Below are positions 1-64,000 of a stretch of DNA of 64,000 nucleotides, piece by piece; positions within the stretch are counted from its first letter, which is position 1, and every line of letters begins with the position of its first letter. The stretch is from NCBI RefSeq assembly GCF_007859945.1, contig NZ_SJPQ01000001.1, forward strand, positions 124,001 through 188,000. The letters are read 5' to 3'. Both the position numbers and the translations under genes were made by a program. The stretch comes from Pseudobythopirellula maris. Its GTDB lineage: Bacteria; Planctomycetota; Planctomycetia; Pirellulales; Lacipirellulaceae. The notes beneath the pieces were generated by a model. It had not been told where the DNA came from. It saw nothing but the letters and a program-made list of their open reading frames with translations, and made no database searches.

Positions 1-497
1 TCGACCTCGAGCAACGAGCGATCCTGCGCCGCCGAATGATCGGGTTCGTCTTCCAAAGGTTTCACCTTATCCGCGGCCTTTCGGCCGTTGAGAACGTGGC
101 GGTGCCGTTACGGCTCGATGGCGTCGACGCCTCGCGGGCAATCGAGCGGTCGCTCGAGTTGCTCGACCGCGTTGGGTTAGCCGACAAGGCGCGACAGCCC
201 CCCAGCCGGCTTAGCGTGGGCCAGTGCCAGCGGGTGGCGATCGCCCGCGCCCTGGTGGCCGATCCCCATATCGTGCTCGCAGATGAGCCGACCGCGTCGC
301 TCGACGCCGAGTCGGGTCAGCAGGCTATGGCGTTATTGCGGGAATTAACGGTTGAGACCGGCAGGACCCTGATCGTAGTTACCCACGACCAGCGGATCGT
401 ACCGAAGGGCCCCACCAACGATCGTACGTTTGAGGTAGACAGCGGACGCCTCCGTTTAAAAACGCCCCAAGGAGCAGCAGGCGCCCAATCGCTCTAG
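1..497 (+). CDS. ABC transporter ATP-binding protein, 5' truncated by window edge
   Basis: The reading frame is open from the first codon of the window (position 3), so the N-terminus with the Walker A loop lies outside. What remains is the rest of a MacB/LolD/DevA-type nucleotide-binding domain: a Q-loop (GFVFQ, around 42-56), a signature motif at 210-224 that reads LSVGQ instead of LSGGQ, a Walker B segment (IVLADEP, about 270-290) followed by TASLD, and an H-loop (VVTHD, about 373-390). This family powers export or lipoprotein release at the inner membrane together with a FtsX/MacB-like permease. The permease is not in the window and probably lies upstream. A HlyD-like adaptor begins 17 bp downstream, which supports a tripartite exporter. 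The Gly-to-Val change in the signature motif is tolerated in some members, but its effect here is unknown. Confidence 0.93.
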   Translation, partial: DLEQRAILRRRMIGFVFQRFHLIRGLSAVENVAVPLRLDGVDASRAIERSLELLDRVGLADKARQPPSRLSVGQCQRVAIARALVADPHIVLADEPTASLDAESGQQAMALLRELTVETGRTLIVVTHDQRIVPKGPTNDRTFEVDSGRLRLKTPQGAAGAQSL

Positions 498-514
498 GGA
501 TAGCAGCACACGAA

Positions 515-1573
515 ATGACGCGTTTCATATTCCTCACAACAGTCCTTGCCGCCATCGGTTCGACGGCTTGGTTTATCGACTTCCAGTCGGCGGCTGTAGA
601 GCCCGCCCCGGCGTCGCACGCCCCTTCCGAGGAGATCTGCGCACCCGGAATAGTCGAAGGCGCCACCGAATCGATTGCTCTGAGGCCCGAGTTGAGTGGC
701 GTGGTCGTCGAGCGGCTAGTGGCCGTCGGCGATTGGGTTCAATCGGGACAAACGCTTGTGAGGTTCGACGACCGCTCGGCGCGACTCGAACTGGCGGAAG
801 CGCAAGCTCAGCTCGCACTCTCTCAGGCGAGGTTGGAGCGCATACTCAATGGCGCAAGAAACCACGAGCGCGACGAGGCTCGCGCGCTAGAAGGGGCGGC
901 CGAGTCTAGGCTCTCGCAAGCGATCACAGCTCTCGGCCGTATCGAGCAGCTCGAACGCAAGAACGCTCTGCCCGCCCAAGAAGCCGACGACGCTCGCTCG
1001 AAGGTCGAGACGCTACGCGCCGAATTGGCCGCCTCACGAGCACGGCTCGCGCTGCTCGAGGCGCCGGCCCGTGAAGACGAAGTGCGACTGGCTCGCGCCC
1101 AAGTCTCCGCGGCCGAGGCCTCGGTGGGTCTCGCGCAGGTGATGCTCGAGAAGCGGCTGATCCGCGCCCCCTGCGACGCGCGTGTGCTCGACATCGACGC
1201 CGAGCTGGGCGAACTGATCGGCCCCGCCGACCAGAATCCGGTCGTCGTGCTAGCCGACACCCGCCAACTGCGGGTGCGGGCGTTCATCGAGGAGCTCGAC
1301 GCGCCGCACACCCCAATCGGCGCCGCCACAACGATCACCGCCGATGGCTTGCCGGGCGAAACATTCCACGGCGTGATCACCTCGATCAGCCCGCGTATGG
1401 CGGCGAAGGAGTTCTTCACCAATCGCCCCAACGAGATGTACGACGCCAAGACACGCGAGGCGATCGTCGAAGTGCAAGAAGGCTCCGGTCTGATTGTCGG
1501 CCTGCGGGTCGATCTGCGGATCGACAGCACTCAGGCGACAATGCTCTCAGCCGAGGGAAGGAGCCTGCGATGA
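515..1573 (+). CDS. HlyD/DevB-type membrane fusion protein
   Basis: This 352-residue protein has one N-terminal membrane anchor or uncleaved signal (about residues 2-22) and then a biotinyl-lipoyl-like half (residues ~45-90, with the typical VVVERLVAVGDWVQSGQ strand pattern). A long Ala/Glu/Arg-rich coiled-coil hairpin follows (about 90-210), then the second lipoyl half (LIRAPCDARVLDI) and a beta-barrel domain. That order is the periplasmic adaptor of tripartite ABC exporters such as DevB or MacA. It lies directly behind the ABC ATPase and overlaps the next gene by 4 bp (ATGA at 1570), so it is in the same operon. No outer-membrane TolC-like partner is visible in the window. The exported substrate is unknown; the downstream nitroreductase and ThiF-like genes make a modified small molecule or peptide one possibility (inference). 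Confidence 0.9.
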   Translation: MTRFIFLTTVLAAIGSTAWFIDFQSAAVEPAPASHAPSEEICAPGIVEGATESIALRPELSGVVVERLVAVGDWVQSGQTLVRFDDRSARLELAEAQAQLALSQARLERILNGARNHERDEARALEGAAESRLSQAITALGRIEQLERKNALPAQEADDARSKVETLRAELAASRARLALLEAPAREDEVRLARAQVSAAEASVGLAQVMLEKRLIRAPCDARVLDIDAELGELIGPADQNPVVVLADTRQLRVRAFIEELDAPHTPIGAATTITADGLPGETFHGVITSISPRMAAKEFFTNRPNEMYDAKTREAIVEVQEGSGLIVGLRVDLRIDSTQATMLSAEGRSLR

Positions 1574-2685
1574 CGGTCGCTTGCGAGCCGATCGGCTCGA
1601 CCGTGCTGCGCGACATCGTCGCCGCGGCCACGCGTGCTCCCTCGGCAGAAAACACGCAGCCATGGCGGTTGCAGTGGATCGGCGACAGACTCCGAGTGCT
1701 GCACGACCGTTCGCGCGCGATGTCCTCTGACATCGACTCGATGCTCGACCTTACCGGCATTGGAACGCTCATCGAGTCGCTCGTGATCGCGGCCTCAAGT
1801 CACGGCTTGCAGGCAGAAGTCGAGGCACTTGAGGGCTTGGCAAGCTATGGCCAGTTGCGGCCCGTGACTGACTTGCTGTTCGAAGCGTGCAGCGACACGC
1901 CCGACCCTTTAACCGACACCCTCGAGTCACGTTGCACTACGCGTCGTATGGACGCGAACCGACCGCTCACCCCCGAGCAGCAGCAAGCGTTGCTGGATGC
2001 GGCAGAAGCGTTCCCGCAGGTTCGCATCGATTGGGTCGAGGACGAAGACCTCCGCGCGGTCGCCCGCCTCGTTGGGGTGGGAAATCGTGTGCGGTTCGAG
2101 CACCAGCCGTTCCACGCCGAAATCTATGAGAATCTCCGTTTCACTGCCGAGGAGGCGCTCTGCACTAGCGACGGTCTCGACGTGGCGACATTACAGTTGC
2201 CACTAGGCGCCGCCGGGCTGATGCGGGTGCTCCGTTCCTGGCCGCTTGCCCGAATAGCCAACAGCCTCGGGTTCTCACGGGGCGTGGCCCGACAGGCGTC
2301 GCAAGAGGTGCTCACGAGCAGCGGCGTCGCGCTGCTGAGCGTCGACGCCGCCAACCCCGAGTGTTTCGTCGAGGGTGGACGCGCATTGCAACGCGTTTGG
2401 CTCGAGGCGACTCGTCTCGGGCTGGCGTTCCACCCGATGGCCAGCCTGCCGGTGTTTGTAGCTCACGCCAAGCGATCCTGTCACAGCACGCTGCCGCCCA
2501 GGCAACGCGGGCTCATCACAAGAATGCTTGACGAGCTTCATGAACAGTTTCCCTCGCTAGGCGACAGAACTTTGCAAATGTCTTTCCGGGTCGGTCACGG
2601 AGTGCCTCCAGCACGAAGGACCCTGCGATACAGCACCGAACAGGTATTACAGACCGCCCCCACGAACGAAGGTGTTTTCGGATGA
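1570..2685 (+). CDS. nitroreductase-like FMN protein (Acg / Rv1355c C-terminal type)
   Basis: The 371-residue protein has the FMN-binding start typical of this family (APSAENTQPW, residues ~18-27) and the two-lobed layout of about 330-370 residues seen in Acg/Rv2032-like and Rv1355c-like proteins. These are larger than classical NfsB nitroreductases. It overlaps the HlyD gene by 4 bp upstream and the ThiF-like gene by 4 bp downstream, so translation is probably coupled. In mycobacterial Rv1355c (MoeY) a ThiF domain and a nitroreductase-like domain are fused in one polypeptide. Here the two parts are separate adjacent genes in the reverse order. The substrate is not known for this family branch, and a redox or dehydrogenase step on an adenylated or tethered compound is only an inference. 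Confidence 0.82.
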   Translation: MTVACEPIGSTVLRDIVAAATRAPSAENTQPWRLQWIGDRLRVLHDRSRAMSSDIDSMLDLTGIGTLIESLVIAASSHGLQAEVEALEGLASYGQLRPVTDLLFEACSDTPDPLTDTLESRCTTRRMDANRPLTPEQQQALLDAAEAFPQVRIDWVEDEDLRAVARLVGVGNRVRFEHQPFHAEIYENLRFTAEEALCTSDGLDVATLQLPLGAAGLMRVLRSWPLARIANSLGFSRGVARQASQEVLTSSGVALLSVDAANPECFVEGGRALQRVWLEATRLGLAFHPMASLPVFVAHAKRSCHSTLPPRQRGLITRMLDELHEQFPSLGDRTLQMSFRVGHGVPPARRTLRYSTEQVLQTAPTNEGVFG

Positions 2686-3602
2686 GCTCCAGCATATTGC
2701 TCGAAGTTCCGGAGGTCGCCGTTGAGGCGAAGCGTTCGGACTGGACCTACGAGGAGGCATTCAAACGCAACCGTGGGCTGGTCTCCGAGGCGGAGCAGGA
2801 GAAGCTCCGCAACAGCCGGGTTGTGATCGCCGGCATGGGCGGCGTGGGCGGGTCGCACCTGATCACGCTTGCTCGCCTTGGCGTCGGCAAGTTCACGATC
2901 GCCGATCCCGATACCTTCGAGGTCGCCAACTTCAACCGGCAGCACGGCGCCACGGTCTCGAACCTAGGACGCAACAAGGCGGAGGCGATGGCCGCGGCGG
3001 CGCTCGACATCAATCCGGATCTCGACATACGCGTGATGCCGACCTACGTCGACGAGTCGAACGTGGGCGCGTTCCTCGACGGCGCCGATCTGTTCGTCGA
3101 TGGCTTCGATTTCTTCGCGATCGAGGCTCGCCGGATGACGTTCAACTTAGCCGCACAGCGGGGTGTGTGGGCGGTCACGGCCGGGCCGATCGGGTTTAGC
3201 ACCGCTTGGCTTGCATTTGACCCAAGCGGCATGGGGTTCGACGACTACTTCGACATCGATGACGAGTCGAGTCGGATTGATTCGTTGGTGGCGTTTGCAG
3301 TGGGTCTTACCCCCAAAGCGACGCATCTTCCTTATATGGACCTCTCTTGCGCCAGCGTTGATGAGCGGACCGGGCCTTCGGCTGCGTTGGCCTGCCAACT
3401 CGCGAGCGGGGTAGTTGGCTCGCTGGCGGTGAACCTGCTTCTGCAACGCGACACGCGGATCGCGGCTCCGTGGTACTCGCAGTTCGACGCCTACCGCGCC
3501 CAGCTAAAGCGGGGCAAACTGAGAAACGGTAACCGAGGGATTGTTCAGCAAATCAAACGCCGGGTCTTGAAGAATAGGTTTGAGGGGAGGGTCGCCGAGT
3601 GA
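2682..3602 (+). CDS. ThiF/HesA/MoeB-family E1-like adenylyltransferase
   Basis: This 306-residue protein carries the E1-like Rossmann fold: GMGGVGG nucleotide loop (residues ~51-57), the DPDTFEVANFNRQ block with the Asp, Asn and Arg that bind ATP/Mg, and the following NKAEAM lysine. These motifs show ATP-dependent acyl-adenylate chemistry on a carboxyl group. The paired Cys-x-x-Cys zinc ligands of MoeB/ThiF are not evident. A Cys at about 231 (DLSCAS) and another about 18 residues on could act as nucleophiles, but this is not established. It overlaps the nitroreductase gene by 4 bp and is the last gene before a strong terminator. The known precedent for the pair is Rv1355c/MoeY; no ubiquitin-like or ThiS-like partner gene is visible nearby. 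Confidence 0.88.
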   Translation: MSSSILLEVPEVAVEAKRSDWTYEEAFKRNRGLVSEAEQEKLRNSRVVIAGMGGVGGSHLITLARLGVGKFTIADPDTFEVANFNRQHGATVSNLGRNKAEAMAAAALDINPDLDIRVMPTYVDESNVGAFLDGADLFVDGFDFFAIEARRMTFNLAAQRGVWAVTAGPIGFSTAWLAFDPSGMGFDDYFDIDDESSRIDSLVAFAVGLTPKATHLPYMDLSCASVDERTGPSAALACQLASGVVGSLAVNLLLQRDTRIAAPWYSQFDAYRAQLKRGKLRNGNRGIVQQIKRRVLKNRFEGRVAE

Positions 3603-3721
3603 ACCCGCCTATCACTCCGAACTCGAAGCCGGGCAGCTTCTGAGACGCCCAACGGCTCTTCGAATCTAGCCGGCAATTCCGACCTATATATGGTTCTCAT
3701 CGGAATATGTGTGACCGACAA

Positions 3722-3757
3722 AAAAAGCCTCCCGAGAAGAATCCCGGGAGGCTTTTT
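3722..3757. terminator. bidirectional intrinsic terminator
   Basis: A perfect 8-bp GC-rich stem (3727-3734 with 3745-3752) encloses a 10-nt loop and is flanked by an A-run on the left and a T-run on the right, so it works as a rho-independent terminator on both strands. It sits between the convergent ends of the ThiF-like gene (+) and the PEP-CTERM gene (-), which is where a shared terminator is expected. Confidence 0.93.
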
Positions 3758-3816
3758 GTCGATTTTACCTACGAGTGGGACGGGGAATATTCCGTCTCCG
3801 TCGTGGAATTCAAGCA

Positions 3817-4704
3817 TCAGCCGCGAGACACAGCACGCCGGTTCGCGGCGACAAGGCCTAGAAGCGAAGCCCAAACGAAGACCGAGACCGGCTCGGGCGT
3901 CGGGGCGTTAATCGCGATAGTCGCGCGATTCGCGAAGTCCCAAGAAGCAGAATCCGAGTTGGTGTTGGCAAAAACACTGCCGTCTCGCAGTGCGATTTGC
4001 CCGAAGGTGTCGAACGCCGAGTCGGCGTCGGTCTGCACATCGGCGCCAACGGGCTGGAACGTCGAAGGGTCGGGCAGGCCCGGGCCGGTCTGAAGGATCG
4101 ATAGCGAGGCCGTCTCCTGCGCTGAACCGCCAACGGTGAGACCGAAGTTAGTGATCTGGAAGAAGTCGGAAGCAGTGGCTTTACCAGCGGTCAACTCCAT
4201 ATCCCAGTCGGCGCCAGTGAAGTAGGCCAAGTCGGTCGCCAGGTTCTCGGGGTCGGGCGCGGTCGGCGATGATACGACGATGGCCATCGTTAGCGGATCG
4301 ATCGGATTGCCACCAACACCCTCGGCCAGCAGTGCCGGGTCGAGGAGATCGGCGAAGGTGTAGCCGGGGACTGTCGAGGGGCCGTGCTCAATGACCGGCG
4401 TTCCTCCAGGACCAACAAAGCCCAGGAAAGCAGTGACCTCGATCGCGAACAGGGTGGTGATTTCACCACCAACAATGTCCTGGTTGCCGCCACCATCAAG
4501 GGCGACTTCATCGAAGTTGAGGTAACCATAGACCACATCGCCGACGCTCAGGCCGTCACCGGTTACGTCGTAGACGTTCGACCGGCTCTGGTCGATGATG
4601 AGGTCTTCGATGCTGTTGAACGAAAGGTTCTGGCTAAGGACGCTGGCTTCGGCTTGGCTAGCAAGCAAACCGAGCAGAGCGAACGAGAACAAAAGAGTAC
4701 GCAT
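3817..4704 (-). CDS. PEP-CTERM sorting-domain protein
   Basis: The chosen start at 4704 has a GGAG ribosome site about 7 nt upstream and gives a clean signal peptide (MRTLLFSFALLGLLASQAEA). An upstream in-frame start at 4755 would bury that signal. The 295-residue protein ends in a PEP-CTERM signal: TPEPVS, a hydrophobic stretch, then ARG/Arg-rich residues (ANRRAVSRG). The middle is acidic and poor in Cys, as expected for an exported structural protein, and I recognise no catalytic domain. PEP-CTERM proteins are processed by exosortases, and one is encoded at 6929. It reads toward the terminator at 3722-3757. Confidence 0.88.
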   Translation of the reverse strand: MRTLLFSFALLGLLASQAEASVLSQNLSFNSIEDLIIDQSRSNVYDVTGDGLSVGDVVYGYLNFDEVALDGGGNQDIVGGEITTLFAIEVTAFLGFVGPGGTPVIEHGPSTVPGYTFADLLDPALLAEGVGGNPIDPLTMAIVVSSPTAPDPENLATDLAYFTGADWDMELTAGKATASDFFQITNFGLTVGGSAQETASLSILQTGPGLPDPSTFQPVGADVQTDADSAFDTFGQIALRDGSVFANTNSDSASWDFANRATIAINAPTPEPVSVFVWASLLGLVAANRRAVSRG

Positions 4705-4794
4705 CGGATATCTCCAAGTATTGAGTTGAGAACGCATGCAAGTGAGTGAACGCAAACGGAGGCGATGGCTTGGAAGCCAGCGTCTCTTGAGCGA

Positions 4795-5412
4795 TCACCC
4801 TCGCGGCGGTCTCAGCAACTCAGTTCCCGGAGCTTCAGGAAGAAGTAGCGATCGCTCGAAGGCGACTCGCTGGAGGAGGGGGTCGCGAGCCGATAGCTCG
4901 ACGGCTGGCGCCATCACAGCGGCGCCGATGCCTCCCGTGGAGCCGGTGGATGCGCCACCGGTGGTCGAACCACTCGAAGAATTGTTCGCGCTGGGGGCGA
5001 GTGCGTAGTTCGCCGGCGCGTTCTCTTTTGGTTGGCCTGGTGGTGAGCCAGGTGTCGGCCACGCGTTTCTAGCCGTGATAGGCGGTGGGCTGGTTGTGGC
5101 GCCCATGCCCTTCTTAGCGGTCATGCCCGAGGATACGCCGGCCGATTGGTCATTCTCCTCGGAGAGCTGCTTGATCAGCTGGTCGACCTGGGTGGGAGTG
5201 CTGCCGATCTGGAGCGAATTCAGGTCAGTCGAGAGCGGATCGACATTAATGCCGATCGAGGGCATCCCGCCGACGATGCTGGCTCGAGACTCTGAGGCCC
5301 AGGTGGCGCCGACGCTTGTGATCAAGGCCATGGCGCAACAACGCACCAAGCTGCTCCAGCATGCTGCTGAGAAGCGGGCGTGGTTTGCGGTGGTTTTGCC
5401 TTGCGGAATCAA
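4795..5412 (-). CDS. secreted low-complexity protein of unknown function
   Basis: I do not recognise this 205-residue protein. It begins at a TTG in the longest version; an ATG at 5331 is an alternative, and neither has a clear ribosome site. The N-terminus contains basic residues followed by a hydrophobic stretch ending near ATWASESRA, which looks like a signal peptide. A Ser/Gly/Thr-rich low-complexity segment follows (around residues 140-165), then a C-terminal part rich in Leu and Arg. There is no PEP-CTERM tail. A 26-nt upstream sequence is shared with the upstream region of the large G8 protein at 43.4 kb. Coding is supported by strong GC bias at third positions and by the secretory N-terminus. 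Confidence 0.6.
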   Translation of the reverse strand: MIPQGKTTANHARFSAACWSSLVRCCAMALITSVGATWASESRASIVGGMPSIGINVDPLSTDLNSLQIGSTPTQVDQLIKQLSEENDQSAGVSSGMTAKKGMGATTSPPPITARNAWPTPGSPPGQPKENAPANYALAPSANNSSSGSTTGGASTGSTGGIGAAVMAPAVELSARDPLLQRVAFERSLLLPEAPGTELLRPPRG

Positions 5413-5416
5413 CTTT

Positions 5417-5442
5417 TAGGCACGCTTGGAGCGGGCTAGCGG
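5417..5442 (-). promoter_or_regulatory. shared upstream motif, copy 1
   Basis: These 26 bases match 43438-43463 at 20 positions, including 12 identical bases at one end and 5 at the other. Both copies lie just upstream of a minus-strand gene for a secreted protein and have the same orientation relative to it. The role is unknown; a promoter or leader element is an inference. Confidence 0.3.
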
Positions 5443-5995
5443 TGATTGTGTAGCAGGCGTCGGAACGCAGGTTGCGCTTGTCCGAACGGGACGCATTATG
5501 CCGGTGGTAGGGAGTTCTAGCAAGCGAAAAAAGTGGAGATCCGTAGCGAATCTAGAAAAGCTGCTTCCCGTGGCGGCATGGGAGGGTTGGGGTGAATTCG
5601 GGGCGCTGTGGGTACTCGCCTTCCCGTAGAGATGATCTAACTAGAGGGGTCGCCTGATCAGGGGTCAAGCGTTGGAGGTTGCTGCTCCCTTCTGGGCGAG
5701 GAAGGCTGGTCATAAGGATGTTGCCGACTGGCCTATTCAAGGTAATTTGAGAAGCTCAGCCCTGATTCCTTGCGGGTCTCCCAAAGCGGAAGTAGTATGG
5801 CCACCTAACGAGTGAGAGTGGTTTAAAAGACAAAATCAACCCCACCTGCCGGGTGGCTGCCTGGCCGCCCTAAACGCCCTACTCGCTTAGGCTTGAGTAG
5901 GCTCGCCCGTCTGCAAACGCTTACGCGAAGATACTATCCATGCCGCGTTCGCGGCTGCACGCAACATCGATTGACTAAGCGATAGCTTGACTCCT
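5443..5995. other. gene-free leader region of the polysaccharide locus
   Basis: I see no credible gene in these roughly 550 bases between the divergent secreted-protein gene and the antiterminator gene. The region should hold the promoter of the polysaccharide locus. One weak candidate is a TTG-containing -35-like hexamer near 5771 followed after 17 bases by TAGTAT, but the match is poor. A specialised NusG protein is encoded just downstream, so a long untranslated leader with a recruitment site is plausible; I cannot identify such a site by eye. Confidence 0.4.
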
Positions 5996-6700
5996 ATGCA
6001 AGCCACCGGTGGCACAGATCTGCTCTGTGATCAGACTACGCAACCTTTCGCAGCGAGCGAAGTAGGTAAGTACGTCTATCCCGCCGATCTGTTTGCCCCT
6101 TCTAGGCTTATCACCGCTACCGACAATGAATCGCCGATTGAGGGGGATTCGTCAGATACAGCTATAGCTCTGACAGAAGCCGCTTCGGACGACAGTTGGT
6201 GGTTGGTTTACACGAAGAGTCGCCAAGAGAAGAGATTATCCGAACAGCTCACCCGTATGAGGCTGCCGCATTATCTGCCGGTGCAGAAACGCGAGGCGAT
6301 CACACGCGGACGCGTAAGGTTGGTGGAAGAGCCGGTGTTCACGGGCTATTTGTTCCTCTATGCCGATGGCGAGGGGCGTCGCGAAGCGCTCACTACCAAT
6401 CGTATTAGCACCACGAATCGCGTTGAGAATGGCGAGCGGCTCGGAGCCGAGCTTGCTCAGATCGCCCGATCGCTTGCCGACGGCGCCAGGTTATCGATTG
6501 AATCGAAGATCGAGCCAGGGGACTGGGCCCGGGTGAAGACAGGAGTTTACGAGGGCCTTGAGGGACAAGTTTTGTCGCGTCAAGGAAAAACCAAGCTGTT
6601 GCTGTCGGTCACATTCTTGAAGCAAGGCGCTTCAATGGAGATTCACGACAGCTTGTTGGAGACGATTGACCCGCCTGAAATGGCAGGCTTACCCCGGTAG
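5996..6700 (+). CDS. NusG-like transcription antitermination protein (RfaH/UpxY/LoaP type)
   Basis: After an N-terminal extension of about 65 residues, the protein has a NusG N-terminal domain (WWLVYTKSRQEKRLSEQL, then LPHYLPVQKRE and VFTGYLFLY). It ends with a KOW domain (IEPGDWARVKTGVYEGLEGQV). Specialised NusG paralogues of this kind bind paused RNA polymerase and let it read through long polysaccharide operons. Its place as the first gene of a ~33-kb EPS locus fits that role exactly. The ATG at 5996 is chosen; a TTG at 5987 in the same frame is also possible, and neither has a clear Shine-Dalgarno site. The N-terminal extension is longer than in RfaH and its job is unknown. Confidence 0.88.
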   Translation: MQATGGTDLLCDQTTQPFAASEVGKYVYPADLFAPSRLITATDNESPIEGDSSDTAIALTEAASDDSWWLVYTKSRQEKRLSEQLTRMRLPHYLPVQKREAITRGRVRLVEEPVFTGYLFLYADGEGRREALTTNRISTTNRVENGERLGAELAQIARSLADGARLSIESKIEPGDWARVKTGVYEGLEGQVLSRQGKTKLLLSVTFLKQGASMEIHDSLLETIDPPEMAGLPR

Positions 6701-6928
6701 TCCCGGGGGGCGCCCGAAGAGACGGCAAGAATTGCAGTCGAGGCTTCAAGCGGGGGGGAGGCGGCGTGGAACGGATTCGCGTTGTCTGGGAAGTGACAAA
6801 TCGGCACGCGCTCCGTGCGCCTCGGCCGCCTCGTGCGGAACGTTTGCGAATCGCCTCGCAATCGAAGAGAACGGAGTGTGCCGTGCTCGAAATGACGATT
6901 CTTCGCCGAAACTTAGGACGCATCAGGC

Positions 6929-7870
6929 GTGAGCAGCAACAAGCCCAAGAAGCCGGACCAAGCACCGCCTGTGGCGACCGCCGATGACCCTAAAATGGGG
7001 GTAATCGGATGGGTGTCGATTGTGGCTGCGGTATTGGCGATCGGTTGGGCCTACTTTCCCGCTCTCTCGGAAATGTTGGCGGCCTGGGGTCGCGACCCCG
7101 ACTATTCGCACGGGTACCTCGTCGCGCCAATCGCGGCGTTCTTTCTTTGGGCCCGTCGCGACAAGCTCGACGCAAGTCTCCTGGCCCCTAACTGGTGGGG
7201 CCTTGCGGTGCTCTTGATCGCCCTCTTGATGAGGGCGATGTCGGGCTGGTACTTCCTGGGCCCGGTTGATGCGTGGACGCTTCTCGTCACGCTCTCAGGC
7301 GCCGTTCTGCTGCTATTCGGATGGCATTGCCTCAAGTGGTGCCTGCCGAGCCTGGCTTTCTTGTTCTTCATGTTTCCGCTTCCTTACTCGATGGAGACAT
7401 GGCTCAGCGTTCCGCTGCAGCAGTTGGCGACGCGTCTGAGCACCGAGACCCTTCAGCTCCTAGGGCAGCCGGCGATCGCCGAAGGCAACGTGATATGGAT
7501 CGAAGACTACCCATTGTTTGTTGCTGAGGCGTGCTCAGGATTACGCATCTTGGTTGGCGTGTTCGCACTCGCCTTTGCCTACGTGCTGTTCTCGCGTTGG
7601 TCGTGGTGGCAGAAAATCATTGTTTTGGCCGCTGCTGTACCGGTCGCCTTGGCGGCGAACTGTGTGCGGATCGTTGTCACTGGTTTGCTCTATCGCGCTT
7701 TTTCGAGCGATGTCGCCCATCAGTTCGGCCACGACACGGCTGGGGTTCTGATGATCCCGTTAGCTGCCGGCATGTTCTGGTTGCTGTTGGTTTACCTCGA
7801 GAAGTTGTTCCCTCTTGTGGTCGAGGTTTCGATGCTCGACACGGTTGGCGGTTCAAAGAGATCAGGCTGA
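6929..7870 (+). CDS. exosortase (Xrt family membrane transpeptidase)
   Basis: This 313-residue polytopic membrane protein starts at a GTG. It has the three conserved exosortase residues in their usual motifs: Cys202 in EACSGLR, Arg247 in NCVRIV, and His268 in FGHDTAG, all lying near or between predicted membrane helices. Exosortases cleave and sort PEP-CTERM proteins at the cytoplasmic membrane and are typically found inside exopolysaccharide loci. An EpsI-type partner lies at 14963 and several PEP-CTERM substrates are within the window (3817, 46760, 47968, 48941). The first ~25 residues form a polar cytoplasmic N-terminus. I cannot assign the exact Xrt subclass without profile scores. Confidence 0.93.
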   Translation: MSSNKPKKPDQAPPVATADDPKMGVIGWVSIVAAVLAIGWAYFPALSEMLAAWGRDPDYSHGYLVAPIAAFFLWARRDKLDASLLAPNWWGLAVLLIALLMRAMSGWYFLGPVDAWTLLVTLSGAVLLLFGWHCLKWCLPSLAFLFFMFPLPYSMETWLSVPLQQLATRLSTETLQLLGQPAIAEGNVIWIEDYPLFVAEACSGLRILVGVFALAFAYVLFSRWSWWQKIIVLAAAVPVALAANCVRIVVTGLLYRAFSSDVAHQFGHDTAGVLMIPLAAGMFWLLLVYLEKLFPLVVEVSMLDTVGGSKRSG

Positions 7871-7921
7871 TCTGGGCGAGCATCCAGGCTCACCCCACAA
7901 CTCACCTATTGCTCTCCCATC

Positions 7922-10219
7922 ATGAACGAAGACCAGAAATCTAAGCAGAGCCAGTTGACGCATCGCACGGCCGGATCGGAAGGCGCCCGGGGCGGCTCGG
8001 CGCACGCGCGTCACGCGCTCAAACCTTCGCGGGCCGAAGCGGCGCAGCCGCAGATCGGTCCGATGTTTTTCTGGTGGGTCTTCACCATGTCGTGGAGAAC
8101 CGTGGTGCCGATCGGGCTGCTGCTGGCGATCCCGGTAGCCGCAGTGATCTATCTGACCTACACGCCGATGTACGAGGCGACCGGACTGATCAGGATCGAG
8201 GACTCCCCCCAGTACGTTGCTTTTCGGTCGGGTTCTGTCGATGCCGGGGGACGCAAGTTCATCCAGACGCAGATCGAGCTGATGCGGAACCCGGTGGTGT
8301 TGCGGGAAACGCTTGCCGACGAGGACGTCGGCTCCGCCGAGCATCTCAAGGAGGAGAGCAACCGAGTCAAGGCGATTCAGAAACGCTTGAAAGTCAAGCA
8401 GGTGGGCGGATCGGAGCTGTACGAAGTGGCTTACACCTCCCCCTCGGCCAAGGAGTCGGCCGACGTCGTGCGGGCGGTTCTTCAGCAGTACTTCGCACGC
8501 CAGTCCGACGAGGAGTACCAGCGAGCGCAGCGGGTGATCGACTTGCTTGAGCGGGAACGCGCCCGCCGTCAGTTCGAGGTCGAACGGCTCCGGAAGCATG
8601 TGATCGATCTTGCGAAAGACCTGACGGGGATGGACCCGTTTGGTCATCGCACGATGACGAATGCCGACCGGGCCTTCAGCCCGTTGTCCGGCTACCATCG
8701 CCAACTCGCTGAGATCGAAGTGAAGAAGGAGGTTCTGCGTGCGGAGCTCGAGTCGATCCAAGAGGCGGAGGTGGTGAACACGGACTTCCGTGAACGCAGC
8801 GGCGCCATCGACTTGGAAGTCGACATGAATGGTGAAGTCCAACAGCGTGAGAGGCAGATATCTCAGCTCCGCTCGGGCTTGAGAGAGTTGCGCAAAACGG
8901 TCAAGCACCCCCAGAGCAATCGGGACTACATGGCCTTGAGCGAAAGGGTCCGGCAGGAAGAGCAGTCGCTGAGCGAGTTTAAGGACAAGCTCCGGCAGTC
9001 GCTCCTGCTGAGCGCCCGCATGAGTCGTCAGAAGAGCGGCAAGACTTTAGCCGACACGAAGCGTGAAGAACTCGAGATGCTCTCGGCTTTAGAGGCGTCG
9101 GTCCGCGAAAAGTACGAAGCCGAGCTTGCCAAGGTGCAAGAGGGCGGCGGCAAGAACGTGGAGCTCGAGTTCGCCAAGTCGGAGCTGGCGCGTGAGGCAA
9201 AAGTGTTTGAGATGATCGCCAGCCGCAAGCTGGCGTTGCAGACCGAGTCGAAGGCGCCTGCGCGGGTGGAGGTGATGGACGAAGTGATGTCGTCCAACGT
9301 CCCCGAAGAGGCGATCCCTTGGAAGCAACTCTTTGTCGCATGCGCCATGTCGATGGTTGTCCCTTACGGCGTTGTTGTCTTGCGAGAGATGGCTTTGCGT
9401 CGGGTCACCGACTCCGACCAGATCTATCAAGACACCAACCTGCGTATCCTTGGAGAGATCAGTTCCTTCCCGAAGAGGAAGGTCGCCGCGAACCCGCAGA
9501 TGTTGCCGCGGCGGTTGCGTAGAGAGATGTACGTCTTCGCCGAGTCGATCAACGCGTTGCGGACCAGTCTCGTGTTCGCCGCGGAGCCTGATCAGCCGTT
9601 GGTGATCGCACTCACCAGCGCTGTTTCCGGCGAGGGTAAGACCAGTATCTCGGTGGCGCTAGCCATGAGCTTCGCCAACGCGAGCGGCAAGCCCACGTTG
9701 CTGATCGACGGCGACACCCGCAAGCCGGGGGTACCGGATCTAATCGACCTGCGGCACGGCCAAGGCCTGACCGAAGTGCTGGCGGGGCAGTGCACGCTCG
9801 ACGAGGCGTTGCAGCCCGCGCGCGGGGTCGCCAACCTTCAGGTGCTGCCGGCCGGCAAAAGCCGCAGCGACCATCAGCTGTTGCTGCAGCCACAGCGTCT
9901 CTCCCAATTGATCGAGTCAGCGCGGGACCGCTTCGACACGATCCTGATCGACACCCCTCCAGTGCTCGGGGCGAGTGAAGCCCTGTCGCTTTGCCGCTCG
10001 GCTGACATGACCACACTTTGTGCGTTGCGGGGGGTGAGCCGCTCGAGGCAAGTCAAAATGGCGGCGGAGAAACTCGACTCGGCGGGCGCCAACTTGGCTG
10101 GCGCCGCCTTGAGCGGCGTGGCTCCCATGGGGTATGGCAGCGTCTATGCCTACGGCTATGGATTTCCGGAACAAGAAGAACGTCCCGAGGGATTAGTGGG
10201 CGTCCCAGGCGGCGTGTGA
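7922..10219 (+). CDS. polysaccharide co-polymerase with tyrosine autokinase domain (Wzc-like)
   Basis: The 765-residue protein has a Wzz-type chain-length domain with a first membrane segment at about residues 57-77. Long periplasmic coiled coils follow, then a second membrane segment near 468-485 and a cytoplasmic BY-kinase domain. The kinase shows Walker A (SGEGKTS, ~residue 570), Walker A' (LIDGDTRKPG, ~597) and Walker B (ILIDTPP, ~674). A short Tyr cluster near residues 738-748 (YGSVYAYGYGF) is the likely autophosphorylation tail. These proteins set polymer length and control Wzy/Wza-type export through phosphorylation cycles. It follows the exosortase and precedes the TPR giant, as in exosortase-type EPS operons. 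Confidence 0.93.
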   Translation: MNEDQKSKQSQLTHRTAGSEGARGGSAHARHALKPSRAEAAQPQIGPMFFWWVFTMSWRTVVPIGLLLAIPVAAVIYLTYTPMYEATGLIRIEDSPQYVAFRSGSVDAGGRKFIQTQIELMRNPVVLRETLADEDVGSAEHLKEESNRVKAIQKRLKVKQVGGSELYEVAYTSPSAKESADVVRAVLQQYFARQSDEEYQRAQRVIDLLERERARRQFEVERLRKHVIDLAKDLTGMDPFGHRTMTNADRAFSPLSGYHRQLAEIEVKKEVLRAELESIQEAEVVNTDFRERSGAIDLEVDMNGEVQQRERQISQLRSGLRELRKTVKHPQSNRDYMALSERVRQEEQSLSEFKDKLRQSLLLSARMSRQKSGKTLADTKREELEMLSALEASVREKYEAELAKVQEGGGKNVELEFAKSELAREAKVFEMIASRKLALQTESKAPARVEVMDEVMSSNVPEEAIPWKQLFVACAMSMVVPYGVVVLREMALRRVTDSDQIYQDTNLRILGEISSFPKRKVAANPQMLPRRLRREMYVFAESINALRTSLVFAAEPDQPLVIALTSAVSGEGKTSISVALAMSFANASGKPTLLIDGDTRKPGVPDLIDLRHGQGLTEVLAGQCTLDEALQPARGVANLQVLPAGKSRSDHQLLLQPQRLSQLIESARDRFDTILIDTPPVLGASEALSLCRSADMTTLCALRGVSRSRQVKMAAEKLDSAGANLAGAALSGVAPMGYGSVYAYGYGFPEQEERPEGLVGVPGGV

Positions 10220-10278
10220 GAGTGGCCGGCGGATCGCACCTGACCGGTTTGGCTTAAGAAAAAAGAGACACCAGGCAA

Positions 10279-13200
10279 TTGACTAAGAACAACCACAGCA
10301 AGACGCCAGCGAGCAATTCGTCGGCAGATGATCGACCGGCAAGTCGTTCCCAGCCCGCGCAGGTGCGTGCGGTCAATGCGCCATTGCTGATCGCCACAAT
10401 CGGCGTGGTGTTGGTCATGGCGGTTGCGATCTACTTCTTGCGAGGCGTGCAACAAGAGAAGCTTGCGGTCTACTTGACCGGCATGGCCGAGCGGGCCGCC
10501 GAGGAGGGCGATTGGAGAGACGCTTCGCTCTACCAGCGGCGTTACTTGCAATTCCGGCCGAGCGATTTCGATGCTCGCGTGGCTTTAATCGAGTACGAGA
10601 AGCACCGCGAAGATTCAGGGCGGAATCCTCAGAGCCTCATCCGGTTGCTCTACGAGACGGTCGGTTTGGCCGGCGAGGGCGATTCGGGAACTAAAACCGA
10701 CCTTCAGGCTTTGCTAGCCGAGCGACTCGTTTCGACGAGGGACTACAAGGGAGCCGCGGCCGCGGCGCAGGAGGTTCTCGAAAGCGGTTCGAAAGAGCAC
10801 CACGCTTCCGCCCTCAAGTCGCTCGCCCTGGCCGAGTGCGCAATGGCCCCCGTTCGTGGGGCCGTTTCCGAAGCGGACCGAACGGATTACTTCCGCGTTC
10901 TGCTGCCCAAACTCACCGAAGCGGTCGACGCGAATCCGCAAGACACATCGCTTGCGCTGGTGACCGCTCAAGTGTTGCGCGAGTATCCGCTTGCTGCGTC
11001 GCCAGAGGGACCGTCGCCCTCGGCGAAGGCGGACGCCATTATGGATCGGTTGGTGGCGAGCACTGCGGAGCAAGACAGCGCGGCGGAGGCCCTGCTTGCC
11101 CGCTCCGAGTATCGAAAACTTTACATGCTCCAAGGCGCCTCGCAAGACATGCGGGCGGCTCTCGACAAAGCCCCTGACAACTATATTGCTGTCATCAAAG
11201 CCGGGGATGAGGCGATTTTACGGGCGACCGAGTTAGCACAGGACGCCGATGATCAGGCGTCTGATCAGGCTTATGCCGAGGCTGAGAAGCACTTCCGCCG
11301 CGCGATCGAGATCAATCCCTCGGCGGAGCAAGGCTGGCGATTGCTGGCAAAACTTTTTTGGATCAAGGGCGACTCGGACGCGGCGATCGACGTGCTCGAT
11401 CAAGCCACGCAAGAGTCGCTGGACGATCCCTTGCCAATGCGTTTGATGCTCGCCGACTTGCTGCTGGCGGCGGAGCGAGTTGAACGGGCTAAGGAGGTCG
11501 TTGATTCGCTTGACGAGTTGCTGTTGCAGTCGATGGCCCGCCGCATGCCTGGTCAGTCCCGTGACCGGATAAACAGTTTTGTCAATTTGTTGCGGGCGCG
11601 GATACTCGCCGCCCAGGGCGACGAGTTGGGGGCGCTCGATTTGTACGGCAGGGTCGCACGTTCTCCCGCAGAGCGTGCCGAGGATAATTCACTCTCGGCG
11701 TTCGCTCGCCAGGCCTCTTTCGATATCGCTCGGTTGCACGCGGGAATGGGCAACTGGGATCAAACCGCTGCGGAGCTGGCCGAGTTGTCTGATCGGCTCG
11801 ATTTGGAGATTGAGACCGAAGAGGCTGAACCAACGGACGAGCCAGACTTGTCGCTGACGGACTGGAAAGGGGAAGCAGAACTCGCCGAAGAGCACCGCAA
11901 AGCACGACTCGGAGCGGTCGACGCTTTCCTTCGCTGCGGTCAGCCCGCCATGGCGCTCGATCATTTCGAGCGGCTCCACCCGCGGCCATTCACGGCAGAA
12001 GAGATCGAACTGCGATTGCGAGTCGAACTCGACCGGCAAGCCGAGGTGGCTCCCGATCAACGCCGGTGGGAAGAGTTCGAATTCTGGCTCGAGCGTGGGA
12101 AGAACATCGGCGAGCCTCGTTTGAGTTTGCTTCTCACCGAATTGCACTATCAGGTAGTTCGGGGGGCTGATGGGGAACTCGATAAGGAGAAGATCGAAGA
12201 GTTGCTCATCGAAGGGACGGAACGCTGGGCCGACAAGGCTGAGTTCTGGCGTGCAGCCGCCAATGCTTACTTCCAGGTCTCTCGTCTCGGCGAGGCGACA
12301 GACGCCATGCGTCGCTACCGCCGTCTCGAGACCGACGCTGTTCGCTCGGCGAAAACCACCGTTGGATTTCTCGTCAACACGGGCCGCGAACAAGACGCCC
12401 TCGGATGGCTTACCAAGCAGCTGGCAAAGGCCCCTGAGAGCGACTTGCCCCAGATCCGCATCTTGCAAGTGCGAGCTTTGGTGCAAGCCAACAAGACCGA
12501 TGAAGCGCTCGCCAAGGCCCACGAGCTTATCGAAGCGCACCCCGATAGCGATGAGGCGCTTACATTGGCGATGGAAGTCGCCATCAATTTTAAGCAATGG
12601 GAGTTGGCCGAACGGTGCGAAAAGCTGCTCGTCGAAGCCGGCCTTTTAGCGCCCAGCGACATCGATTTTTACCGCGCGGTTCGCTTGGTTCAGAACTACA
12701 GCGAACTCACCCCTGCTGAACGCACGGAGTTAGGGCGGCTCGTCGCGGACTTGAAAGAAGCGAGGCCCACTTGGCGCCGTACTTCGGCGCTCGCGGCTTC
12801 GTATGCGGAAGCATTGGGCGATGACAAGACCGCTATCGGTTATCTGGAGAAAGCGGTCGCCCGCGGCGACCGCAGCCCCGAGACCCTCGAGCGGCTCTCA
12901 CACCATCTGTTCCGCACCGGGCAGTACGAGCGTGCGGATGAAGTGATCCAGCAGCTTTTCATGGGAGAGCAGGATACGACGTTCGGAGCCGAAGCGTTGT
13001 ACATCTCGATGGCGGTCCGCCAGAAACGCATGGACGAGGCGTTGAAGATTGCTCGCGAGGCAGTGGAGCGTCACCCCGAGGACGTGGCGCGTCGACTCTG
13101 GTTGTACAAAGTTCTGCTGTTGGGCGGCGAGACGGAAGAGGCGCAGCAGTTCCTCAGCCGCACACGACAGGAGTTCCCTGACAACCCCGCTATCTGGGAC

Positions 13201-14973
13201 GCTCAGTTCACGTTCTTCGCTGCGAACAAACGCGTGGACGAGGCCCGTCGCATGCTGGGGGATCTTCCCTCGGTGCTCGAGGCTAACCCGTTCACGCGTC
13301 ACCTGACTTTGGCTCGGGGCTACGAGAAAATCGGCGATCTCGACCCCGCACGCGATAGTTACCAGGCTGCACTGCTTGAAAGGCCCGCCGACACGGGGGT
13401 CCGGTACCAGTACGCCAGCCTCTTGCTAAGCACGGACCCCGACGCGGCCCGCACGCAGCTTGAAAAGCTCGTTGAACTCGATCCCGGGCACAGCGAGGCG
13501 CGCCGCAAGCTGGCCGGTGTGCTTGCTTCGAAGGGGGAGAGCACCGACTGGCAGCGTATCGACGAGCTTCTCGGCAAGCGAGGCCACGGCGCCGAGGCGC
13601 TCGATCAGCGGCTTCGCGCGGTGTTGCTAACACGACGTGGCCGGACCACCGCCGAGCGCGCCGCGAATTGCGAACTCGCCCGCCGCATCCTGACCGACGT
13701 CGTTGAGAACGCACAGACAACGCCCAAGGATATTGACCGGCTGTTGCTGGCGGGCGCTTACGAGCAAGAGGGGTTGTACAAGCGTGACCCACTCCACCTC
13801 GAATCGGCTCGTCAAAAACTGCAAGTCCTACTCGATAATCCCGAGAACGCGGACAACAGCTACCAGGATATCTACATCACGTTCCTGATCCGATCAATCT
13901 CCGCCCTGGATAAGATGGAAGATTCGGAACGTATCCGTGCAGGCTTTATCGAAAAGGCCTACGACGAGATTCGCACGCGGCGAAGCCTGTTCCAGGACGC
14001 CACGGGGCGCGATGCTGAGCATCAGCGTTACACGTTGCTTTCGTACGAAGCACGCCTGTTAGTCGCCGATCAGCAGCAGGTTCGGGCGCTCGAGTTGTTG
14101 GCGGAATATGGTGAGTCGATTGAGTCGCACGCCGACGACGAACAACTGCAGGCGGGTCTGATGCTCGGGCTGGCGAACCTGTACACCCAGATCGGCGCCA
14201 ATCAGTTGGCGGAGGAGTGGTACAGAGAGCTCACGTCGATTGTCCCGAAGGCTCGGGTGCTCTTGTCGCAGTCGATGTTGCGTCAGGGCAAGGTGACAGA
14301 CGCGATCAATCTGTTCCTCGAAAACGAGGGTGGTCAAACCGACTCGGGCCCGACCACGCCCGACAACGCGATATTATTGGCGGGCTTGTTGGCTAGCAAC
14401 CAGGCGGAAGGCGATGCGTTTGATCGTGCTTGGCCGATGATCACCGAGGTGATGGACCAAAACGAGGAGAACGTCCAGCTCATCCTTTCCGTAGCCGTTC
14501 TGCAGGTGACACGGGGCAATCAGGACGAGGCGATCCGTTTGTTCCGCAAGGCGATCGCGATCGCTCCCGACAACGTGCTGGCGCTCAACAATTTGGCCAC
14601 CTTGCTCGGTGAACGCGAACGCGACAGGGCCGAAGCCTTGAGCATGATCGAGCAAGCGATCAAGGTCGAAGGCCGAAAGCCCGCCCTTCTCGACACCCAA
14701 GGCACGATCCAACTGCAAATGGGCGACGCCGATTCGGCGATCGCCTCGCTCGAAGAATCGGTCGCCACGCTGCAGGCCGATCCGCGGTATTACTTCCACT
14801 TGGCGGCTGCCTACCTCAAGGGGGGCAGGGAGACGGAAGCGGCCGCCTCTTTGCAGGAGGCCCGTAAACGAGGCATCGACAACGCCGTGCTCACCGCCGC
14901 GGATCAGGAGCTGATGCTCGAGCTGAAGCGACGACTCGATAACCCTAAGACGGCGTTTAAAAATGCGAGTTGA
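10279..14973 (+). CDS. very large membrane-anchored TPR protein
   Basis: This 1,564-residue protein starts at a TTG. It has a polar N-terminus of ~35 residues, one transmembrane helix (~36-54, LLIATIGVVLVMAVAIYFL) and then an almost unbroken series of tetratricopeptide-like helical repeats up to the C-terminus. The last repeats (around residues 1420-1530) are the clearest, with NLATLLGERERDRAEA and similar motifs. No catalytic motif is visible. TPR proteins in EPS operons such as PrsT or PelB-like factors organise the trans-envelope export machine or guide the polymer. Exosortase loci commonly contain one, though usually about 900 residues long, so this one is large. It overlaps the EpsI-like gene by 11 bp, indicating co-translation. 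Confidence 0.88.
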   Translation: MTKNNHSKTPASNSSADDRPASRSQPAQVRAVNAPLLIATIGVVLVMAVAIYFLRGVQQEKLAVYLTGMAERAAEEGDWRDASLYQRRYLQFRPSDFDARVALIEYEKHREDSGRNPQSLIRLLYETVGLAGEGDSGTKTDLQALLAERLVSTRDYKGAAAAAQEVLESGSKEHHASALKSLALAECAMAPVRGAVSEADRTDYFRVLLPKLTEAVDANPQDTSLALVTAQVLREYPLAASPEGPSPSAKADAIMDRLVASTAEQDSAAEALLARSEYRKLYMLQGASQDMRAALDKAPDNYIAVIKAGDEAILRATELAQDADDQASDQAYAEAEKHFRRAIEINPSAEQGWRLLAKLFWIKGDSDAAIDVLDQATQESLDDPLPMRLMLADLLLAAERVERAKEVVDSLDELLLQSMARRMPGQSRDRINSFVNLLRARILAAQGDELGALDLYGRVARSPAERAEDNSLSAFARQASFDIARLHAGMGNWDQTAAELAELSDRLDLEIETEEAEPTDEPDLSLTDWKGEAELAEEHRKARLGAVDAFLRCGQPAMALDHFERLHPRPFTAEEIELRLRVELDRQAEVAPDQRRWEEFEFWLERGKNIGEPRLSLLLTELHYQVVRGADGELDKEKIEELLIEGTERWADKAEFWRAAANAYFQVSRLGEATDAMRRYRRLETDAVRSAKTTVGFLVNTGREQDALGWLTKQLAKAPESDLPQIRILQVRALVQANKTDEALAKAHELIEAHPDSDEALTLAMEVAINFKQWELAERCEKLLVEAGLLAPSDIDFYRAVRLVQNYSELTPAERTELGRLVADLKEARPTWRRTSALAASYAEALGDDKTAIGYLEKAVARGDRSPETLERLSHHLFRTGQYERADEVIQQLFMGEQDTTFGAEALYISMAVRQKRMDEALKIAREAVERHPEDVARRLWLYKVLLLGGETEEAQQFLSRTRQEFPDNPAIWDAQFTFFAANKRVDEARRMLGDLPSVLEANPFTRHLTLARGYEKIGDLDPARDSYQAALLERPADTGVRYQYASLLLSTDPDAARTQLEKLVELDPGHSEARRKLAGVLASKGESTDWQRIDELLGKRGHGAEALDQRLRAVLLTRRGRTTAERAANCELARRILTDVVENAQTTPKDIDRLLLAGAYEQEGLYKRDPLHLESARQKLQVLLDNPENADNSYQDIYITFLIRSISALDKMEDSERIRAGFIEKAYDEIRTRRSLFQDATGRDAEHQRYTLLSYEARLLVADQQQVRALELLAEYGESIESHADDEQLQAGLMLGLANLYTQIGANQLAEEWYRELTSIVPKARVLLSQSMLRQGKVTDAINLFLENEGGQTDSGPTTPDNAILLAGLLASNQAEGDAFDRAWPMITEVMDQNEENVQLILSVAVLQVTRGNQDEAIRLFRKAIAIAPDNVLALNNLATLLGERERDRAEALSMIEQAIKVEGRKPALLDTQGTIQLQMGDADSAIASLEESVATLQADPRYYFHLAAAYLKGGRETEAAASLQEARKRGIDNAVLTAADQELMLELKRRLDNPKTAFKNAS

Positions 14974-15652
14974 TTCGAACTCCCACGCATCACCAGGACC
15001 GACTCTGCCCTCGCCGCTAGTGGTGGGTGTCGCGTGCGCCGTGATCGTGCTCGCCGGCGTGGTGCACGGAAAACTGACACAACGCTGGGGGCCTGGCGGC
15101 CAACTGGAGAAAGCCGCCGCCACGCTCGCGAGTTTTCCGGAGTCCTTTGGCGATTGGCGGCTCGAAGACTCTTCGCCCATGGAGCCCGCCGTCGTTGAGA
15201 TGCTTCAGTGCGCGGACTACGTCAATAACGCTTACATGAACAGCCGGACCGGCGAAGTCGTTCGCGTCGCACTCATCGTCGGCCCCTCGGGCCCGACGGC
15301 TGTTCACACGCCCGAGATCTGTTACTCGAGTCGCGCCTACGAGATCATTGAGGAGGCTCAACGCAACGAGTTCGCGGTCGATGGCGTGAAGCACGCATTC
15401 TGGGGTGTCCGATTCAAGTCGAGCTCGCCGGGCGGAGCGGGGCTCAAGGTTTATTACGCGTGGACAGCAGACCAGGCGTGGCGTGCCTCCGAGGCGCCGC
15501 GGTACGAGTACGCCGGTGCGCCGTACCTCTGGAAGATCCAGATCGCCGGCGCAATGGGCGCCGCAGACGACTCCCCCTCGAACGATCCATGTCGGCGATT
15601 CATAGAAGACCTACTACGGGACGGTTGGAAGCCTCAGGCGGCTGATTCATGA
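14963..15652 (+). CDS. EpsI-like exosortase-associated protein
   Basis: The 229-residue protein has one N-terminal membrane helix (~18-38) and the features of the EpsI/DUF3485 family: an FGDWRLED segment (~residues 57-65), a YVNNAYMN motif, and the conserved VHTPEICYSS block near residues 113-122 with its Cys. In other exosortases the EpsI domain is either fused to the C-terminus or encoded separately, as here. It begins inside the end of the TPR gene (11-bp overlap) and its stop overlaps the start of the sugar transferase (ATGA), so it is firmly embedded in the operon. Its biochemical role is not established; it is thought to assist EPS production or exosortase function. Confidence 0.87.
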   Translation: MRVDSNSHASPGPTLPSPLVVGVACAVIVLAGVVHGKLTQRWGPGGQLEKAAATLASFPESFGDWRLEDSSPMEPAVVEMLQCADYVNNAYMNSRTGEVVRVALIVGPSGPTAVHTPEICYSSRAYEIIEEAQRNEFAVDGVKHAFWGVRFKSSSPGGAGLKVYYAWTADQAWRASEAPRYEYAGAPYLWKIQIAGAMGAADDSPSNDPCRRFIEDLLRDGWKPQAADS

Positions 15653-16581
15653 GCATTCCCCCATCATTAACGCACCAGGGTGACAATCTCGTGTCCGCAA
15701 TAACTGACTTGCCACGACCGATCAAAGTCGACTCACCATCGCGTCGTCCCCCGATCCAGCCAAGCAGCTACCTCGGCCGCAAGCGCGCGGTGGTCAGGGT
15801 CCTCGGCGCTATCGCCGGCGCCTTGTTGGCGCCTCTGATCGTTCTGCTCGTGATACTCGTGCGGCTGACGTCGCCCGGGCCGGGGCTTTACCGGCAGTGT
15901 CGGCTAGGACTCAATGGTCGAGAGTTCACAATCTTCAAGCTGCGTTCGATGCGTAACGACGCCGAGAAGCTTTCCGGGCCTGTCTGGGCCAAGCGACAAG
16001 ACGCCCGTGTCACGCCCCTGGGGCGTCTCTTGCGGTTCACGCACCTCGACGAGCTGCCGCAGATCATCAACGTCGTGCGGGGCGAGATGGACTTTGTCGG
16101 CCCTCGGCCCGAGCGGCCGGAGATCGTTGCCGATCTGGTCGGTCAGGTGCCTGGATACGAAGACCGGCTGGCCGCGTTGCCCGGCATCACCGGCGTGGCC
16201 CAGGTCAACCTGCCGCCGGACGAGACACTCGATTGCGTCCGCAAGAAGGTTGCCGCCGATCGCTATTACATTGAGAAGGCCTCGCTGTGGCTCGACCTCC
16301 GCCTGGCGGCCGCCACGTTCCTGCGTGTGCTGGGCATCCGCTATGAGAAAGGCGCGTGGTTGCTCGGGGTGCTGATCACCCCCGCGCAGCTCTTGGAAGC
16401 CGCCGAGCAACATGATTTAAGTTGCAGCGAGATCAACAGGCCACACTTCCCGAACGTGCTTAGAGATGAGTCGCTCGAAGATACGCAATCGTTCAGCACC
16501 TGCTCCGACACCGTCGTCGAAGACGGCTTGGGCGTGCCCGAGCTGAGCGCTCAAGTCGCGATGCCACGCCAGCCTCGCTAG
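15649..16581 (+). CDS. initiating sugar-phosphate transferase (phosphoglycosyltransferase)
   Basis: The 310-residue protein contains a membrane segment near residues 50-72 and a bacterial sugar transferase domain (PF02397 type). It has the GREFTIFKLRSMR motif, the catalytic Asp-Glu in HLDELPQ, and the FVGPRPERPE and PGITGVAQVN blocks. These enzymes transfer a sugar-1-phosphate from a nucleotide sugar to undecaprenyl phosphate, the first step in building the repeat unit. It is the short, single-domain monotopic type, without the N-terminal CoA-binding-like domain of WbaP. It carries a C-terminal tail of about 60 residues that is not part of the domain. It overlaps the upstream gene by 4 bp. 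Confidence 0.9.
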   Translation: MSIPPSLTHQGDNLVSAITDLPRPIKVDSPSRRPPIQPSSYLGRKRAVVRVLGAIAGALLAPLIVLLVILVRLTSPGPGLYRQCRLGLNGREFTIFKLRSMRNDAEKLSGPVWAKRQDARVTPLGRLLRFTHLDELPQIINVVRGEMDFVGPRPERPEIVADLVGQVPGYEDRLAALPGITGVAQVNLPPDETLDCVRKKVAADRYYIEKASLWLDLRLAAATFLRVLGIRYEKGAWLLGVLITPAQLLEAAEQHDLSCSEINRPHFPNVLRDESLEDTQSFSTCSDTVVEDGLGVPELSAQVAMPRQPR

Positions 16582-16682
16582 AGATACGCTCTCGGCGAGA
16601 GCCGGTTCGTTCTACCTCCTGCCTGCCGCCCCACCTGATCGGGCCCCTCCTCTCGACTCCCTCCCACCCTGTCGATACGCAA

Positions 16683-17681
16683 TTGAACACACTGGTCACA
16701 GGAGCCGCCGGATTTATCGGCTACCATTTGTGCGAGCGGCTGCTCGCACGTGGTGACCGGGTGCTTGGCGTCGACAACTTCAGCAACTACTACGACCCGG
16801 CCCTCAAGCGAGATCGGGTGGCGCGGCTCGCTGGCCACGACGCCTTCGACTTTCGCGCCGCCGAGCTGGCGGACCGGGCGGCGGTGGGAGAGCTGTTCGA
16901 TGCGGGCGACTTCGACGTGGTGTACCACCTGGCCGCACAGGCGGGGGTGCGCTACTCGCTCAAAAACCCCCACGCTTACGTCGAGAGCAATTTGGTGGGG
17001 TTCGTCAACGTGCTGGAGGGTTGCCGGGGCCACGGCGCACCCCACTTGGTCTACGCCTCGAGCAGCTCGGTTTACGGCGCCAACGAGAAGGTTCCTTTCT
17101 CGGTCGAAGACCCGGTCGAGCAACCGGTGAGCCTTTACGCCGCCACGAAGCGATCAAACGAACTGATCGCCTTCAGCTACGCCCAGATGTACGAAATGCC
17201 GATCACCGGCCTTCGGCTATTCACCGTCTACGGGCCCTGGGGCCGACCCGACATGGCGTTGTACCGGTTCACCAACGCGATGACTCGCGGCGAGCCGATC
17301 GACGTTTACAACTTCGGCCGCATGCGTCGTGACTTCACCTATGTCGACGACATCGTCAGCGGCGTGGTGCTCGCAGGCGACGCTTCGCGTGGGCGTGAAC
17401 CGTCTGACGCCGCAGGCCACCGGCTTTACAACCTCGGCAACAATCAGCCGGTCGAGCTGGGTCGCCTCATCGAATTGATCGAAGCGGCGCTCGGCGTCAC
17501 AGCCCAGAAACGCATGCTGCCGATGCAGACCGGCGACGTGGTCGAGACTTACGCCGACATCGATTTGAGCACCGAACAACTTGGCTACCGGCCGACCACG
17601 TCGATCGAGACCGGCGTCGAGCGGTTTGTCGAGTGGTACCGGTCTTATTACGCCGACCGCCCCCACAAGGCTCTCGCCTAG
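16683..17681 (+). CDS. NAD-dependent epimerase, UDP-glucuronate 4-epimerase-like
   Basis: Starting at a TTG, the 332-residue extended SDR protein has the NAD-binding TGAAGFIG motif at residues 5-12. It also has the VDNFSNYYDPALKRDR stretch typical of UDP-glucuronate epimerases, the SSSSVYG serine block, and a catalytic Tyr-Lys pair in YAATK. Substrate residues such as GLRLFTVYGPWGRPDMA fit the galacturonate-forming 4-epimerases. It would supply UDP-galacturonate or a related sugar for the polymer, although the exact sugar cannot be set from sequence alone. About 100 bp of non-coding sequence separates it from the sugar transferase. Confidence 0.88.
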   Translation: MNTLVTGAAGFIGYHLCERLLARGDRVLGVDNFSNYYDPALKRDRVARLAGHDAFDFRAAELADRAAVGELFDAGDFDVVYHLAAQAGVRYSLKNPHAYVESNLVGFVNVLEGCRGHGAPHLVYASSSSVYGANEKVPFSVEDPVEQPVSLYAATKRSNELIAFSYAQMYEMPITGLRLFTVYGPWGRPDMALYRFTNAMTRGEPIDVYNFGRMRRDFTYVDDIVSGVVLAGDASRGREPSDAAGHRLYNLGNNQPVELGRLIELIEAALGVTAQKRMLPMQTGDVVETYADIDLSTEQLGYRPTTSIETGVERFVEWYRSYYADRPHKALA

Positions 17682-17768
17682 ATCGTGGCGGGCGTTCCGA
17701 CCTCCACCGCCCTGCCCTGCTTCCGATACACACCGTCCGTTTGACGTATAGGTTTCTCCCCTCGCAAG

Positions 17769-18692
17769 ATGACCCTCGCCAAGCCAATCCTGAACGCCTT
17801 GAGCTTCGACGTGGAAGAGCATTTCCACGTCCACGCTTTCAAGCGTGTGATACGGCGGGAAGAGTGGGACTCGATCCCGTCGCGGGTGACCCCCTCCACG
17901 CGCCGGGTGCTGAGACTCTTGGGAAAACGCGGCGTGCGGGCCACGTTCTTCTTTCTCGGCTGTGTCGCCGAAAAGCACCCCGACTTGGTGCGCGAGGCCG
18001 CCGACGGAGGCCACGAGATCGCCAGCCATGGTTACGGGCATCAGAGCGTCAGGGAGCTGACGCAAGAAGAATTCCGCCGTGACTTGCAGCGTTCCTGCGA
18101 GGCGATCGCCGCGGCTTGTCCCACAGCCGAGCTCATCGGCTACCGGGCGCCCTCGTTCTCAATCGACGAGTCGACTCCCTGGGCGCTCGACGAGCTCCGC
18201 CGCGCGGGGTTCCTGTACGACTCGAGCGTGTCGGCCGCCTCGCTGCACGACAGCTACGGGGTGCGAGGCGCCCAGCGATTCGCCCACACCACGCCCAGCG
18301 GGCTGGTCGAGATCCCCCCCAGCACAGTACGCCTGCTTGGCCAAACGGTGCAGGCCGTAGGCGGGGGCTACTTCCGCCTCGCCCCGCTCCCACTCACCCG
18401 TTTGGCGGCCCGCCGGATCAATCGCGAGGGCCACCCGGTCGTGACCTATCTTCACCCGTGGGAGTTCGACCCCGAGCAACCACGCGTGCGGTCCGCCAGC
18501 CGCCGCTCGAAGTTTCGGCACTACGCCAACCTGCACAAGACCGAGCGCCGCCTCGCCAAGCTGCTCGATGATTTTAACTTCGGCCGCATGGACGAGGCGT
18601 TCAAAGAGCCGATCGCCGAAGCCCACTTGGCCATTGGCGACCACACGCCTGCGGCGAAAGCCAACGCCACGCACGCCGCCACAACGAATTAA
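17769..18692 (+). CDS. PEP-CTERM-system polysaccharide deacetylase (DUF3473 type)
   Basis: The 307-residue protein has a NodB-like deacetylase domain beginning SFDVEEHFHVHAF (the first Asp is the catalytic base), then FFFLGCVAEKHPDLV, a metal-binding HGYGHQSV motif, and the substrate motif RAPSFSID. A C-terminal module with the HPWEFDP signature follows, as in deacetylases of exosortase loci. There is no signal peptide, so it probably acts in the cytoplasm or at the membrane on lipid-linked sugars. The family removes N-acetyl groups from hexosamines in the growing polymer. It lies between the epimerase and the flippase. Confidence 0.9.
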   Translation: MTLAKPILNALSFDVEEHFHVHAFKRVIRREEWDSIPSRVTPSTRRVLRLLGKRGVRATFFFLGCVAEKHPDLVREAADGGHEIASHGYGHQSVRELTQEEFRRDLQRSCEAIAAACPTAELIGYRAPSFSIDESTPWALDELRRAGFLYDSSVSAASLHDSYGVRGAQRFAHTTPSGLVEIPPSTVRLLGQTVQAVGGGYFRLAPLPLTRLAARRINREGHPVVTYLHPWEFDPEQPRVRSASRRSKFRHYANLHKTERRLAKLLDDFNFGRMDEAFKEPIAEAHLAIGDHTPAAKANATHAATTN

Positions 18693-18713
18693 GCGAACAA
18701 CCTAACGACCGCT

Positions 18714-20324
18714 TTGAATCCGTCCGCCCCCACCAACACCGACCCGACCGCCGCGCCGCCCGAGGCCGTGGTGCTTGCGCGCGCGTCGACCGACGGCGAG
18801 AATCCCGTCAAGTCGCCCGCGCGTCGCGCGAGGGGCGACAAGGATTTCCACTCCAGCGTCCGCTGGAGCGCGCTCTCGAAGTACGGCGCCCAGGGCGTGC
18901 AGTTCATCGTGTCGATCGTGCTCGCGCGGCTGCTGGCGCCGGAGTACTTCGGGTTATTGGGCATGGCGACCGTGGTCACCGGCTTCCTGCGGACATTCCG
19001 CAATCTTGGTTTCACCAGCGCGATCGTACAACGCAAGGAAGTCACTCAAGAACTCCTCAGCACGCTGTTCTGGGTCAACATGGCGCTCTGCGTCGTAGTG
19101 GGTGTGGTGATGATGGCGATCGCGCCGCTGGCTGGCTCAATGTACGGCGAGCCGCTCGTCACTTGGATAATCATTGCCCTGACGCCGACGTTGCTGTTCA
19201 CGGGGTTGATGACCATCCCGGCCGCTATGCTCCAACGCGAGATGGCGTTCAGGGACTTGGCGGTCCGCGAGATCGGCGGCGTCATCGTGAGCGGCGCGAC
19301 GGGCGTTGTCCTCGCCCTGGCCGGTTGGGGCGTGTGGGCGTTGGTGGCCGCCAGCCTTGCCGGCGCTTTTGCGCAAACGGTGCTGATTTGCTGGCTCGAG
19401 CCGTTCCGCCCCGGTTTGGTCTGGGACTCGCAAGGCCTTAAGGAGAGTCTCTCGTTCGGCCTGAATATTACCGGCTTCCGTATCTTTAACTACTTCGCCC
19501 GCAACGCGGACAACCTGATCATCGGCCTGTTCCTGGGCCCCGCGGCGCTTGGCTTCTATGCCCTGGCATACCGGCTGATGCTGCTGCCTCGCGACAGCGT
19601 TTCGGCCGTCGTTACACGAGTGCTGTTTCCCAAGCTATCGCGAAGCCAAGGCGATGATGAGCAATTGGCCGATAAGTATTTACGGGCATGCGGAGCCATC
19701 GCATGCCTGACCTTTCCCTTGATGACAGCATTGGCGATCCTAGCCGACCCATTCGTGCGGGTCGTGTTGGGAGAAAAATGGTTGCCGGCGGCCCCACTGC
19801 TCATGATCCTGGCGCCGATCGGCATGCTCCATTCGATTCAAACGACCGTGGGGCAGCTGTACCTTGCCAAGGGTCGCTCGGGGCTGATGTTCGTGTGGGG
19901 GGTGATCTCTTCAATGATCTTTGTCGCTTCCTTTCTGATCGGGATCCCCTGGGGAGTCAAAGGCGTCGCCTGCAGCTACGCCGTGGCCAATCTGCTCTTA
20001 CTGTACCCATGCCTGCACATCCCGTTCGGACTGGTACGGTCGCTGAGCGTTGGGCGTTTCATGAGGTCGCTGCTGCCTCACGCGATAGTGATTGGGGTGA
20101 TGGCGGCGGCCATGCATGTGGTCACCGTGGTGATGGATCAGGCCGGCATCGATGGTGCCCTCCCCATATTGCTCGTATCGATACTGGTGGGCTCCGTGAC
20201 CTACGTGGCGATTGTGGTAGTCGTCCGCCCAGTGGGCTTCACAGATGTCGTCTCAGCGCTCAGCCCGATGCGGTACTCTTTGCTCGGGGTTGGATCGGAT
20301 TCCAAGGTTGCATCCGGGAAGTAG
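18714..20324 (+). CDS. Wzx-like polysaccharide flippase (MOP superfamily)
   Basis: This 536-residue protein has a polar N-terminal extension of ~45 residues and then about 12-14 hydrophobic helices. It starts with SSVRWSALSKYGAQGVQF, which matches the N-terminus of the WzxC/lipopolysaccharide transporter branch of the MOP superfamily. Such proteins flip undecaprenyl-linked repeat units to the periplasmic face. With the Wzy-like protein at 27123 and the Wzc-like protein at 7922 it completes a Wzx/Wzy-dependent assembly pathway. The start is a TTG; a later in-frame start would shorten only the polar extension. An inverted-repeat element follows the gene. Confidence 0.9.
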   Translation: MNPSAPTNTDPTAAPPEAVVLARASTDGENPVKSPARRARGDKDFHSSVRWSALSKYGAQGVQFIVSIVLARLLAPEYFGLLGMATVVTGFLRTFRNLGFTSAIVQRKEVTQELLSTLFWVNMALCVVVGVVMMAIAPLAGSMYGEPLVTWIIIALTPTLLFTGLMTIPAAMLQREMAFRDLAVREIGGVIVSGATGVVLALAGWGVWALVAASLAGAFAQTVLICWLEPFRPGLVWDSQGLKESLSFGLNITGFRIFNYFARNADNLIIGLFLGPAALGFYALAYRLMLLPRDSVSAVVTRVLFPKLSRSQGDDEQLADKYLRACGAIACLTFPLMTALAILADPFVRVVLGEKWLPAAPLLMILAPIGMLHSIQTTVGQLYLAKGRSGLMFVWGVISSMIFVASFLIGIPWGVKGVACSYAVANLLLLYPCLHIPFGLVRSLSVGRFMRSLLPHAIVIGVMAAAMHVVTVVMDQAGIDGALPILLVSILVGSVTYVAIVVVVRPVGFTDVVSALSPMRYSLLGVGSDSKVASGK

Positions 20325-20386
20325 CTGGGGGGCGAACGCCAACTTTTAACAAAATAATTAGAAGCACGACCTATCATAGTTGTTGG

Positions 20387-20598
20387 TCTATCCGGGTTTT
20401 CCGTGGGTAACCTAGGAAACTCGCGGCTTTCTGACCTCAACACGGACAACAACAACTGGTGGTCGCCCCGACGCCATCACCCTCCATCAGCCGCGGCCGA
20501 GAGGTGACGGCCGACGCGACGGCGAAGTCGGGTGGGGCGACCCCCCCACTTGTCGAGCCCGAGCCGAGGGAATTCCACCCACGGAAAACCCCGATGGA
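20387..20598. repeat. 212-bp imperfect inverted-repeat element
   Basis: The outer arms 20387-20408 and 20577-20598 are reverse complements at 20 of 22 positions. A second nested pair (20461-20472 with about 20527-20542) also pairs, with one small bulge. The whole 397-bp gap between the flippase and the next glycosyltransferase (20325-20721) contains no credible gene. The element could be a MITE-like insertion, a transcript hairpin that lowers downstream expression, or an anti-terminator target. I see no flanking target duplication. Confidence 0.6.
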
Positions 20599-20721
20599 CG
20601 AAAAAATAGCCTACCTAGCCATTTGGCGGTCAACGATCTGATAGTCCGTGAAGCTGGTGCTGTCGATTGCAGGTCTTAGCCATCGAGTAGTTCGATCAAC
20701 TACTATGAGTCGATCTATCCA

Positions 20722-21921
20722 ATGACCCAAATCACTCGCATAGCGATTGCCCAACGAGGCGTTCCTCGCGTGTCAGAAACATTTCTCCTCGCACACGCGG
20801 AGCAGTTGCCCGGCGTGACGACAGTGGTGCATCATGTGGGGCGGGCGCCCGCCGAAAACGGTAAACCTTGGATCTCCCAGGCGGTGGGGCCGCGGGCGTG
20901 GCGGAAGCTCGGTCGTATGTTTACCGGACGGCCTTGGAGCTGGGAGGTCACTTCTGGCCTTCTGAACGCGTTCCGGCACCGACGCCCCGATGTCGTCCTC
21001 GCCGAGTACGGTATTAACGGTGTGGCGGTGCTCGAGGCGTGCAGGATAGCTAAGCTGCCGCTAGTTGTGCATTTTCATGGCTACGATGCGAGTGCCCACA
21101 AAGTTATCGAAAAATACGGCGCGGAATATACCCGGATGTTCAGCGAAGCTGCGGCTATTGTGGCTGTTTCGCAGGCAATGCGACGCGCCTTGATTGACTT
21201 GGGTTGCCCCGACGAGAAGATCGTTGTGAGTCCCTGCGGCGTTGATTGTGAGCAGTTCCGTCAGGCTGACCCAGGTGATGCAGGCGAAATCTTCTTGTCG
21301 GTCGGCCGGTTGGTCGATAAGAAATCGCCGCACTTGCTGTTGTTGTCGTTTTCCCAGGTACTGCGCGCACGACCGCAGGCGAAGTTGCGGGTAGTAGGCG
21401 ATGGCCCGCTGAGGGGGGTGTGCGATGACCTCGTAGTCGGCCTTCGGATGGCCCACGCGGTCGAGTTGCTTGGTGCTCAGTCACATGAGGTGGTAGTACG
21501 TGAGATGGCGACGGCGAGAGCTTTTGTCCAGCACTCGGTGACAGCCGCTTCGGGGGACAGCGAGGGGATGCCCGTCGCAGTTCTAGAAGCCAACGCGTGC
21601 GGCCTGCCAGTGGTTGCAACGCGACACGCGGGTATCCCCGATGTGGTCATTGAGGGGGAGACAGGTTTGTTGGTCGACGAACGCGACACGGAAGGCATGG
21701 CGAGAGAGATGCTACGCCTCGCCAGCGACCCGCAGCTTGCACGAACTATCGGCGGACAGGCCCGACGCCGTGTCATTGATCGCTACACGATGCGGCACAG
21801 TATAGAGAGACTTTCACGGGTATTAAGCGCCGCGGCAAATCACGAGCCGATCCATCCGGTGAAGTGGGCGATCGATACCGAGCTTGCGGTAACCACTGCC
21901 GAATCTCGGGAGGCAGTATGA
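20722..21921 (+). CDS. GT4-family glycosyltransferase
   Basis: The 399-residue protein has the two-Rossmann GT-B layout: an acceptor half with LVVHFHGYDAS, then a donor half that starts at ILSVGRL-like sequence (FLSVGRLVDKKSPHLL, ~residue 190). The nucleotide-sugar motif is SEGMPVAVLEANACGLPVVAT. This is the GT4 retaining family that includes mannosyl and glucosyl transferases; donor and acceptor are unknown. Its stop overlaps the next gene (ATGA at 21918). It is the first gene after the inverted-repeat gap, so a separate promoter is possible. Confidence 0.9.
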   Translation: MTQITRIAIAQRGVPRVSETFLLAHAEQLPGVTTVVHHVGRAPAENGKPWISQAVGPRAWRKLGRMFTGRPWSWEVTSGLLNAFRHRRPDVVLAEYGINGVAVLEACRIAKLPLVVHFHGYDASAHKVIEKYGAEYTRMFSEAAAIVAVSQAMRRALIDLGCPDEKIVVSPCGVDCEQFRQADPGDAGEIFLSVGRLVDKKSPHLLLLSFSQVLRARPQAKLRVVGDGPLRGVCDDLVVGLRMAHAVELLGAQSHEVVVREMATARAFVQHSVTAASGDSEGMPVAVLEANACGLPVVATRHAGIPDVVIEGETGLLVDERDTEGMAREMLRLASDPQLARTIGGQARRRVIDRYTMRHSIERLSRVLSAAANHEPIHPVKWAIDTELAVTTAESREAV

Positions 21922-22856
21922 CCATGCCTGCGATCCCCAAAGTCTCGGTCGTCATCCCGTGCTACAACGGCGAGGCGTACCTGCGCGAGGCGATCGATTC
22001 GGCGCTTGAGCAAGCGCATGAGCCGCTCGAGGTGATCGTGGTCGACGACGGTTCGACCGACGGCTCGGCCGCGATCGCCGATTCGTACGGCCCTCCGGTG
22101 CGTGTCCTTCGGCAGGAGAATCAGGGAGAGTCGGTCGCCCGCAACCGTGGGATTGATGAATCACAAGGCGAGTGGGTCGCTTTCCTGGACGCCGACGACG
22201 TGTGGCGGCCGAGCAAGCTCGCCGAGCAACTTAGTGTGGTCGAGGATGGTGTGGTTTGCGTCCACACCGGGTACGAGTTTATTGGTGTCTGGCTGGGGCG
22301 GAAAACGCGTCGCCCTTTGCCCGCGGCTGAGCGCTATCGGCTAGAGAATGTGGTTAGTGCGAATCCATTCTGCATGTCCTCAGTAATGGTTAGGCGATCG
22401 CTGTCAGACAGGTTTCCCGAGTGGACGCGATGGGGTGAGGATTGCCTGTACATGCTCGATGTGATTCGCCGCGGTGAAGTACGCTTCGTAGGTGATGCAT
22501 TAGTAGGTTATCGCCGTACAGCCGAGAGTCAGTCGCGTGATCCGGGTATCCGCATGCGTAGGCATGCAGCATTGATGCAGTGGTTGTCGATGCACCGCGA
22601 TGAGTTGGGGCAAGCAGCTGCAACTGGTCTGGCTGATAGCGCCGCACGGCGGTTGGCTGATGGCGCCCGGGGGGCGAAGTCGCGTCGAGATTGGGGGCTG
22701 TATTGGGAATATCGTGAGTATCTGGTGGGCGCGCCGCGTCATCCTGATACCGATAAAGTCTTGTCCGAACGGGTTTATCCTAAAGCCTTGTATCGTTTAT
22801 ACGATTGGGCAACGGGTGGGGCTAGTTGGGCTGGGGCACGAGGAGATGTGTTGTGA
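21918..22856 (+). CDS. GT2-family glycosyltransferase
   Basis: The ATG at 21918 is preferred because a GGGAGG ribosome site lies 5 nt upstream and the start overlaps the previous stop; the frame is open further upstream. The 312-residue protein has the GT-A signature VSVVIPCYNGEAYL, VDDGSTDGS, and the DxD region FLDADDVW. There are no membrane segments, so it acts on the cytoplasmic face on lipid-linked intermediates. The C-terminal half drifts toward more A/T-rich codons than the upstream genes. Donor and acceptor cannot be inferred. Confidence 0.9.
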   Translation: MTMPAIPKVSVVIPCYNGEAYLREAIDSALEQAHEPLEVIVVDDGSTDGSAAIADSYGPPVRVLRQENQGESVARNRGIDESQGEWVAFLDADDVWRPSKLAEQLSVVEDGVVCVHTGYEFIGVWLGRKTRRPLPAAERYRLENVVSANPFCMSSVMVRRSLSDRFPEWTRWGEDCLYMLDVIRRGEVRFVGDALVGYRRTAESQSRDPGIRMRRHAALMQWLSMHRDELGQAAATGLADSAARRLADGARGAKSRRDWGLYWEYREYLVGAPRHPDTDKVLSERVYPKALYRLYDWATGGASWAGARGDVL

Positions 22857-24022
22857 GGCAGGGGTGTGACATATTGCTGGTGGATCGACGTTTGCGGAGC
22901 AGCGGCGGTGCGCAGAAGTACCTGGTCGAACTGACGAAGGCGCTTGAGCTTGATGGCCTTAAGGTCCATGCCTTGATTAACGAAGGCGACGAACTCCAAG
23001 CCTATTGCAAGTCTCTGCAGGATGCGGGGGCGCAATTGCACCGTTTTCCTCTGGGCGACAAAGCCAGGCGAGAGTCGGAGCAGGCTATTGCAGAGAAGCT
23101 CCTGGAATTGCGGCCAGCAGGCGTGCACGTAAACGGAAGCTCAAATGCATTAGATGCGGTTCTGGAGCCGGTGCTTGGCGGAAGTCGTGGAGGCTTTTTT
23201 AAAACATTCACCATCCATCAATCCCTTCTGAATGAGTCCCTGTATTACGATACGCGGTTGAAGGGGAAGATCCCGTACAGCTACAGGCGGAGGACGATCC
23301 GGTCTGCTCGTCGCTACATGGGGTTGTATGATGCATTTATTAGTGTCAGCCACGTCAACATGGGGTTCTCTGTAGAGAGTTTGGGGATTGATGAGTCGGT
23401 GGTGAGGTACATCCCTAACGGCGTGGACATAGGTGTGTATTCTCCGTCAGGCAGGGGCGCCGGAGAGGTGGTCTTTGGTAGCTGTTCGACATTGTCCCCG
23501 TACAAGAATCATGAGCTGCTGATTCGTGCGTTTGCGAAGTCGGGCGTGTCTGCGTATTCGCGATTGCGGATAGCTGGCGACGGTCAAGAGGCTGGCATGC
23601 TGCGATCGGTAGTACAGGAACTAGGCCTGCAAGAACGGGTAGAGTTTGCTGGGCATCAAGCCAATGTGCCGGACTTTCTCCGAAGCATAGACGTGTTCTG
23701 CATGTCTTCGGATAGTGAAGGTATGCCGTATTCGCAACTCGAAGCCATGTCCACGGGCTTGCCGTCGATCGTTACGGATGTGGGCGATCTTGCAGTCGTC
23801 GTGCGAGATGGTGTCGATGGATATGTGGTTGCGCCCGGCGATCTGGATGGGTATGCGCGCTCGATGGCAATGTTGTGTGAGTCAAGCGTGCTAAGGCGTA
23901 ATATGGGTGAAGGGGCGCGACGGCGAGCGATAGAGAACTACTCTTCGCAGTGCTTCATCAGTAAGACTCAGCACTTCTTTGCTCAGATGGTTTCTGGGAG
24001 GCGGCGTGCAAGTGCTTTGTAA
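22853..24022 (+). CDS. GT4-family glycosyltransferase with atypical codon use
   Basis: A GTG at 22853 overlaps the previous stop (GTGA) and has an AGGAG site at 22841-22845, so it is chosen over the longer TTG at 22826. The 389-residue protein is GT-B: an N-terminal LRSSGGAQKYLVEL acceptor-side motif, a donor half starting near FGSCSTLSPYKNHELL, and SEGMPYSQLEAMSTGLPSIVTD as the sugar-nucleotide motif. Codons ending in A or T are clearly more common here than in the GC-rich genes on either side, which suggests more recent acquisition of this part of the cluster. Confidence 0.88.
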   Translation: MRQGCDILLVDRRLRSSGGAQKYLVELTKALELDGLKVHALINEGDELQAYCKSLQDAGAQLHRFPLGDKARRESEQAIAEKLLELRPAGVHVNGSSNALDAVLEPVLGGSRGGFFKTFTIHQSLLNESLYYDTRLKGKIPYSYRRRTIRSARRYMGLYDAFISVSHVNMGFSVESLGIDESVVRYIPNGVDIGVYSPSGRGAGEVVFGSCSTLSPYKNHELLIRAFAKSGVSAYSRLRIAGDGQEAGMLRSVVQELGLQERVEFAGHQANVPDFLRSIDVFCMSSDSEGMPYSQLEAMSTGLPSIVTDVGDLAVVVRDGVDGYVVAPGDLDGYARSMAMLCESSVLRRNMGEGARRRAIENYSSQCFISKTQHFFAQMVSGRRRASAL

Positions 24023-24914
24023 TTTGAGGTCTTGTGCAGGCTCGTCAACGCAGACCCCGTGGCCGAATCTGTTCCTGCTCGGCGCGATGAAGTCGGGCAC
24101 GACGACGCTGCACGAGTTGCTCGCCACGCACCCGGATGTGGTCATGTCGGGCGACAAGGAGCCGGCTTTCTTCACCGAAGACCGATCGGCGGCCGAGACC
24201 GAGCGTTACCGCGCGTTGTTCGAGCCTTACGGGGGCGAACGCGTGGTGGGCGAGTCGAGCACGCATTACACGAAGCTGCCCACGCACGAGGGCGTGCCCG
24301 AGCGCTTAGGCCGTGCTTGTCCCGAGGCCCGGTTCGTTTACATGATGCGCGACCCGGTCGAGCGGGCCATCAGCCACTACTGGCACCAGTACCGCAGCAA
24401 GCAGCCGGGCGGCGGCGAGCGGCGCCCGATGCGCGAGGCGTTCGAGCGGGACGAGCGCTACACGGCTTACGGCGATTACGCTCGGCAACTGCGTCCCTAT
24501 TTCGAGGCCTTCGGCCGCGAGAGCGTGCTGATTCTCACGCTCGACGAGTTCTCGGCCGAGCCGCTGGCGACCTACCAAGCGGTGCTCGGGTGGCTCGGCG
24601 TCGACCCGGACCACACCCCGCCGGGGCTGGGCGAGCGTCGCAACGCGACGGCGACGCAAACGGCGCGCAAGCGGCGTTGGCTGGCCCGGCTCCGCCGATC
24701 GCCGCTGTGGGAAGCGGTTCGCGGTGGTGTGCCGGCGCCGGTGCGCCGCTTCGGCGCGCGGCTCTCAGAGCACCGCGCGATCGACACGAAAACGTACCCC
24801 ACCGAAGAGGCCCGCGCGTACCTGCGGCCGATCGTCAACCGCCAGCTCGACGACCTCGAAAGCCTGCTTGGCCACGACTTCTCCTGCTGGCGCAGCGGGG
24901 GCGACGACGCGTGA
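24006..24914 (+). CDS. sulfotransferase (heparan N-/O-sulfotransferase-like)
   Basis: The start is the GTG at 24006, with GGGAG 5 nt upstream and a small overlap with the previous gene; a GTG at 24012 is an alternative. The 302-residue protein has the PAPS 5'-phosphosulfate loop FLLGAMKSGTTTLH, the 3'-phosphate motif RDPVERAISHYWHQ, and the ESSTHYTK and YPTEEAR segments seen in heparan-sulfate-type sulfotransferases. It would transfer sulfate from PAPS to a hydroxyl or amino group of a sugar. It is one of three unrelated-looking sulfotransferases in the locus (others at 30303 and 37105). GC content is high again at this gene. Confidence 0.9.
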   Translation: MQVLCNLRSCAGSSTQTPWPNLFLLGAMKSGTTTLHELLATHPDVVMSGDKEPAFFTEDRSAAETERYRALFEPYGGERVVGESSTHYTKLPTHEGVPERLGRACPEARFVYMMRDPVERAISHYWHQYRSKQPGGGERRPMREAFERDERYTAYGDYARQLRPYFEAFGRESVLILTLDEFSAEPLATYQAVLGWLGVDPDHTPPGLGERRNATATQTARKRRWLARLRRSPLWEAVRGGVPAPVRRFGARLSEHRAIDTKTYPTEEARAYLRPIVNRQLDDLESLLGHDFSCWRSGGDDA

Positions 24915-25864
24915 TTCCGCCCACGGCCCCCAAGACTGACGCCCCGAGCGGCGAGCCGCCGCTCGTCTCGATCATCGTGCCGATCTACAACTCGGTGGCG
25001 TACCTGGCGCAGGCGCTCGAGTCGGCGCTGGGGCAAACGCACGCGCGTCTTGAGGTGATCGCGGTTGACGACGGCTCGAGCGACAGTCCCGAGTCGGTGA
25101 TTGAGCGTTTCCAAGACGACCCGCGGCTGCGGTTCTTACGCCAAGAGAACGCGGGGCCCCACGCCGCCCGCAACCACGGCGTGTCGCTCGCCGGCGGCGA
25201 CTACATCGCGTTCCTCGATGCGGACGACTGGTGGCTGCCGGAGAAGCTCTCCAAGCAGCTCGCCCGGTTCGAAGGCCGCGAAGGCCTCGGTGTGGTTTAT
25301 AGCGGACGCGACTGGTGCGACGCCGAAGGGCGACTGTACGACACGGATCAGGCGCCACTGAGGATCGTCCGGCGTGATCGGCCGGTCGCCGAGTTGCTGC
25401 TGGGCAACGTTGTGCCGATGAGCACGGCGGTCGTGTCGCGTGGCGTGCTGGACGCCGTCGGCCCGTTCGACGAATCGTTGCCGTGCGCCTCGGACTGGGA
25501 CTACTGGCTACGGGCGTCGCTCCACTGCTGGTTCGACTGCGTCGACGAAAGGCTAGCGGTGCATCGCAAGTGGGGCGGGCAGATCACGGCGAACCGGCTC
25601 GCCCAGGCCGAGTGCGGCATGGAGATCCAACGGCGGTTTCTGGAGGCGAACCCTGGGGCGGTCGACGCGGGCGTGTTGCGCAAAGCGTGGTCGAAACGCT
25701 ACGCCCGGCGTGGCCGGGTGCGCGGCGCTCTGGGCGACCGGCTCGCCGCCGGTCGCGACTTGGCCAAGGCCCTGTGGCTTAGCCCCGGCAACGGGGGGGC
25801 GATGGCTGACTTCGGCAGGCTGGTGCTCGGCAGGCTTCGTGAACCGGTGGCGCCCGTCCGTTGA
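24911..25864 (+). CDS. GT2-family glycosyltransferase
   Basis: The frame is open far upstream, but that part is antisense-like shadow over the sulfotransferase. The real start is the GTG at 24911, which overlaps the sulfotransferase stop (GTGA). The 317-residue product has VSIIVPIYNSVAYL, VDDGSSDSP, FLDADDWW (DxD) and, later, the catalytic-base region ASDWDYWLRA. These are the hallmarks of inverting GT-A family 2. The C-terminal 60 residues are Arg- and Ala-rich. It acts in the cytoplasm; the substrate is unknown. Confidence 0.9.
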   Translation: MIPPTAPKTDAPSGEPPLVSIIVPIYNSVAYLAQALESALGQTHARLEVIAVDDGSSDSPESVIERFQDDPRLRFLRQENAGPHAARNHGVSLAGGDYIAFLDADDWWLPEKLSKQLARFEGREGLGVVYSGRDWCDAEGRLYDTDQAPLRIVRRDRPVAELLLGNVVPMSTAVVSRGVLDAVGPFDESLPCASDWDYWLRASLHCWFDCVDERLAVHRKWGGQITANRLAQAECGMEIQRRFLEANPGAVDAGVLRKAWSKRYARRGRVRGALGDRLAAGRDLAKALWLSPGNGGAMADFGRLVLGRLREPVAPVR

Positions 25865-25929
25865 TATTTGCATCGTCCAATCCGACCGACTCTTTAGTGG
25901 CGACGCCTCGTAGGGCTGACAAGTTGCCT

Positions 25930-27126
25930 ATGGCCACAAAGCACGTGCGGGTGGCGTACGTAACGCCCACGTTCGAGCGTGGGGGGCTAGAGCGTTGCAT
26001 CGCCCACCTGGTCAACGGGCTCGATGCCCAGCGCTACACGCCGCTGATTGTGTCGCTCACCACGACCGGCGCGGCGGCCGATTGGATCGAACGCGACGGC
26101 TTGCGAGTGATCGAACTCCACAAGCCGCCAGGCAATGACATAGCGACGCCACGAAGGCTCGCACAGCTACTGGTTGACGAGCGGATCGACGTGGTCCACA
26201 GCCACAACTGGGGCTCGATGCTCGAGACCTGCCTGGCGGTCCGCTGGGCGCGCAAAGCGGGCAGCGGCGTTCGCTGGGCGCACGCCGAACACGGGTTGGA
26301 GCTCGACCGTTTCCGCGTGACCGGCTGGAAACGCGCAGTCCGGCGACGGCTGATGCGTTGGTGCCTGCGTCGCTGCGACGCCCCGGTGGCGATCGCCGAC
26401 TGTGTGGCGATGTGGATGCACAAGCTGTGCGGCGTGCCGGAGAAGCGGATCCGCCTTGTGCCAAACGGCGTCGAACGCCCTCCCACCGCCGAAGGCCGTG
26501 AGGCGGTGCGTCGCCGGCTCGACATTCCTGAGAACGCCTTCGTCTTCGGCAGCATCGGCCGCTTGATCGAGCTCAAGGGCTACGAGACCGCGATCGACGC
26601 CTTGGCCCTCCTACGCTCGCCGAGCAACCGGGGGGATGACGCGGCAGGCAACGCCGTGGGCGCCGAGGCGTGGTTCCTGCTCGTGGGCGGTGGGGAGGAG
26701 CGCGCCGCGCTCGAGTCCTTCGCCCGAGAGCAGGGGCAGGCGGACCGGGTGCGGTTCGTTGGCGCCCAGAGCGAGGTGGGGCCCTACCTCGCGGCCATGG
26801 ACGCCTACGTCAACACAAGCCACACCGAGGCGATGAACCTCTCCATCCTGGAGGCCTTCTCGCACGGCCTGCCCGTGGCGGCCTCGGAAGTGGGCGACAA
26901 CGCCAAGCTGCTCGCGGGCCCCATGGCGCCCGGGAGCATCTTTCCCGCGGGCGACGCGGAGCGACTGGCCAACTTGCTCAGCGCATTAGCAGCAGACGGG
27001 ACCACGCGCAAGAGCCTTGGCGAGGCGGCCATCCGGCGTTACGCCGAACACTACACGGTGGCGGGCATGGTCGACCGCTACGCGGCGCTCTACGACGCAC
27101 TCATGGAAGGGGGCGAAGCCGCTTGA
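25930..27126 (+). CDS. GT4-family glycosyltransferase
   Basis: The ATG at 25930 gives a 398-residue protein beginning just before VAYVTPTFERGGLERCI. A TTG at 25861, overlapping the previous stop, would add 23 unlike residues and is the alternative. GT-B features are visible: HSHNWGSMLE in the acceptor half, FGSIGRLIELKGYETAI opening the donor half, and TEAMNLSILEAFSHGLPVAAS as the donor motif. The closest functional class by motif order is the GT4 capsule and EPS transferases. Its end overlaps the TTG start of the polymerase gene. Confidence 0.9.
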   Translation: MATKHVRVAYVTPTFERGGLERCIAHLVNGLDAQRYTPLIVSLTTTGAAADWIERDGLRVIELHKPPGNDIATPRRLAQLLVDERIDVVHSHNWGSMLETCLAVRWARKAGSGVRWAHAEHGLELDRFRVTGWKRAVRRRLMRWCLRRCDAPVAIADCVAMWMHKLCGVPEKRIRLVPNGVERPPTAEGREAVRRRLDIPENAFVFGSIGRLIELKGYETAIDALALLRSPSNRGDDAAGNAVGAEAWFLLVGGGEERAALESFAREQGQADRVRFVGAQSEVGPYLAAMDAYVNTSHTEAMNLSILEAFSHGLPVAASEVGDNAKLLAGPMAPGSIFPAGDAERLANLLSALAADGTTRKSLGEAAIRRYAEHYTVAGMVDRYAALYDALMEGGEAA

Positions 27127-28487
27127 GCCAAACCGGATTAGCCTGGCTGGTCTGCTACGTCGTGCTGGCGGCGCTCACGTTCCGCCGGAGCGTGTACGGA
27201 TTCCCGCTCTACCTGATGACCTTCTACGCCCCGCCGCAGCTGTGGTGGTGGGGCCAGGGGGTGCTGATGTCGATCGGTGATCGTTGGGCGTTGGCGGCCG
27301 GGGTGATCTTCGCGGGCGGAGTGTTCTTCGACCACCGGCAGCGGGCGGTCCCGCTCCCGCCGATCGCGAGGCGGATGTTCACCTTGCTCGGCGTTTACGT
27401 GCTGAACGCCACGATGGTGCACTTCTTGTTCGCCTTGGACCCGGCCGACAGCTACGAGCAGCTGATGCGCATCTACAAGTTCAGTGTGTTGGCGGTGCTC
27501 CTGGCGCTGTCGATCCGTAGCAAAGAAGACCTGCGTCTCTGCTTCATGGCGTTAGTCATGGGGGGGCTCTACATCGGCTACGAAGTGTACTTCAATGAGG
27601 CGGGGCGGATGCGGCAGGGCCGGCTGGAGGGCATCCCACTCGGCTCGGCGTCGGACTCTAATTTTCTCAGCTCGGTGCTCTCGGTTTCGCTCCTGTACGC
27701 CGGCTTCATGGTGCTCTTCGGTCCCGGCAAGAAGCTGAGGGTGGTGGGGTTGGTCGCCGCGGCGTTGTTGCTCGAAGTGATCCAGCAGTCGCTCTCGCGC
27801 GGCACGATGCTGGCCGTCATCGCGGCGGTGGGGGTGATGTTGCTGGGCATGCGGCGCGCCGAGCGCAAGCCGATGCTGATCGGCCTTGCCGGGGCGCTGC
27901 TGGCGGCGGGCCTCGTGATGGGGCCCGAGGACCGGCAGCAGATGGCCGACCGCTTCCATTCGATCTTCGTCGAAGAGGACGAGCGCGACGTCTCTTCCGA
28001 GTCGCGTTTGCAGCTCTGGTCGCGCGCGAGTAAGTTCCTGGCCAGTCATCCCCAAGGTGTGGGGGGGGAAGCGGTGTTTAAGCATAGCAGCACCTGGGAC
28101 TACATCAGCGATCTGAACCTGCCGCAAGGCAAGGCGATCCACAACGGCTACCTCGACACGGCCTGCTCCTGGGGTGTGCAGGGGCTCTTGCTGTTGCTGC
28201 TCACCCTCTGGGCTTGCTACTCGCAGATCGGTACCTACTGCCGCAGGGCTCGCGAGTTTGAGGATCGCGAGGCCGCCTTCGCGGGGCTTTGCGTCAAAGC
28301 GCACTTGGTATTGATGATGGGCGCCGCCATGTTTATCAGCAGCCTCAAGGGGGAATGGTTCTTCTGGTGGCTGGGCCTTGCCGTGGGGCTCCACCAATGG
28401 GTTCCCGTGCAGGGAGAGCTTGCGGACGAAGAGGAAGAAATCGAGGAGTACGTCGACCACATCGAACCGACCTATGCCCCACTCTGA
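27123..28487 (+). CDS. O-antigen ligase/polymerase-like membrane protein (Wzy type)
   Basis: The true start is most likely the TTG at 27123: it overlaps the previous stop, has a strong GGAAGGGGG site at 27105-27113, and gives a protein that begins directly with a membrane helix. The 454-residue product has about 10-12 hydrophobic helices. A large periplasmic loop near residues 275-345 contains the ESRLQLWSRASKFLASHP and HNGYLDTACSWG motifs typical of the Wzy/WaaL family. It would join repeat units in the periplasm. A longer in-frame open stretch upstream overlaps the glycosyltransferase and is not real coding sequence. Confidence 0.9.
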   Translation: MSQTGLAWLVCYVVLAALTFRRSVYGFPLYLMTFYAPPQLWWWGQGVLMSIGDRWALAAGVIFAGGVFFDHRQRAVPLPPIARRMFTLLGVYVLNATMVHFLFALDPADSYEQLMRIYKFSVLAVLLALSIRSKEDLRLCFMALVMGGLYIGYEVYFNEAGRMRQGRLEGIPLGSASDSNFLSSVLSVSLLYAGFMVLFGPGKKLRVVGLVAAALLLEVIQQSLSRGTMLAVIAAVGVMLLGMRRAERKPMLIGLAGALLAAGLVMGPEDRQQMADRFHSIFVEEDERDVSSESRLQLWSRASKFLASHPQGVGGEAVFKHSSTWDYISDLNLPQGKAIHNGYLDTACSWGVQGLLLLLLTLWACYSQIGTYCRRAREFEDREAAFAGLCVKAHLVLMMGAAMFISSLKGEWFFWWLGLAVGLHQWVPVQGELADEEEEIEEYVDHIEPTYAPL

Positions 28488-29448
28488 TCCTAAATCCGCA
28501 ACGCTCGACCCCGCCGCCGGCCCGGTCCCCAGGGACCGGTTAGCCGCGCAGGACGATGCGCGCCGGCTTCAGTCGATCGAACGCACCGGATCGGAGCCCT
28601 CGTGGGAGCACCCGCGGGCGGGCGACGGCAACTGGCTCGTGGCGCCGGACGATATGGTTGATCGCGTCCGCGAGGCGGCGGAGTCGTGGCGCGGCGCCCT
28701 GTCCGGTGTTGTGCGGCCGTGGCTCTGCTGGTGTGTGGACGAGGAGTGGAGCGTCGCGCAGCAGAGGCTGGTCGCCGACGCGGGTTGGACGCCGGTCGTC
28801 GGCTCCGACAGCCCAGGGCGCGTTGGCTCGCTGGTCGACGGCGCGATCGCGGTTGACTTCGCCGGCGACCTGGGACTCGTGAAGATGCGCCCGCACTTCG
28901 TGATCGAATTCGCGTTCCTGCTCGCCGACCGGCTGGCCTACTGGCACTCCGACGTGCTGCTGCCCCCCGCGCTCATGCGTGAGGCGGCCCAGCAGTTCGA
29001 GTGGATTGCGCCAGGCGGGCAGTGTGGCGTGGTGGAGAAGCCTGGGCTCGGCACGATTGTCGAGCGCTGGCGCCGCGGCCATCGGCTCTTCTGGTCGCGG
29101 GTGTTCGAGGTGATCGGATGCGTTACGGCCGAGGCGTCGCGGTCGCAGTTCGATGAGGGATTGGGGCTATGGCGCAACACGCACTGGCACCCCCACGCGG
29201 GGCCCGCCGCCCGCCGCTCGCCGCCACACTACGAGTTTGGCGTCGGTTGGGGCCGCTGGGCCCGGCGCCACCCAGAGAGTTTCACACGGCTCGGATTCGA
29301 CATCGAGCCGTACCACTTCACCCAAATCAACAACCCCGGTTACAAATCGGTGGTCGACCCGCGCGACAAACGCCGATTCAAGGGCGAAGAGCTGCGCCGC
29401 AACTACGACCTCCAGCAACTCTGCCGCGAATTGGGCATTGGACCATGA
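28474..29448 (+). CDS. conserved-looking protein of unknown function in the EPS locus
   Basis: I do not recognise this 324-residue protein. It starts at an ATG inside the end of the polymerase gene (14-bp overlap) and its stop overlaps the FkbM gene start, so it is translated in the operon. It is Trp- and Arg-rich, without a signal peptide or membrane helix. A segment with LLADRLAYWHSDVLLP (about residue 150-165) contains an HSD motif that could be a metal- or nucleotide-sugar-binding element as in GT-A enzymes. The C-terminus has many Tyr/Phe/His residues. A glycan-modifying or glycosyltransferase-like role is an inference from position only. Confidence 0.75.
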   Translation: MPHSDPKSATLDPAAGPVPRDRLAAQDDARRLQSIERTGSEPSWEHPRAGDGNWLVAPDDMVDRVREAAESWRGALSGVVRPWLCWCVDEEWSVAQQRLVADAGWTPVVGSDSPGRVGSLVDGAIAVDFAGDLGLVKMRPHFVIEFAFLLADRLAYWHSDVLLPPALMREAAQQFEWIAPGGQCGVVEKPGLGTIVERWRRGHRLFWSRVFEVIGCVTAEASRSQFDEGLGLWRNTHWHPHAGPAARRSPPHYEFGVGWGRWARRHPESFTRLGFDIEPYHFTQINNPGYKSVVDPRDKRRFKGEELRRNYDLQQLCRELGIGP

Positions 29449-30272
29449 ACTTAGAATCATCCCCGGCCGCTGATACGGCCCCGCGTGGCGCCTCGCCGCT
29501 GCGGCACTCGCGGTGGCGCGACGTCGCCCGTACGGTCAAACGCGCGGTGCTCGGCTCGACGAGCCTGCGCATCGCGGGGCAGGAGTTCGATTTGGCCTAC
29601 GAGGCGCGCGGCCGGTGTGATCAGGATGACTACCAGCACATCGCCGACATGGCCCGCGACAGGGGCTGTGTGCTCGACATCGGCGCCAACATCGGGCTGA
29701 CGACGCTGCTGATGTCGCGCGCGGTCGCCGAGGGGGGCTCGGTCTACGCGTTCGAGGCCTCCGAGAGCGCTTGCATGATCTTGCGTGAGAACCTGCTGCG
29801 GAACCCCTCTCCCACCGGGGCGCGGGTCGAGATCGTCAATACGATGGTGACCGACGCGCCCGGTAAGGACTGCGACTTCTCGTGGGACGACGCGGCGGGC
29901 AACGCCTCGGCTTACATCACCACCCGTTCGAGTTCGACCATCCGCATCAAGAAATGCGGCACGACGATTGACGGCTTTGTCGAGCGCAACGCCATCGAGC
30001 CGGGGTTCGCCAAGATCGACGTCGAGGGCGCCGAGTGCGACGTGTTGCGGGGCATGACGCACACGCTCGAGCGCTTCGCCCCCCAACTCTTCATCGAGGT
30101 CCACGGCTGGCCCGGCCGTGCGCTGGCGGACCAAGCCGAGGAGGTGTGCGGATTGCTCGAGTCTCACGGCTACCGCGTCGAAGAGTTGTTGAGCAAGAAA
30201 CCGCTCAGGGAGACGATCTCCGACAACGGCGCTCGCTATCAAAGAGCCTGGGCCGTCGCCCGTCGCGATTGA
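29445..30272 (+). CDS. FkbM-family SAM-dependent methyltransferase
   Basis: The ATG at 29445 overlaps the previous stop (ATGA); open frame further upstream is a shadow. The 275-residue protein has the SAM-binding motif VLDIGANIGLTTLLM (~residues 75-90), an acidic YAFEASES loop, and the FkbM-specific KIDVEGAECDVLRG block (~residue 190) followed by FIEVHG. FkbM-type enzymes O-methylate sugars and polyketides; in EPS clusters they cap or decorate chains. No membrane segment is seen. Confidence 0.9.
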   Translation: MNLESSPAADTAPRGASPLRHSRWRDVARTVKRAVLGSTSLRIAGQEFDLAYEARGRCDQDDYQHIADMARDRGCVLDIGANIGLTTLLMSRAVAEGGSVYAFEASESACMILRENLLRNPSPTGARVEIVNTMVTDAPGKDCDFSWDDAAGNASAYITTRSSSTIRIKKCGTTIDGFVERNAIEPGFAKIDVEGAECDVLRGMTHTLERFAPQLFIEVHGWPGRALADQAEEVCGLLESHGYRVEELLSKKPLRETISDNGARYQRAWAVARRD

Positions 30273-30302
30273 GTCGTCACGACAAACACTTAGCCCCTTC
30301 CT

Positions 30303-31088
30303 GTGACCCGTCCTGCGACTATGGTTACCAACTCACCACCCTCGCCACGTTTCGTGTTCGTCTTCGGCGCTGTCGGCTCCGGCAACACCTTCATGTGCAG
30401 TTGCTTGGTGCGCGACTCGCGGGTGTACGGCGTGAACGAAGACGCCTTTGGCGCCACGCTCGAGAGGCTCGTTCAGAGCGAGAAGGAGTTTGGCTCATGC
30501 CCGCACAGCCTCGAGGCTTTTGTTCGGTTCCTCGACGACCTGCGGCGAGATCGTTCCACGCTTGTGCTCAAGACGCCCTCGAACCTGCGGCGACTCGATC
30601 TGATTCGTAAGCACTTAGAGGGGGCGAGGTTTGTCTACATGATCCGCGAGCCGCACGCGGCGATCGCCAGTGGCCTTGAGCGGCACGGTCTGCCACCCGA
30701 GGGGGTCGCCGATCTTTGGGCCGAGGACGCGCGTCGTTACTTGAGCAGCCGCGGCTCCGACATGATCGCTGTGGCGTACGAGTCGTTGACTCGGGCGCCC
30801 CGCGAAGCGCTAGAGCGAGTCGCGGCCGAGGTTATGCCGCTCGACGAGGGGGTGATGGCCTACGCCGAGCAATCGAATCGTCCGGAACGCTCCTCCCCGA
30901 ATTGGTGGCGAGAGCGGGTCGGCCCTGCGAAGGCGGCTGAGATCGAGGCCATGGTCGCGTCGCGTTCGCTAGGCGAACTTTATCAAGAGATCACCGGCGA
31001 GCAGGCGGCTACTCCTCTTATTCAAGACGGGCTGCTCACGCGTCTGAGGAAGGGAGGCGCGAAAGCGCTGGAGCGGCTCAAGGGCTGA
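30303..31088 (+). CDS. sulfotransferase family protein
   Basis: A 261-residue protein starting at GTG 30303; ATG 30321 is an equally good start and removes six residues. The 5'-phosphosulfate loop reads FVFGAVGSGNTFMCSCL near residues 18-34, and the 3'-phosphate site is VYMIREPHAAIASGL. The rest is compatible with a small carbohydrate sulfotransferase (PF13469-like). It lies 30 bp after the methyltransferase gene. With two other sulfotransferases in the locus it argues for a sulfated polymer. The acceptor is unknown. Confidence 0.84.
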   Translation: MTRPATMVTNSPPSPRFVFVFGAVGSGNTFMCSCLVRDSRVYGVNEDAFGATLERLVQSEKEFGSCPHSLEAFVRFLDDLRRDRSTLVLKTPSNLRRLDLIRKHLEGARFVYMIREPHAAIASGLERHGLPPEGVADLWAEDARRYLSSRGSDMIAVAYESLTRAPREALERVAAEVMPLDEGVMAYAEQSNRPERSSPNWWRERVGPAKAAEIEAMVASRSLGELYQEITGEQAATPLIQDGLLTRLRKGGAKALERLKG

Positions 31089-31104
31089 CGCGCTGAAGCT
31101 TCTG

Positions 31105-32319
31105 ATGAAGATCCTCTTTGTGAGCGAACAGTTCCCGTGGCCTCTCGACAATGGAGGCGCACAGCGTACGCACCGTGTTCTCGAGGGCTTGGCCGGTCCG
31201 CACGAGGTGACGCTCGTTGCCCACGAACCGACAACCGATCGCGACACCGGTCTCGCCGCACTCGAGCAATTGTGCGAAGTGGTGACTGTCGCCGAGCTTT
31301 CGGTGTGGCGGCGGCTTGTTCAGAACGTCCCCCGGTCGTCTTCGCATGCCCATTCGCTGTGGCTCAATAAGAACGCTTCCCCCACACTGCTCAAGCGTGT
31401 GTTAGAGCTCTGTGCAGACCAAGCCTATGACGCGGTCCACTTCAATATGCTCGACACGGCATGCTTCATGCTTGGCCGCGAGGATCGCCTGCCTGACAAG
31501 GTGATATTTGATTCTCACAACTGCTTGTCCGACCTTGCTCGGCAAGCAGCGGCCAACGAGCGTAACCAGTTGAAGCGATTCGTATTGGATCGCGAGGCGA
31601 GAGCCCTGGCGACCATTGAGCAGCGTATCGTTGAGCGTTCAACGCTCACCCTCGTCTGCTCCGAGGACGAACGAGATCAGTTTCTTGCTATGGCGTCTCA
31701 GGCTTGTGTCAAAGTCGTGCCGAATGGCGCCACTGCACAGGCCCCGATCGAGGCGAGCCCTCCAGCGGAGTCGCGTTCTTTGGCATTCGTGGGGGCGATG
31801 GACTACGCTCCCAATGTCGAAGGAGCTCAGTGGTTCTGCCAACATGTCTGGCCTGGCCTGCGCGCCGCCGAGAGCGACGCCCGGCTGTACCTCGTCGGTC
31901 GCCATCCAACCCGAGCGGTGCAAGCCCTGCGAGAACTCCACGGGGTTGAGGTCACTGGCACAGTTAACGCGGTTGAGCCTTACCTTGCCCGAGCTTCAGT
32001 GGTGGTTGTCCCGCTATTGTCGGGAAGCGGCACCCGATTGAAGATAGTTTCGGCCATGGCCTCAGGGCGACCGGTCGTGTCCACCACCATCGGCGCCGCA
32101 GGGCTGGGGCTCGTTGACGGAGAGCACTTGCTGATCGCCGACCGCCCTCGAGAGTTCGCCGAAGCGATCCGGCGTCTCTGGGAAGATCCCGATCGAGCTT
32201 CGCGGATCGCAGCATCGGCTCGCGAGGTGTTTGAAGAACGCTTCACCTGGAACGCCATCCAACTACAACTGTTGGAGTGCTACGACTCGCTCACCGCCGC
32301 CGTCCCAATGAAGACATGA
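31105..32319 (+). CDS. GT4-family glycosyltransferase
   Basis: The 404-residue protein begins MKILFVSEQFPWPLDNGGAQ, the typical N-terminus of GT-B enzymes in exosortase-linked EPS loci. The donor half starts near LAFVGAMDYAPNVEGAQWF (~residue 230) and ends with a donor-site motif GSGTRLKIVSAMASGRPVVST. In that motif Lys replaces the usual first Glu, as in the WcaI/Stp1-type sub-branch. The start is ATG, 16 bp after the sulfotransferase. Donor and acceptor are unknown. Confidence 0.9.
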   Translation: MKILFVSEQFPWPLDNGGAQRTHRVLEGLAGPHEVTLVAHEPTTDRDTGLAALEQLCEVVTVAELSVWRRLVQNVPRSSSHAHSLWLNKNASPTLLKRVLELCADQAYDAVHFNMLDTACFMLGREDRLPDKVIFDSHNCLSDLARQAAANERNQLKRFVLDREARALATIEQRIVERSTLTLVCSEDERDQFLAMASQACVKVVPNGATAQAPIEASPPAESRSLAFVGAMDYAPNVEGAQWFCQHVWPGLRAAESDARLYLVGRHPTRAVQALRELHGVEVTGTVNAVEPYLARASVVVVPLLSGSGTRLKIVSAMASGRPVVSTTIGAAGLGLVDGEHLLIADRPREFAEAIRRLWEDPDRASRIAASAREVFEERFTWNAIQLQLLECYDSLTAAVPMKT

Positions 32320-33545
32320 CGACGCCCATCACTCCAAGCAATCCCATCGAGGGTCGGCCTGCCGCTTCAGCGGGCCGCTCCACGGCCGAAGAGCGGCCGA
32401 TGGTGATCCACGCGCGTGGCATCACGGGCGCCGGCGGTGGGCCGGAGAAGACGATCGCAAACTCCCCCCGGTTCCTTGAAGCCGCGGGCTACGATTGCTT
32501 GTGCGCTTACATGCACCCGCCCGGTGATCCGGGGTTTGAGGCGTTCCTTGATCGGGCCGATAAGGCCGGCGCCCGGGTTGACGGGGTGCCGGACCGGGGG
32601 GCTTTCGACCTGAGTGTGGTGCGTGCGTACTCCAAAATATGCGATGAGACCAACGCCGCGATTTGGCACGCGCACGACTACAAGACCGATGTTTTAGGCT
32701 TGTTGCTGCGTCGCGGCCATCGGCGCCGGATGAAGCTCATCACCACGGTGCATGGGTGGGTCGAGGCGACTCGCAAGACAGCCGTCTACTACGCCATCGA
32801 TCGACGTGTTTTGCGTTTCTATGATCATGTGATCGCTGTCTCCGACGATCTGTACGAGGAGTGCTTGCGATACGGCGTGCGTGAGAACCGTCTGAGCTTG
32901 GTCCGCAACGCGATCGACGAGCAGCAATTCACCCGCACGCGAACGGCTGAACAAGCACGCACGCTGCTGGGACTGCCCGCGGGGGCGCCTCTGATCGGCG
33001 GCGCCGGGCGGCTTTCGCCTGAAAAGGCGTTCGACACCTTGATCCACGCTGCGGCCAGAATCGAAGGTCTCGCCGCCCCAGTGCATGTGGCGATCGCCGG
33101 CGAGGGAGAGGAGCATGGCAGGCTCTTGGCTCTAGCCGAGCGGCTGGGCATGGGGGGCCGTGTGCACCTGCTCGGCCGACTTCAAGACGTGACGCCTTTC
33201 TTCGAGTCGCTCGACGCGTTCGTTCTAAGCAGCCTCCGTGAGGGCTTGCCCAACGTGGTGCTCGAAGCGATGGCGCTCGGCGCCCCGGTCGTGTCGACCC
33301 GTGTGGCGGGTGTTCCGAAGCTCATCGACGACGATCGGCACGGCCTGCTTGTCGACATCGGAGACACCGATGGGCTCGCTCAAGCGATCGGTGCGCTGCT
33401 CACCGACAAGCCGCGAAGCGACCGTCTGCGTGAAGCGGCGCGGCGGCGCATCGAGTCCGATTTCAGCTTCTCGAAGCGGATGGACAGCGTGATCGCGATC
33501 TACGATCGCCTGCTGGGCGCTCCCCGGGAAGGTGACGCATCATGA
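32316..33545 (+). CDS. GT4-family glycosyltransferase
   Basis: The start at ATG 32316 overlaps the preceding stop by 4 bp; an upstream in-frame start (32277) would overlap more and lacks support. The 409-residue GT-B protein has HAHDYKTDVLGLLL and TVHGWVEATRK in the acceptor half, GAGRLSPEKAFDTLI at the domain junction, and the donor motif REGLPNVVLEAMALGAPVVST. The 4-bp overlap with the next glycosyltransferase again shows translational coupling. Confidence 0.9.
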   Translation: MTTPITPSNPIEGRPAASAGRSTAEERPMVIHARGITGAGGGPEKTIANSPRFLEAAGYDCLCAYMHPPGDPGFEAFLDRADKAGARVDGVPDRGAFDLSVVRAYSKICDETNAAIWHAHDYKTDVLGLLLRRGHRRRMKLITTVHGWVEATRKTAVYYAIDRRVLRFYDHVIAVSDDLYEECLRYGVRENRLSLVRNAIDEQQFTRTRTAEQARTLLGLPAGAPLIGGAGRLSPEKAFDTLIHAAARIEGLAAPVHVAIAGEGEEHGRLLALAERLGMGGRVHLLGRLQDVTPFFESLDAFVLSSLREGLPNVVLEAMALGAPVVSTRVAGVPKLIDDDRHGLLVDIGDTDGLAQAIGALLTDKPRSDRLREAARRRIESDFSFSKRMDSVIAIYDRLLGAPREGDAS

Positions 33546-34699
33546 CCGTCGCCCTGAAAGCAGTCGCCATCGTCTCGCTCGTGGCGAGCATCTATAGCTA
33601 CTTCATTTACCCGCTATTGCTGCTCGCCATCCCGAAGCGGCGTTCGGGCGCCGTCGCCGAAACCTCAGAGGCGACGTCATCCCAGCCACCGCGAGTCTCG
33701 CTCATCGTCGCTTGCTACAACGAGGAATCGCAGCTCGCTGAAAAGCTCGACAACTGCTTGGCGATCGACTACCCAACCGATCGGCTGGAGATCATCGTGG
33801 CGTCAGACGCCTCGGGCGATCGGTCGCACGAGATCGCCGAGGGGTACGCCGAGTGTGGCGTGAGACTCATCGCCAGCCCCGAGCGTCGTGGCAAGGAACA
33901 CGCCCAGGGTCTGGCCGTGGCCGAGTCAACGGGCGACATCGTTGTTTTCACCGATTGCGGCTCACGCGTTGAGCCCCGTTGCCTGCGGACCATCGTGGCC
34001 CGCATGGTGGACCCCGACGTGGCGGCTCTCAGCAGTGAGGACCGGGTGCTTACGGCCGAGGGCCGGGTCGAAGGCGAGGGCCTCTACCAACGCTACGAGA
34101 TGTGGCTCCGCCGGCTCGAATCGGATCGCTCGAGTTTGATCGGACTGACCGGCGCGCTGTTCGCCGTTCGCCGCGAGGCGTGCACGCCGTGGGACTCGAG
34201 CGTCGACAGCGATTTCCGCTCGGCGCTCAACGCCGTTCGGAGCGGGAAGGTGGCCGTCACGGAGCCGAACTTGCTCTGTATCTACAAGGGGATCGACGAC
34301 CCCAAGCGTGAGTACCAGCGCAAGGTGCGCACCGTGCTGCGAGGCATGTCGTGCCTGGGCCGGTACGCGGGGCTACTCAACCCCTTCCGCTGGGGGCTGA
34401 TCTCGTTCCAGCTCTGGAGCCACAAGGTCGCTCGCTGGGCGACGCCTTGGGCGATGGTAACGCTGCTTATCGCCAGCCTGCTGCTGGTGCGTGATAGCGG
34501 ATTCTTTCGAGTGCTGCTGTTCTTGCAGCTCGTGTTCTACGGCGTGAGCTTGCTCGGGTTGCTAACGCCGGCTATGCGCCGCTTGGGTCCCGTGCGCGTG
34601 ATATCGTTTTTCACTTTGGCGAATGTCGCCATTCTTCAAGCGGGGGTATTGTACAGCCTCGGCCGCCGGGTAGGCGTGTGGGAGCCGACCAAACGATGA
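33542..34699 (+). CDS. membrane-bound GT2-family glycosyltransferase
   Basis: The 385-residue protein has one N-terminal membrane helix (~residues 4-27), a GT-A domain (VSLIVACYNEESQLAEKL, VASDASGDRS) and three C-terminal helices from about residue 295. This is the layout of processive or lipid-acceptor GT2 enzymes such as IcaA/HasA relatives. The acidic metal site, which is usually DxD, reads FTDCGSRVEP here. The product-binding region SSEDRVLT and an ALNAVRSGK stretch follow. It is more likely a chain-extending or modifying transferase than the sole synthase, because a full Wzx/Wzy set is present. Confidence 0.87.
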   Translation: MTVALKAVAIVSLVASIYSYFIYPLLLLAIPKRRSGAVAETSEATSSQPPRVSLIVACYNEESQLAEKLDNCLAIDYPTDRLEIIVASDASGDRSHEIAEGYAECGVRLIASPERRGKEHAQGLAVAESTGDIVVFTDCGSRVEPRCLRTIVARMVDPDVAALSSEDRVLTAEGRVEGEGLYQRYEMWLRRLESDRSSLIGLTGALFAVRREACTPWDSSVDSDFRSALNAVRSGKVAVTEPNLLCIYKGIDDPKREYQRKVRTVLRGMSCLGRYAGLLNPFRWGLISFQLWSHKVARWATPWAMVTLLIASLLLVRDSGFFRVLLFLQLVFYGVSLLGLLTPAMRRLGPVRVISFFTLANVAILQAGVLYSLGRRVGVWEPTKR

Positions 34700-35481
34700 G
34701 CGACTACGCCTTGCTGTACCACGCCCTCTGGCAGGGCGACGCCCCACCCGAGGGCATGCCGGCCGAGGAGTACAATCTCACGGTCGAAGCCGACGCGTTT
34801 AGCCGCCAGCTGGCCGAGCTCGAGCGGCTCGGGATCGACGTGGTCGATATCGAGGAACTGCTCGAAGGGCCGGCCGAGGGCCGCCGCCGATGCGCGATCA
34901 CATTCGACGACGGCCACCGGTCGGACTACGAGCTGGCGTTGCCCGCGTTAAGAGACCGCGGGCACACCGCTATCTTTTACGTCATTACCGATAAGACCGA
35001 TCGTGACGGCCGGTTTCTATCGTCCGAACAGATCCGTGAGATGCGTCGGGCAGGCATGCGGATTGGTTCGCACACCGACACCCATCCCTGGTTGCCGCTG
35101 CTAGACCGGCAGGGGGTTCGACGAGAGCTGCGAGAGTCGAAAAAAAAGCTCGAAGACCTGCTCCAAGAGGAAGTTGCCGACTTCTGCTTGCCCGGCGGAC
35201 ATTACAATAAGATGGTGCTGGAAGAAGCCGCCGCGGCCGGCTACCGCTCGGTGGCGAGTTGCCGTGTGGGAGTCGTGGACGCCGACCGATTCCTGCTGCC
35301 GCGCCTTGAAGTGCGGCGCCGGCTCGATGCAAAGCAGTTCGCCGCCACGTTTGACGACGCCTGCCTCCGAAGGCTCGCTCGCCGAGAGGCGTGCAAGGCG
35401 ACGCTGCGTCGCACGCTAGGATTGAGGTTCTATACCCGACTGCGCTCGATCGTATCGGGCCTAATCACGATCGACCGATAA
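34696..35481 (+). CDS. NodB-type polysaccharide deacetylase
   Basis: The start at ATG 34696 overlaps the GT2 stop by 4 bp. The 261-residue protein carries classical NodB motifs: TFDDGHRSDYELALPAL (catalytic Asp pair), FYVITDK, and the metal-binding SHTDTHPWLPLL with two His, then FCLPGGHYN. No signal peptide is visible, so it probably acts on cytoplasmic-face intermediates. It differs from the exosortase-type deacetylase at 17769 in lacking the HPWEF C-terminal module. A third deacetylase follows immediately. Confidence 0.88.
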   Translation: MSDYALLYHALWQGDAPPEGMPAEEYNLTVEADAFSRQLAELERLGIDVVDIEELLEGPAEGRRRCAITFDDGHRSDYELALPALRDRGHTAIFYVITDKTDRDGRFLSSEQIREMRRAGMRIGSHTDTHPWLPLLDRQGVRRELRESKKKLEDLLQEEVADFCLPGGHYNKMVLEEAAAAGYRSVASCRVGVVDADRFLLPRLEVRRRLDAKQFAATFDDACLRRLARREACKATLRRTLGLRFYTRLRSIVSGLITIDR

Positions 35482-35495
35482 AAGGCGTTTTCGCT

Positions 35496-36482
35496 TTGTA
35501 TTTGCTTGTGACAGTAGACACGGAAGAGGACGACGCCTGGTCGGGAGGCTATCCGCCTTCGGGCCAGTCGGTGCGTAACATCGAACGTTTACCCAAACTG
35601 CAGCAGCTGTGCGACCGCCACGGCGTGCGGCCGACCTACCTGGTCAATTCGCCCGTGATCGACGACGCCACGTCTAGGTCCGTGCTGCAAACACTTCACG
35701 CCGAGGGCCGATGCGAGATCGGCGCCCACCTGCACGCGTGGTGCGACGGTCCTCACGACCGCGACTCTTACGACGACCGCACATCGTATCTGTGCAACCT
35801 GAGCGAGCCGATCCAACGCGCCAAAATCGAGCGACTCACCGACAAGATCGCCAGCGTGTTTGGCGCAGCGCCGGTTTCGTTCCGCGCTGGGCGGTACGGC
35901 ATCGATCATGTCGGTCTGAAGTTGCTGGCGGAATTTGGTTACACGATCGATTCGAGCGTGCTGGCTTTCCGCGCATGCGGCGACCACGGGCCCGACTACC
36001 GCGACTGCCCTTGGCAGCCCTATCGGGTTTCGGAATGCGACATCCGCATGGCGAGCGACGAAGGTTTGATTTGGGAGGCGCCCGTGTCGGTGGGCTACAC
36101 CCGTGGCGAGCAAGAGGCGGCCCACCGCTTGTTCGAGCGACTCAATCACCCCCTGCCCCGCGTGCTCAAGGCGCCCTCAATCGCACGCCGACTCGGTGTC
36201 GCGGCCCAAGTGAAGTGCAGTCCCGAGCAAAGCACGGCCACAGAGATCATCCAACTGTTTGAGGCATACCGCGCAGCCGGCGCCGAAACGCTCGTGGTCT
36301 TGCTGCACAGCTCGTCGCTTATGCCGGGCGGTTCGCCTTACGCCCGCAACGAGTCCGAGGCCGCCGAGATCCTCGCTCGTGTCGATCGAGTGCTAACGCA
36401 TTGCCTCTCCTTCGAGGGGGTGAAAGGGGTTACCCTCGCCCAGCTCGCCACGAGTCTGGAGGCCCAGCGATGCGCCGCGTGA
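35496..36482 (+). CDS. polysaccharide deacetylase-like protein
   Basis: Open frame extends upstream into the previous gene, but conservation begins at [13 protein letters not shown]. The TTG at 35496 (AAAGG about 11 nt upstream) is chosen, with TTG 35502 and GTG 35508 as alternatives. The 328-residue protein has a deacetylase-like Asp (VDTEED), the [10 protein letters not shown] strand, and [12 protein letters not shown] in place of the classical HxxxH metal site. It then has [13 protein letters not shown] and a late [14 protein letters not shown] block. These match the divergent NodB-like branch found in GT-rich EPS loci, whose chemistry has not been shown. It overlaps the acetyltransferase gene by 13 bp. 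Confidence 0.78.
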
Positions 36483-37036
36483 TCCGAGGCGCCGCCACAG
36501 CGGTCGCCGTCCTGCTCTCCCCCGCCACGTGGCGCTGGCAGTTCCGGCTGTGGGAGTATTATGTCAAGTTCAACATGCGGGCGATCGGACGGCTCGGTTC
36601 TATCGGCGAGGGCACGCACATCGAGCCCACGGCTAAGCTGACCGATCCGGAGCGGATTTTTCTCGGCAAGAACGGACACATCAATCACATGGTCTGCCTT
36701 CAGCCGGGCGACGCCGTCATCCGCATCGGCGACGACTTCCTGTGTGGGCCAGGCACGATGCTTTTCGCCACCAACTACACACCAGGCCCGGGCTTGCTCC
36801 GTGAGAGCGACTGGAGCGGTGGCGACATCACAATCGGCGACGACGTGTGGCTCGGCGCCGGAGTGGTCGTCACGGCCGGAGTGACGATCGGCGACCGCGC
36901 CGTGGTGGCCGCCGGAGCGGTAGTCACCAAGGACGTGGCGCCGGGGACCATCGTGGGGGGAGTGCCGGCGAAAGCGATCGGTCAGCGGCCGCCACCACTA
37001 CAGGAGTTGGTGAATCAAGTTGCCGCAGATCAATAG
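36470..37036 (+). CDS. hexapeptide-repeat O-acetyltransferase (LbH, maltose acetyltransferase-like)
   Basis: The ATG at 36470 has a GGAGG site at 36458-36462 and lies inside the end of the preceding gene. The 188-residue protein shows repeated left-handed beta-helix hexapeptides ([37 protein letters not shown]) and the C-terminal VPAKAIG motif of the xenobiotic/maltose acetyltransferase group. It would O-acetylate a sugar of the polymer using acetyl-CoA. A basic, hydrophobic N-terminus (~25 residues) may associate it with the membrane. Confidence 0.9.
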
Positions 37037-37104
37037 CGAAATTTAGCACCGGCGTTCATTCGTCCGGTTTAGTTCCCTAACGAGTTGGCAAGATATCCCA
37101 TTAG

Positions 37105-38103
37105 ATGGCTCCCGCAAGCGAAACCACCGATATCTCGCAACGCCTCGGCGATGCTTGTGCGAGTTCTTCTGGAAACGCATGCGACCGCGTGCCGGTAACT
37201 TATCTGATAGGCACTCCCTACTGCGGGTCAACTTTCACATCGATCTACATGGCCACCCACCCAGAAGTGGCGACGGTGGGTGAACCTGCCCCGAGCCGCA
37301 AGGTGCGACGAGACCCGGCGAGGCTGGCAAAATATCCTTGCAGCTGCGGCAAGACGATCCGAGAATGCGGCTTTTGGCAAGCGATGTTTGTAGAACTCAA
37401 TCGCTTGGGGGCGCCCTTTGCCCATGACCGTTGGCCGAACGTATACACCTACGCCAACAAGACGCTCGACAGGATTTTGTACGGCTACTCGTCGAAAGTA
37501 AGCGTGCGATTAGCGCGGGACTGGGCCGACAGAAGGCTGCCGCTCCACAGGGATCGAGTGAAGCTTGCCGATCTCTCCAACGAGCTTTTCTACCGATCCT
37601 TGCTCAAGGTAACAGGAAAACGAGCTGTTTTTGACCCAGACAAGTCTCTGTGGCGGTTCTGGCATCTCCGCGAGCTACCGGGGCTCGAGATGCGAGTGGT
37701 GGTGATGACTAAGGACGTTCGCTCGTTTGTCGTTTCGGCGGCAAAGCGTAACTATAGTCTTGTAGAAGCGGTCCGCATGTGGAGTGCGAGCTATCGTGAC
37801 GCCGAAAGTTTGACCGCCTCGATGCCTAGAGACCGGATCCTGTGGGTGAAGCACGAAGAGCTGTGCGAGAAGACCGACGCCACAACGCTTGATCTCTGCG
37901 AATTCATGGGGGTTGAGTCAATGACCCTTCCCCAACCCATTTACCCCAGTCAGCAGCACGTATTGGGCAACCGAATCCGCCGTAGTGAGAGCCTCTCGAT
38001 CCGCCCGGCTTCGCCTTACCAAGAGAGCATCACGCCCGAGATGGAACGCGAGATTCTCGCTATCGCTGGTGAAGCGAACGAACGTTACGGTTACATCAAC
38101 TGA
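37105..38103 (+). CDS. sulfotransferase family protein
   Basis: The 332-residue protein starts at an ATG 68 bp after the acetyltransferase. It has the PAPS-binding loop YLIGTPYCGSTFTSIYM (~residues 33-49) and a short Cys-rich insertion YPCSCGKTIRECGFW right after it. The 3'-phosphate region is VVMTKDVRSFVVSAAKR. The insertion with its three Cys is not part of the basic sulfotransferase fold and may bind metal (inference). It is the third sulfotransferase of the locus. The surrounding codon use is slightly less GC-rich than the deacetylase genes. Confidence 0.82.
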   Translation: MAPASETTDISQRLGDACASSSGNACDRVPVTYLIGTPYCGSTFTSIYMATHPEVATVGEPAPSRKVRRDPARLAKYPCSCGKTIRECGFWQAMFVELNRLGAPFAHDRWPNVYTYANKTLDRILYGYSSKVSVRLARDWADRRLPLHRDRVKLADLSNELFYRSLLKVTGKRAVFDPDKSLWRFWHLRELPGLEMRVVVMTKDVRSFVVSAAKRNYSLVEAVRMWSASYRDAESLTASMPRDRILWVKHEELCEKTDATTLDLCEFMGVESMTLPQPIYPSQQHVLGNRIRRSESLSIRPASPYQESITPEMEREILAIAGEANERYGYIN

Positions 38104-38113
38104 ATCAGGCGCG

Positions 38114-39235
38114 ATGAATCTCACTGACCAAAAAGCCTCGGCCTCAGCAACGGCAGCCCCGCAAGCGGCCGATCCGATCGAGCCGATAGTGCGGCGATCA
38201 CGCTTCGCTCCGCGTGAGGAATTCCCGGGTGACTCTGAGGCATGGCGTGTTTTAGCCGGGCGAACCGGTATCGCCGGCGCCCATCACCTGCCAGCTATGG
38301 CGACCGCATTGAGCCGAGGCTTTGGTCACTCGGGCTACGCCCTCGAAGCGTACGAAGGCGAGAGGCTCACTGGCGCCTTGCCCTTGTTGGCGGTCGAGTC
38401 GCGTTTGTTTGGCCGGTTTCTTGTTAGCCTCCCTTATTTGAACTGGGCGGGGGTCCTCGCAGAGAACGTTGCGTCGGTTCGGGCGCTCGTGGATGAGGCG
38501 ATCGCGTTGGCGGATGAGCGAGGGGTACGTTACCTGGAGCTTCGTCAAGAATTGGCGATTGAGCACCCCTCCCTGACGCCGCTCAAGACCGAGAAGGTGC
38601 AGATGCGCGCCCCTCTTCCCGGGACCGAAGAGGGCGCCTGGAAGATGATCCGCTCCTCGGTCCGCAGTCAAATCCGCAAGGGGGACAAGCAGGGCTTCCG
38701 GATCGAGTTTGGAGGCGACGAACTGCTAGACGATTTCTACTCGGTGTTCAGCGTGAACATGCGCGACCTGGGGACGCCGGTCTACGGTAAGCGGCTGTTC
38801 AGCGAGTTGCTCAGCATCGGCCCCAGTCGCGCCGAGCTATGCGTTGTGTATCAGGGGCCTTTGGCGATCGCTTGCGCGATGTTGTTCCACATCAACGGAG
38901 TGACTCAGGCGCCTAGCGCGAGCGCGCTGCGGTCGCATCGAGCTACCGCGGTGAACACGTGGATGTATTGGCGGATGATGGCCCGTGCTGTGGAAAAGGG
39001 AATGTCCACGTTCGACTTTGGCCGCAGCACGATGGAGGGGCCCACCTACGACTTCAAGCGGAAGTGGGGCGCCGAGCCTCAGCCCGCCCCCTGGTGCTAT
39101 TACGTACGCGAGGGGAACCCCGATGAAATGCGTCCCGAAGGAGGCCGCTATTCGGCCGCAATCCGTACTTGGCAGCGTCTGCCTGTGTGGCTCACCCGTT
39201 TGGTCGGTCCGCCCATAGTGCGCGGCATTCCCTAG
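38114..39235 (+). CDS. FemAB-like PEP-CTERM-system-associated protein (GNAT fold)
   Basis: The ATG at 38114 follows the sulfotransferase stop by 10 bp; the longer open frame overlaps that gene. The 373-residue protein matches the FemAB-related family repeatedly found in exosortase/EPS loci: LPALMATAL-like acceptor region (HHLPAMATALSRGFGH), RSSVRSQIRKGDKQG, and the GNAT-like FDFGRSTMEGPTYDFKRKWG close to the C-terminus. Known FemAB enzymes add amino acids from aminoacyl-tRNA to peptidoglycan. In EPS loci an N-acylating or aminoacylating role on sugars is proposed but not proven. It is the last gene of the long plus-strand cluster. Confidence 0.87.
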   Translation: MNLTDQKASASATAAPQAADPIEPIVRRSRFAPREEFPGDSEAWRVLAGRTGIAGAHHLPAMATALSRGFGHSGYALEAYEGERLTGALPLLAVESRLFGRFLVSLPYLNWAGVLAENVASVRALVDEAIALADERGVRYLELRQELAIEHPSLTPLKTEKVQMRAPLPGTEEGAWKMIRSSVRSQIRKGDKQGFRIEFGGDELLDDFYSVFSVNMRDLGTPVYGKRLFSELLSIGPSRAELCVVYQGPLAIACAMLFHINGVTQAPSASALRSHRATAVNTWMYWRMMARAVEKGMSTFDFGRSTMEGPTYDFKRKWGAEPQPAPWCYYVREGNPDEMRPEGGRYSAAIRTWQRLPVWLTRLVGPPIVRGIP

Positions 39236-39270
39236 CCGTCGGTGGGGGAGTCGATGAGGTCAATCCGTAT

Positions 39271-42200
39271 TCAAAGTGTTTCAACCTCAGAGTCCGCGAA
39301 GGCCTCGTCGATCGCGTCGTACACTCTGACTTGCTCTCTATTTTGGCGTTGCTGCTGAGATTGCAGGCTATTCTCTGCTTGGTCGAGCCGCTCGCCGAAC
39401 TGCTGCTGTTGCTGGGGGGCAGATACGGGCAAGGATTCTTCACGCGGTGTGCTTGAGGCTCCAAGCAGCAAGCTCGTATTATTCGTCACGTGGCTTGTTG
39501 GCGTAGCTCTGGGTCTCGTCACGACGGGCTGGGTGTAGGCGTCTCTCCAAAAGCCGAAGTCGGCCGCCGATACAGTTCCGTCCCCATTGCCATCGGCGCC
39601 GTAACCATTCGGGACGACAAGCCCATATTGGTTAATCCAGGTTCTAAAGTCATTCACCGTGACAGCGCCATCGAGGTCGTAGTCAGCCATTAGCCTCGTA
39701 GGAGAGGTCTGACGGTTGAGCTCCACAACATCCTCGGCAGATAGTGCGGAGGCAATGATACGGACGTCGGAGATCGCGCCTTTGTAGCCTGTGATCCGGT
39801 TGGGAGCGCCGCCGATGTAAAGCTTCTGGGTTCCCCAACTGGGGTAGTGGATGCCGCCGGCCGAGTCCTCGCTGGCTTGCAGCTCACCGTTGACGTAGAG
39901 CCGCAGCGAGCCGCCAGCGTCGGTTGTGTCGAAAGTCATCACCAAGTGGTCCCAATCGCTCCGATCAGACCAATCTCTCCTGTTCACCTCGAAGAACGCA
40001 TCCACTTGGCTTAGGTCGCCATCGACCACCGAAGCTCGATAGCCGTTCTTTAAGAGGCCTCCCCGTTTGAGCGACAACTCGTACGCCGCAGCGGTGCCTG
40101 AATCGAACCTTACGATCGGCGCGTAGTGATTGTACTCGGTGTGATTGACCCAAGCAGAAACCGTGATCGACGAGTGCTGCTTGAGAAGCTCACTGGTTTC
40201 GATTTCAACGTAGTCGTCACGGCCATCGAACGTCAGTACACCGTTCTCGTAGACTGCGCCATGGATGACGCCGTCGAGGTTGAAACTTGCATCGTCTTTC
40301 GCAACAACGCCGCCATTGCTCTGTTCCTCGTCGAGACTCCAAGCGGCGACGATCGTCTTCTCGGCAGGGTCGAAGCGTACGTCGACTGCGAATTCGAGTG
40401 TTGACTTGGCCTCATTCGTGTCCGACGCTTCAAACTTGAAGTTGTGGATCCCCGCCTCTTCGATGCCGGGTGTCCAACTCAGCATACCGGAGACAGGGTC
40501 ATAGCTTACCCCATCGGGCAGCTGGAGCGCTTCAATCTGAAAGAAATCGCCCTCGAAGTCATTGGCCGAGATGGTCAGCGAGAGATCGGCGCCCACATAG
40601 CGAACCAGGTCGTCGATTTCAGCGAAGCTTGGCGCTTTGTTGATCGGTCCTCGCCGTTCCACGTCGATGGGGAGTCGCAAGGTCCGCTCGGACTTTTCAC
40701 CGATCGGTTCGCCGTTCTCGTCGGTGAGGAAAGCAGTCGCTTGGTATTCACCCACGGTGAGGTGGTCGACATCGACCGAACCAATTAGGTCCGTGGTTTC
40801 GAGGGGCACACCATTGATGTCGATTGAAACACGGTCTACGAGTTGGCTGTCACCGAGAACCGCGTAGTAGAGACGGAGCTCGCCTAGATCATCGGTCGCG
40901 AGGTTGTAGAACAGACGTGGTTGGGCGTCGAGGCTATCGGGCGTCTCGGTAGCGAGGCCGTTCACGCCGAGGGCCTTGGCTCGAGTCAACGCTGTCTCGC
41001 CCGTGTCGCCATCACGCAAGCGAGTCGGTGCGACAGCGCCCGCGGCTGCGGACCCCGTGAACGAGAAAAACTCTTCGTTGGTCAGCCCCTCGGCGCCGTC
41101 GCCGAAACGGGAGGAGAGTACGTAGACCGGGGACTGCTGATGGTAGAACACCTCCACATCGATCCCTTCCGCGCCGCCGAAGCTGCTGATCAGGTTCGAT
41201 TCGGCCGCGGTGTAACTGATCGAGCTGGGGGGATTCCACTCCATGGTGACGTTGTTGGCGGAACCGGGGTTAAGCTCGTCGCCGAACTGCACATTGCGGA
41301 TCGACATGTCGCGAGTGCCATCGAGCGGTTTTTGGTTCCATGCCCAGACGACAATATTCTGCTCGTTGTCGAGGTAAGAATCCTCGAGTGTCAGAGAGTC
41401 GCTGACCCCCCTGCCCCGGTTGAGATAGCCGATCGTCATGTTCTGAATGTCGGCGTTGCGGACGATCGATTCCGAGGCGTGAGCGCCGCCGTGCACAATA
41501 GCCGCGTTAGGTGTCTGGTTACTGGGGCCGCCGTTGACGGTAGTCCGGCCGATCTTTCCAGCTTCGCCACGTTGGAGCCAGCCATCGATCTCGTAAGCCG
41601 AGCTGTAGTAGAAATTGATGCCCCTGTCAGATATATGCCACGCCTTCGTGTCGGAAATCCGGTTCGCTTTAGCGCCCGGTTGCAGCTCGCGATTGCCAAT
41701 CGTCCAGATCGAGACGCCTTCTCTTGTAGCCCCGTAGAACTCATTTCCATAAAAATTGTCGACCGCTTCTTCGACGAGATTGACCACGCTGGATTCACTT
41801 GCATTCCGTAGGTCCGCGCCAGCGAAAAGTGGCGTGTTGACCTCTCGGTAGGATCGACTATTGCGGGTAATCGGTGTATTGCCTGCATAAACCAATACGG
41901 CAGTCCCGTGCACATTGGCCGCTACATTGTTGCTGAAAGTGCTTAGCGGCCCGGCGAGCCAGTAAGCGTTGCCGCGGTCGCCGGTGTTGAGTTCCTCGGG
42001 GCCGTAACTGTCTTCGCCTCCGTTGACGCGGACGACGAAGTTGTGATCGAACAAGTTGCCGGTCTCGTTGCCCGCTTCGGTGGCGAAGGATGCGCCGTCG
42101 ATGTCGTAGTAAACGTTGTCGCGGTAGAGACCGAAGTGCGCATTGTGGACTGTGGTGCCCCATTTCAGGCCGCCGTCGATGACGTTGCCTACCGAGATCG

Positions 42201-43374
42201 CCTGGTACCGTTCGCCCTCGTAGCTGAGGCCCTCCTCGGAGCCCCACAAGTGATGGTGGTGTTGGCTGTAGCGACCGACCTGGTTCGTCCCGATGTGTGT
42301 GACGGCGCCACTCTCGTCGTAGGTTGTCGAATCGAGCCGCGCGGCGCGAGTCCGCCCCAAATCTTTCATCGCGACGTAACGCAAGTCGGCGTTGGAAGTA
42401 GCGACGAACATCGTGTGGCCGCGGACCCCATCGGGATTCTCCGAGCGGATCACGATGTTGCGAGTGAGCGAAGCGGCGTGAGCCGCCAAGGTTTCGCCCT
42501 CTTCCGTTTGAGTCGGGCTGCCGTCGGCGTCGCGCGGGCCCTGATGGTTGTATGCCAGCGGCTCCTCGAGGGTGATCGTCGACCCGTCGATCGCCGCGAT
42601 AGTCACGGTCTCCCACTGAGGCGTGTAGGTGTAGTAGCCATCGAGCGAAACCGGGTTGATCTGCCGGGTGTCGGGAAGCACGATCGTGTCCCCCACGCTC
42701 CAGCCATCGGTGTTGTCGCTGAGAACTAGCTGATCGTCTCCCGCCATGGCGTCGCCCGCCAAGCGGATGAACGTGTTGGTTACCGGCGAGCCGTGCATAA
42801 CGACGGTGCCGAACGACAAGAGCGCGTTGCCATACTGCGAAGGATCGACGCCCGGGTTCTCGACCGTACCTGTTTTGTAGTGATAGCCGTCGGCGTTCGG
42901 CGTATCCGTGAACACGATCTCGCTGGTCACACCCGCCTGGACAGGATCATCGGCCGTGCCAATCGTCAGCACGCCAGTCGGCAACACCATGATCTCGTTG
43001 AGGTAGAGCGACGTGTCGGCCGTGGTGCTGAACTCGAGCACGCCCGAAACCTCGATCACATCGAGTCGGGCGAGCGAGTCGACGTCGTAATCGACCTCGT
43101 GCCCCTCAAGGATTGACACCACGTCATCGACGCCCGGCACCGTGCCGGTGCTCCACGTGTCGGGGTCGGACCAGGCGCCGTCACGCGCCGATAGCACAGT
43201 TGGCTCGGCGCCGAATCGCGGGATGCTGTCGGATGGCGTGTTGACGTGGGTCGCGGTGACGTTGATGAGCGAGGGCAGAGCGGCGTCCAGCATGACGCGA
43301 GACTCAAGCCCCTCGAAACGCGGAGTGCGGGAGCGGCGTGGTTTAGAAACGGACAAGTTGCGATTTCGGGGCAT
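39271..43374 (-). CDS. giant surface protein with G8, beta-helix, Ig-like, LamG and dockerin modules
   Basis: The ATG at 43374 is chosen; a TTG at 43413 is possible. The 1,367-residue protein begins with a basic stretch and a LEPR-like motif (LESRVML, ~residues 23-29), known as an N-terminal signature of planctomycete exported proteins. A G8 domain follows (WSDPDTWSTGTVPGVDD), then a long right-handed beta-helix-like region (to ~residue 700) and a putative-Ig domain (~905-990, ending in a WTPG block). Next come a LamG/concanavalin-like domain (~1005-1215) and dockerin-type calcium loops (DYDLDGAVTVNDF and DGNGDGTVSAADF, ~1228-1285). The tail is Gln-rich and coiled-coil-like. G8 proteins include CEMIP-type hyaluronan-binding or hydrolysing proteins, so a glycan-binding or glycan-cleaving role is likely. 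It ends convergent to the FemAB gene. Confidence 0.9.
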   Translation of the reverse strand: MPRNRNLSVSKPRRSRTPRFEGLESRVMLDAALPSLINVTATHVNTPSDSIPRFGAEPTVLSARDGAWSDPDTWSTGTVPGVDDVVSILEGHEVDYDVDSLARLDVIEVSGVLEFSTTADTSLYLNEIMVLPTGVLTIGTADDPVQAGVTSEIVFTDTPNADGYHYKTGTVENPGVDPSQYGNALLSFGTVVMHGSPVTNTFIRLAGDAMAGDDQLVLSDNTDGWSVGDTIVLPDTRQINPVSLDGYYTYTPQWETVTIAAIDGSTITLEEPLAYNHQGPRDADGSPTQTEEGETLAAHAASLTRNIVIRSENPDGVRGHTMFVATSNADLRYVAMKDLGRTRAARLDSTTYDESGAVTHIGTNQVGRYSQHHHHLWGSEEGLSYEGERYQAISVGNVIDGGLKWGTTVHNAHFGLYRDNVYYDIDGASFATEAGNETGNLFDHNFVVRVNGGEDSYGPEELNTGDRGNAYWLAGPLSTFSNNVAANVHGTAVLVYAGNTPITRNSRSYREVNTPLFAGADLRNASESSVVNLVEEAVDNFYGNEFYGATREGVSIWTIGNRELQPGAKANRISDTKAWHISDRGINFYYSSAYEIDGWLQRGEAGKIGRTTVNGGPSNQTPNAAIVHGGAHASESIVRNADIQNMTIGYLNRGRGVSDSLTLEDSYLDNEQNIVVWAWNQKPLDGTRDMSIRNVQFGDELNPGSANNVTMEWNPPSSISYTAAESNLISSFGGAEGIDVEVFYHQQSPVYVLSSRFGDGAEGLTNEEFFSFTGSAAAGAVAPTRLRDGDTGETALTRAKALGVNGLATETPDSLDAQPRLFYNLATDDLGELRLYYAVLGDSQLVDRVSIDINGVPLETTDLIGSVDVDHLTVGEYQATAFLTDENGEPIGEKSERTLRLPIDVERRGPINKAPSFAEIDDLVRYVGADLSLTISANDFEGDFFQIEALQLPDGVSYDPVSGMLSWTPGIEEAGIHNFKFEASDTNEAKSTLEFAVDVRFDPAEKTIVAAWSLDEEQSNGGVVAKDDASFNLDGVIHGAVYENGVLTFDGRDDYVEIETSELLKQHSSITVSAWVNHTEYNHYAPIVRFDSGTAAAYELSLKRGGLLKNGYRASVVDGDLSQVDAFFEVNRRDWSDRSDWDHLVMTFDTTDAGGSLRLYVNGELQASEDSAGGIHYPSWGTQKLYIGGAPNRITGYKGAISDVRIIASALSAEDVVELNRQTSPTRLMADYDLDGAVTVNDFRTWINQYGLVVPNGYGADGNGDGTVSAADFGFWRDAYTQPVVTRPRATPTSHVTNNTSLLLGASSTPREESLPVSAPQQQQQFGERLDQAENSLQSQQQRQNREQVRVYDAIDEAFADSEVETL

Positions 43375-43798
43375 AGGGGAGATGGGGGGCGAGGGGGCTG
43401 GACTGGCGCCCAAAATGCGCCGGAGGCCTCGAGGCCCTAGGCACGCTTGAATTGGCGAAGCGGAGAGTCCTGGCGAAGAACTGGGCCAGGGCTAGGAATT
43501 TGATTCCTAGATACTCAGGCGGAACGGATTTCGTGATGCTCTGGGACTAGGTCGCTACTCGTATCACCTACCTGAGCGAGCATTCTACAAAAATCCTCCT
43601 TCCTTCCCACGCTAAATTATCTAATCCTCACAAACGGTCTAGCGGCCTGGTTGGGCCTTTTCGGCATCTCGTATCGCGCGCTCCAGCTTGCAGGTTTGTC
43701 CGACACCATCTCATGGCGTTGTTTTGCTGCAAGGGTGGGTTTGCTGCGGCACCGAGAGATCGTAGGCAGTTAAACTAGAGGCTTCCCACGGACCGAAA
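43375..43798. other. intergenic region between divergent genes
   Basis: No gene is supported in these ~420 bases. The region must contain the promoters of the giant surface protein (-) and of the VanZ-like pair (+). It includes the second copy of the shared motif at 43438-43463 and a locally A/T-richer stretch at about 43580-43640, which is a likely place for a promoter. I cannot name convincing -35/-10 boxes. Confidence 0.45.
43438..43463 (-). promoter_or_regulatory. shared upstream motif, copy 2
   Basis: This copy of the 26-nt motif ends 64 bp upstream of the ATG of the giant surface protein and has the same relative orientation as the copy at 5417-5442. Twenty of 26 bases agree, 12 of them in one uninterrupted block. 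Function is unknown. Confidence 0.3.
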
Positions 43799-45304
43799 GT
43801 GATAGCGACAAGGCTTTTTTCGGATTCGCCCGTGCAAGCGTTCCGCAGCAATCCATGCATCAAGGCTGGCCGTTCCGACTGCCGCAGCAGAGCACCATTG
43901 CCCGAGCCAATTGATCAGCCTGCAGAGACCACCGCCCGCGAACGGCTTTGGGCCGTGGCTTTAGCGATAGCAGGCTTACTGGCGTTCGCCTATCTGTCCT
44001 TTTTACCGCTGCAGCTACGCGATGTTTCTTTGTCAGAGGCCCTGGAGCGCGCTCGCCGAATTCCGTGGCTCGACATTGACCTAGCCCATCGAGCGGATTG
44101 GGTTGCTAACGGGCTGATTGCCTTGCCGCTAGGCATACTGGCTGGGGCGGCGCTGTGGCGCCGAGGTCGTACTTTCTGGAACCTCGCCGCGGCTGCGGTC
44201 TCGTGGTGTTTGCTCACCGCCGCTGTGCTGGCCGTCGAAATCGCTCAGATATGGTTTGCGCCACGCACCGTCTCATGGAACGACGTCGCATCCGAGGCGG
44301 TAGGCATAGGGATCGGGCTCCTGATCTGGGCCTGCTTAGGGCCTGCGCTGCTAAAGGCACTGAGACGTTTAGCAGCCGCTGATTCCGGAGAACCGCGTGT
44401 CGCGGCCCTGCTGGCCTTGTATGCGTTTGGACTCTACGCACACGAAGTGATGCCTCTCGACCTCGTCGGCGTTGAGGGGCTTAGCGTAAAGTGGGAGTTG
44501 GGGCGCCTCCAACCATGGCCTCGTGTGGCATCGGGGGCCGATTTCTTAGACCCGCGTGATATGTTGGCGGCGGTTTGCAAATTCGTCCCGGTCGGCGTTC
44601 TCTGTTTTCTATGGCGAGCCGCAGCCGTCGACCGGCGTGCAGTCTTCTACATGGCGGCGCTAGCTGCGGCGCCTGAAGTTTGCCAAATCATGCTCTTCAG
44701 CCGCACCGCCTCGATGAGCGACGTACTAATCAACGCCTTGGGCATTGCCGCGGGCTATCTGGCTGCGTCTCGCTGGCGAACGGTGCTGATTAGCTTGGCG
44801 CCACTGTGGCGACGCAAATGGGCGTTGGCTGCGGTCACGCTGATTGCCTGGGGAGCCGCGATCGCAATGATCATCGCCCTGCTGTGCATGGACTGGGAGA
44901 CGGTACTAACCGACCGCTCAATGGCTCTAAAGCGGCTCAACGGGTTTTGGGAGCCCCCCTTCGCGTCGCTCTATTGGCTCTCAGAACTCGAAGCGCTATC
45001 GAACATCTTGAGCAAGAGTGCGATGTGGGCGGCGCTCGGCGCCCTGCCCGCCATCGCTGTTCGGCTGGGCAGCACCAGCCGAACTCATCACCGCGCCGCC
45101 GATGTGGCTGCAATCTTGTTGCTCTCGTCGATAGGTGTTGGGGTCGAATGCCTGCAAGCGTGGCTTCCTCCCCATGTCCCCTCGTTGACCGACTGCTTGC
45201 TGTACGCCACCGGCTCTTGGGTGGGGGTCACGATTGTCCGATACTGTTGGCCGGCGGGCCTTCAACCGTCGGGAGATAGCGCCCGCTTCAACGTGGGCGT
45301 CTGA
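43799..45304 (+). CDS. polytopic membrane protein with three VanZ-like units
   Basis: The 501-residue protein starts at GTG 43799, although the exact start is uncertain because the first ~50 residues are unlike the rest. It contains about 12 membrane helices. The VanZ hallmark (Gln, then Arg, Ser and Asp, then Gly-rich helix) occurs three times: EIAQIWFAPRTVSWNDVAS (~residue 143), EVCQIMLFSRTASMSDVLI (~298) and ECLQAWLPPHVPSLTDCLL (~449). Thus it appears to be an internal triplication of a unit that normally occurs once. VanZ-like proteins are linked to teicoplanin resistance and are often seen in EPS loci, but their biochemical role is unclear. The next gene starts directly after its stop. 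Confidence 0.84.
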   Translation: MIATRLFSDSPVQAFRSNPCIKAGRSDCRSRAPLPEPIDQPAETTARERLWAVALAIAGLLAFAYLSFLPLQLRDVSLSEALERARRIPWLDIDLAHRADWVANGLIALPLGILAGAALWRRGRTFWNLAAAAVSWCLLTAAVLAVEIAQIWFAPRTVSWNDVASEAVGIGIGLLIWACLGPALLKALRRLAAADSGEPRVAALLALYAFGLYAHEVMPLDLVGVEGLSVKWELGRLQPWPRVASGADFLDPRDMLAAVCKFVPVGVLCFLWRAAAVDRRAVFYMAALAAAPEVCQIMLFSRTASMSDVLINALGIAAGYLAASRWRTVLISLAPLWRRKWALAAVTLIAWGAAIAMIIALLCMDWETVLTDRSMALKRLNGFWEPPFASLYWLSELEALSNILSKSAMWAALGALPAIAVRLGSTSRTHHRAADVAAILLLSSIGVGVECLQAWLPPHVPSLTDCLLYATGSWVGVTIVRYCWPAGLQPSGDSARFNVGV

Positions 45305-46708
45305 ATGGCCTGCCCGCCGCGGCTAAAAATTCTTCGTACCAACCGAACGCAACGCAACTTACCGATGTCGCACAGGCCGCCACTCACTCGCCCCGAAGCG
45401 GCCGCCATCTACGGGTTTCTAGCCTTGGTGCTCGTTCTGGGTTCTTGGACAAACGGCGGCGATTTAACAGCCGACAGCGGTTTGGCGCCGCTAGCCGAGC
45501 AGTCGCAAGGCGGGCGCGTCGCCGACAGGCTGGTGAATTCCTTGCTGGGATTCGCCATGGGGGGGGCGGCTTTCGCGGCAATGTTAGGCGGGAACTCGCT
45601 CCGTTCGCGATGTGTTGGTTGGCTGCTAGCGGTCTTGTCGCAACTCGTGTTAGGTGTAGCGGTCGAATATGGTCAGGCGTGGCTCGCCGGCCGCACGAGT
45701 TCCTGGCATGACCTCTTGGCGCAGGTCCTCGGTGCAGCCACTGGGGCGGGTCTTGTTGGATGCTTCACCCCGTTGCCGAAAGGCCGCGAATCTCTAGACA
45801 CACAGCCCAGCGACCCGCCCAGGCGGTGGCGAACAAGGCTGTTGCTGCTGACGATGGTCGCCCTGCTGTGGAACGCCTGGCCGCTCGACGTCGTCAGTGG
45901 GCCCGATGAGATAGCCGCCAAGTGGCGTGGCGGCGAGTATCGGCTGCTCCCTGAGTCAGCCGCGCAGTCGCTCGCCATTGCGGGTGAAGCGTTGTTCGCG
46001 TTCGCGTACGGATACGCCCTCACGGCGTGTTGCGGCCTGCGGCTGACTGCGCGTGAAGCCGGCTCGCAGTGTGTGCTGGTCGCGGGCGCCCTGGCGTGCG
46101 TTCGCCTGGTGACGGTTGGCGCCCCTCTCACCATGGTGGGAGTAGCGGTGATCAGTCTCGCTTCGCTCGCAGGCGGCTTGTTAGTGCGTTGGCGCCATGC
46201 TCAGCACCAGATCTCAAACAATCCTCGCCAAACCGCGTTTCGAGTTCTCGCTACATTGGTGGTCGCGTCGATCACCGCAGTGATGTCCCCGCTCGTCAGT
46301 GGGCCCTTAGGATCTCATGGGCTAATCCTAGCGGAGCGGGCGACGATCGATCGGCGTCTCCGCGATATGATTTCGCTCGACTTGCAGTCGCTACTCACAG
46401 GCGAGGCGTTTGTATCCTTAGCTAGCCTTGGGGTAACAGTCGCCCTGTTCGTCGCCGCTGGCGCTGCGATGGGCTGGGTTTTCATCACCAGAGTGGAAGG
46501 CGATCGGGGGCGGGCTGCCTGGTTTCAATTGGTGGCGGTGTGCTTAGCGACAGCAGCGCTGAGCGAGCTGGTCCAGCTGGCGTTCGCCAACCGCGGCCCC
46601 GAGCTAGGCGCTCTAGCGGTCAAAACTTGCGCGCTAGGTTTAGGCGCAGCCGCTGCTTGGAAGGGCTTGGCGATCAGCGCAAGCGAACGCCGAGAGGATC
46701 GAGCGTAA
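45305..46708 (+). CDS. second VanZ-like repeat membrane protein
   Basis: This 467-residue protein begins at the base after the previous stop; an ATG at 45365 is a possible later start. It has about 12 membrane helices and the same three-unit design as its neighbour. Unit 1 is EYGQAWLAGRTSSWHDLLA, unit 2 is worn (around LVTVGAPLTMVGVAV), and unit 3 is ELVQLAFANRGPELGALA, which lacks the Asp. The pair probably arose by gene duplication followed by divergence, and the second copy has lost part of the motif in two of its units. It may form a heteromer with the first protein (inference). Confidence 0.82.
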   Translation: MACPPRLKILRTNRTQRNLPMSHRPPLTRPEAAAIYGFLALVLVLGSWTNGGDLTADSGLAPLAEQSQGGRVADRLVNSLLGFAMGGAAFAAMLGGNSLRSRCVGWLLAVLSQLVLGVAVEYGQAWLAGRTSSWHDLLAQVLGAATGAGLVGCFTPLPKGRESLDTQPSDPPRRWRTRLLLLTMVALLWNAWPLDVVSGPDEIAAKWRGGEYRLLPESAAQSLAIAGEALFAFAYGYALTACCGLRLTAREAGSQCVLVAGALACVRLVTVGAPLTMVGVAVISLASLAGGLLVRWRHAQHQISNNPRQTAFRVLATLVVASITAVMSPLVSGPLGSHGLILAERATIDRRLRDMISLDLQSLLTGEAFVSLASLGVTVALFVAAGAAMGWVFITRVEGDRGRAAWFQLVAVCLATAALSELVQLAFANRGPELGALAVKTCALGLGAAAAWKGLAISASERREDRA

Positions 46709-46759
46709 GAGATGCAGCGTATTGCGCTGCGGTCGTTCGCGGTGCGAGACCGCCTACGA

Positions 46760-47584
46760 TCAGCCTTGCAGGCTGCGTTTCTGGCGGTTGGTCCGCACAA
46801 GGACTCCCGCCACAAGAACGCCCCAAACCATCATGGTGGCCGGCTCGGGATTCGCCTGGAGCTGAACGATCTGGTCTTGCTGCGTGGGGTGCATCAAGGC
46901 CATCAGGCTCAGGCTGTCGTTGCCGGTGAGCGAAGGAAGCGAGCCTAGCCACGAGTTGGCTACGCCGATCGCCGTCGCCAAGTCGCCACTCGGCGAGTCA
47001 TTGGTCACGAAGAACGTTCCCTGGTTGTCGCTCACGTCGAGTGTGGCGGCCAGCGGGGGATTGTCGGTCGGGCCGCTGGGATCCTCGTGGACGATCTCCC
47101 AGATCGCGAGCTGGAAAGCGATGGCGTCGACCAGATTCGAGCCCGTCGCGGCCGCCCAGTAGTTGTCGGCCAACAAGTCGAGAGCGGCGGCGCGGTCGGC
47201 GCCGATCACATACCCCGGAGCGCCGGCAAGAAACGGATCGGGCGCGGCGGCTAGCAAGCCCTTGTCGTAATCCTGCCAACTCCCTTTGACGTATTGGCTC
47301 AGCTCGATGCAGAAAGAAATCAGGTTGTCAGCTTGCCCATCGCCGTCGGCGATGTCGATGAGCTGCAACTCGGGCGTGCCGGTCTCGTTGCGAACGTCCC
47401 AGATCTGCTGGCCAATGGTCCCGGCGACGAGATCGCCATTGAACGACAAGCCGACCGAACCCAGCCCGCCGGCAGGGTTGATCTGGAGGAACTTCATCTC
47501 CACGCTTGCTTGCGCACTAGCAGCAAAGCTCAGTACGGCCGCGACGGCGCAAGAAAGGACGAAGTGGGTAATGCGTAGAGTCAT
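46760..47584 (-). CDS. PEP-CTERM sorting-domain protein
   Basis: The 274-residue protein has a clear signal peptide (MTLRITHFVLSCAVAAVLSFAASAQA, cut at its end) and a C-terminal sorting signal: ANPEPATMM, a hydrophobic helix, and the basic end RTNRQKR. The middle contains a region with FCIELSQYVKG and AIAFQLAIWEIVHEDPSG, typical of a widespread PEP-CTERM family with a Cys that may pair or anchor. No enzyme motif is seen. It is a predicted exosortase substrate, processed by the enzyme encoded at 6929 or another in the genome. It ends convergent to the VanZ pair. Confidence 0.9.
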   Translation of the reverse strand: MTLRITHFVLSCAVAAVLSFAASAQASVEMKFLQINPAGGLGSVGLSFNGDLVAGTIGQQIWDVRNETGTPELQLIDIADGDGQADNLISFCIELSQYVKGSWQDYDKGLLAAAPDPFLAGAPGYVIGADRAAALDLLADNYWAAATGSNLVDAIAFQLAIWEIVHEDPSGPTDNPPLAATLDVSDNQGTFFVTNDSPSGDLATAIGVANSWLGSLPSLTGNDSLSLMALMHPTQQDQIVQLQANPEPATMMVWGVLVAGVLVRTNRQKRSLQG

Positions 47585-47967
47585 GCCGTCAACGTGGGGG
47601 AACTATCCATGCGTAATCGTGCTTGAAAACGGCCCGGTCCTGCGGCCATAGCGAAGTCACTATCAAGCTATCTTATATTGGATAACCAGCACTCTCCCGT
47701 CAATCGGATTGAACCAAGATTTCGCACCTTTTACGGGTGTGCGCACTCCATTGGGGGCGCCACAGGGATTTCCTCGCTGAGGGGGGGCGTCAAGAGTAAG
47801 GCAAATCAGCAGGTATATGGCCAGATGCTTGAGCGTTTCGGCCTTTTAGACCAAGCTTAAAGTCTTCTGTGCTGGACTCGGCTACCCGAAATCCCTGCCT
47901 ACGCCACCCGGCCTATCTATCCCCCGAGCCTCGCGCTCTTCGACTACCTTTCGATAGAACCACCTGC
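47585..47967. other. intergenic region between divergent PEP-CTERM genes
   Basis: About 380 bases separate the start codons of two divergent PEP-CTERM genes. I find no gene or RNA here. Short open frames exist but have no ribosome sites and poor codon bias. The region presumably carries both promoters. The stretch near 47660-47690 is A/T-rich. Confidence 0.4.
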
Positions 47968-48996
47968 ATGCGTACCTTTCTATGTTGTGCATTGCTGGTG
48001 GCATCGGGATCCATTCCCGGCAACGCGCAAGCGGGCAAGGTGGTGCTGCTCGGCGACGACTGGCTGCTTTCTGACTACGCGTTCGACGCCTCGCCCACAG
48101 CCACCGAGACGCTCGCCGATAGCCTGGCGGAGTACGCGATCGGCCCCGGCGCCGGCGAGGTGCTCATCGCATCGGATCTGCTGCCAATGATCCCCTTCGG
48201 CAAACGCGGCGTCACGTCCGACGCTTTCGTGGCTCGCTTGCAATCGTTGGGGCACACGCTCACCGTTGACGCCGCTGCGAGCATGACACTGGAGAACCTC
48301 GCGCAGTACGACGCTGTGTTGCTCGCCGGCTCGGTCGGCAGCGGCAGTGCGAACTCCACGGCGCTGGAGCATTACGTGCTCACGGGCGGCTCGGTGGTGA
48401 TCGCGGCCGGCACGGAAGATTTTAGCTCTTACGCCGACGAGGCCGCTGCCTGGGCGCCGCTGCTTGAAGCGTTCGGGCTCGAACTGGGGGCCACGGGTCT
48501 TGGGCCTGCGTTCGGCACGATCGCCGAGGTTCCCGCCTCGACCACCGCCGGCTTGCCGGGCGACGGGTCGAGCCACCTCTCGTGGAGCTCGGGCCAGGTA
48601 GCCACGGCCGCCTCGACGACCAACCCTCGCACGACCGTGGCGGTGCGCGGCGATTTCAGCGGCCTGGGAGGTGGCCCTCAAGGCGCGCTGAATGACGTGA
48701 TCGCCCTCTACGAGGCGCCCTACCTGCCGGGCGACTTCAACGACAACGGCGTGGTCGACGCCGCCGACTTTACCGTCTGGCGCGACGCCTTGGGCGAGTC
48801 GGTCACGCTGCCGGGCGACCCGACGCCGGGCACGGTGACCGAGGCCGACTACGACGTGTGGGTGGTGAACTTTGGCGAGACGGCCGGTGTGGCCGCCGCT
48901 GCCTTGGGCGTTCCCGAGCCGGGCGCCGTGGCGTTGGCGTTTATCGTCTACGCCGTGTTCGGGGCAAGTTCATGGCGGCGACCAGTCCAGTCATAA
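47968..48996 (+). CDS. PEP-CTERM protein with GATase-like domain and dockerin loop
   Basis: ATG 47968 gives a signal peptide (MRTFLCCALLVASGSIPGNAQA, cut at its end); a longer frame from 47869 would bury it. The 342-residue protein has a flavodoxin/GATase-like region (VVLLGDDWLLSDYAF, later YDAVLLAGSVGSG and GGSVVIAAGTED). A dockerin-type calcium loop (GDFNDNGVVDAADFTVWRD) follows, with a second acidic loop, and then the PEP-CTERM tail VPEPGAVALAF ending in SSWRRPVQS. The combination suggests a secreted, surface-linked protein that takes part in cohesin-like contacts. Its last 56 bp overlap the end of the gene on the other strand. Confidence 0.88.
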   Translation: MRTFLCCALLVASGSIPGNAQAGKVVLLGDDWLLSDYAFDASPTATETLADSLAEYAIGPGAGEVLIASDLLPMIPFGKRGVTSDAFVARLQSLGHTLTVDAAASMTLENLAQYDAVLLAGSVGSGSANSTALEHYVLTGGSVVIAAGTEDFSSYADEAAAWAPLLEAFGLELGATGLGPAFGTIAEVPASTTAGLPGDGSSHLSWSSGQVATAASTTNPRTTVAVRGDFSGLGGGPQGALNDVIALYEAPYLPGDFNDNGVVDAADFTVWRDALGESVTLPGDPTPGTVTEADYDVWVVNFGETAGVAAAALGVPEPGAVALAFIVYAVFGASSWRRPVQS

Positions 48997-50974
48997 TGAA
49001 CGTGGATGGTTCAGGCGCTGATACTCCCTCGGCGGCGATCGGCGTCACGGCAATGTTGTCGAAATAGCCGTAGATGCTCGAAGTATTAACGGCCGGTCGG
49101 AGGTACCTCAACTCGAGGTCGTACCACCCCGGGGCGAGGCTGGTGACGACGCCGCTGAGCGAATCGCGGATTGTCTCGCCGCCGCTGATCGTGACGCCGT
49201 TCATGTCGACAACATCGACCATGTGGCCGGCGAGCCAGAGTTCAAACCTTCCGGGCGCTGTGTTGCCAAATCCCGAGTTGTTGAACGACGCGATGTCGGC
49301 GGTCGCTTCGTAATCTCCTCCGACGAGGAAGATCGTTTGCAGGACGCCGCCTCCCGCGACTTCGTCGTCTAAGTAGTCGTCCTGGCCGGCTCGGATCGCC
49401 ATGGCGTACGAGGAAGATCCATCGCCGTCGGTGTCGAAGCTCCGCCGTCCCGGTGAGTCGAAGTAGAGGTCTGAGTTGGCGGTGGCGGTCGGGGTCCATC
49501 CGGTTAGACCGCTCAGCTCGAATCCTTCATTCACGACGCCCGGCGTCGGAGCCTGGCTGTAGTTCTCACGCCACACCTCATAGTCGTCTTCGTCTACTTG
49601 TCCGTCGCCGTCGCCATCGGCTCGCAGGTCTTCGCGGCTGTGGAGCGTGTCGCGCCACACGGTGAAATCGGCCGCGTTCGCCCAGCCGTCGCCGTTGTAG
49701 TCGCCCTTCAACGTGGGGGATGAGAAATCGATCTCAAGCAATGGACCGGCGCCGAAAGAACTCTCGTCCGAACGCACTCCTAGGTAGAGAGGCGTGTCAA
49801 CGCTCCGCATTCTCAGGCCAAGATGCGAGGCTCCGCTCGTCACCATTGCTTGCACTCTTTGCAGATCAAGCGGGATCACGACTTCATCGCAGCAGCTTTC
49901 GGGAACGCTGAGCGCGATCAAACTCCCCGCTGCCTCGCCGTCGGATAGAGATGCGAGGCCATCGCCCTCGTAGCCGGTGACGGCGATGCGTGGCGAGCCG
50001 GAGGAGCTGGTTGCATCGAGCCTGAGGCGCACCGACTCGATTCGGGCGTTCGTTGGAAGGGTCCCGAGTGGGAACTCAATCAAAGTCTGTTCTTCGGGAA
50101 AGCTGCTCGATCCCGGAGTGCCGCCGATCAAGAGCGACGTCTCACCGTCGGACAAGATCTTCGTATCGCCCGGCGTGTAAGTGGCGTCGAAAGTGGGGCC
50201 GATCGATGTGGAGCCCGCGGGTCCGGCAGGGACGGATACTTCGAAGCGATCGACCGCGGTCAAATGGTCGTTGTCATAGCCGTTGGCGCCGAGTCCGGCG
50301 TAGAGCGAGGAATCGAATCGCAACCCAATCGTATCGCTGGTCACCCGATTGCCCTCCATGACCACGCCAACCGATGCGTCACCGTCGGCGCCGAAGTCTT
50401 CGAGTTGGATGTCCCAGCTCAGTTGGTTGCCGCTAGTCAGGCCGTACTCCACGCCGAGCTTGTACCATCGCTCCGACTTCAAAGTGCCCACGGGGTAATC
50501 GAGGCTGAATCCGGGGTACGAGCCGCCTCCTTGTTGCAACGGGCCGGCGCTAATCGAATCGGAGTCGACATAGCGTCTAATCTCGGCAAACGCGCTGTCA
50601 TCCCCGAAGGGGCGTCCCGTGGGGCTCTTGGTCAGATAGACCTCGCCAAGGGGAGAGAATGTGCCTGAGGCAATTGGTTCAAGTTGGCCCGTCTTAAAGA
50701 ATGACGACACGTAGATCGTGTCGCTCGCCTCGGCGAGTGCGAAGCTCTCGGCGGCGTAAGTCAGGTCGTGAGAAGAAGTCGGCGTGAAGGCGCCGCCGCC
50801 ACTGATGCCGGAGCTTCCCGACCAGAAGGGAGTTGGGCCCCCGGCGATATTGAACTGCGATAGATCGCTAGGCGTATCGAATTCGACGACGACTGCAGTA
50901 GCAGAACTCGCTGAAAAGATGGCCAGTATCAACCCAACTTGCCAAGTTCCGACGCCCCACCATGCGTGTCTCAT
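48941..50974 (-). CDS. large PEP-CTERM protein with DNRLRE-like and dockerin modules
   Basis: ATG 50974 is chosen: AGGGTGG upstream, and the product starts with a signal peptide (WQVGLILAIFSASSATA). A longer frame begins at 51046. The 677-residue protein has an N-terminal lectin-like region (~30-235). A DNRLRE/disaggregatase-related region follows (TLIEFPLGTLPTNARIESVRLRL, about 285-310), then dockerin loops (GDYNGDGWANAADFTVWRD and DGDGQVDEDDYEVW), and a beta-sandwich region with GFELSGLTGWTPT. It ends in APEPSTFIM...PRTRRRR, a PEP-CTERM signal with a four-Arg end. The stop lies inside the converging gene. Confidence 0.9.
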   Translation of the reverse strand: MRHAWWGVGTWQVGLILAIFSASSATAVVVEFDTPSDLSQFNIAGGPTPFWSGSSGISGGGAFTPTSSHDLTYAAESFALAEASDTIYVSSFFKTGQLEPIASGTFSPLGEVYLTKSPTGRPFGDDSAFAEIRRYVDSDSISAGPLQQGGGSYPGFSLDYPVGTLKSERWYKLGVEYGLTSGNQLSWDIQLEDFGADGDASVGVVMEGNRVTSDTIGLRFDSSLYAGLGANGYDNDHLTAVDRFEVSVPAGPAGSTSIGPTFDATYTPGDTKILSDGETSLLIGGTPGSSSFPEEQTLIEFPLGTLPTNARIESVRLRLDATSSSGSPRIAVTGYEGDGLASLSDGEAAGSLIALSVPESCCDEVVIPLDLQRVQAMVTSGASHLGLRMRSVDTPLYLGVRSDESSFGAGPLLEIDFSSPTLKGDYNGDGWANAADFTVWRDTLHSREDLRADGDGDGQVDEDDYEVWRENYSQAPTPGVVNEGFELSGLTGWTPTATANSDLYFDSPGRRSFDTDGDGSSSYAMAIRAGQDDYLDDEVAGGGVLQTIFLVGGDYEATADIASFNNSGFGNTAPGRFELWLAGHMVDVVDMNGVTISGGETIRDSLSGVVTSLAPGWYDLELRYLRPAVNTSSIYGYFDNIAVTPIAAEGVSAPEPSTFIMTGLVAAMNLPRTRRRR

Positions 50975-51046
50975 TGGTCTACCACCCTTGGATTCAGGTC
51001 TGTGTCGTCGAGTAATGAGCGGCCAACCGGACGCATTCAATTGCAT

Positions 51047-51457
51047 GAGAGAAGACGCCGCGGCGGCACTATAGCATGCCGGTCTTGCGTGTGCGAATCA
51101 GCTTGCTGAGCCGAATACGCATCATCCCCCTTTCGCAGGAGGTCCGTGGTAGCGGGGGACTCCTCCTCTTAGTTCAGCGCATCGCGAAGCAAGGAAGATA
51201 GTGGCGATAAGCCTTCGATAAACGATCTCGCGACCCAGCAGGCTTCAAGATCGACGCGTTGCCCTAGGCCAGTAGCCCACGATCCGATGCCGGGCACGGT
51301 GGCGTGGTTAACTGCGACGTGCGGGGTGAGGATTTCAGCAACATGGTCCCGGCGTCATTCGCTTCGGGTACGCCCAACAACGCCAGTGTGCCGGACCCAA
51401 TTGGTTGCCGTATCGCTACTTACCGGTGTTGTTGAAGGCATGTCGCAGACTCGCCAT
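51047..51457. other. gene-free region upstream of the broken nuclease-like gene
   Basis: I see no convincing gene in these ~410 bases. Open frames here on the plus strand run antisense through the nuclease-like gene and lack codon bias of their own. The promoter of the large PEP-CTERM gene (-) probably lies in the first 150 bases, where a TATAGT-like stretch occurs at about 51069-51075. Confidence 0.4.
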
Positions 51458-52155
51458 TCACGAAGAACGAAGAAGAAGTTTGGCGGTCACAGCGGCGATC
51501 GAGTTTTCATAACCGCTGTCCGAAATCGCTTGCAATTGCTCGCGTATCCAGCCCGCGTCGTAAAGCAGCCAGTTGTTCTCGTCGAAATGCGACCTCAGAC
51601 CGTCGGTATGCGACGCGATGATCTTGCCGGCCGCCAAGCAGAGTTGGACTTTGGGGTTCTTGCGGATCGACTTGGATTCTCGCAATTGCTCCACCAATCT
51701 ACGGAACACCACTTCACGGGTCGTGGGCTCATTGAAAAGCTTGTAGTTCTTAGAGCGGTTTTCGAATTGGTGTAGACGAGCGGGGAAGCGATTGGTGGCG
51801 TGGCGAGGAAGCCGAAGCAGGCAATGCGGTGCATTGTCGATGCAGGCTGACGAAGCCATGACGCCGATCGCGAGCCGAGCGTCTACACCTATGAGCAAAC
51901 CGCTCTAGCGTAGCTACTGGTAGGATCGAATGCCGTGAGCCTCACGCCGGAAGAGTCCAAGTACGACTTGCACTCGACTACTCGCAGAACGTTGTCTCCC
52001 GGTCGATAAGCCACAACGTCGAGCTCCCACCGGGGCGACGAGTGCCTGCCGATCTCTACTTTTTCTGACTTGGTAAGTTTGACATTCAATGAAGTCTGGA
52101 CCCAAAAACCGTCACGCATGAGGATCGTTGCGATGAGCGATTCGAAAGCGTCCAT
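51458..52155 (-). pseudogene. PD-(D/E)XK nuclease-like gene interrupted by a small mobile element
   Basis: Two minus-strand pieces form one gene: residues 1-~75 (52155 down to ~51908) and the rest (~51750 to 51458). The first carries FESLIATILMRDGFWVQT and the nuclease-like core ELDVVAYRPG...VVECKSY (Asp, then ExK). The second begins KNYKLFNEP and contains VQLCLAAGKI and WIREQLQAISDSGYE. Removing the 155 bp 51751-51905 joins them in frame as DPTSSYA-KNYKLF. As it stands the frame runs into a stop at 51889. The core suggests a restriction-endonuclease-like fold; the physiological role is unknown. The gene sits at the 3' end of the KDG kinase group, 40 bp away. Confidence 0.85.
51751..51907. 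mobile_element. MITE-like element with TA target duplication
   Basis: The 28-nt ends 51751-51778 and 51880-51907 are inverted repeats that agree at the outer 10 and inner 10 positions, with an 8-nt unmatched middle. Both ends carry TA at the outside, as expected for duplicated TA target sites of the IS630/Tc1-mariner type. The element without one TA is 155 bp, has no room for a transposase, and breaks the host gene with a frameshift. It would be moved in trans by a transposase elsewhere in the genome. No other copy is evident in this window. Confidence 0.78.
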
Positions 52156-52195
52156 GGGAGCACCTTGGAGGAGGCAGTTGTCCAGGTATTGAAGA

Positions 52196-53296
<1,101 letters not shown>

Positions 53297-53301
53297 CAGG
53301 A

Positions 53302-53474
53302 ATTCACCACAGAGAACACAGAGTTATCAGCACAGAACTAGACGCGGATCAGCGAGGATGCAGCGGATTGTACGCAGATTCAAGCGTGAGTCGATCCGCC
53401 GCAATCCTGTGAGCCGTAGTGATCCAGGGGCATTTTTATCCTGGCTCCGTGCTCTCTGTGCTCTCAGTGGTTAA
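53302..53474. repeat. intergenic long palindromic repeat A
   Basis: The left arm starts at 53302 (attcaccacagag) and the right arm ends at 53474 with its degenerate reverse complement. Between them lie gatcagcg/ggatgcagcggat-type units. The right arm runs into the stop codon of the aldolase gene. It is the same family as the repeats at 54132-54330 and 55668-55860 but more worn. Confidence 0.7.
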
Positions 53475-54118
53475 TCAAGGCTTTGAGCAAGAGTCACCGC
53501 TTCGCGGACCGCCGCCTCGACCGGGGCGAAGTCGCCGCCCGCGTAGAGCTTGGGGGCGACCATCCAGCTGCCGCCGCAGGCGACGACGCTCGGCAGAGCC
53601 AGGTAGTCCAGAAGGTTGCCGGGACCGACGCCGCCGGTGGGCATGAACTTCACGCCCCCCTCCACCGCCGAGGCGTAGGGGGCGGAGATCGCTTTTAAGG
53701 TCTTCACGCCGCCGAGCGCCTCGGCGGGGAAGAACTTCATCGTGCCGAGACCGCAGTCGAGCGCCGCTTGTAAGTCGGTCGGCGTCGCGACGCCGGGGCA
53801 GACCGGCAGACCGAGTTTCTGGCAGCGCTCGACCACCTTGGGCGAGAAGCCGGGCGAAACGACCATCACGGCGCCGGCGTGCGCGGCGCGGTCGACCTGT
53901 TCGGCGGTGAGCACCGTGCCGGCGATCACCAACAGGTCGCCCCGAGCGGCCATCGTGCGGATCGACTCCTCGGCCGCGGCGGTGCGGAACGTCACCTCGG
54001 CCACCGGCAGCCCGCCGGCGACGAGCGCCGCGGCCAGCGGAGCAGCGTGGGCGGCGTCGTCCAGCGCGATCACCGGGGCGAGCTTGTGGTGGGCGAGCGT
54101 CTCGAAGGGGTTTGGCAT
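53471..54118 (-). CDS. eda: KDPG / 4-hydroxy-2-oxoglutarate aldolase
   Basis: The 215-residue protein has all the key Eda features: VAEVTFRT with the catalytic Glu (~residue 40), the VVSPGFSPKVVE segment, the Schiff-base Lys in TMKFFPAEALGG (~residue 130), and the phosphate-binding MPTGGVGPGN loop. It cleaves KDPG to pyruvate and glyceraldehyde-3-phosphate, the last step of hexuronate or Entner-Doudoroff breakdown. The length is normal. It lies between the KDG kinase and the xylose isomerase, all on the same strand but separated by repeats of about 170-210 bp. Confidence 0.93.
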   Translation of the reverse strand: MPNPFETLAHHKLAPVIALDDAAHAAPLAAALVAGGLPVAEVTFRTAAAEESIRTMAARGDLLVIAGTVLTAEQVDRAAHAGAVMVVSPGFSPKVVERCQKLGLPVCPGVATPTDLQAALDCGLGTMKFFPAEALGGVKTLKAISAPYASAVEGGVKFMPTGGVGPGNLLDYLALPSVVACGGSWMVAPKLYAGGDFAPVEAAVREAVTLAQSLD

Positions 54119-54131
54119 GGCTTAAGGATTT

Positions 54132-54330
54132 ATTCACCACAGAGGCACAGAGAGCACGGAGGAAAGCACGAAGAATGGGACGCGGATGAACGCGGATTGA
54201 AGCGATGAACGCGGATCAGCTTGATTTCTGATCCGCGTCAATCCGCGTCAATTCGCTGAATCCGCGTGCATCCGCGTCCTCTTCTTCTCTCTTATCCGTC
54301 TCCGTGTCCTCTGTGCTCTCTGTGGTGAAT
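54132..54330. repeat. intergenic long palindromic repeat B
   Basis: This is the clearest member: the outer arms 54132-54161 and 54300-54330 (attcaccacagag start and its reverse complement, with one small indel) enclose inner arms rich in gcggat-type units (about 54180-54220) with matching reverse complements (54228-54280). Transcribed, it would fold into one very long hairpin between the xylose isomerase and aldolase genes. It may limit read-through or stabilise the 3' ends of the mRNAs. Confidence 0.8.
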
Positions 54331-54333
54331 TTT

Positions 54334-55644
54334 TCAGAGGTACAGGTTGATGACGTTCTCGAACAGCTCCTGGCGGCCCGAGGTGTTGGGAGCCGCTTCG
54401 CCCTTTTCGAGCATGATCTTGCTCAGCGAGTCGAAGTCGTGCTTGCCCGCTTCGATCTCGGCGCCGATGCCCGAGTCCCAGCTGGCGTAGCGCTCGCGGA
54501 CCATCCCCTCCAGGCGGCCGTCGGCGCGCATGGCGGCGGCGATCTTCAGGCCTCGGGCGAAGGCGTCCATCGAGCCGATGTGGGCGTAGAACAGGTCGAT
54601 CGGCTCGAAGCTCTCGCGGCGCACCTTGGCGTCGAAGTTCACGCCTCCCGGGTTGAGCCCGCCGTACTTCAGGATCGAGTGCATGCACTGCGTCGTGAGG
54701 TAGATGTCGGTGGCGAACTGGTCGGTGTCCCAGCCGAGCAGCAAGTCGCCGGTGTTGGCGTCGATCGAGCCGAGTGCGTCGGCCGCGCCGGCCGCCTCGA
54801 GCTCGTGCTGCATCGTGTGGCCGGCCAGCGTGGCGTGGTTCGTCTCGAGATTGAGCTTGAAGTGGTCCTTCAGGCCGTACTCGCGGAGGAAATTGAGACA
54901 CGCAGCCGTGTCCGAATCGTACTGGTGCTTGGTCGGTTCCTTGGGCTTGGGCTCGATGTAGAACTGCCCGGTGAAACCGATCTTCTTGGCGTAGTCCACG
55001 GCCATGTGCAGGAACTTGGCGAGGTGCTCCTGCTCGCGCTTCATGTCGGTGTTCCACAAGCACTGGTAGCCTTCGCGGCCGCCCCAGAAGGTGTAGCCCT
55101 CGCCGCCCAGCTCGTGGGTGACTTCCATCGCCTTCTTCACCTGGGCGGCGCCGTAGGCGAAGGCCTCGGCGTTGCAGCTCGTGGCGGCGCCGTGCATGAA
55201 CCGCGGGTTCGAGAACAAGTTGGCCGTGCCCCACAACAGCTTCACACCGGTCCGCTGCTGCTCTTCTTTGAAGACCTTCACGACGGCGTCGAAATTGTCG
55301 TGCGACTCCTGCAGCGACTCGCCCTCGGGCGCCACGTCGCGGTCGTGGAACGCGTAGTAGGGGGCGCCGAGCTTCTCGAAGAACTCGAACGCCACGCGGG
55401 CGCGGTTCTCGGCGTTGGCCACGTCATCGACGCCCGACTCCCAAGGCCGCACGGCGGCGCCGGGGCCGAAGGGGTCGCTCCCCTGGCCACGGAACGTGTG
55501 CCAGTAAACGACGCTGAACCGCAAGTGGTCCTTCATCGTCTTGCCTTCAACCACCTCGTTCTCGTCGTAGTAACGGAACGCCAGCGGGTTGTGGCTGTCG
55601 GGGCCCTCGAAAGGGATGCGTTCGATCTCGGGAAAGGCGGGCAT
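54334..55644 (-). CDS. xylA: xylose isomerase
   Basis: The 436-residue protein is a full-length class II xylose isomerase. It shows [10 protein letters not shown] with the catalytic His, WGGREGY, the [14 protein letters not shown] metal-site block, [18 protein letters not shown] and the WDTDQF segment. The active-site Glu, His and Asp ligands for two divalent metals all sit in these motifs. It converts D-xylose to D-xylulose in the cytoplasm. The start at 55644 gives the usual [14 protein letters not shown] opening. With KDG kinase, KDPG aldolase and a nearby GH43 enzyme it suggests catabolism of (glucurono)xylan sugars. No xylulokinase gene is in the window. Confidence 0.95.
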
Positions 55645-55667
55645 GGCTGATGAGATTTTGGAAAGGA

Positions 55668-55860
55668 ATTAGCCGCAGATGAACACGGATGAACGCGGAT
55701 GCGGTCTGGTCGGTTGCGTTCTCTTGGCTGCGTTGGAAAAAGTAGGAAACGAATCTCTGTGCGTTGATAGCGAGAAGAGCGTGCCCCGAATTCGGCGTCC
55801 GCGATCGTCTGCGCTTGTCTGTGGCTAAGTCGTCTGCGGCTGAGTAAGTCTGCGGCTAGA
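55668..55860. repeat. intergenic palindromic repeat C (worn)
   Basis: The left part (tagccgcagat near 55670, then acggatgaacgcgg units) and the right part near 55838-55860 (ctgcggcta) are reverse complements at the ends. The centre has decayed. It fills the gap between the xylose isomerase and oxidoreductase genes. Confidence 0.55.
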
Positions 55861-56710
55861 TCGTGATGCTGGAAAAACCGCCGTCGACCACGATGTTCTG
55901 GCCCGTGACGAACGACGCGGCCCGTGGCGAGGCCAACCACACCACGGCGCCCGCCAGCTCCTCGGCCACGCCGAAGCGGTTCATCGGCGTGTGGCCGATG
56001 ATCGACTCGCTGCGCGGCGTCAGGCTGCCGTCGTCGTTGTAGAGGAGCTTGCGGTTCTGCTCGGCGGGGAAGAAGCCGGGGCTCAGAGCGTTCACCCTTA
56101 CGCCCTTGGTGGCCCACTCGCGCGAGAGGAACTGCGTGAGATTGATCACGGCCGCCTTGGCCGAGGCGTAAGCCGGCACGCGCGACAGCGGCGTGATGCC
56201 GGCCATCGAGGCGATGTTGATCACGCTACCCTTACCCGCCACCACCATCGAGCGGCCGAACACCTGGGCGGGCAGCAGCGTGCCTCCGACTAGGTTGAGG
56301 TCCGATACCGTGCGCCACGCCTCTTCGGGGATGTCGCAAAAATCGGCGCCGGGCGGCAGCGTGGCGTCGGGGTGATTGCCGCCGGCCGCGGCGACGAGCA
56401 CCGTCACCGGGCCGAGTTCGGCGGCGATCGCCTCGTTGGCCTTCTCGAGCGACGAGCGGTCGAGGGCGTCGGCCGCTTGGAACATGGCCTTCGCGCCAAG
56501 CTTCTCGAGCCGGTCGACGGCCGCCGCGCCGCGCTCGGGGTTGCGACCCAAGACGGCCACCTTGGCGCCGAAGGCGGCGAGGGCGTCGGCCATCAGGCCC
56601 CCCAGCGTGCCGGTGCCGCCAATCACGGCGGCCACCTCGCCGTCGAGCGAGAACAGGTCGCGGTTGATCGTGATCGAGGGGGCGGGGCTCGTGGTCATCG
56701 GCTCGGGCAT
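55856..56710 (-). CDS. SDR-family oxidoreductase, mannonate/fructuronate-type
   Basis: The ATG at 56710 (MPEPMTT) is chosen, with ATG 56698 as an alternative; the much longer open frame upstream is non-coding. The 284-residue protein is a classical SDR: GGTGTLGG nucleotide loop (~residues 33-40), the AAAGGNHPD strand with an Asn, the Ser of NIASMAG, and the YASAK Tyr-Lys pair, then RVNALSPGF. The context and the C-terminal FVTGQNIVVDGGFSS fit the D-mannonate oxidoreductase (fructuronate reductase) SDR type that feeds KDG formation. No mannonate dehydratase is seen, so the precise substrate is an inference. Confidence 0.85.
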   Translation of the reverse strand: MPEPMTTSPAPSITINRDLFSLDGEVAAVIGGTGTLGGLMADALAAFGAKVAVLGRNPERGAAAVDRLEKLGAKAMFQAADALDRSSLEKANEAIAAELGPVTVLVAAAGGNHPDATLPPGADFCDIPEEAWRTVSDLNLVGGTLLPAQVFGRSMVVAGKGSVINIASMAGITPLSRVPAYASAKAAVINLTQFLSREWATKGVRVNALSPGFFPAEQNRKLLYNDDGSLTPRSESIIGHTPMNRFGVAEELAGAVVWLASPRAASFVTGQNIVVDGGFSSITI

Positions 56711-57064
56711 CGGTGGCTGTTGGGGCGTTCGTGCTTGTCGGAGAGTAGGAGGACCGCTGCGCGGTCGACGGACGGCGCCGCTGCGGGCGGCCGAGACTGG
56801 CGAGTATAGCCGGGCGGCGGAGCGGGTTGAATGGTCAACCGGCCGGCCTCGGCATCGCCCCTCTAACCGTAACGGCGAAACGAACCCGAGCGTCGTGGCC
56901 GGCGACCGTACGGGACGTTCTCCGATTGCGCAATAGTGTGTCGCGATCAGGGGCCCGAATGCAGTGGGATTGCGGTATCCGGGGACGTTGCTGCAAAAAG
57001 GACAAACTGCCCTCGGAGCTGCTCCTGCAAGGTGAGTGTGGAGTGCGAGGTGACACCTCACTAG
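56711..57064. other. gene-free region upstream of the oxidoreductase
   Basis: About 350 bases without a supported gene. The region is very GC-rich up to about 56860 and then less so. It should contain the promoter of the sugar-acid group (-). Short hairpins near 57037-57060 could end transcripts from either side. Confidence 0.35.
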
Positions 57065-57352
57065 CCGCCGAGTTTAGCGTTTTCTTCCTGTGAGGGGGGC
57101 ATCGTGCCGAGCGTCGCCGGGGTTCTCCCGAGCCACGCCGGCGGCATGACCTTCGGTTGGGAGGTGCTCTACCACCCGCACGACGTGACGATCCGTCTGG
57201 CGGACGTCGGCGTGGCCGTGCCGGAGCCGGGCGGGTTGTTGCTGGCCGCCTGCGGGGTGCTGGACTTGCTGCGGCGCCGGCGAACGGTCGACCCCGGCGC
57301 CGCGATCGCCGATACTCTCAGAGTAGCCCGCCGCCCCCTGCCCTTTCTGTGA
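57065..57352 (+). pseudogene. 5'-truncated remnant of a PEP-CTERM protein gene
   Basis: The frame is open from 57065, with a GTG at 57104, and ends at 57352. From about 57149 it reads FGWEVLYHPHDVTIRL, as in the last beta-strands before the tail of many planctomycete PEP-CTERM proteins. A sorting signal follows: VPEPGGLLLAACGVLDLLRRRR. A further ~27 residues follow the Arg cluster, which intact signals normally lack. There is no signal peptide and no upstream coding body, so I read it as the decayed 3' end of a once larger gene. A small real protein is less likely. Confidence 0.6.
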
Positions 57353-57361
57353 GCCCACGCC

Positions 57362-57709
57362 ATGGCCGAGCGCGAGACGCTGTTCACCAAGATCATCCGT
57401 CGCGAGATCCCCGCAGAGATTGTCTTCGAAGACGACCGCTGCTTGGCGTTCCACGATATCTCGCCGCAGGCGCCGGTGCACGTGCTGGTGATCCCCAAGA
57501 AGCCGATCGCCTCGTGCGATGAGCTGGCGGACGACGATGCGGCGCTCGTGGGCCATCTCTATTTGGTGATGCGTGACTTGGCCCGCAAACTCGGCCTGGG
57601 CGATGGCTACCGCATTGTGGTCAACACCGGCGCCGACGGCGGTCAGGCGGTCGACCACCTCCACTTCCATCTCCTGGGCGGCCGCCAACTCAATTGGCCG
57701 CCGGGTTGA
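57362..57709 (+). CDS. HIT-family nucleotide hydrolase/transferase
   Basis: The 115-residue protein is a typical HINT-branch member: [20 protein letters not shown] at the N-terminus in a compact form, [20 protein letters not shown], and the histidine triad [10 protein letters not shown] near the C-terminus with its nucleophilic His. HINT proteins hydrolyse purine nucleoside phosphoramidates and act as dimers in the cytoplasm. Start and length are normal. No operon partner is evident; the gene is likely monocistronic. Confidence 0.95.
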
Positions 57710-57971
57710 GGGCCCACGCTTCGTCCCCAGGGGCGATCCTCATCGGCGCCGCTATGCTCCAGCCTGATCGAGTGACGGCCCCCCAAGCGGGTGTTAAGTC
57801 GTTCCGGTTGGGCGGTTGGAGCTGCGGCGTGGCGGGATCTTTAGCTTTTGCGCACCACCTTCCGATTCTGACAACGGGAGAGGCGGCTCCTAATAGCTAT
57901 CAAGCAGCTCCGGGATCAAGGTTCCGGTGGCTTCTCGAATTCAATGGATTGAATCGGATAGGAACGGAGTC

Positions 57972-59654
57972 ATGACTCGCTTTTTTAAGGTTTGCAGCAC
58001 GCTCACGATTTTTGGTGCGTTCTGCGTATCGACTCCGGTCCATGCCGCAGACCTCCAGGCGAGCCTTTCCGATGCGCTCGCCGAGATCGGCCCCGCGCAG
58101 CCGGCCGACGGCATGCAATACGTCACCAACACCGTGGCGTTCGTCACGCCCGCGAGTTGCTGCGAGCCCAGCTGTGAGTGCGATGAGCCGAGCTGTGGCT
58201 GCGAGCCCAGTTGCGGCTGCGAAGACCCCTCGTGCGGCTGCGAGGCGGGCTGTTGCGGCTCGGGCTGCTGCTGTGTAGCGGGCCCCTGTGGTTGCTGCCC
58301 GGCGGCCAAGAAGGCCCCCAAGCCGAACCCGTGCGCCGTCTCGCACAAGGGTGTCTACTACGCCAACGACTTCAGCTACCTCAATAAGCCGTGCCACAAG
58401 CATTGCTGCTTGGGCGACAGCCTGAAGCAGATGTCGTTGGGCCCCTGCGGCCAGTACGGCAAGCTCGACATCGGCGGCGAGCTGCGGCTCCGCTACCACG
58501 ACGAGCACGGCATGGGCCGCGAAGCGGGTAACAACGTTGGCTTCCGCGACACGGACAACAACTTCCTGCTCACGCGGCTGCGTCTGTACGCCAACTACAA
58601 GGCGAACGACTACCTGCGTTTCTACGTCGAGGGCATCTACGCCGGCCTCAACAGCGAAGCCGCCTACTTGCCCCGCCCGATCGACGAGAACTACGGCGAC
58701 CTGCTCAACGCGTTCGTCGACGTGAAGCTGACCGATTGCCTCACGGCCCGCTACGGACGCCAGGAGCTGCTCTACGGCGCCCAGCGCACCGTCTCGCCGC
58801 TCGACTGGGCGAACACCCGTCGCACGTTCGAGGGCGCCAAGCTGATGTACGCCAAGGACGACTGGAAGATCGACGGCTTCTGGACCGAGTTCATGCCCGT
58901 GGACGCCGACGACTTCGACTCGCCGGACGACGACCAGCAGTTCTACGGCATGTACAGCACGTACACCGGCCTGGGCACAACGACGGCCGACATCTACTAC
59001 CTTGGCTACAAGAACGAGACCTCGAACTTCGACCTGCACACGGCCGGCCTGCGGATGTTCGGCCCCATGAAGTCGTGTGACGGCTGCGACCGCGGCTGGA
59101 TGTACGAGGTCGAGGGCGCCTACCAGGGCGGCTTCAACGCCGGCACGGACCAGGAGGCGGGCTTCGCCACCGGCGGCATCGGCAAGAAGCTCAACGCCCC
59201 CTGGAGCCCGACCGTATGGGTCTACTACGACTACGCGTCGGGCAACCCGTCGGCGGCGGTCAACAACTCGAACAACGCCTACAACCAGTTGTTCCCGCTC
59301 GCGCACAAGTACCTCGGATTCATCGACGCGGTGGCGCGGCAGAACGTCGAGTCGCCCAACATGCTGATCACGATGAAGCCGACCAAGAAGCTCAGCCTGC
59401 TGGCGTGGTACTACTACTTCATGAGCAACCAGTCGGGCTCGACCGTGCCGGGCGTGGCGATTCCGAGCGGCGCGGCGAATCAGAACACGTTCAGCGACCA
59501 CCTTGGCAGCGAACTCGACCTAGTGGCCAAGTACGCCCTCAAGCCGCGGACCGACATCTTGCTGGGGTACTCGCACTTCTGGGCCGGCAACAAGATCACA
59601 GCGCCGGCCGAGGACATCGACTTCTTCTACGCTCAGTACTCGCTGCGATTCTGA
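57972..59654 (+). CDS. alginate-export-type outer-membrane beta-barrel with Cys-rich N-terminal segment
   Basis: ATG 57972 is chosen because it has a GGAACGGAG site directly upstream and starts a clean signal peptide (MTRFFKVCSTLTIFGAFCVS, then TPVHAA). The 560-residue protein carries 18 Cys within about 50 residues (~62-112), arranged in repeated PSCGC units, and a few more up to ~residue 160. The rest (~165-560) is an AlgE-like barrel: alternating strands such as GELRLRYHDEHG, RLYANYKANDYLRFYVEG, ARYGRQELLYG, and a final strand ending in Phe. It would be a porin-like channel for anionic oligosaccharides. The Cys segment probably makes disulfides in the periplasm (inference). Confidence 0.88.
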   Translation: MTRFFKVCSTLTIFGAFCVSTPVHAADLQASLSDALAEIGPAQPADGMQYVTNTVAFVTPASCCEPSCECDEPSCGCEPSCGCEDPSCGCEAGCCGSGCCCVAGPCGCCPAAKKAPKPNPCAVSHKGVYYANDFSYLNKPCHKHCCLGDSLKQMSLGPCGQYGKLDIGGELRLRYHDEHGMGREAGNNVGFRDTDNNFLLTRLRLYANYKANDYLRFYVEGIYAGLNSEAAYLPRPIDENYGDLLNAFVDVKLTDCLTARYGRQELLYGAQRTVSPLDWANTRRTFEGAKLMYAKDDWKIDGFWTEFMPVDADDFDSPDDDQQFYGMYSTYTGLGTTTADIYYLGYKNETSNFDLHTAGLRMFGPMKSCDGCDRGWMYEVEGAYQGGFNAGTDQEAGFATGGIGKKLNAPWSPTVWVYYDYASGNPSAAVNNSNNAYNQLFPLAHKYLGFIDAVARQNVESPNMLITMKPTKKLSLLAWYYYFMSNQSGSTVPGVAIPSGAANQNTFSDHLGSELDLVAKYALKPRTDILLGYSHFWAGNKITAPAEDIDFFYAQYSLRF

Positions 59655-59989
59655 GCGAGGCACTGTCTGAGAACTGCTCTTGCCGGATCGCGGAGGAGTG
59701 TCGCAAGCTGAGGTCATCCGTTTCGATTCGGCCCCGTCGTGCGATCACGGAGTCGCCCCTCGGTCCGGCGCTCGGTGTTTGGCCGCACGACGACGCGTTG
59801 CTCTTACTGCTGCTCGACGGCGGCGACCGCAGCACCGCGGAAGAAGACTCGGCGGAGCCCGCGTCACGCGATGAGGCCCTCGGGGACGCCCTTAAAGAAA
59901 CGGACGACTGGGAAGAGCCCACGGCGTTGCAGCAGGCGGGCGTAGGGCGTTGGTGATCATCAGCCACGGGCTTACTACGCACCCCGGTG
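59655..59989. other. intergenic region with a possible small coding tail
   Basis: About 335 bases lie between the barrel gene and the acetyltransferase gene. On the plus strand one frame (about 59680-59956) reads to an acidic tail ...DDWEEPTALQQAGVGRW with GC-biased third positions, which looks coding. It has no ATG, GTG or ribosome site, however. It may be a gene fragment or a small protein with an unusual start. Confidence 0.3.
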
Positions 59990-60586
59990 CTAAACTCTCC
60001 GGTACATCAAGATGTCGTCTGCGTAGCGGCCTTCGCCGAGCTTCACCTCGCCCACCCGGCGGCCTTCTACGACGAACCCCCTCTTCTCGTAGAGGGCGAT
60101 CGCCCGGGCGTTCGACGCGATGACCGCGAGGCTGAGTTTCTCGATCGTTGGATTGGCTACGGCCCACGAGACGAGCGTGCAGAGCAGCAGGCCGCCGATG
60201 CCCCGTCCTCGCCATCTCGGTGTCACTCCCATGCCGAGCACGCCCCGGTGCGCAAGACGTGCGTGCGGGCCGGTGCTCATGTGCAGGCAGCCGACCAACT
60301 CGCCACCCGACTTGGCCGCGCCCCTCTCGGCCACTATGCACAACCAGTCGGGGTGGTCGAGATGCCGGCGTATCATGGCTTGTTGATCCTCCACCGACGC
60401 CGAGTGCTCTGCGAGCAACCGGATCTGCCCCTCGCCATCCGTGAGCAGTTGGCGTTGCAACTCGATGACCGAGGCGGCGTCTGTTTCGGTGGCCGAGCGG
60501 ACCGTTACGCTAGCCCCGTTCTTGCACACAATTTCTGTGGTCGCGAGGTTTGCCATTGGCTTTGTGTGCGTAGGTAGGGTCGCCAT
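59990..60586 (-). CDS. GNAT-family N-acetyltransferase
   Basis: The ATG at 60586 is chosen; ATG 60556 and 60613 are alternatives and do not affect the domain. The ~198-residue protein shows the GNAT layout: VTVRSATETDAASVIEL at the start, ELVGCLHMS, and the acetyl-CoA loop GVTPRWRGRGIGGLLL (Q/RxxGxG/A type). It ends with LSVIASNARAIALYEKRGF-like motif A/B. It resembles the ribosomal-protein or small-molecule acetyltransferases with an extended N-terminus. The substrate is unknown. It faces convergently toward the barrel gene. Confidence 0.88.
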   Translation of the reverse strand: MATLPTHTKPMANLATTEIVCKNGASVTVRSATETDAASVIELQRQLLTDGEGQIRLLAEHSASVEDQQAMIRRHLDHPDWLCIVAERGAAKSGGELVGCLHMSTGPHARLAHRGVLGMGVTPRWRGRGIGGLLLCTLVSWAVANPTIEKLSLAVIASNARAIALYEKRGFVVEGRRVGEVKLGEGRYADDILMYRRV

Positions 60587-60897
60587 TCCGTTACCCTGGC
60601 AGTCTAGCCCCACCCATAAGTGAAGTCAGCCACGTGCGTAGCTAATCCCGCAAGCATAAGATGAGGCTGTCATCAAAAATAATCTTCGCTCAGCCGCCGG
60701 CGAGCTAAATCATCTTTCGATTCGCGCAGGCGAAGTTCCCATTCAATGGTTGGCCGCCGGGGACGTGTGGAGTTATCCTATAGCCTCGACCGTTCGGGGA
60801 GATCGCTGCTGGCGAACGCTCCTCTCACTCTTCAACCATATCGCGCGTCGCAGCAGTCGCTCGGCTCCCGCTCATCCCTCTTGTGCAGACCGTTTCC

Positions 60898-61929
60898 ATG
60901 AAATCGCTCCTCCGCTCTTTCGGTGTTTGCCTTCTCTTCGTTGCGGCATGGGCCAACGCCGAGTCGCCCCGCTACCTGACGCCCGGCATCTACACGGCCG
61001 ACCCCTCGGCGCACGTTTTCGACGGCCGGCTGTACGTTTACCCCTCGCATGACATCGAGTCGGGCATTCCCCAGGATGACCTCGGCAGCCACTTCAACAT
61101 GCAGGACTACCACGTCTTCTCGATGGACTCGGTCGACGGCGAGGTGACCGACCACGGGGTCGCCCTGTCGGTCGAAGACGTCCCCTGGGCCAAGCGGCAG
61201 ATGTGGGCCCCCGATTGCGCGCACAAAGACGGCAAGTATTACCTTTACTTCCCGGCCAAGGATTATGACGACGTATTCCAGATCGGCGTCGCGGTCAGCG
61301 ACAAGCCGGAGGGCCCCTTCAAGGCCGAGGCCGAGGCGATCCCGGGCTCCTACTCGATCGACCCGTCGGTCTTCGAGGACGAGGGCAAGTACTACCTCTA
61401 CTTCGGCGGCATCTGGGGCGGGCAGTTGCAGCAGTATCGCGACAACCAACGGACCGGCGCCGACCAGGAGCCCGCCAGCGACGAGCCGGCGCTCTGCCCC
61501 AAGGTGGCGTTGCTCGACAGCTCGATGCGTTCGATGGCCGAAGAGCCGCGCGACGTGCTCATCCTCGACGAGAAGGGCGACCCGCTGCTAGCGGGCGACA
61601 ACGCCCGTCGCTTCTTCGAGGCGGCGTGGGTCCACAAGCACCAAGGCAGATACTACTTGTCCTACTCGACGGGCGACACGCACAACATCTGTTACGCAAC
61701 GGCCGACAGCCCCTACGGACCCTTCACCTACCAGGGGGTCGTGCTCACCCCCGTCGTCGGATGGACCAACCACCACAGCATCGTCAAGCACGACGGGCGT
61801 TGGCTGTTGTTCCATCACGACAGCCAGCCCTCCGGTGGCCAAACCCACTTGCGTAGCATCAAGGTGGCGGAACTCCAGCACGACGAGGAGGGACGCATCG
61901 AGACGGTCCAAGGCGGCGAGAAGCAGTAA
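60898..61929 (+). CDS. secreted glycoside hydrolase family 43 enzyme
   Basis: ATG 60898 gives a signal peptide (LLRSFGVCLLFVAAWANA); an earlier start at 60883 adds five residues. The 343-residue protein is a five-bladed GH43: the catalytic Asp in TADPSAHVFDGRLYVYPSHD, the pKa-modulating Asp in SIDPSVFEDEGKYYLYF, and the catalytic Glu in FFEAAWVHKHQGRYYLSYS. GH43 enzymes are beta-xylosidases or alpha-L-arabinofuranosidases. With xylA and the KDG genes nearby it fits use of arabinoxylan or glucuronoxylan. Secretion to the periplasm or beyond is expected. Confidence 0.92.
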   Translation: MKSLLRSFGVCLLFVAAWANAESPRYLTPGIYTADPSAHVFDGRLYVYPSHDIESGIPQDDLGSHFNMQDYHVFSMDSVDGEVTDHGVALSVEDVPWAKRQMWAPDCAHKDGKYYLYFPAKDYDDVFQIGVAVSDKPEGPFKAEAEAIPGSYSIDPSVFEDEGKYYLYFGGIWGGQLQQYRDNQRTGADQEPASDEPALCPKVALLDSSMRSMAEEPRDVLILDEKGDPLLAGDNARRFFEAAWVHKHQGRYYLSYSTGDTHNICYATADSPYGPFTYQGVVLTPVVGWTNHHSIVKHDGRWLLFHHDSQPSGGQTHLRSIKVAELQHDEEGRIETVQGGEKQ

Positions 61930-61987
61930 CCTCGGTGGAATAGCTCGTTGGTGTCGCCAGTCAGGTGATAGCCAAGGCTCGAGGCTC

Positions 61988-63547
61988 TCAGTAAACGTCG
62001 CGCACGTAGCGATGTTTGGCGCGCAGGTCGTCAACAAACGCTTTGGCGCGTTCTTCGGTCATGCCGCCGTGTTGGGCCACGACGTCGTGCAACGCGCGGT
62101 CGACGTCGGCCGCCATCCGTTTGGCGTCGCCGCAGACGAAGAAGTAGCCGCCCTGCTTGAGCCAGGCGTAGAGCTCCTCGCCGTGCTCGCGCATGCGGTC
62201 TTGCACGTAAACCTTCTCGGCCTGGTCGCGGCTGAAGGCCGTGTCGAGGCGGGCCAAGAGGCCGGCGTCGACGAGCCTTTCGAGTTCGTCGCGGTAGAGG
62301 AAGTCGCTCGCGGCGTGCTGGTCGCCGAAGAAGAGCCAGTTCTTGCCCGGCGCGGCGGTCGCTTGGCGCTCCTCGAGGAAGGCCCGGAACGGCGCGATGC
62401 CGGTGCCGGGACCGACCATGATCATCGGCGCCTTGGGGTCGGCGGGCGTGGTGAAGTCAGCGCTCTCGTGCAGGAACACCCGCACCGTCTCGCCCACGCC
62501 GAGCCGGTCGGCGAACATGGTGGAGGCGACTCCCTTGCGGGCCCGGCCGCCGAGTTCGTAGCCGACCCGCCCCACGGTGAGGTGGACCTCGCCGGGGTGC
62601 TTCTTGATCGAGCTCGCGATCGAGTAGAGCCGCGGCTGCATCGCGGCGAGCGTCTCGAGGAAGCCGTCGGCCGTTACTTTGGCGCCAGGGGCAAGGGCCA
62701 ACACGTCGAGCACGTCGAGGTCGTCGATCGCGTCGTCGTCGATCAGCTCGCGGAGCTTGACCCGCTCGTCGGCGTTGGGCGAGAGCTTGATCAAGAGCTC
62801 GACGAGCTCCTCTTCGACGTCGCACAGGTTGAAATCGGTGACCAGCGCCTCGCGGAGCTTCTTCTCGCCGTTGTCGGTGGAAACGGCCGCGCCACCGTCG
62901 AGGCTCGTTGCGCCGAGGACCATGTCGACCAACTCGGGGCAGTTTGTGGGGTAAACGCCCAAGGCGTCGCCGACACGGTAGTCGAGACCGCTCCCCTCCA
63001 GGTCGATCTCGACATGGGCGGTGTGCTTGCTCGACCCCTCGCCGTTGAGGTTGTACGACGCCTTGAGCTTGGCGGGGTAGGGATTCGAGCGGGTGAAACC
63101 GGCCGCGGTTGCCGGCTTAGCCGTTGCTGTGGCCCCGTTGGATGACGGAGCCCCGCCCCCTTCTTTCACCAGCTTCTTGAGCATCTTGCTCGTCTCTTTG
63201 CCGCCGGGTGAGCAGAGCGTCAGGCTTTTCTCTTCGCCGCGGGCGATCGCCTCGCTGTACGTTTGGCAAAGGTAGCCGCAGGCACCGCAGTCGAGCTGGG
63301 CCATGGCGGCCATCATCTTGCGTTCGATCGGCTTCTCGGCGGCCAGTTCGAGTCGCTCGTCCATCGCCAGGCCCGGGTCGTGCCAGGGGAAGTCTTCCTC
63401 CTCTTCCTCAGCGGGAGCCTCGAGCAGCGCAGTCGCCGCGTCGGCGCCATTGCTCTCGACGCCAATCCAGCCGGCCAAAAAGCCGTTGAGCCACGCACGC
63501 TGCTCGTCGTTGAACGGCGCCGTCTCGGGGATGATGGATACGCTCAT
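61988..63547 (-). CDS. CysJ-like FNR flavoprotein with N-terminal Fe-S domain
   Basis: The 519-residue protein lacks the flavodoxin domain normal for CysJ. Instead residues ~85-113 hold a four-Cys Fe-S motif (DCGACGYLCQTYSEA, then LTLCSPGG), as in PF04060-type domains. An FAD-binding barrel (~165-375, with RLYSIASS) and an NADPH-binding domain (GPGTGIAPFRAFLEER, FFGDQHAASDFLY, VCGDAKRMAADVD) follow, ending in RDVY. The acidic N-terminus (residues 1-75) is disordered-looking. It would pass electrons from NADPH to a sirohaem reductase; the next gene upstream on the strand encodes one. A palindromic repeat separates them. Confidence 0.9.
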   Translation of the reverse strand: MSVSIIPETAPFNDEQRAWLNGFLAGWIGVESNGADAATALLEAPAEEEEEDFPWHDPGLAMDERLELAAEKPIERKMMAAMAQLDCGACGYLCQTYSEAIARGEEKSLTLCSPGGKETSKMLKKLVKEGGGAPSSNGATATAKPATAAGFTRSNPYPAKLKASYNLNGEGSSKHTAHVEIDLEGSGLDYRVGDALGVYPTNCPELVDMVLGATSLDGGAAVSTDNGEKKLREALVTDFNLCDVEEELVELLIKLSPNADERVKLRELIDDDAIDDLDVLDVLALAPGAKVTADGFLETLAAMQPRLYSIASSIKKHPGEVHLTVGRVGYELGGRARKGVASTMFADRLGVGETVRVFLHESADFTTPADPKAPMIMVGPGTGIAPFRAFLEERQATAAPGKNWLFFGDQHAASDFLYRDELERLVDAGLLARLDTAFSRDQAEKVYVQDRMREHGEELYAWLKQGGYFFVCGDAKRMAADVDRALHDVVAQHGGMTEERAKAFVDDLRAKHRYVRDVY

Positions 63548-63573
63548 GGTGCTGCTAAATAGGGTTCATTTAT

Positions 63574-63725
63574 CGAACCACAAAGGAACGACGGAACAGA
63601 GTAAGGAAAGGAACCACGACGACACGACGAGCACGACGCAAGAAATTTCTGCAAAGCAAATTCGTCGTGCTCGTTGTGTCGCTGTGGTCCAACTCTTCGT
63701 CGTTCCTTGGTTCCTTCGTGGTTCG
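63574..63725. repeat. intergenic long palindromic repeat D
   Basis: The arms starting at 63574 (cgaaccac) and ending at 63725 are reverse complements over most of their ~70-base length, including the cgacga-type centre near 63622-63665. It lies between the start codon of the CysJ-like gene and the end of the NirA-type gene. Its motifs differ from repeats A-C, though the design is the same. Confidence 0.75.
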
Positions 63726-63728
63726 CAA

Positions 63729-64000
63729 TCAAGCCACGGAGACCGCGGCGAACAGCTCTTTCAGTTGGTCGATCTCGTGCCGCGAGGTGAACTCGGCGAA
63801 GCCCTCTTCGGGCGAGGCGCGGTGGTCGAGGTAGGCCTGCAGCATGCCAGCCACGACGGCGGGGCAGTCGTCTGCCTTGAGCTTGGGGAACAGCTCGCGG
63901 GCGATCGCCCGGCGGACGCCGTAGCCGCCGCCCACGAGCAGGTCGTAGCCCTCGACCATGTCTTCGCCCTCTTCAACCTTGGCGCCAATGAGGCCGATGT
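63729..64000 (-). CDS. NirA-type ferredoxin-dependent nitrite/sulfite reductase, C-terminal end only
   Basis: The frame is open to the window edge, so only the last ~90 residues are present. They read HIGLIGAK, then VEGYDLLVGGGYG and ARELFPKLKADDCPAVVAGML, ending with an EFTSRHEIDQLKELF segment. This is the C-terminus of the NirA/sirohaem reductase family as found in planctomycetes. The catalytic Fe4S4-sirohaem Cys residues lie upstream, outside the window. Nitrite versus sulfite cannot be decided from this part; the neighbouring CysJ-like flavoprotein is its likely electron donor. Confidence 0.85.
   Translation of the reverse strand, partial: IGLIGAKVEEGEDMVEGYDLLVGGGYGVRRAIARELFPKLKADDCPAVVAGMLQAYLDHRASPEEGFAEFTSRHEIDQLKELFAAVSVA

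What the first reader, a model, noticed from the sequence alone, without database searches (positions are those of the whole stretch)
51751..51907. MITE-like element whose removal restores a nuclease-like gene exactly
TA-flanked inverted ends of 28 nt (10+10 matching positions) define a 157-bp element. Deleting 155 bp rejoins the two pieces of a PD-(D/E)XK-like gene in frame (SSYA-KNYK), with homologous-looking sequence on both sides. That is strong internal evidence for a recent IS630/Tc1-type insertion.
Basis: partly seen in the sequence, partly recalled or inferred. Interest (0 to 1): 0.68.

Follow-up and report, generated by a model that had tools for sequence, protein, structure and literature searches.

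The report
Mobile hairpin with a conserved heart
A 157-letter jumping-DNA hairpin, present about 84 times in this bacterium, has split a gene; its centre folds into a shape that relatives across the phylum keep although its ends have changed, which is unusual for such short genomic parasites.

Summary
Window 51751-51907 is a TA-bounded inverted-repeat element, one of about 84 near-identical copies in this genome (167 ends, 0 controls; 54 copies read). Target is YTAR. Removing 155 bp restores a 180-aa nuclease-like protein that aligns end to end with 8 of 8 uninterrupted homologues fetched: a young IS630-type MITE insertion. IS630 elements of related genomes have similar ends, but no IS630 transposase was found in this assembly, so the mobiliser is inferred.

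The full model finds it in 28 of 246 order genomes, the core model in 25 of 343 phylum genomes at E<=1e-5. No Rfam match, none in 60 IS630 loci. An ordinary MITE keeps its ends and loses its middle; here it is the reverse. The core's job is unknown; I infer a structure the element needs in cis for spread or tolerance.

The parts
51751..51907 (+). Miniature element, 157 bp including both TA; one of about 84 copies; full-length imperfect hairpin
51751..51778 (+). Left terminal inverted repeat, TAGAGCGG...TAGACG
51880..51907 (-). Right terminal inverted repeat, read on the minus strand; this right-end pattern has 42+43 matches in the genome
51750..51908 (.). Target site TTAG (YTAR) with TA on both sides of the insert
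   Evidence: 51750 T, 51751-51752 TA, 51906-51907 TA, 51908 G; family preference
51803..51857 (+). Structured core: helix P0, loop A, helix P1, loop B, helix P2, terminal loop
   Evidence: R2 hit 70.6 bits (the window's core is one of the 35 sequences the model was built from); covariation
51813..51820 (+). Core loop B, 5' side, CGAAGCAG (outer C and G pair)
51838..51845 (+). Core loop B, 3' side, CGATGCAG (outer C and G pair)
51908..52155 (-). N-terminal part (residues 1-82) of the interrupted nuclease-like gene; the frame runs a few codons into the element and stops
51458..51752 (-). C-terminal part of the interrupted gene, including the TA that completes the junction

Best explanation
A non-autonomous, TA-targeting mobile element of the IS630 type that inserted recently into a nuclease-like gene and broke it. 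Most likely mechanism: a transposase of an IS630 subgroup whose elements begin TAGAGC (often with a TAGCG box at position 23) bound both ends, cut the element out and joined it at a YTAR site, duplicating TA; about 84 copies arose this way and the transposase is now lost or lies in the unassembled part. Shown: copies, exact TA boundaries, YTAR preference, restored frame, similar ends in IS630 elements of relatives, avoidance of gene interiors, and a core whose fold is kept by compensatory changes across the phylum. Inferred: which transposase moved it, TA duplication rather than TA use, and that the core acts in cis for the element (spread or host tolerance) rather than for neighbouring genes.
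For: 167 ends against 0 controls. 54 of about 84 copies read: 52 are 157 bp; TA at 53 of 54 left and 52 of 54 right ends; -1 base Y in 53 of 54, +1 base R in 53 of 54. Restored protein aligns to 8 of 8 uninterrupted homologues fetched. TAGCG box exactly at position 23 in 19 of 38 TAGAGC/TAGTGC/TAGATC-type IS630 ends (16 of 32 without loci fetched twice) and 19 of 49 element ends from 35 representatives, against 0 of 52 other IS630 ends. The IS630 of G029 (L186) shares 18 of 20 end bases with one of the two common right-end types of this family (by eye). Core: 11 of 14 pairs with double changes, 65 such cells against 12.6 in shuffles; in 24 sequences from outside the order, not used to build the model, 76 against 23.8. 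In this genome, variants shared by two or more of 52 copies fall at 0 of 57 core sites and 15 of 100 arm sites, p 0.001. No orientation bias to tandem neighbours, 14 against 11.
Against: No IS630 transposase in this assembly by three queries (assembly 96.5% complete). Genomes with the element are only weakly richer in the IS630 subgroup (12 of 28 against 58 of 218, p 0.08). The window family's own ends read TAGACG or TGGACG, not the exact TAGCG box, so for this family the link rests on TAGAGCGG and on L186. Its exact end type was found in only 1 other genome, one 2-mismatch place, among 246 order genomes. No autonomous copy was found: of 18 end matches that looked unpaired, 16 were full copies and 2 truncations; about 30 copies were not read. 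TA duplication cannot be told from insertion next to a single TA without a true empty site. Over the 54 copies, removing 155 bp gave fewer long joined frames than removing 156 or 157 (22 against 30 and 32 at 150 codons); with most copies outside genes this tests little, but it does not help. Why an IS630 transposase would need the core is unexplained.
Confidence: 0.8

Rival explanations
1. A single-strand hairpin element moved by a Y1 (HUH) tyrosine transposase, as REP/REPIN elements are by RAYTs; the conserved internal loops would be its recognition site.
For: A folded core with conserved unpaired loops resembles what such enzymes bind (general knowledge). Y1_Tnp genes are common in the order (177 of 246 genomes) and this genome has 4 matches. 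A 2013 paper reports many tyrosine transposase genes with flanking repeats in R. baltica (PMC3733652, passages).
Against: Core model over 30 Y1_Tnp loci: 2 weak matches, best 16.9 bits. Over 20 larger Y1 regions of element-bearing genomes: the known copy, about 2.2 kb from one Y1 gene of this genome, and four weak matches of 20.7 bits or less, the strongest of which reads as coding DNA. Presence not associated (23 of 28 against 154 of 218, p 0.27). TA at both ends, paired inverted ends and YTAR preference fit IS630.
Confidence: 0.1
2. The core is a host-useful RNA element (terminator, stabiliser or cleavage site) spread by the MITE and kept because neighbouring genes use it.
For: 50 of 54 copies lie outside called genes; convergent 22 against divergent 3 (control 28 against 39, p 6e-5); 69 neighbouring gene ends facing the element are 3' and 31 are 5'. 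ERIC and Correia elements are reported or proposed to affect mRNA (PMC2229807, passages).
Against: No strand preference towards the gene reading in (36 from the left, 33 from the right, counts), although the core is not its own reverse complement. Avoiding genes and promoters explains the placement without function. No Rfam family.
Confidence: 0.2
3. An ordinary decayed MITE whose core only looks conserved because of recent common ancestry, horizontal spread, or because members were found through the core.
For: Copies within this genome are young, 1.5% from consensus. Members were collected with models and a motif filter that contain loop B, so loop conservation is partly ascertained.
Against: Representatives under 90% identical change both sides of helix pairs, which neither filter asked for; sequences outside the order repeat this. 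Arms have diverged much more than the core.
Confidence: 0.05

Closest known systems
RUP (repeat unit of pneumococcus), proposed to be moved by IS630-Spn1
   Same: 107 bp, inverted ends, TA target, intergenic, 108 copies, ends similar to an IS630 (PMC2229807, passages)
   Different: No functional motif reported for RUP in that text; here a structured core is conserved across a phylum, and no IS630 was found in the genome
Correia/NEMIS elements of Neisseria
   Same: 155-bp form of nearly equal length, TA termini, almost exclusively intergenic; its middle holds an IHF site (PMC2229807, passages)
   Different: Reported from Neisseria, with a protein-binding DNA site; here a fold kept by compensatory changes over many families
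ERIC/IRU elements of enterobacteria
   Same: 127 bp, TA termini, multi-copy (PMC2229807, passages); palindromic (recalled)
   Different: No slow core with fast ends in the passages read; other hosts and other sequence
GTAG/CGTC-tagged REPs and TIRtrons
   Same: Palindromic, multi-copy, also reported in Planctomycetes (PMC3733652, passages)
   Different: 20-40 bp with tagged ends; the GTAG type is linked to tyrosine transposases; here 157 bp, TA ends and no such link found

Membership tests
IS630-type MITE | No coding capacity, inverted ends, many near-identical copies | tested here: met
IS630-type MITE | Insertion at TA | tested here: met
   TA at 53 of 54 left and 52 of 54 right ends, YTAR
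IS630-type MITE | TA duplicated against an empty site | tested here: inconclusive
   Frame restored with one TA kept, but homologues are too distant to read the site at DNA level
IS630-type MITE | Ends shared with an autonomous IS630 | tested here: met
   In relatives, not in this genome: shared TAGAGC start and TAGCG box at position 23 over the family; for this genome's copies, G029 element L186 (1024 bp, two overlapping ORFs) agrees at 18 of 20 end bases with one common right-end type, 17 of 20 with the window copy (by eye)
IS630-type MITE | Transposase present in the same genome | tested here: not met
   0 matches for PF13358, NF033545 and a subgroup protein; not required of a MITE, but leaves the mover inferred
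IS630-type MITE | Middle derived from, or decayed from, the parent IS | tested here: not met
   Core conserved and without a match in 60 IS630 loci, some of them overlapping; a usual property rather than a strict requirement
REP/REPIN (RAYT) | Repeat flanks a Y1 tyrosine transposase gene | tested here: not met
   30 Y1 loci, 2 weak matches; 20 larger regions, one known copy about 2.2 kb from a Y1 gene and four weak matches
REP/REPIN (RAYT) | 20-40 bp with terminal GTAG or CGTC tag | tested here: not met
   157 bp with TA ends; definition from PMC3733652 passages
Known structured RNA family | Match to an Rfam model | tested here: not met
   window 51600-52050; only MIR1144 at 13 bits, cut-off 90; 10 loci, 0 matches

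The most novel reading that the evidence does not exclude
The core is an independent functional module: a folded single-stranded DNA or RNA site, recognised by an unknown protein through its two internal loops, that these elements need to multiply. The ends have been changed or exchanged over time while the core stayed, so the lineage is defined by its core and uses IS630 enzymes opportunistically. It would be a phylum-wide class of mobile element not yet described.
Probability: 0.35. Interest if true: 0.82.

Novelty: new variant of a known kind. Interest (0 to 1): 0.62.

Why it matters
Short non-autonomous elements are normally read as ends plus filler. Here the filler is the most conserved part, with a fold held by compensatory changes in many families of one phylum. 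If the core acts in transposition, it is a new kind of cis requirement; if it acts on the host, it is a widespread mobile structured element. Either way the question of how such elements spread without their own enzyme becomes testable, with a defined 55-nt module and named transposase candidates.

Tried and rejected
Autonomous partner in this genome: 18 regions around end matches without a listed partner gave 16 full copies and 2 truncations (L061, L065); ORFs read in the two truncated regions showed no obvious transposase. Exact end type in relatives: this genome and one 2-mismatch place (G584) among 246 order genomes. Core inside IS630 elements: 0 matches in 60 loci, some overlapping. Y1 transposases as partner: see rivals. 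Viral contigs: 0 exact core patterns. Plasmids: no blastn match of the whole element. The phage collection was not searched. Rfam: none. Frame statistics over the 54 copies did not favour removal of 155 bp. Three further copies called intragenic (in L006, L022, L115) look to lie before the likely start codon, by eye, so the window copy is the only clear gene disruption among the 54 read. RNA or DNA: one pair is mostly G-U (24 of 35); without it G-U and A-C cells are 10 and 10 (my count), so strand and molecule stay open. Literature: core strings gave 2 papers on unrelated subjects (listing only); searches for planctomycete MITEs, palindromes and Rhodopirellula repeats and for TA-targeting MITEs listed no title on this core; only listings were seen, apart from passages of PMC3733652, PMC2229807 and PMC10969869. 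Only open PMC papers are searchable.

Full report
Check of the observation. The two 28-nt ends agree at 24 of 28 positions and the inverted arms reach 33 nt at 82%. The end pattern occurs at no other place in the window and is not expected by chance. The element folds as one imperfect hairpin, z -6.7 against 200 shuffles.

Copies. A search of the window's own assembly (5.07 Mb, 6 contigs) scored 40 of 120 candidate places; all 40 were copies at 97-100% identity, and 7 further rows are reversed or partial matches to the same kind of place. The end pattern with up to 3 mismatches counts 84 forward and 83 reverse matches, with 0 for the reversed control, so there are about 84 copies. I read 54 distinct copies in full from the loci held: 52 are 157 bp, these 52 differ from their consensus by 1.5% on average, and TA stands at 53 of 54 left and 52 of 54 right ends. 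The base before is C or T in 53 of 54 and the base after is A or G in 53 of 54, in all four combinations, so the target is YTAR. The window copy differs from the consensus at 2 of 157 positions, both also seen in other copies (read). That is a young family.

The gene. Removing 155 bp joins two pieces into a 180-aa frame. One scan of 84,980 species genomes returned 8 loci encoding a relative, and all 8 align through the junction, with gaps of at most two residues near it. The one pair I compared by BLASTP is 60% identical over 179 residues. The family looks like a PD-(D/E)XK nuclease (conserved E..D..ECK, motif recalled), but Pfam and PADLOC matches are weak. In the window the N-terminal frame runs a few codons into the element and stops, so the gene is most likely inactive.

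Where copies land. With a home-made codon-usage gene caller, 4 of 54 copies fall inside called genes against 268 of 474 control YTAR sites taken from the window and from the copies' flanks (p 5e-13); the three other than the window copy probably lie before the real start. Convergent against divergent neighbours are 22 to 3, control 28 to 39 (p 6e-5). Twelve of 50 non-genic copies sit in a stop codon against 20 of 206 control sites (p 0.015): the element starts TAG, so the stop is remade on insertion. Tandem neighbours show no orientation bias, 14 against 11.

Who moves it. No IS630 transposase was found in this assembly with Pfam DDE_3, NCBIfam IS630 or a subgroup protein. In related genomes IS630 is common (92 of 117). 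A mechanical search for paired ends in 30 loci of one subgroup gave TAGAGC, TAGTGC or TAGATC ends in 13; the members whose frames I read (L107, L112, L113, L186) have the transposase split over two frames. Among such IS630 ends the box TAGCG stands exactly at position 23 in 19 of 38, or 16 of 32 after dropping loci fetched twice; among element ends it does so in 19 of 49 (of 70 ends of 35 representatives, 49 start with TA and were counted); among other IS630 ends in 0 of 52. The window family itself departs from this: its ends read TAGACG or TGGACG. Its closest single match is the 1024-bp IS630 of G029 (L186), whose two ends agree at 18 of 20 bases with one of the two common right-end types and at 17 of 20 with the window copy (by eye). 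Co-occurrence over 246 order genomes is weak (12 of 28 element genomes have the subgroup, 58 of 218 others, p 0.08). The mobiliser is therefore inferred.

The core. A search of 117 genomes with the whole element gave, outside this genome, full-length matches only in G024, but short matches at element positions about 48-118 in other genera and families. Reading them showed TA-bounded hairpins, mostly 156-167 bp (two of 22 were cut short by the end finder), with different arms and the same middle. A covariance model of 13 elements (R1) finds the element in 28 of 246 order genomes, 18 of 114 genera. Of 86 matches in 58 sources I kept the best per source; 35 of these are less than 90% identical to each other. 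Information content is 1.7-1.8 bits in the two loop-B motifs, about 1.0 at the very ends and 0.4-0.9 in the arms. Because members were found with models holding the core, and the core was cut out with a motif filter (up to 2 substitutions in each half of loop B; 35 of 35 passed), loop conservation is partly a matter of ascertainment; the pairing evidence below is not.

Its fold. The 35 cores, aligned by MAFFT, give without any structure supplied three helices (P0, P1, P2) separated by loop A (CAAGG..G with .ACGnaG) and loop B (GAAGCA with GATGCA). Eleven of 14 pairs change on both sides in some sequence. Pairing is 95.2% of cells against 78.6% in shuffles, double changes 65 against 12.6, covariation 0.466 against 0.150, and each slid control is far lower (at most 43.6% paired). 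P1 alone appears as GACC/GGTC, GTCC/GGAC, GGCC/GGCC, AGCC/GGCT, GTGC/GCAC, CGGC/GCCG and AGGC/GCCT; 7 of 35 sequences have one broken P1 pair.

Spread in the phylum. A strict sequence pattern met 6 of 392 phylum genomes, all 6 in the order. A model of the core alone (R2) found 45 of 343 phylum genomes at E<=0.01, where 3 or 4 would be expected by chance, and 25 of 343 at E<=1e-5: 6 in the order, 1 elsewhere in the class, 18 in other classes (the E-values are rough). The call returned loci for 30 genomes; the 24 outside the order were all aligned. They were not used to build R2, though an alignment made by the model leans to its structure. Pairing is 97.6% against 72.7%, double changes 76 against 23.8; further pair types, 27 against 22.6, are a weaker excess (10 of 500 shuffles reach it). 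Five of the 24 (L216-L220) had genome E-values above 1e-5, and L216, L217 and L218 may be false. Several others are plainly TA-bounded hairpins (L203, L207, L209, L213, and L211 nearly so), with ends ranging from TAGAGC to TACCGC; for some (L194, L208, L212) one side was not readable or not read.

What the core is not. It matches no Rfam family, has no match in 60 IS630 loci, and only weak matches in 30 Y1 transposase loci; in 20 larger Y1 regions there is one known copy and four weak matches. It was not found in viral contigs (exact pattern), nor the element in plasmids. Among 52 copies in this genome no core site carries a variant shared by two or more copies (0 of 57) while 15 of 100 arm sites do (p 0.001); single-copy variants are 0.11 per core site and 0.18 per arm site. 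This suggests the core was held constant while source copies multiplied.

Reading. As an element it differs from the textbook, because the middle is conserved and the ends are not. Nearest in kind are RUP, Correia and ERIC (PMC2229807, passages; in a 2024 review, PMC10969869, a term search found neither Planctomycetes nor IS630). The core's job is open. Lack of strand bias, slow change within one genome and its place inside such hairpins, where I could read them, favour a role for the element itself over a role in neighbouring mRNAs. That last step is inference.

Noticed in passing
window 52196-57061 (-): Sugar-acid catabolism cluster next to the interrupted gene: sugar kinase, KDPG aldolase (TIGR01182), xylose isomerase (TIGR02630) and a D-mannonate oxidoreductase-like SDR.
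   Followed up: partly
54 copies read in the window's genome: Copies in stop codons (12 of 50 non-genic, control 20 of 206, p 0.015): the TAG at each element end remakes the stop, so insertion there should be harmless.
   Followed up: partly
L154, L156, L158: Distant core-bearing elements with a different end type (TAGGTTCTGTCTGAAAA-like, read clearly in L154), suggesting that ends were exchanged or replaced.
   Followed up: no
L204, L205 (genomes G303, G358): Cores in which the two loop-B motifs are swapped between strands (GATG.AG first, GAAGCAG second) with helices intact.
   Followed up: no
G000:C1:990360-990704 (in L268): This genome has 4 Y1_Tnp matches; this one lies about 2.2 kb from an element copy. 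Whether that is more than chance was not tested.
   Followed up: partly
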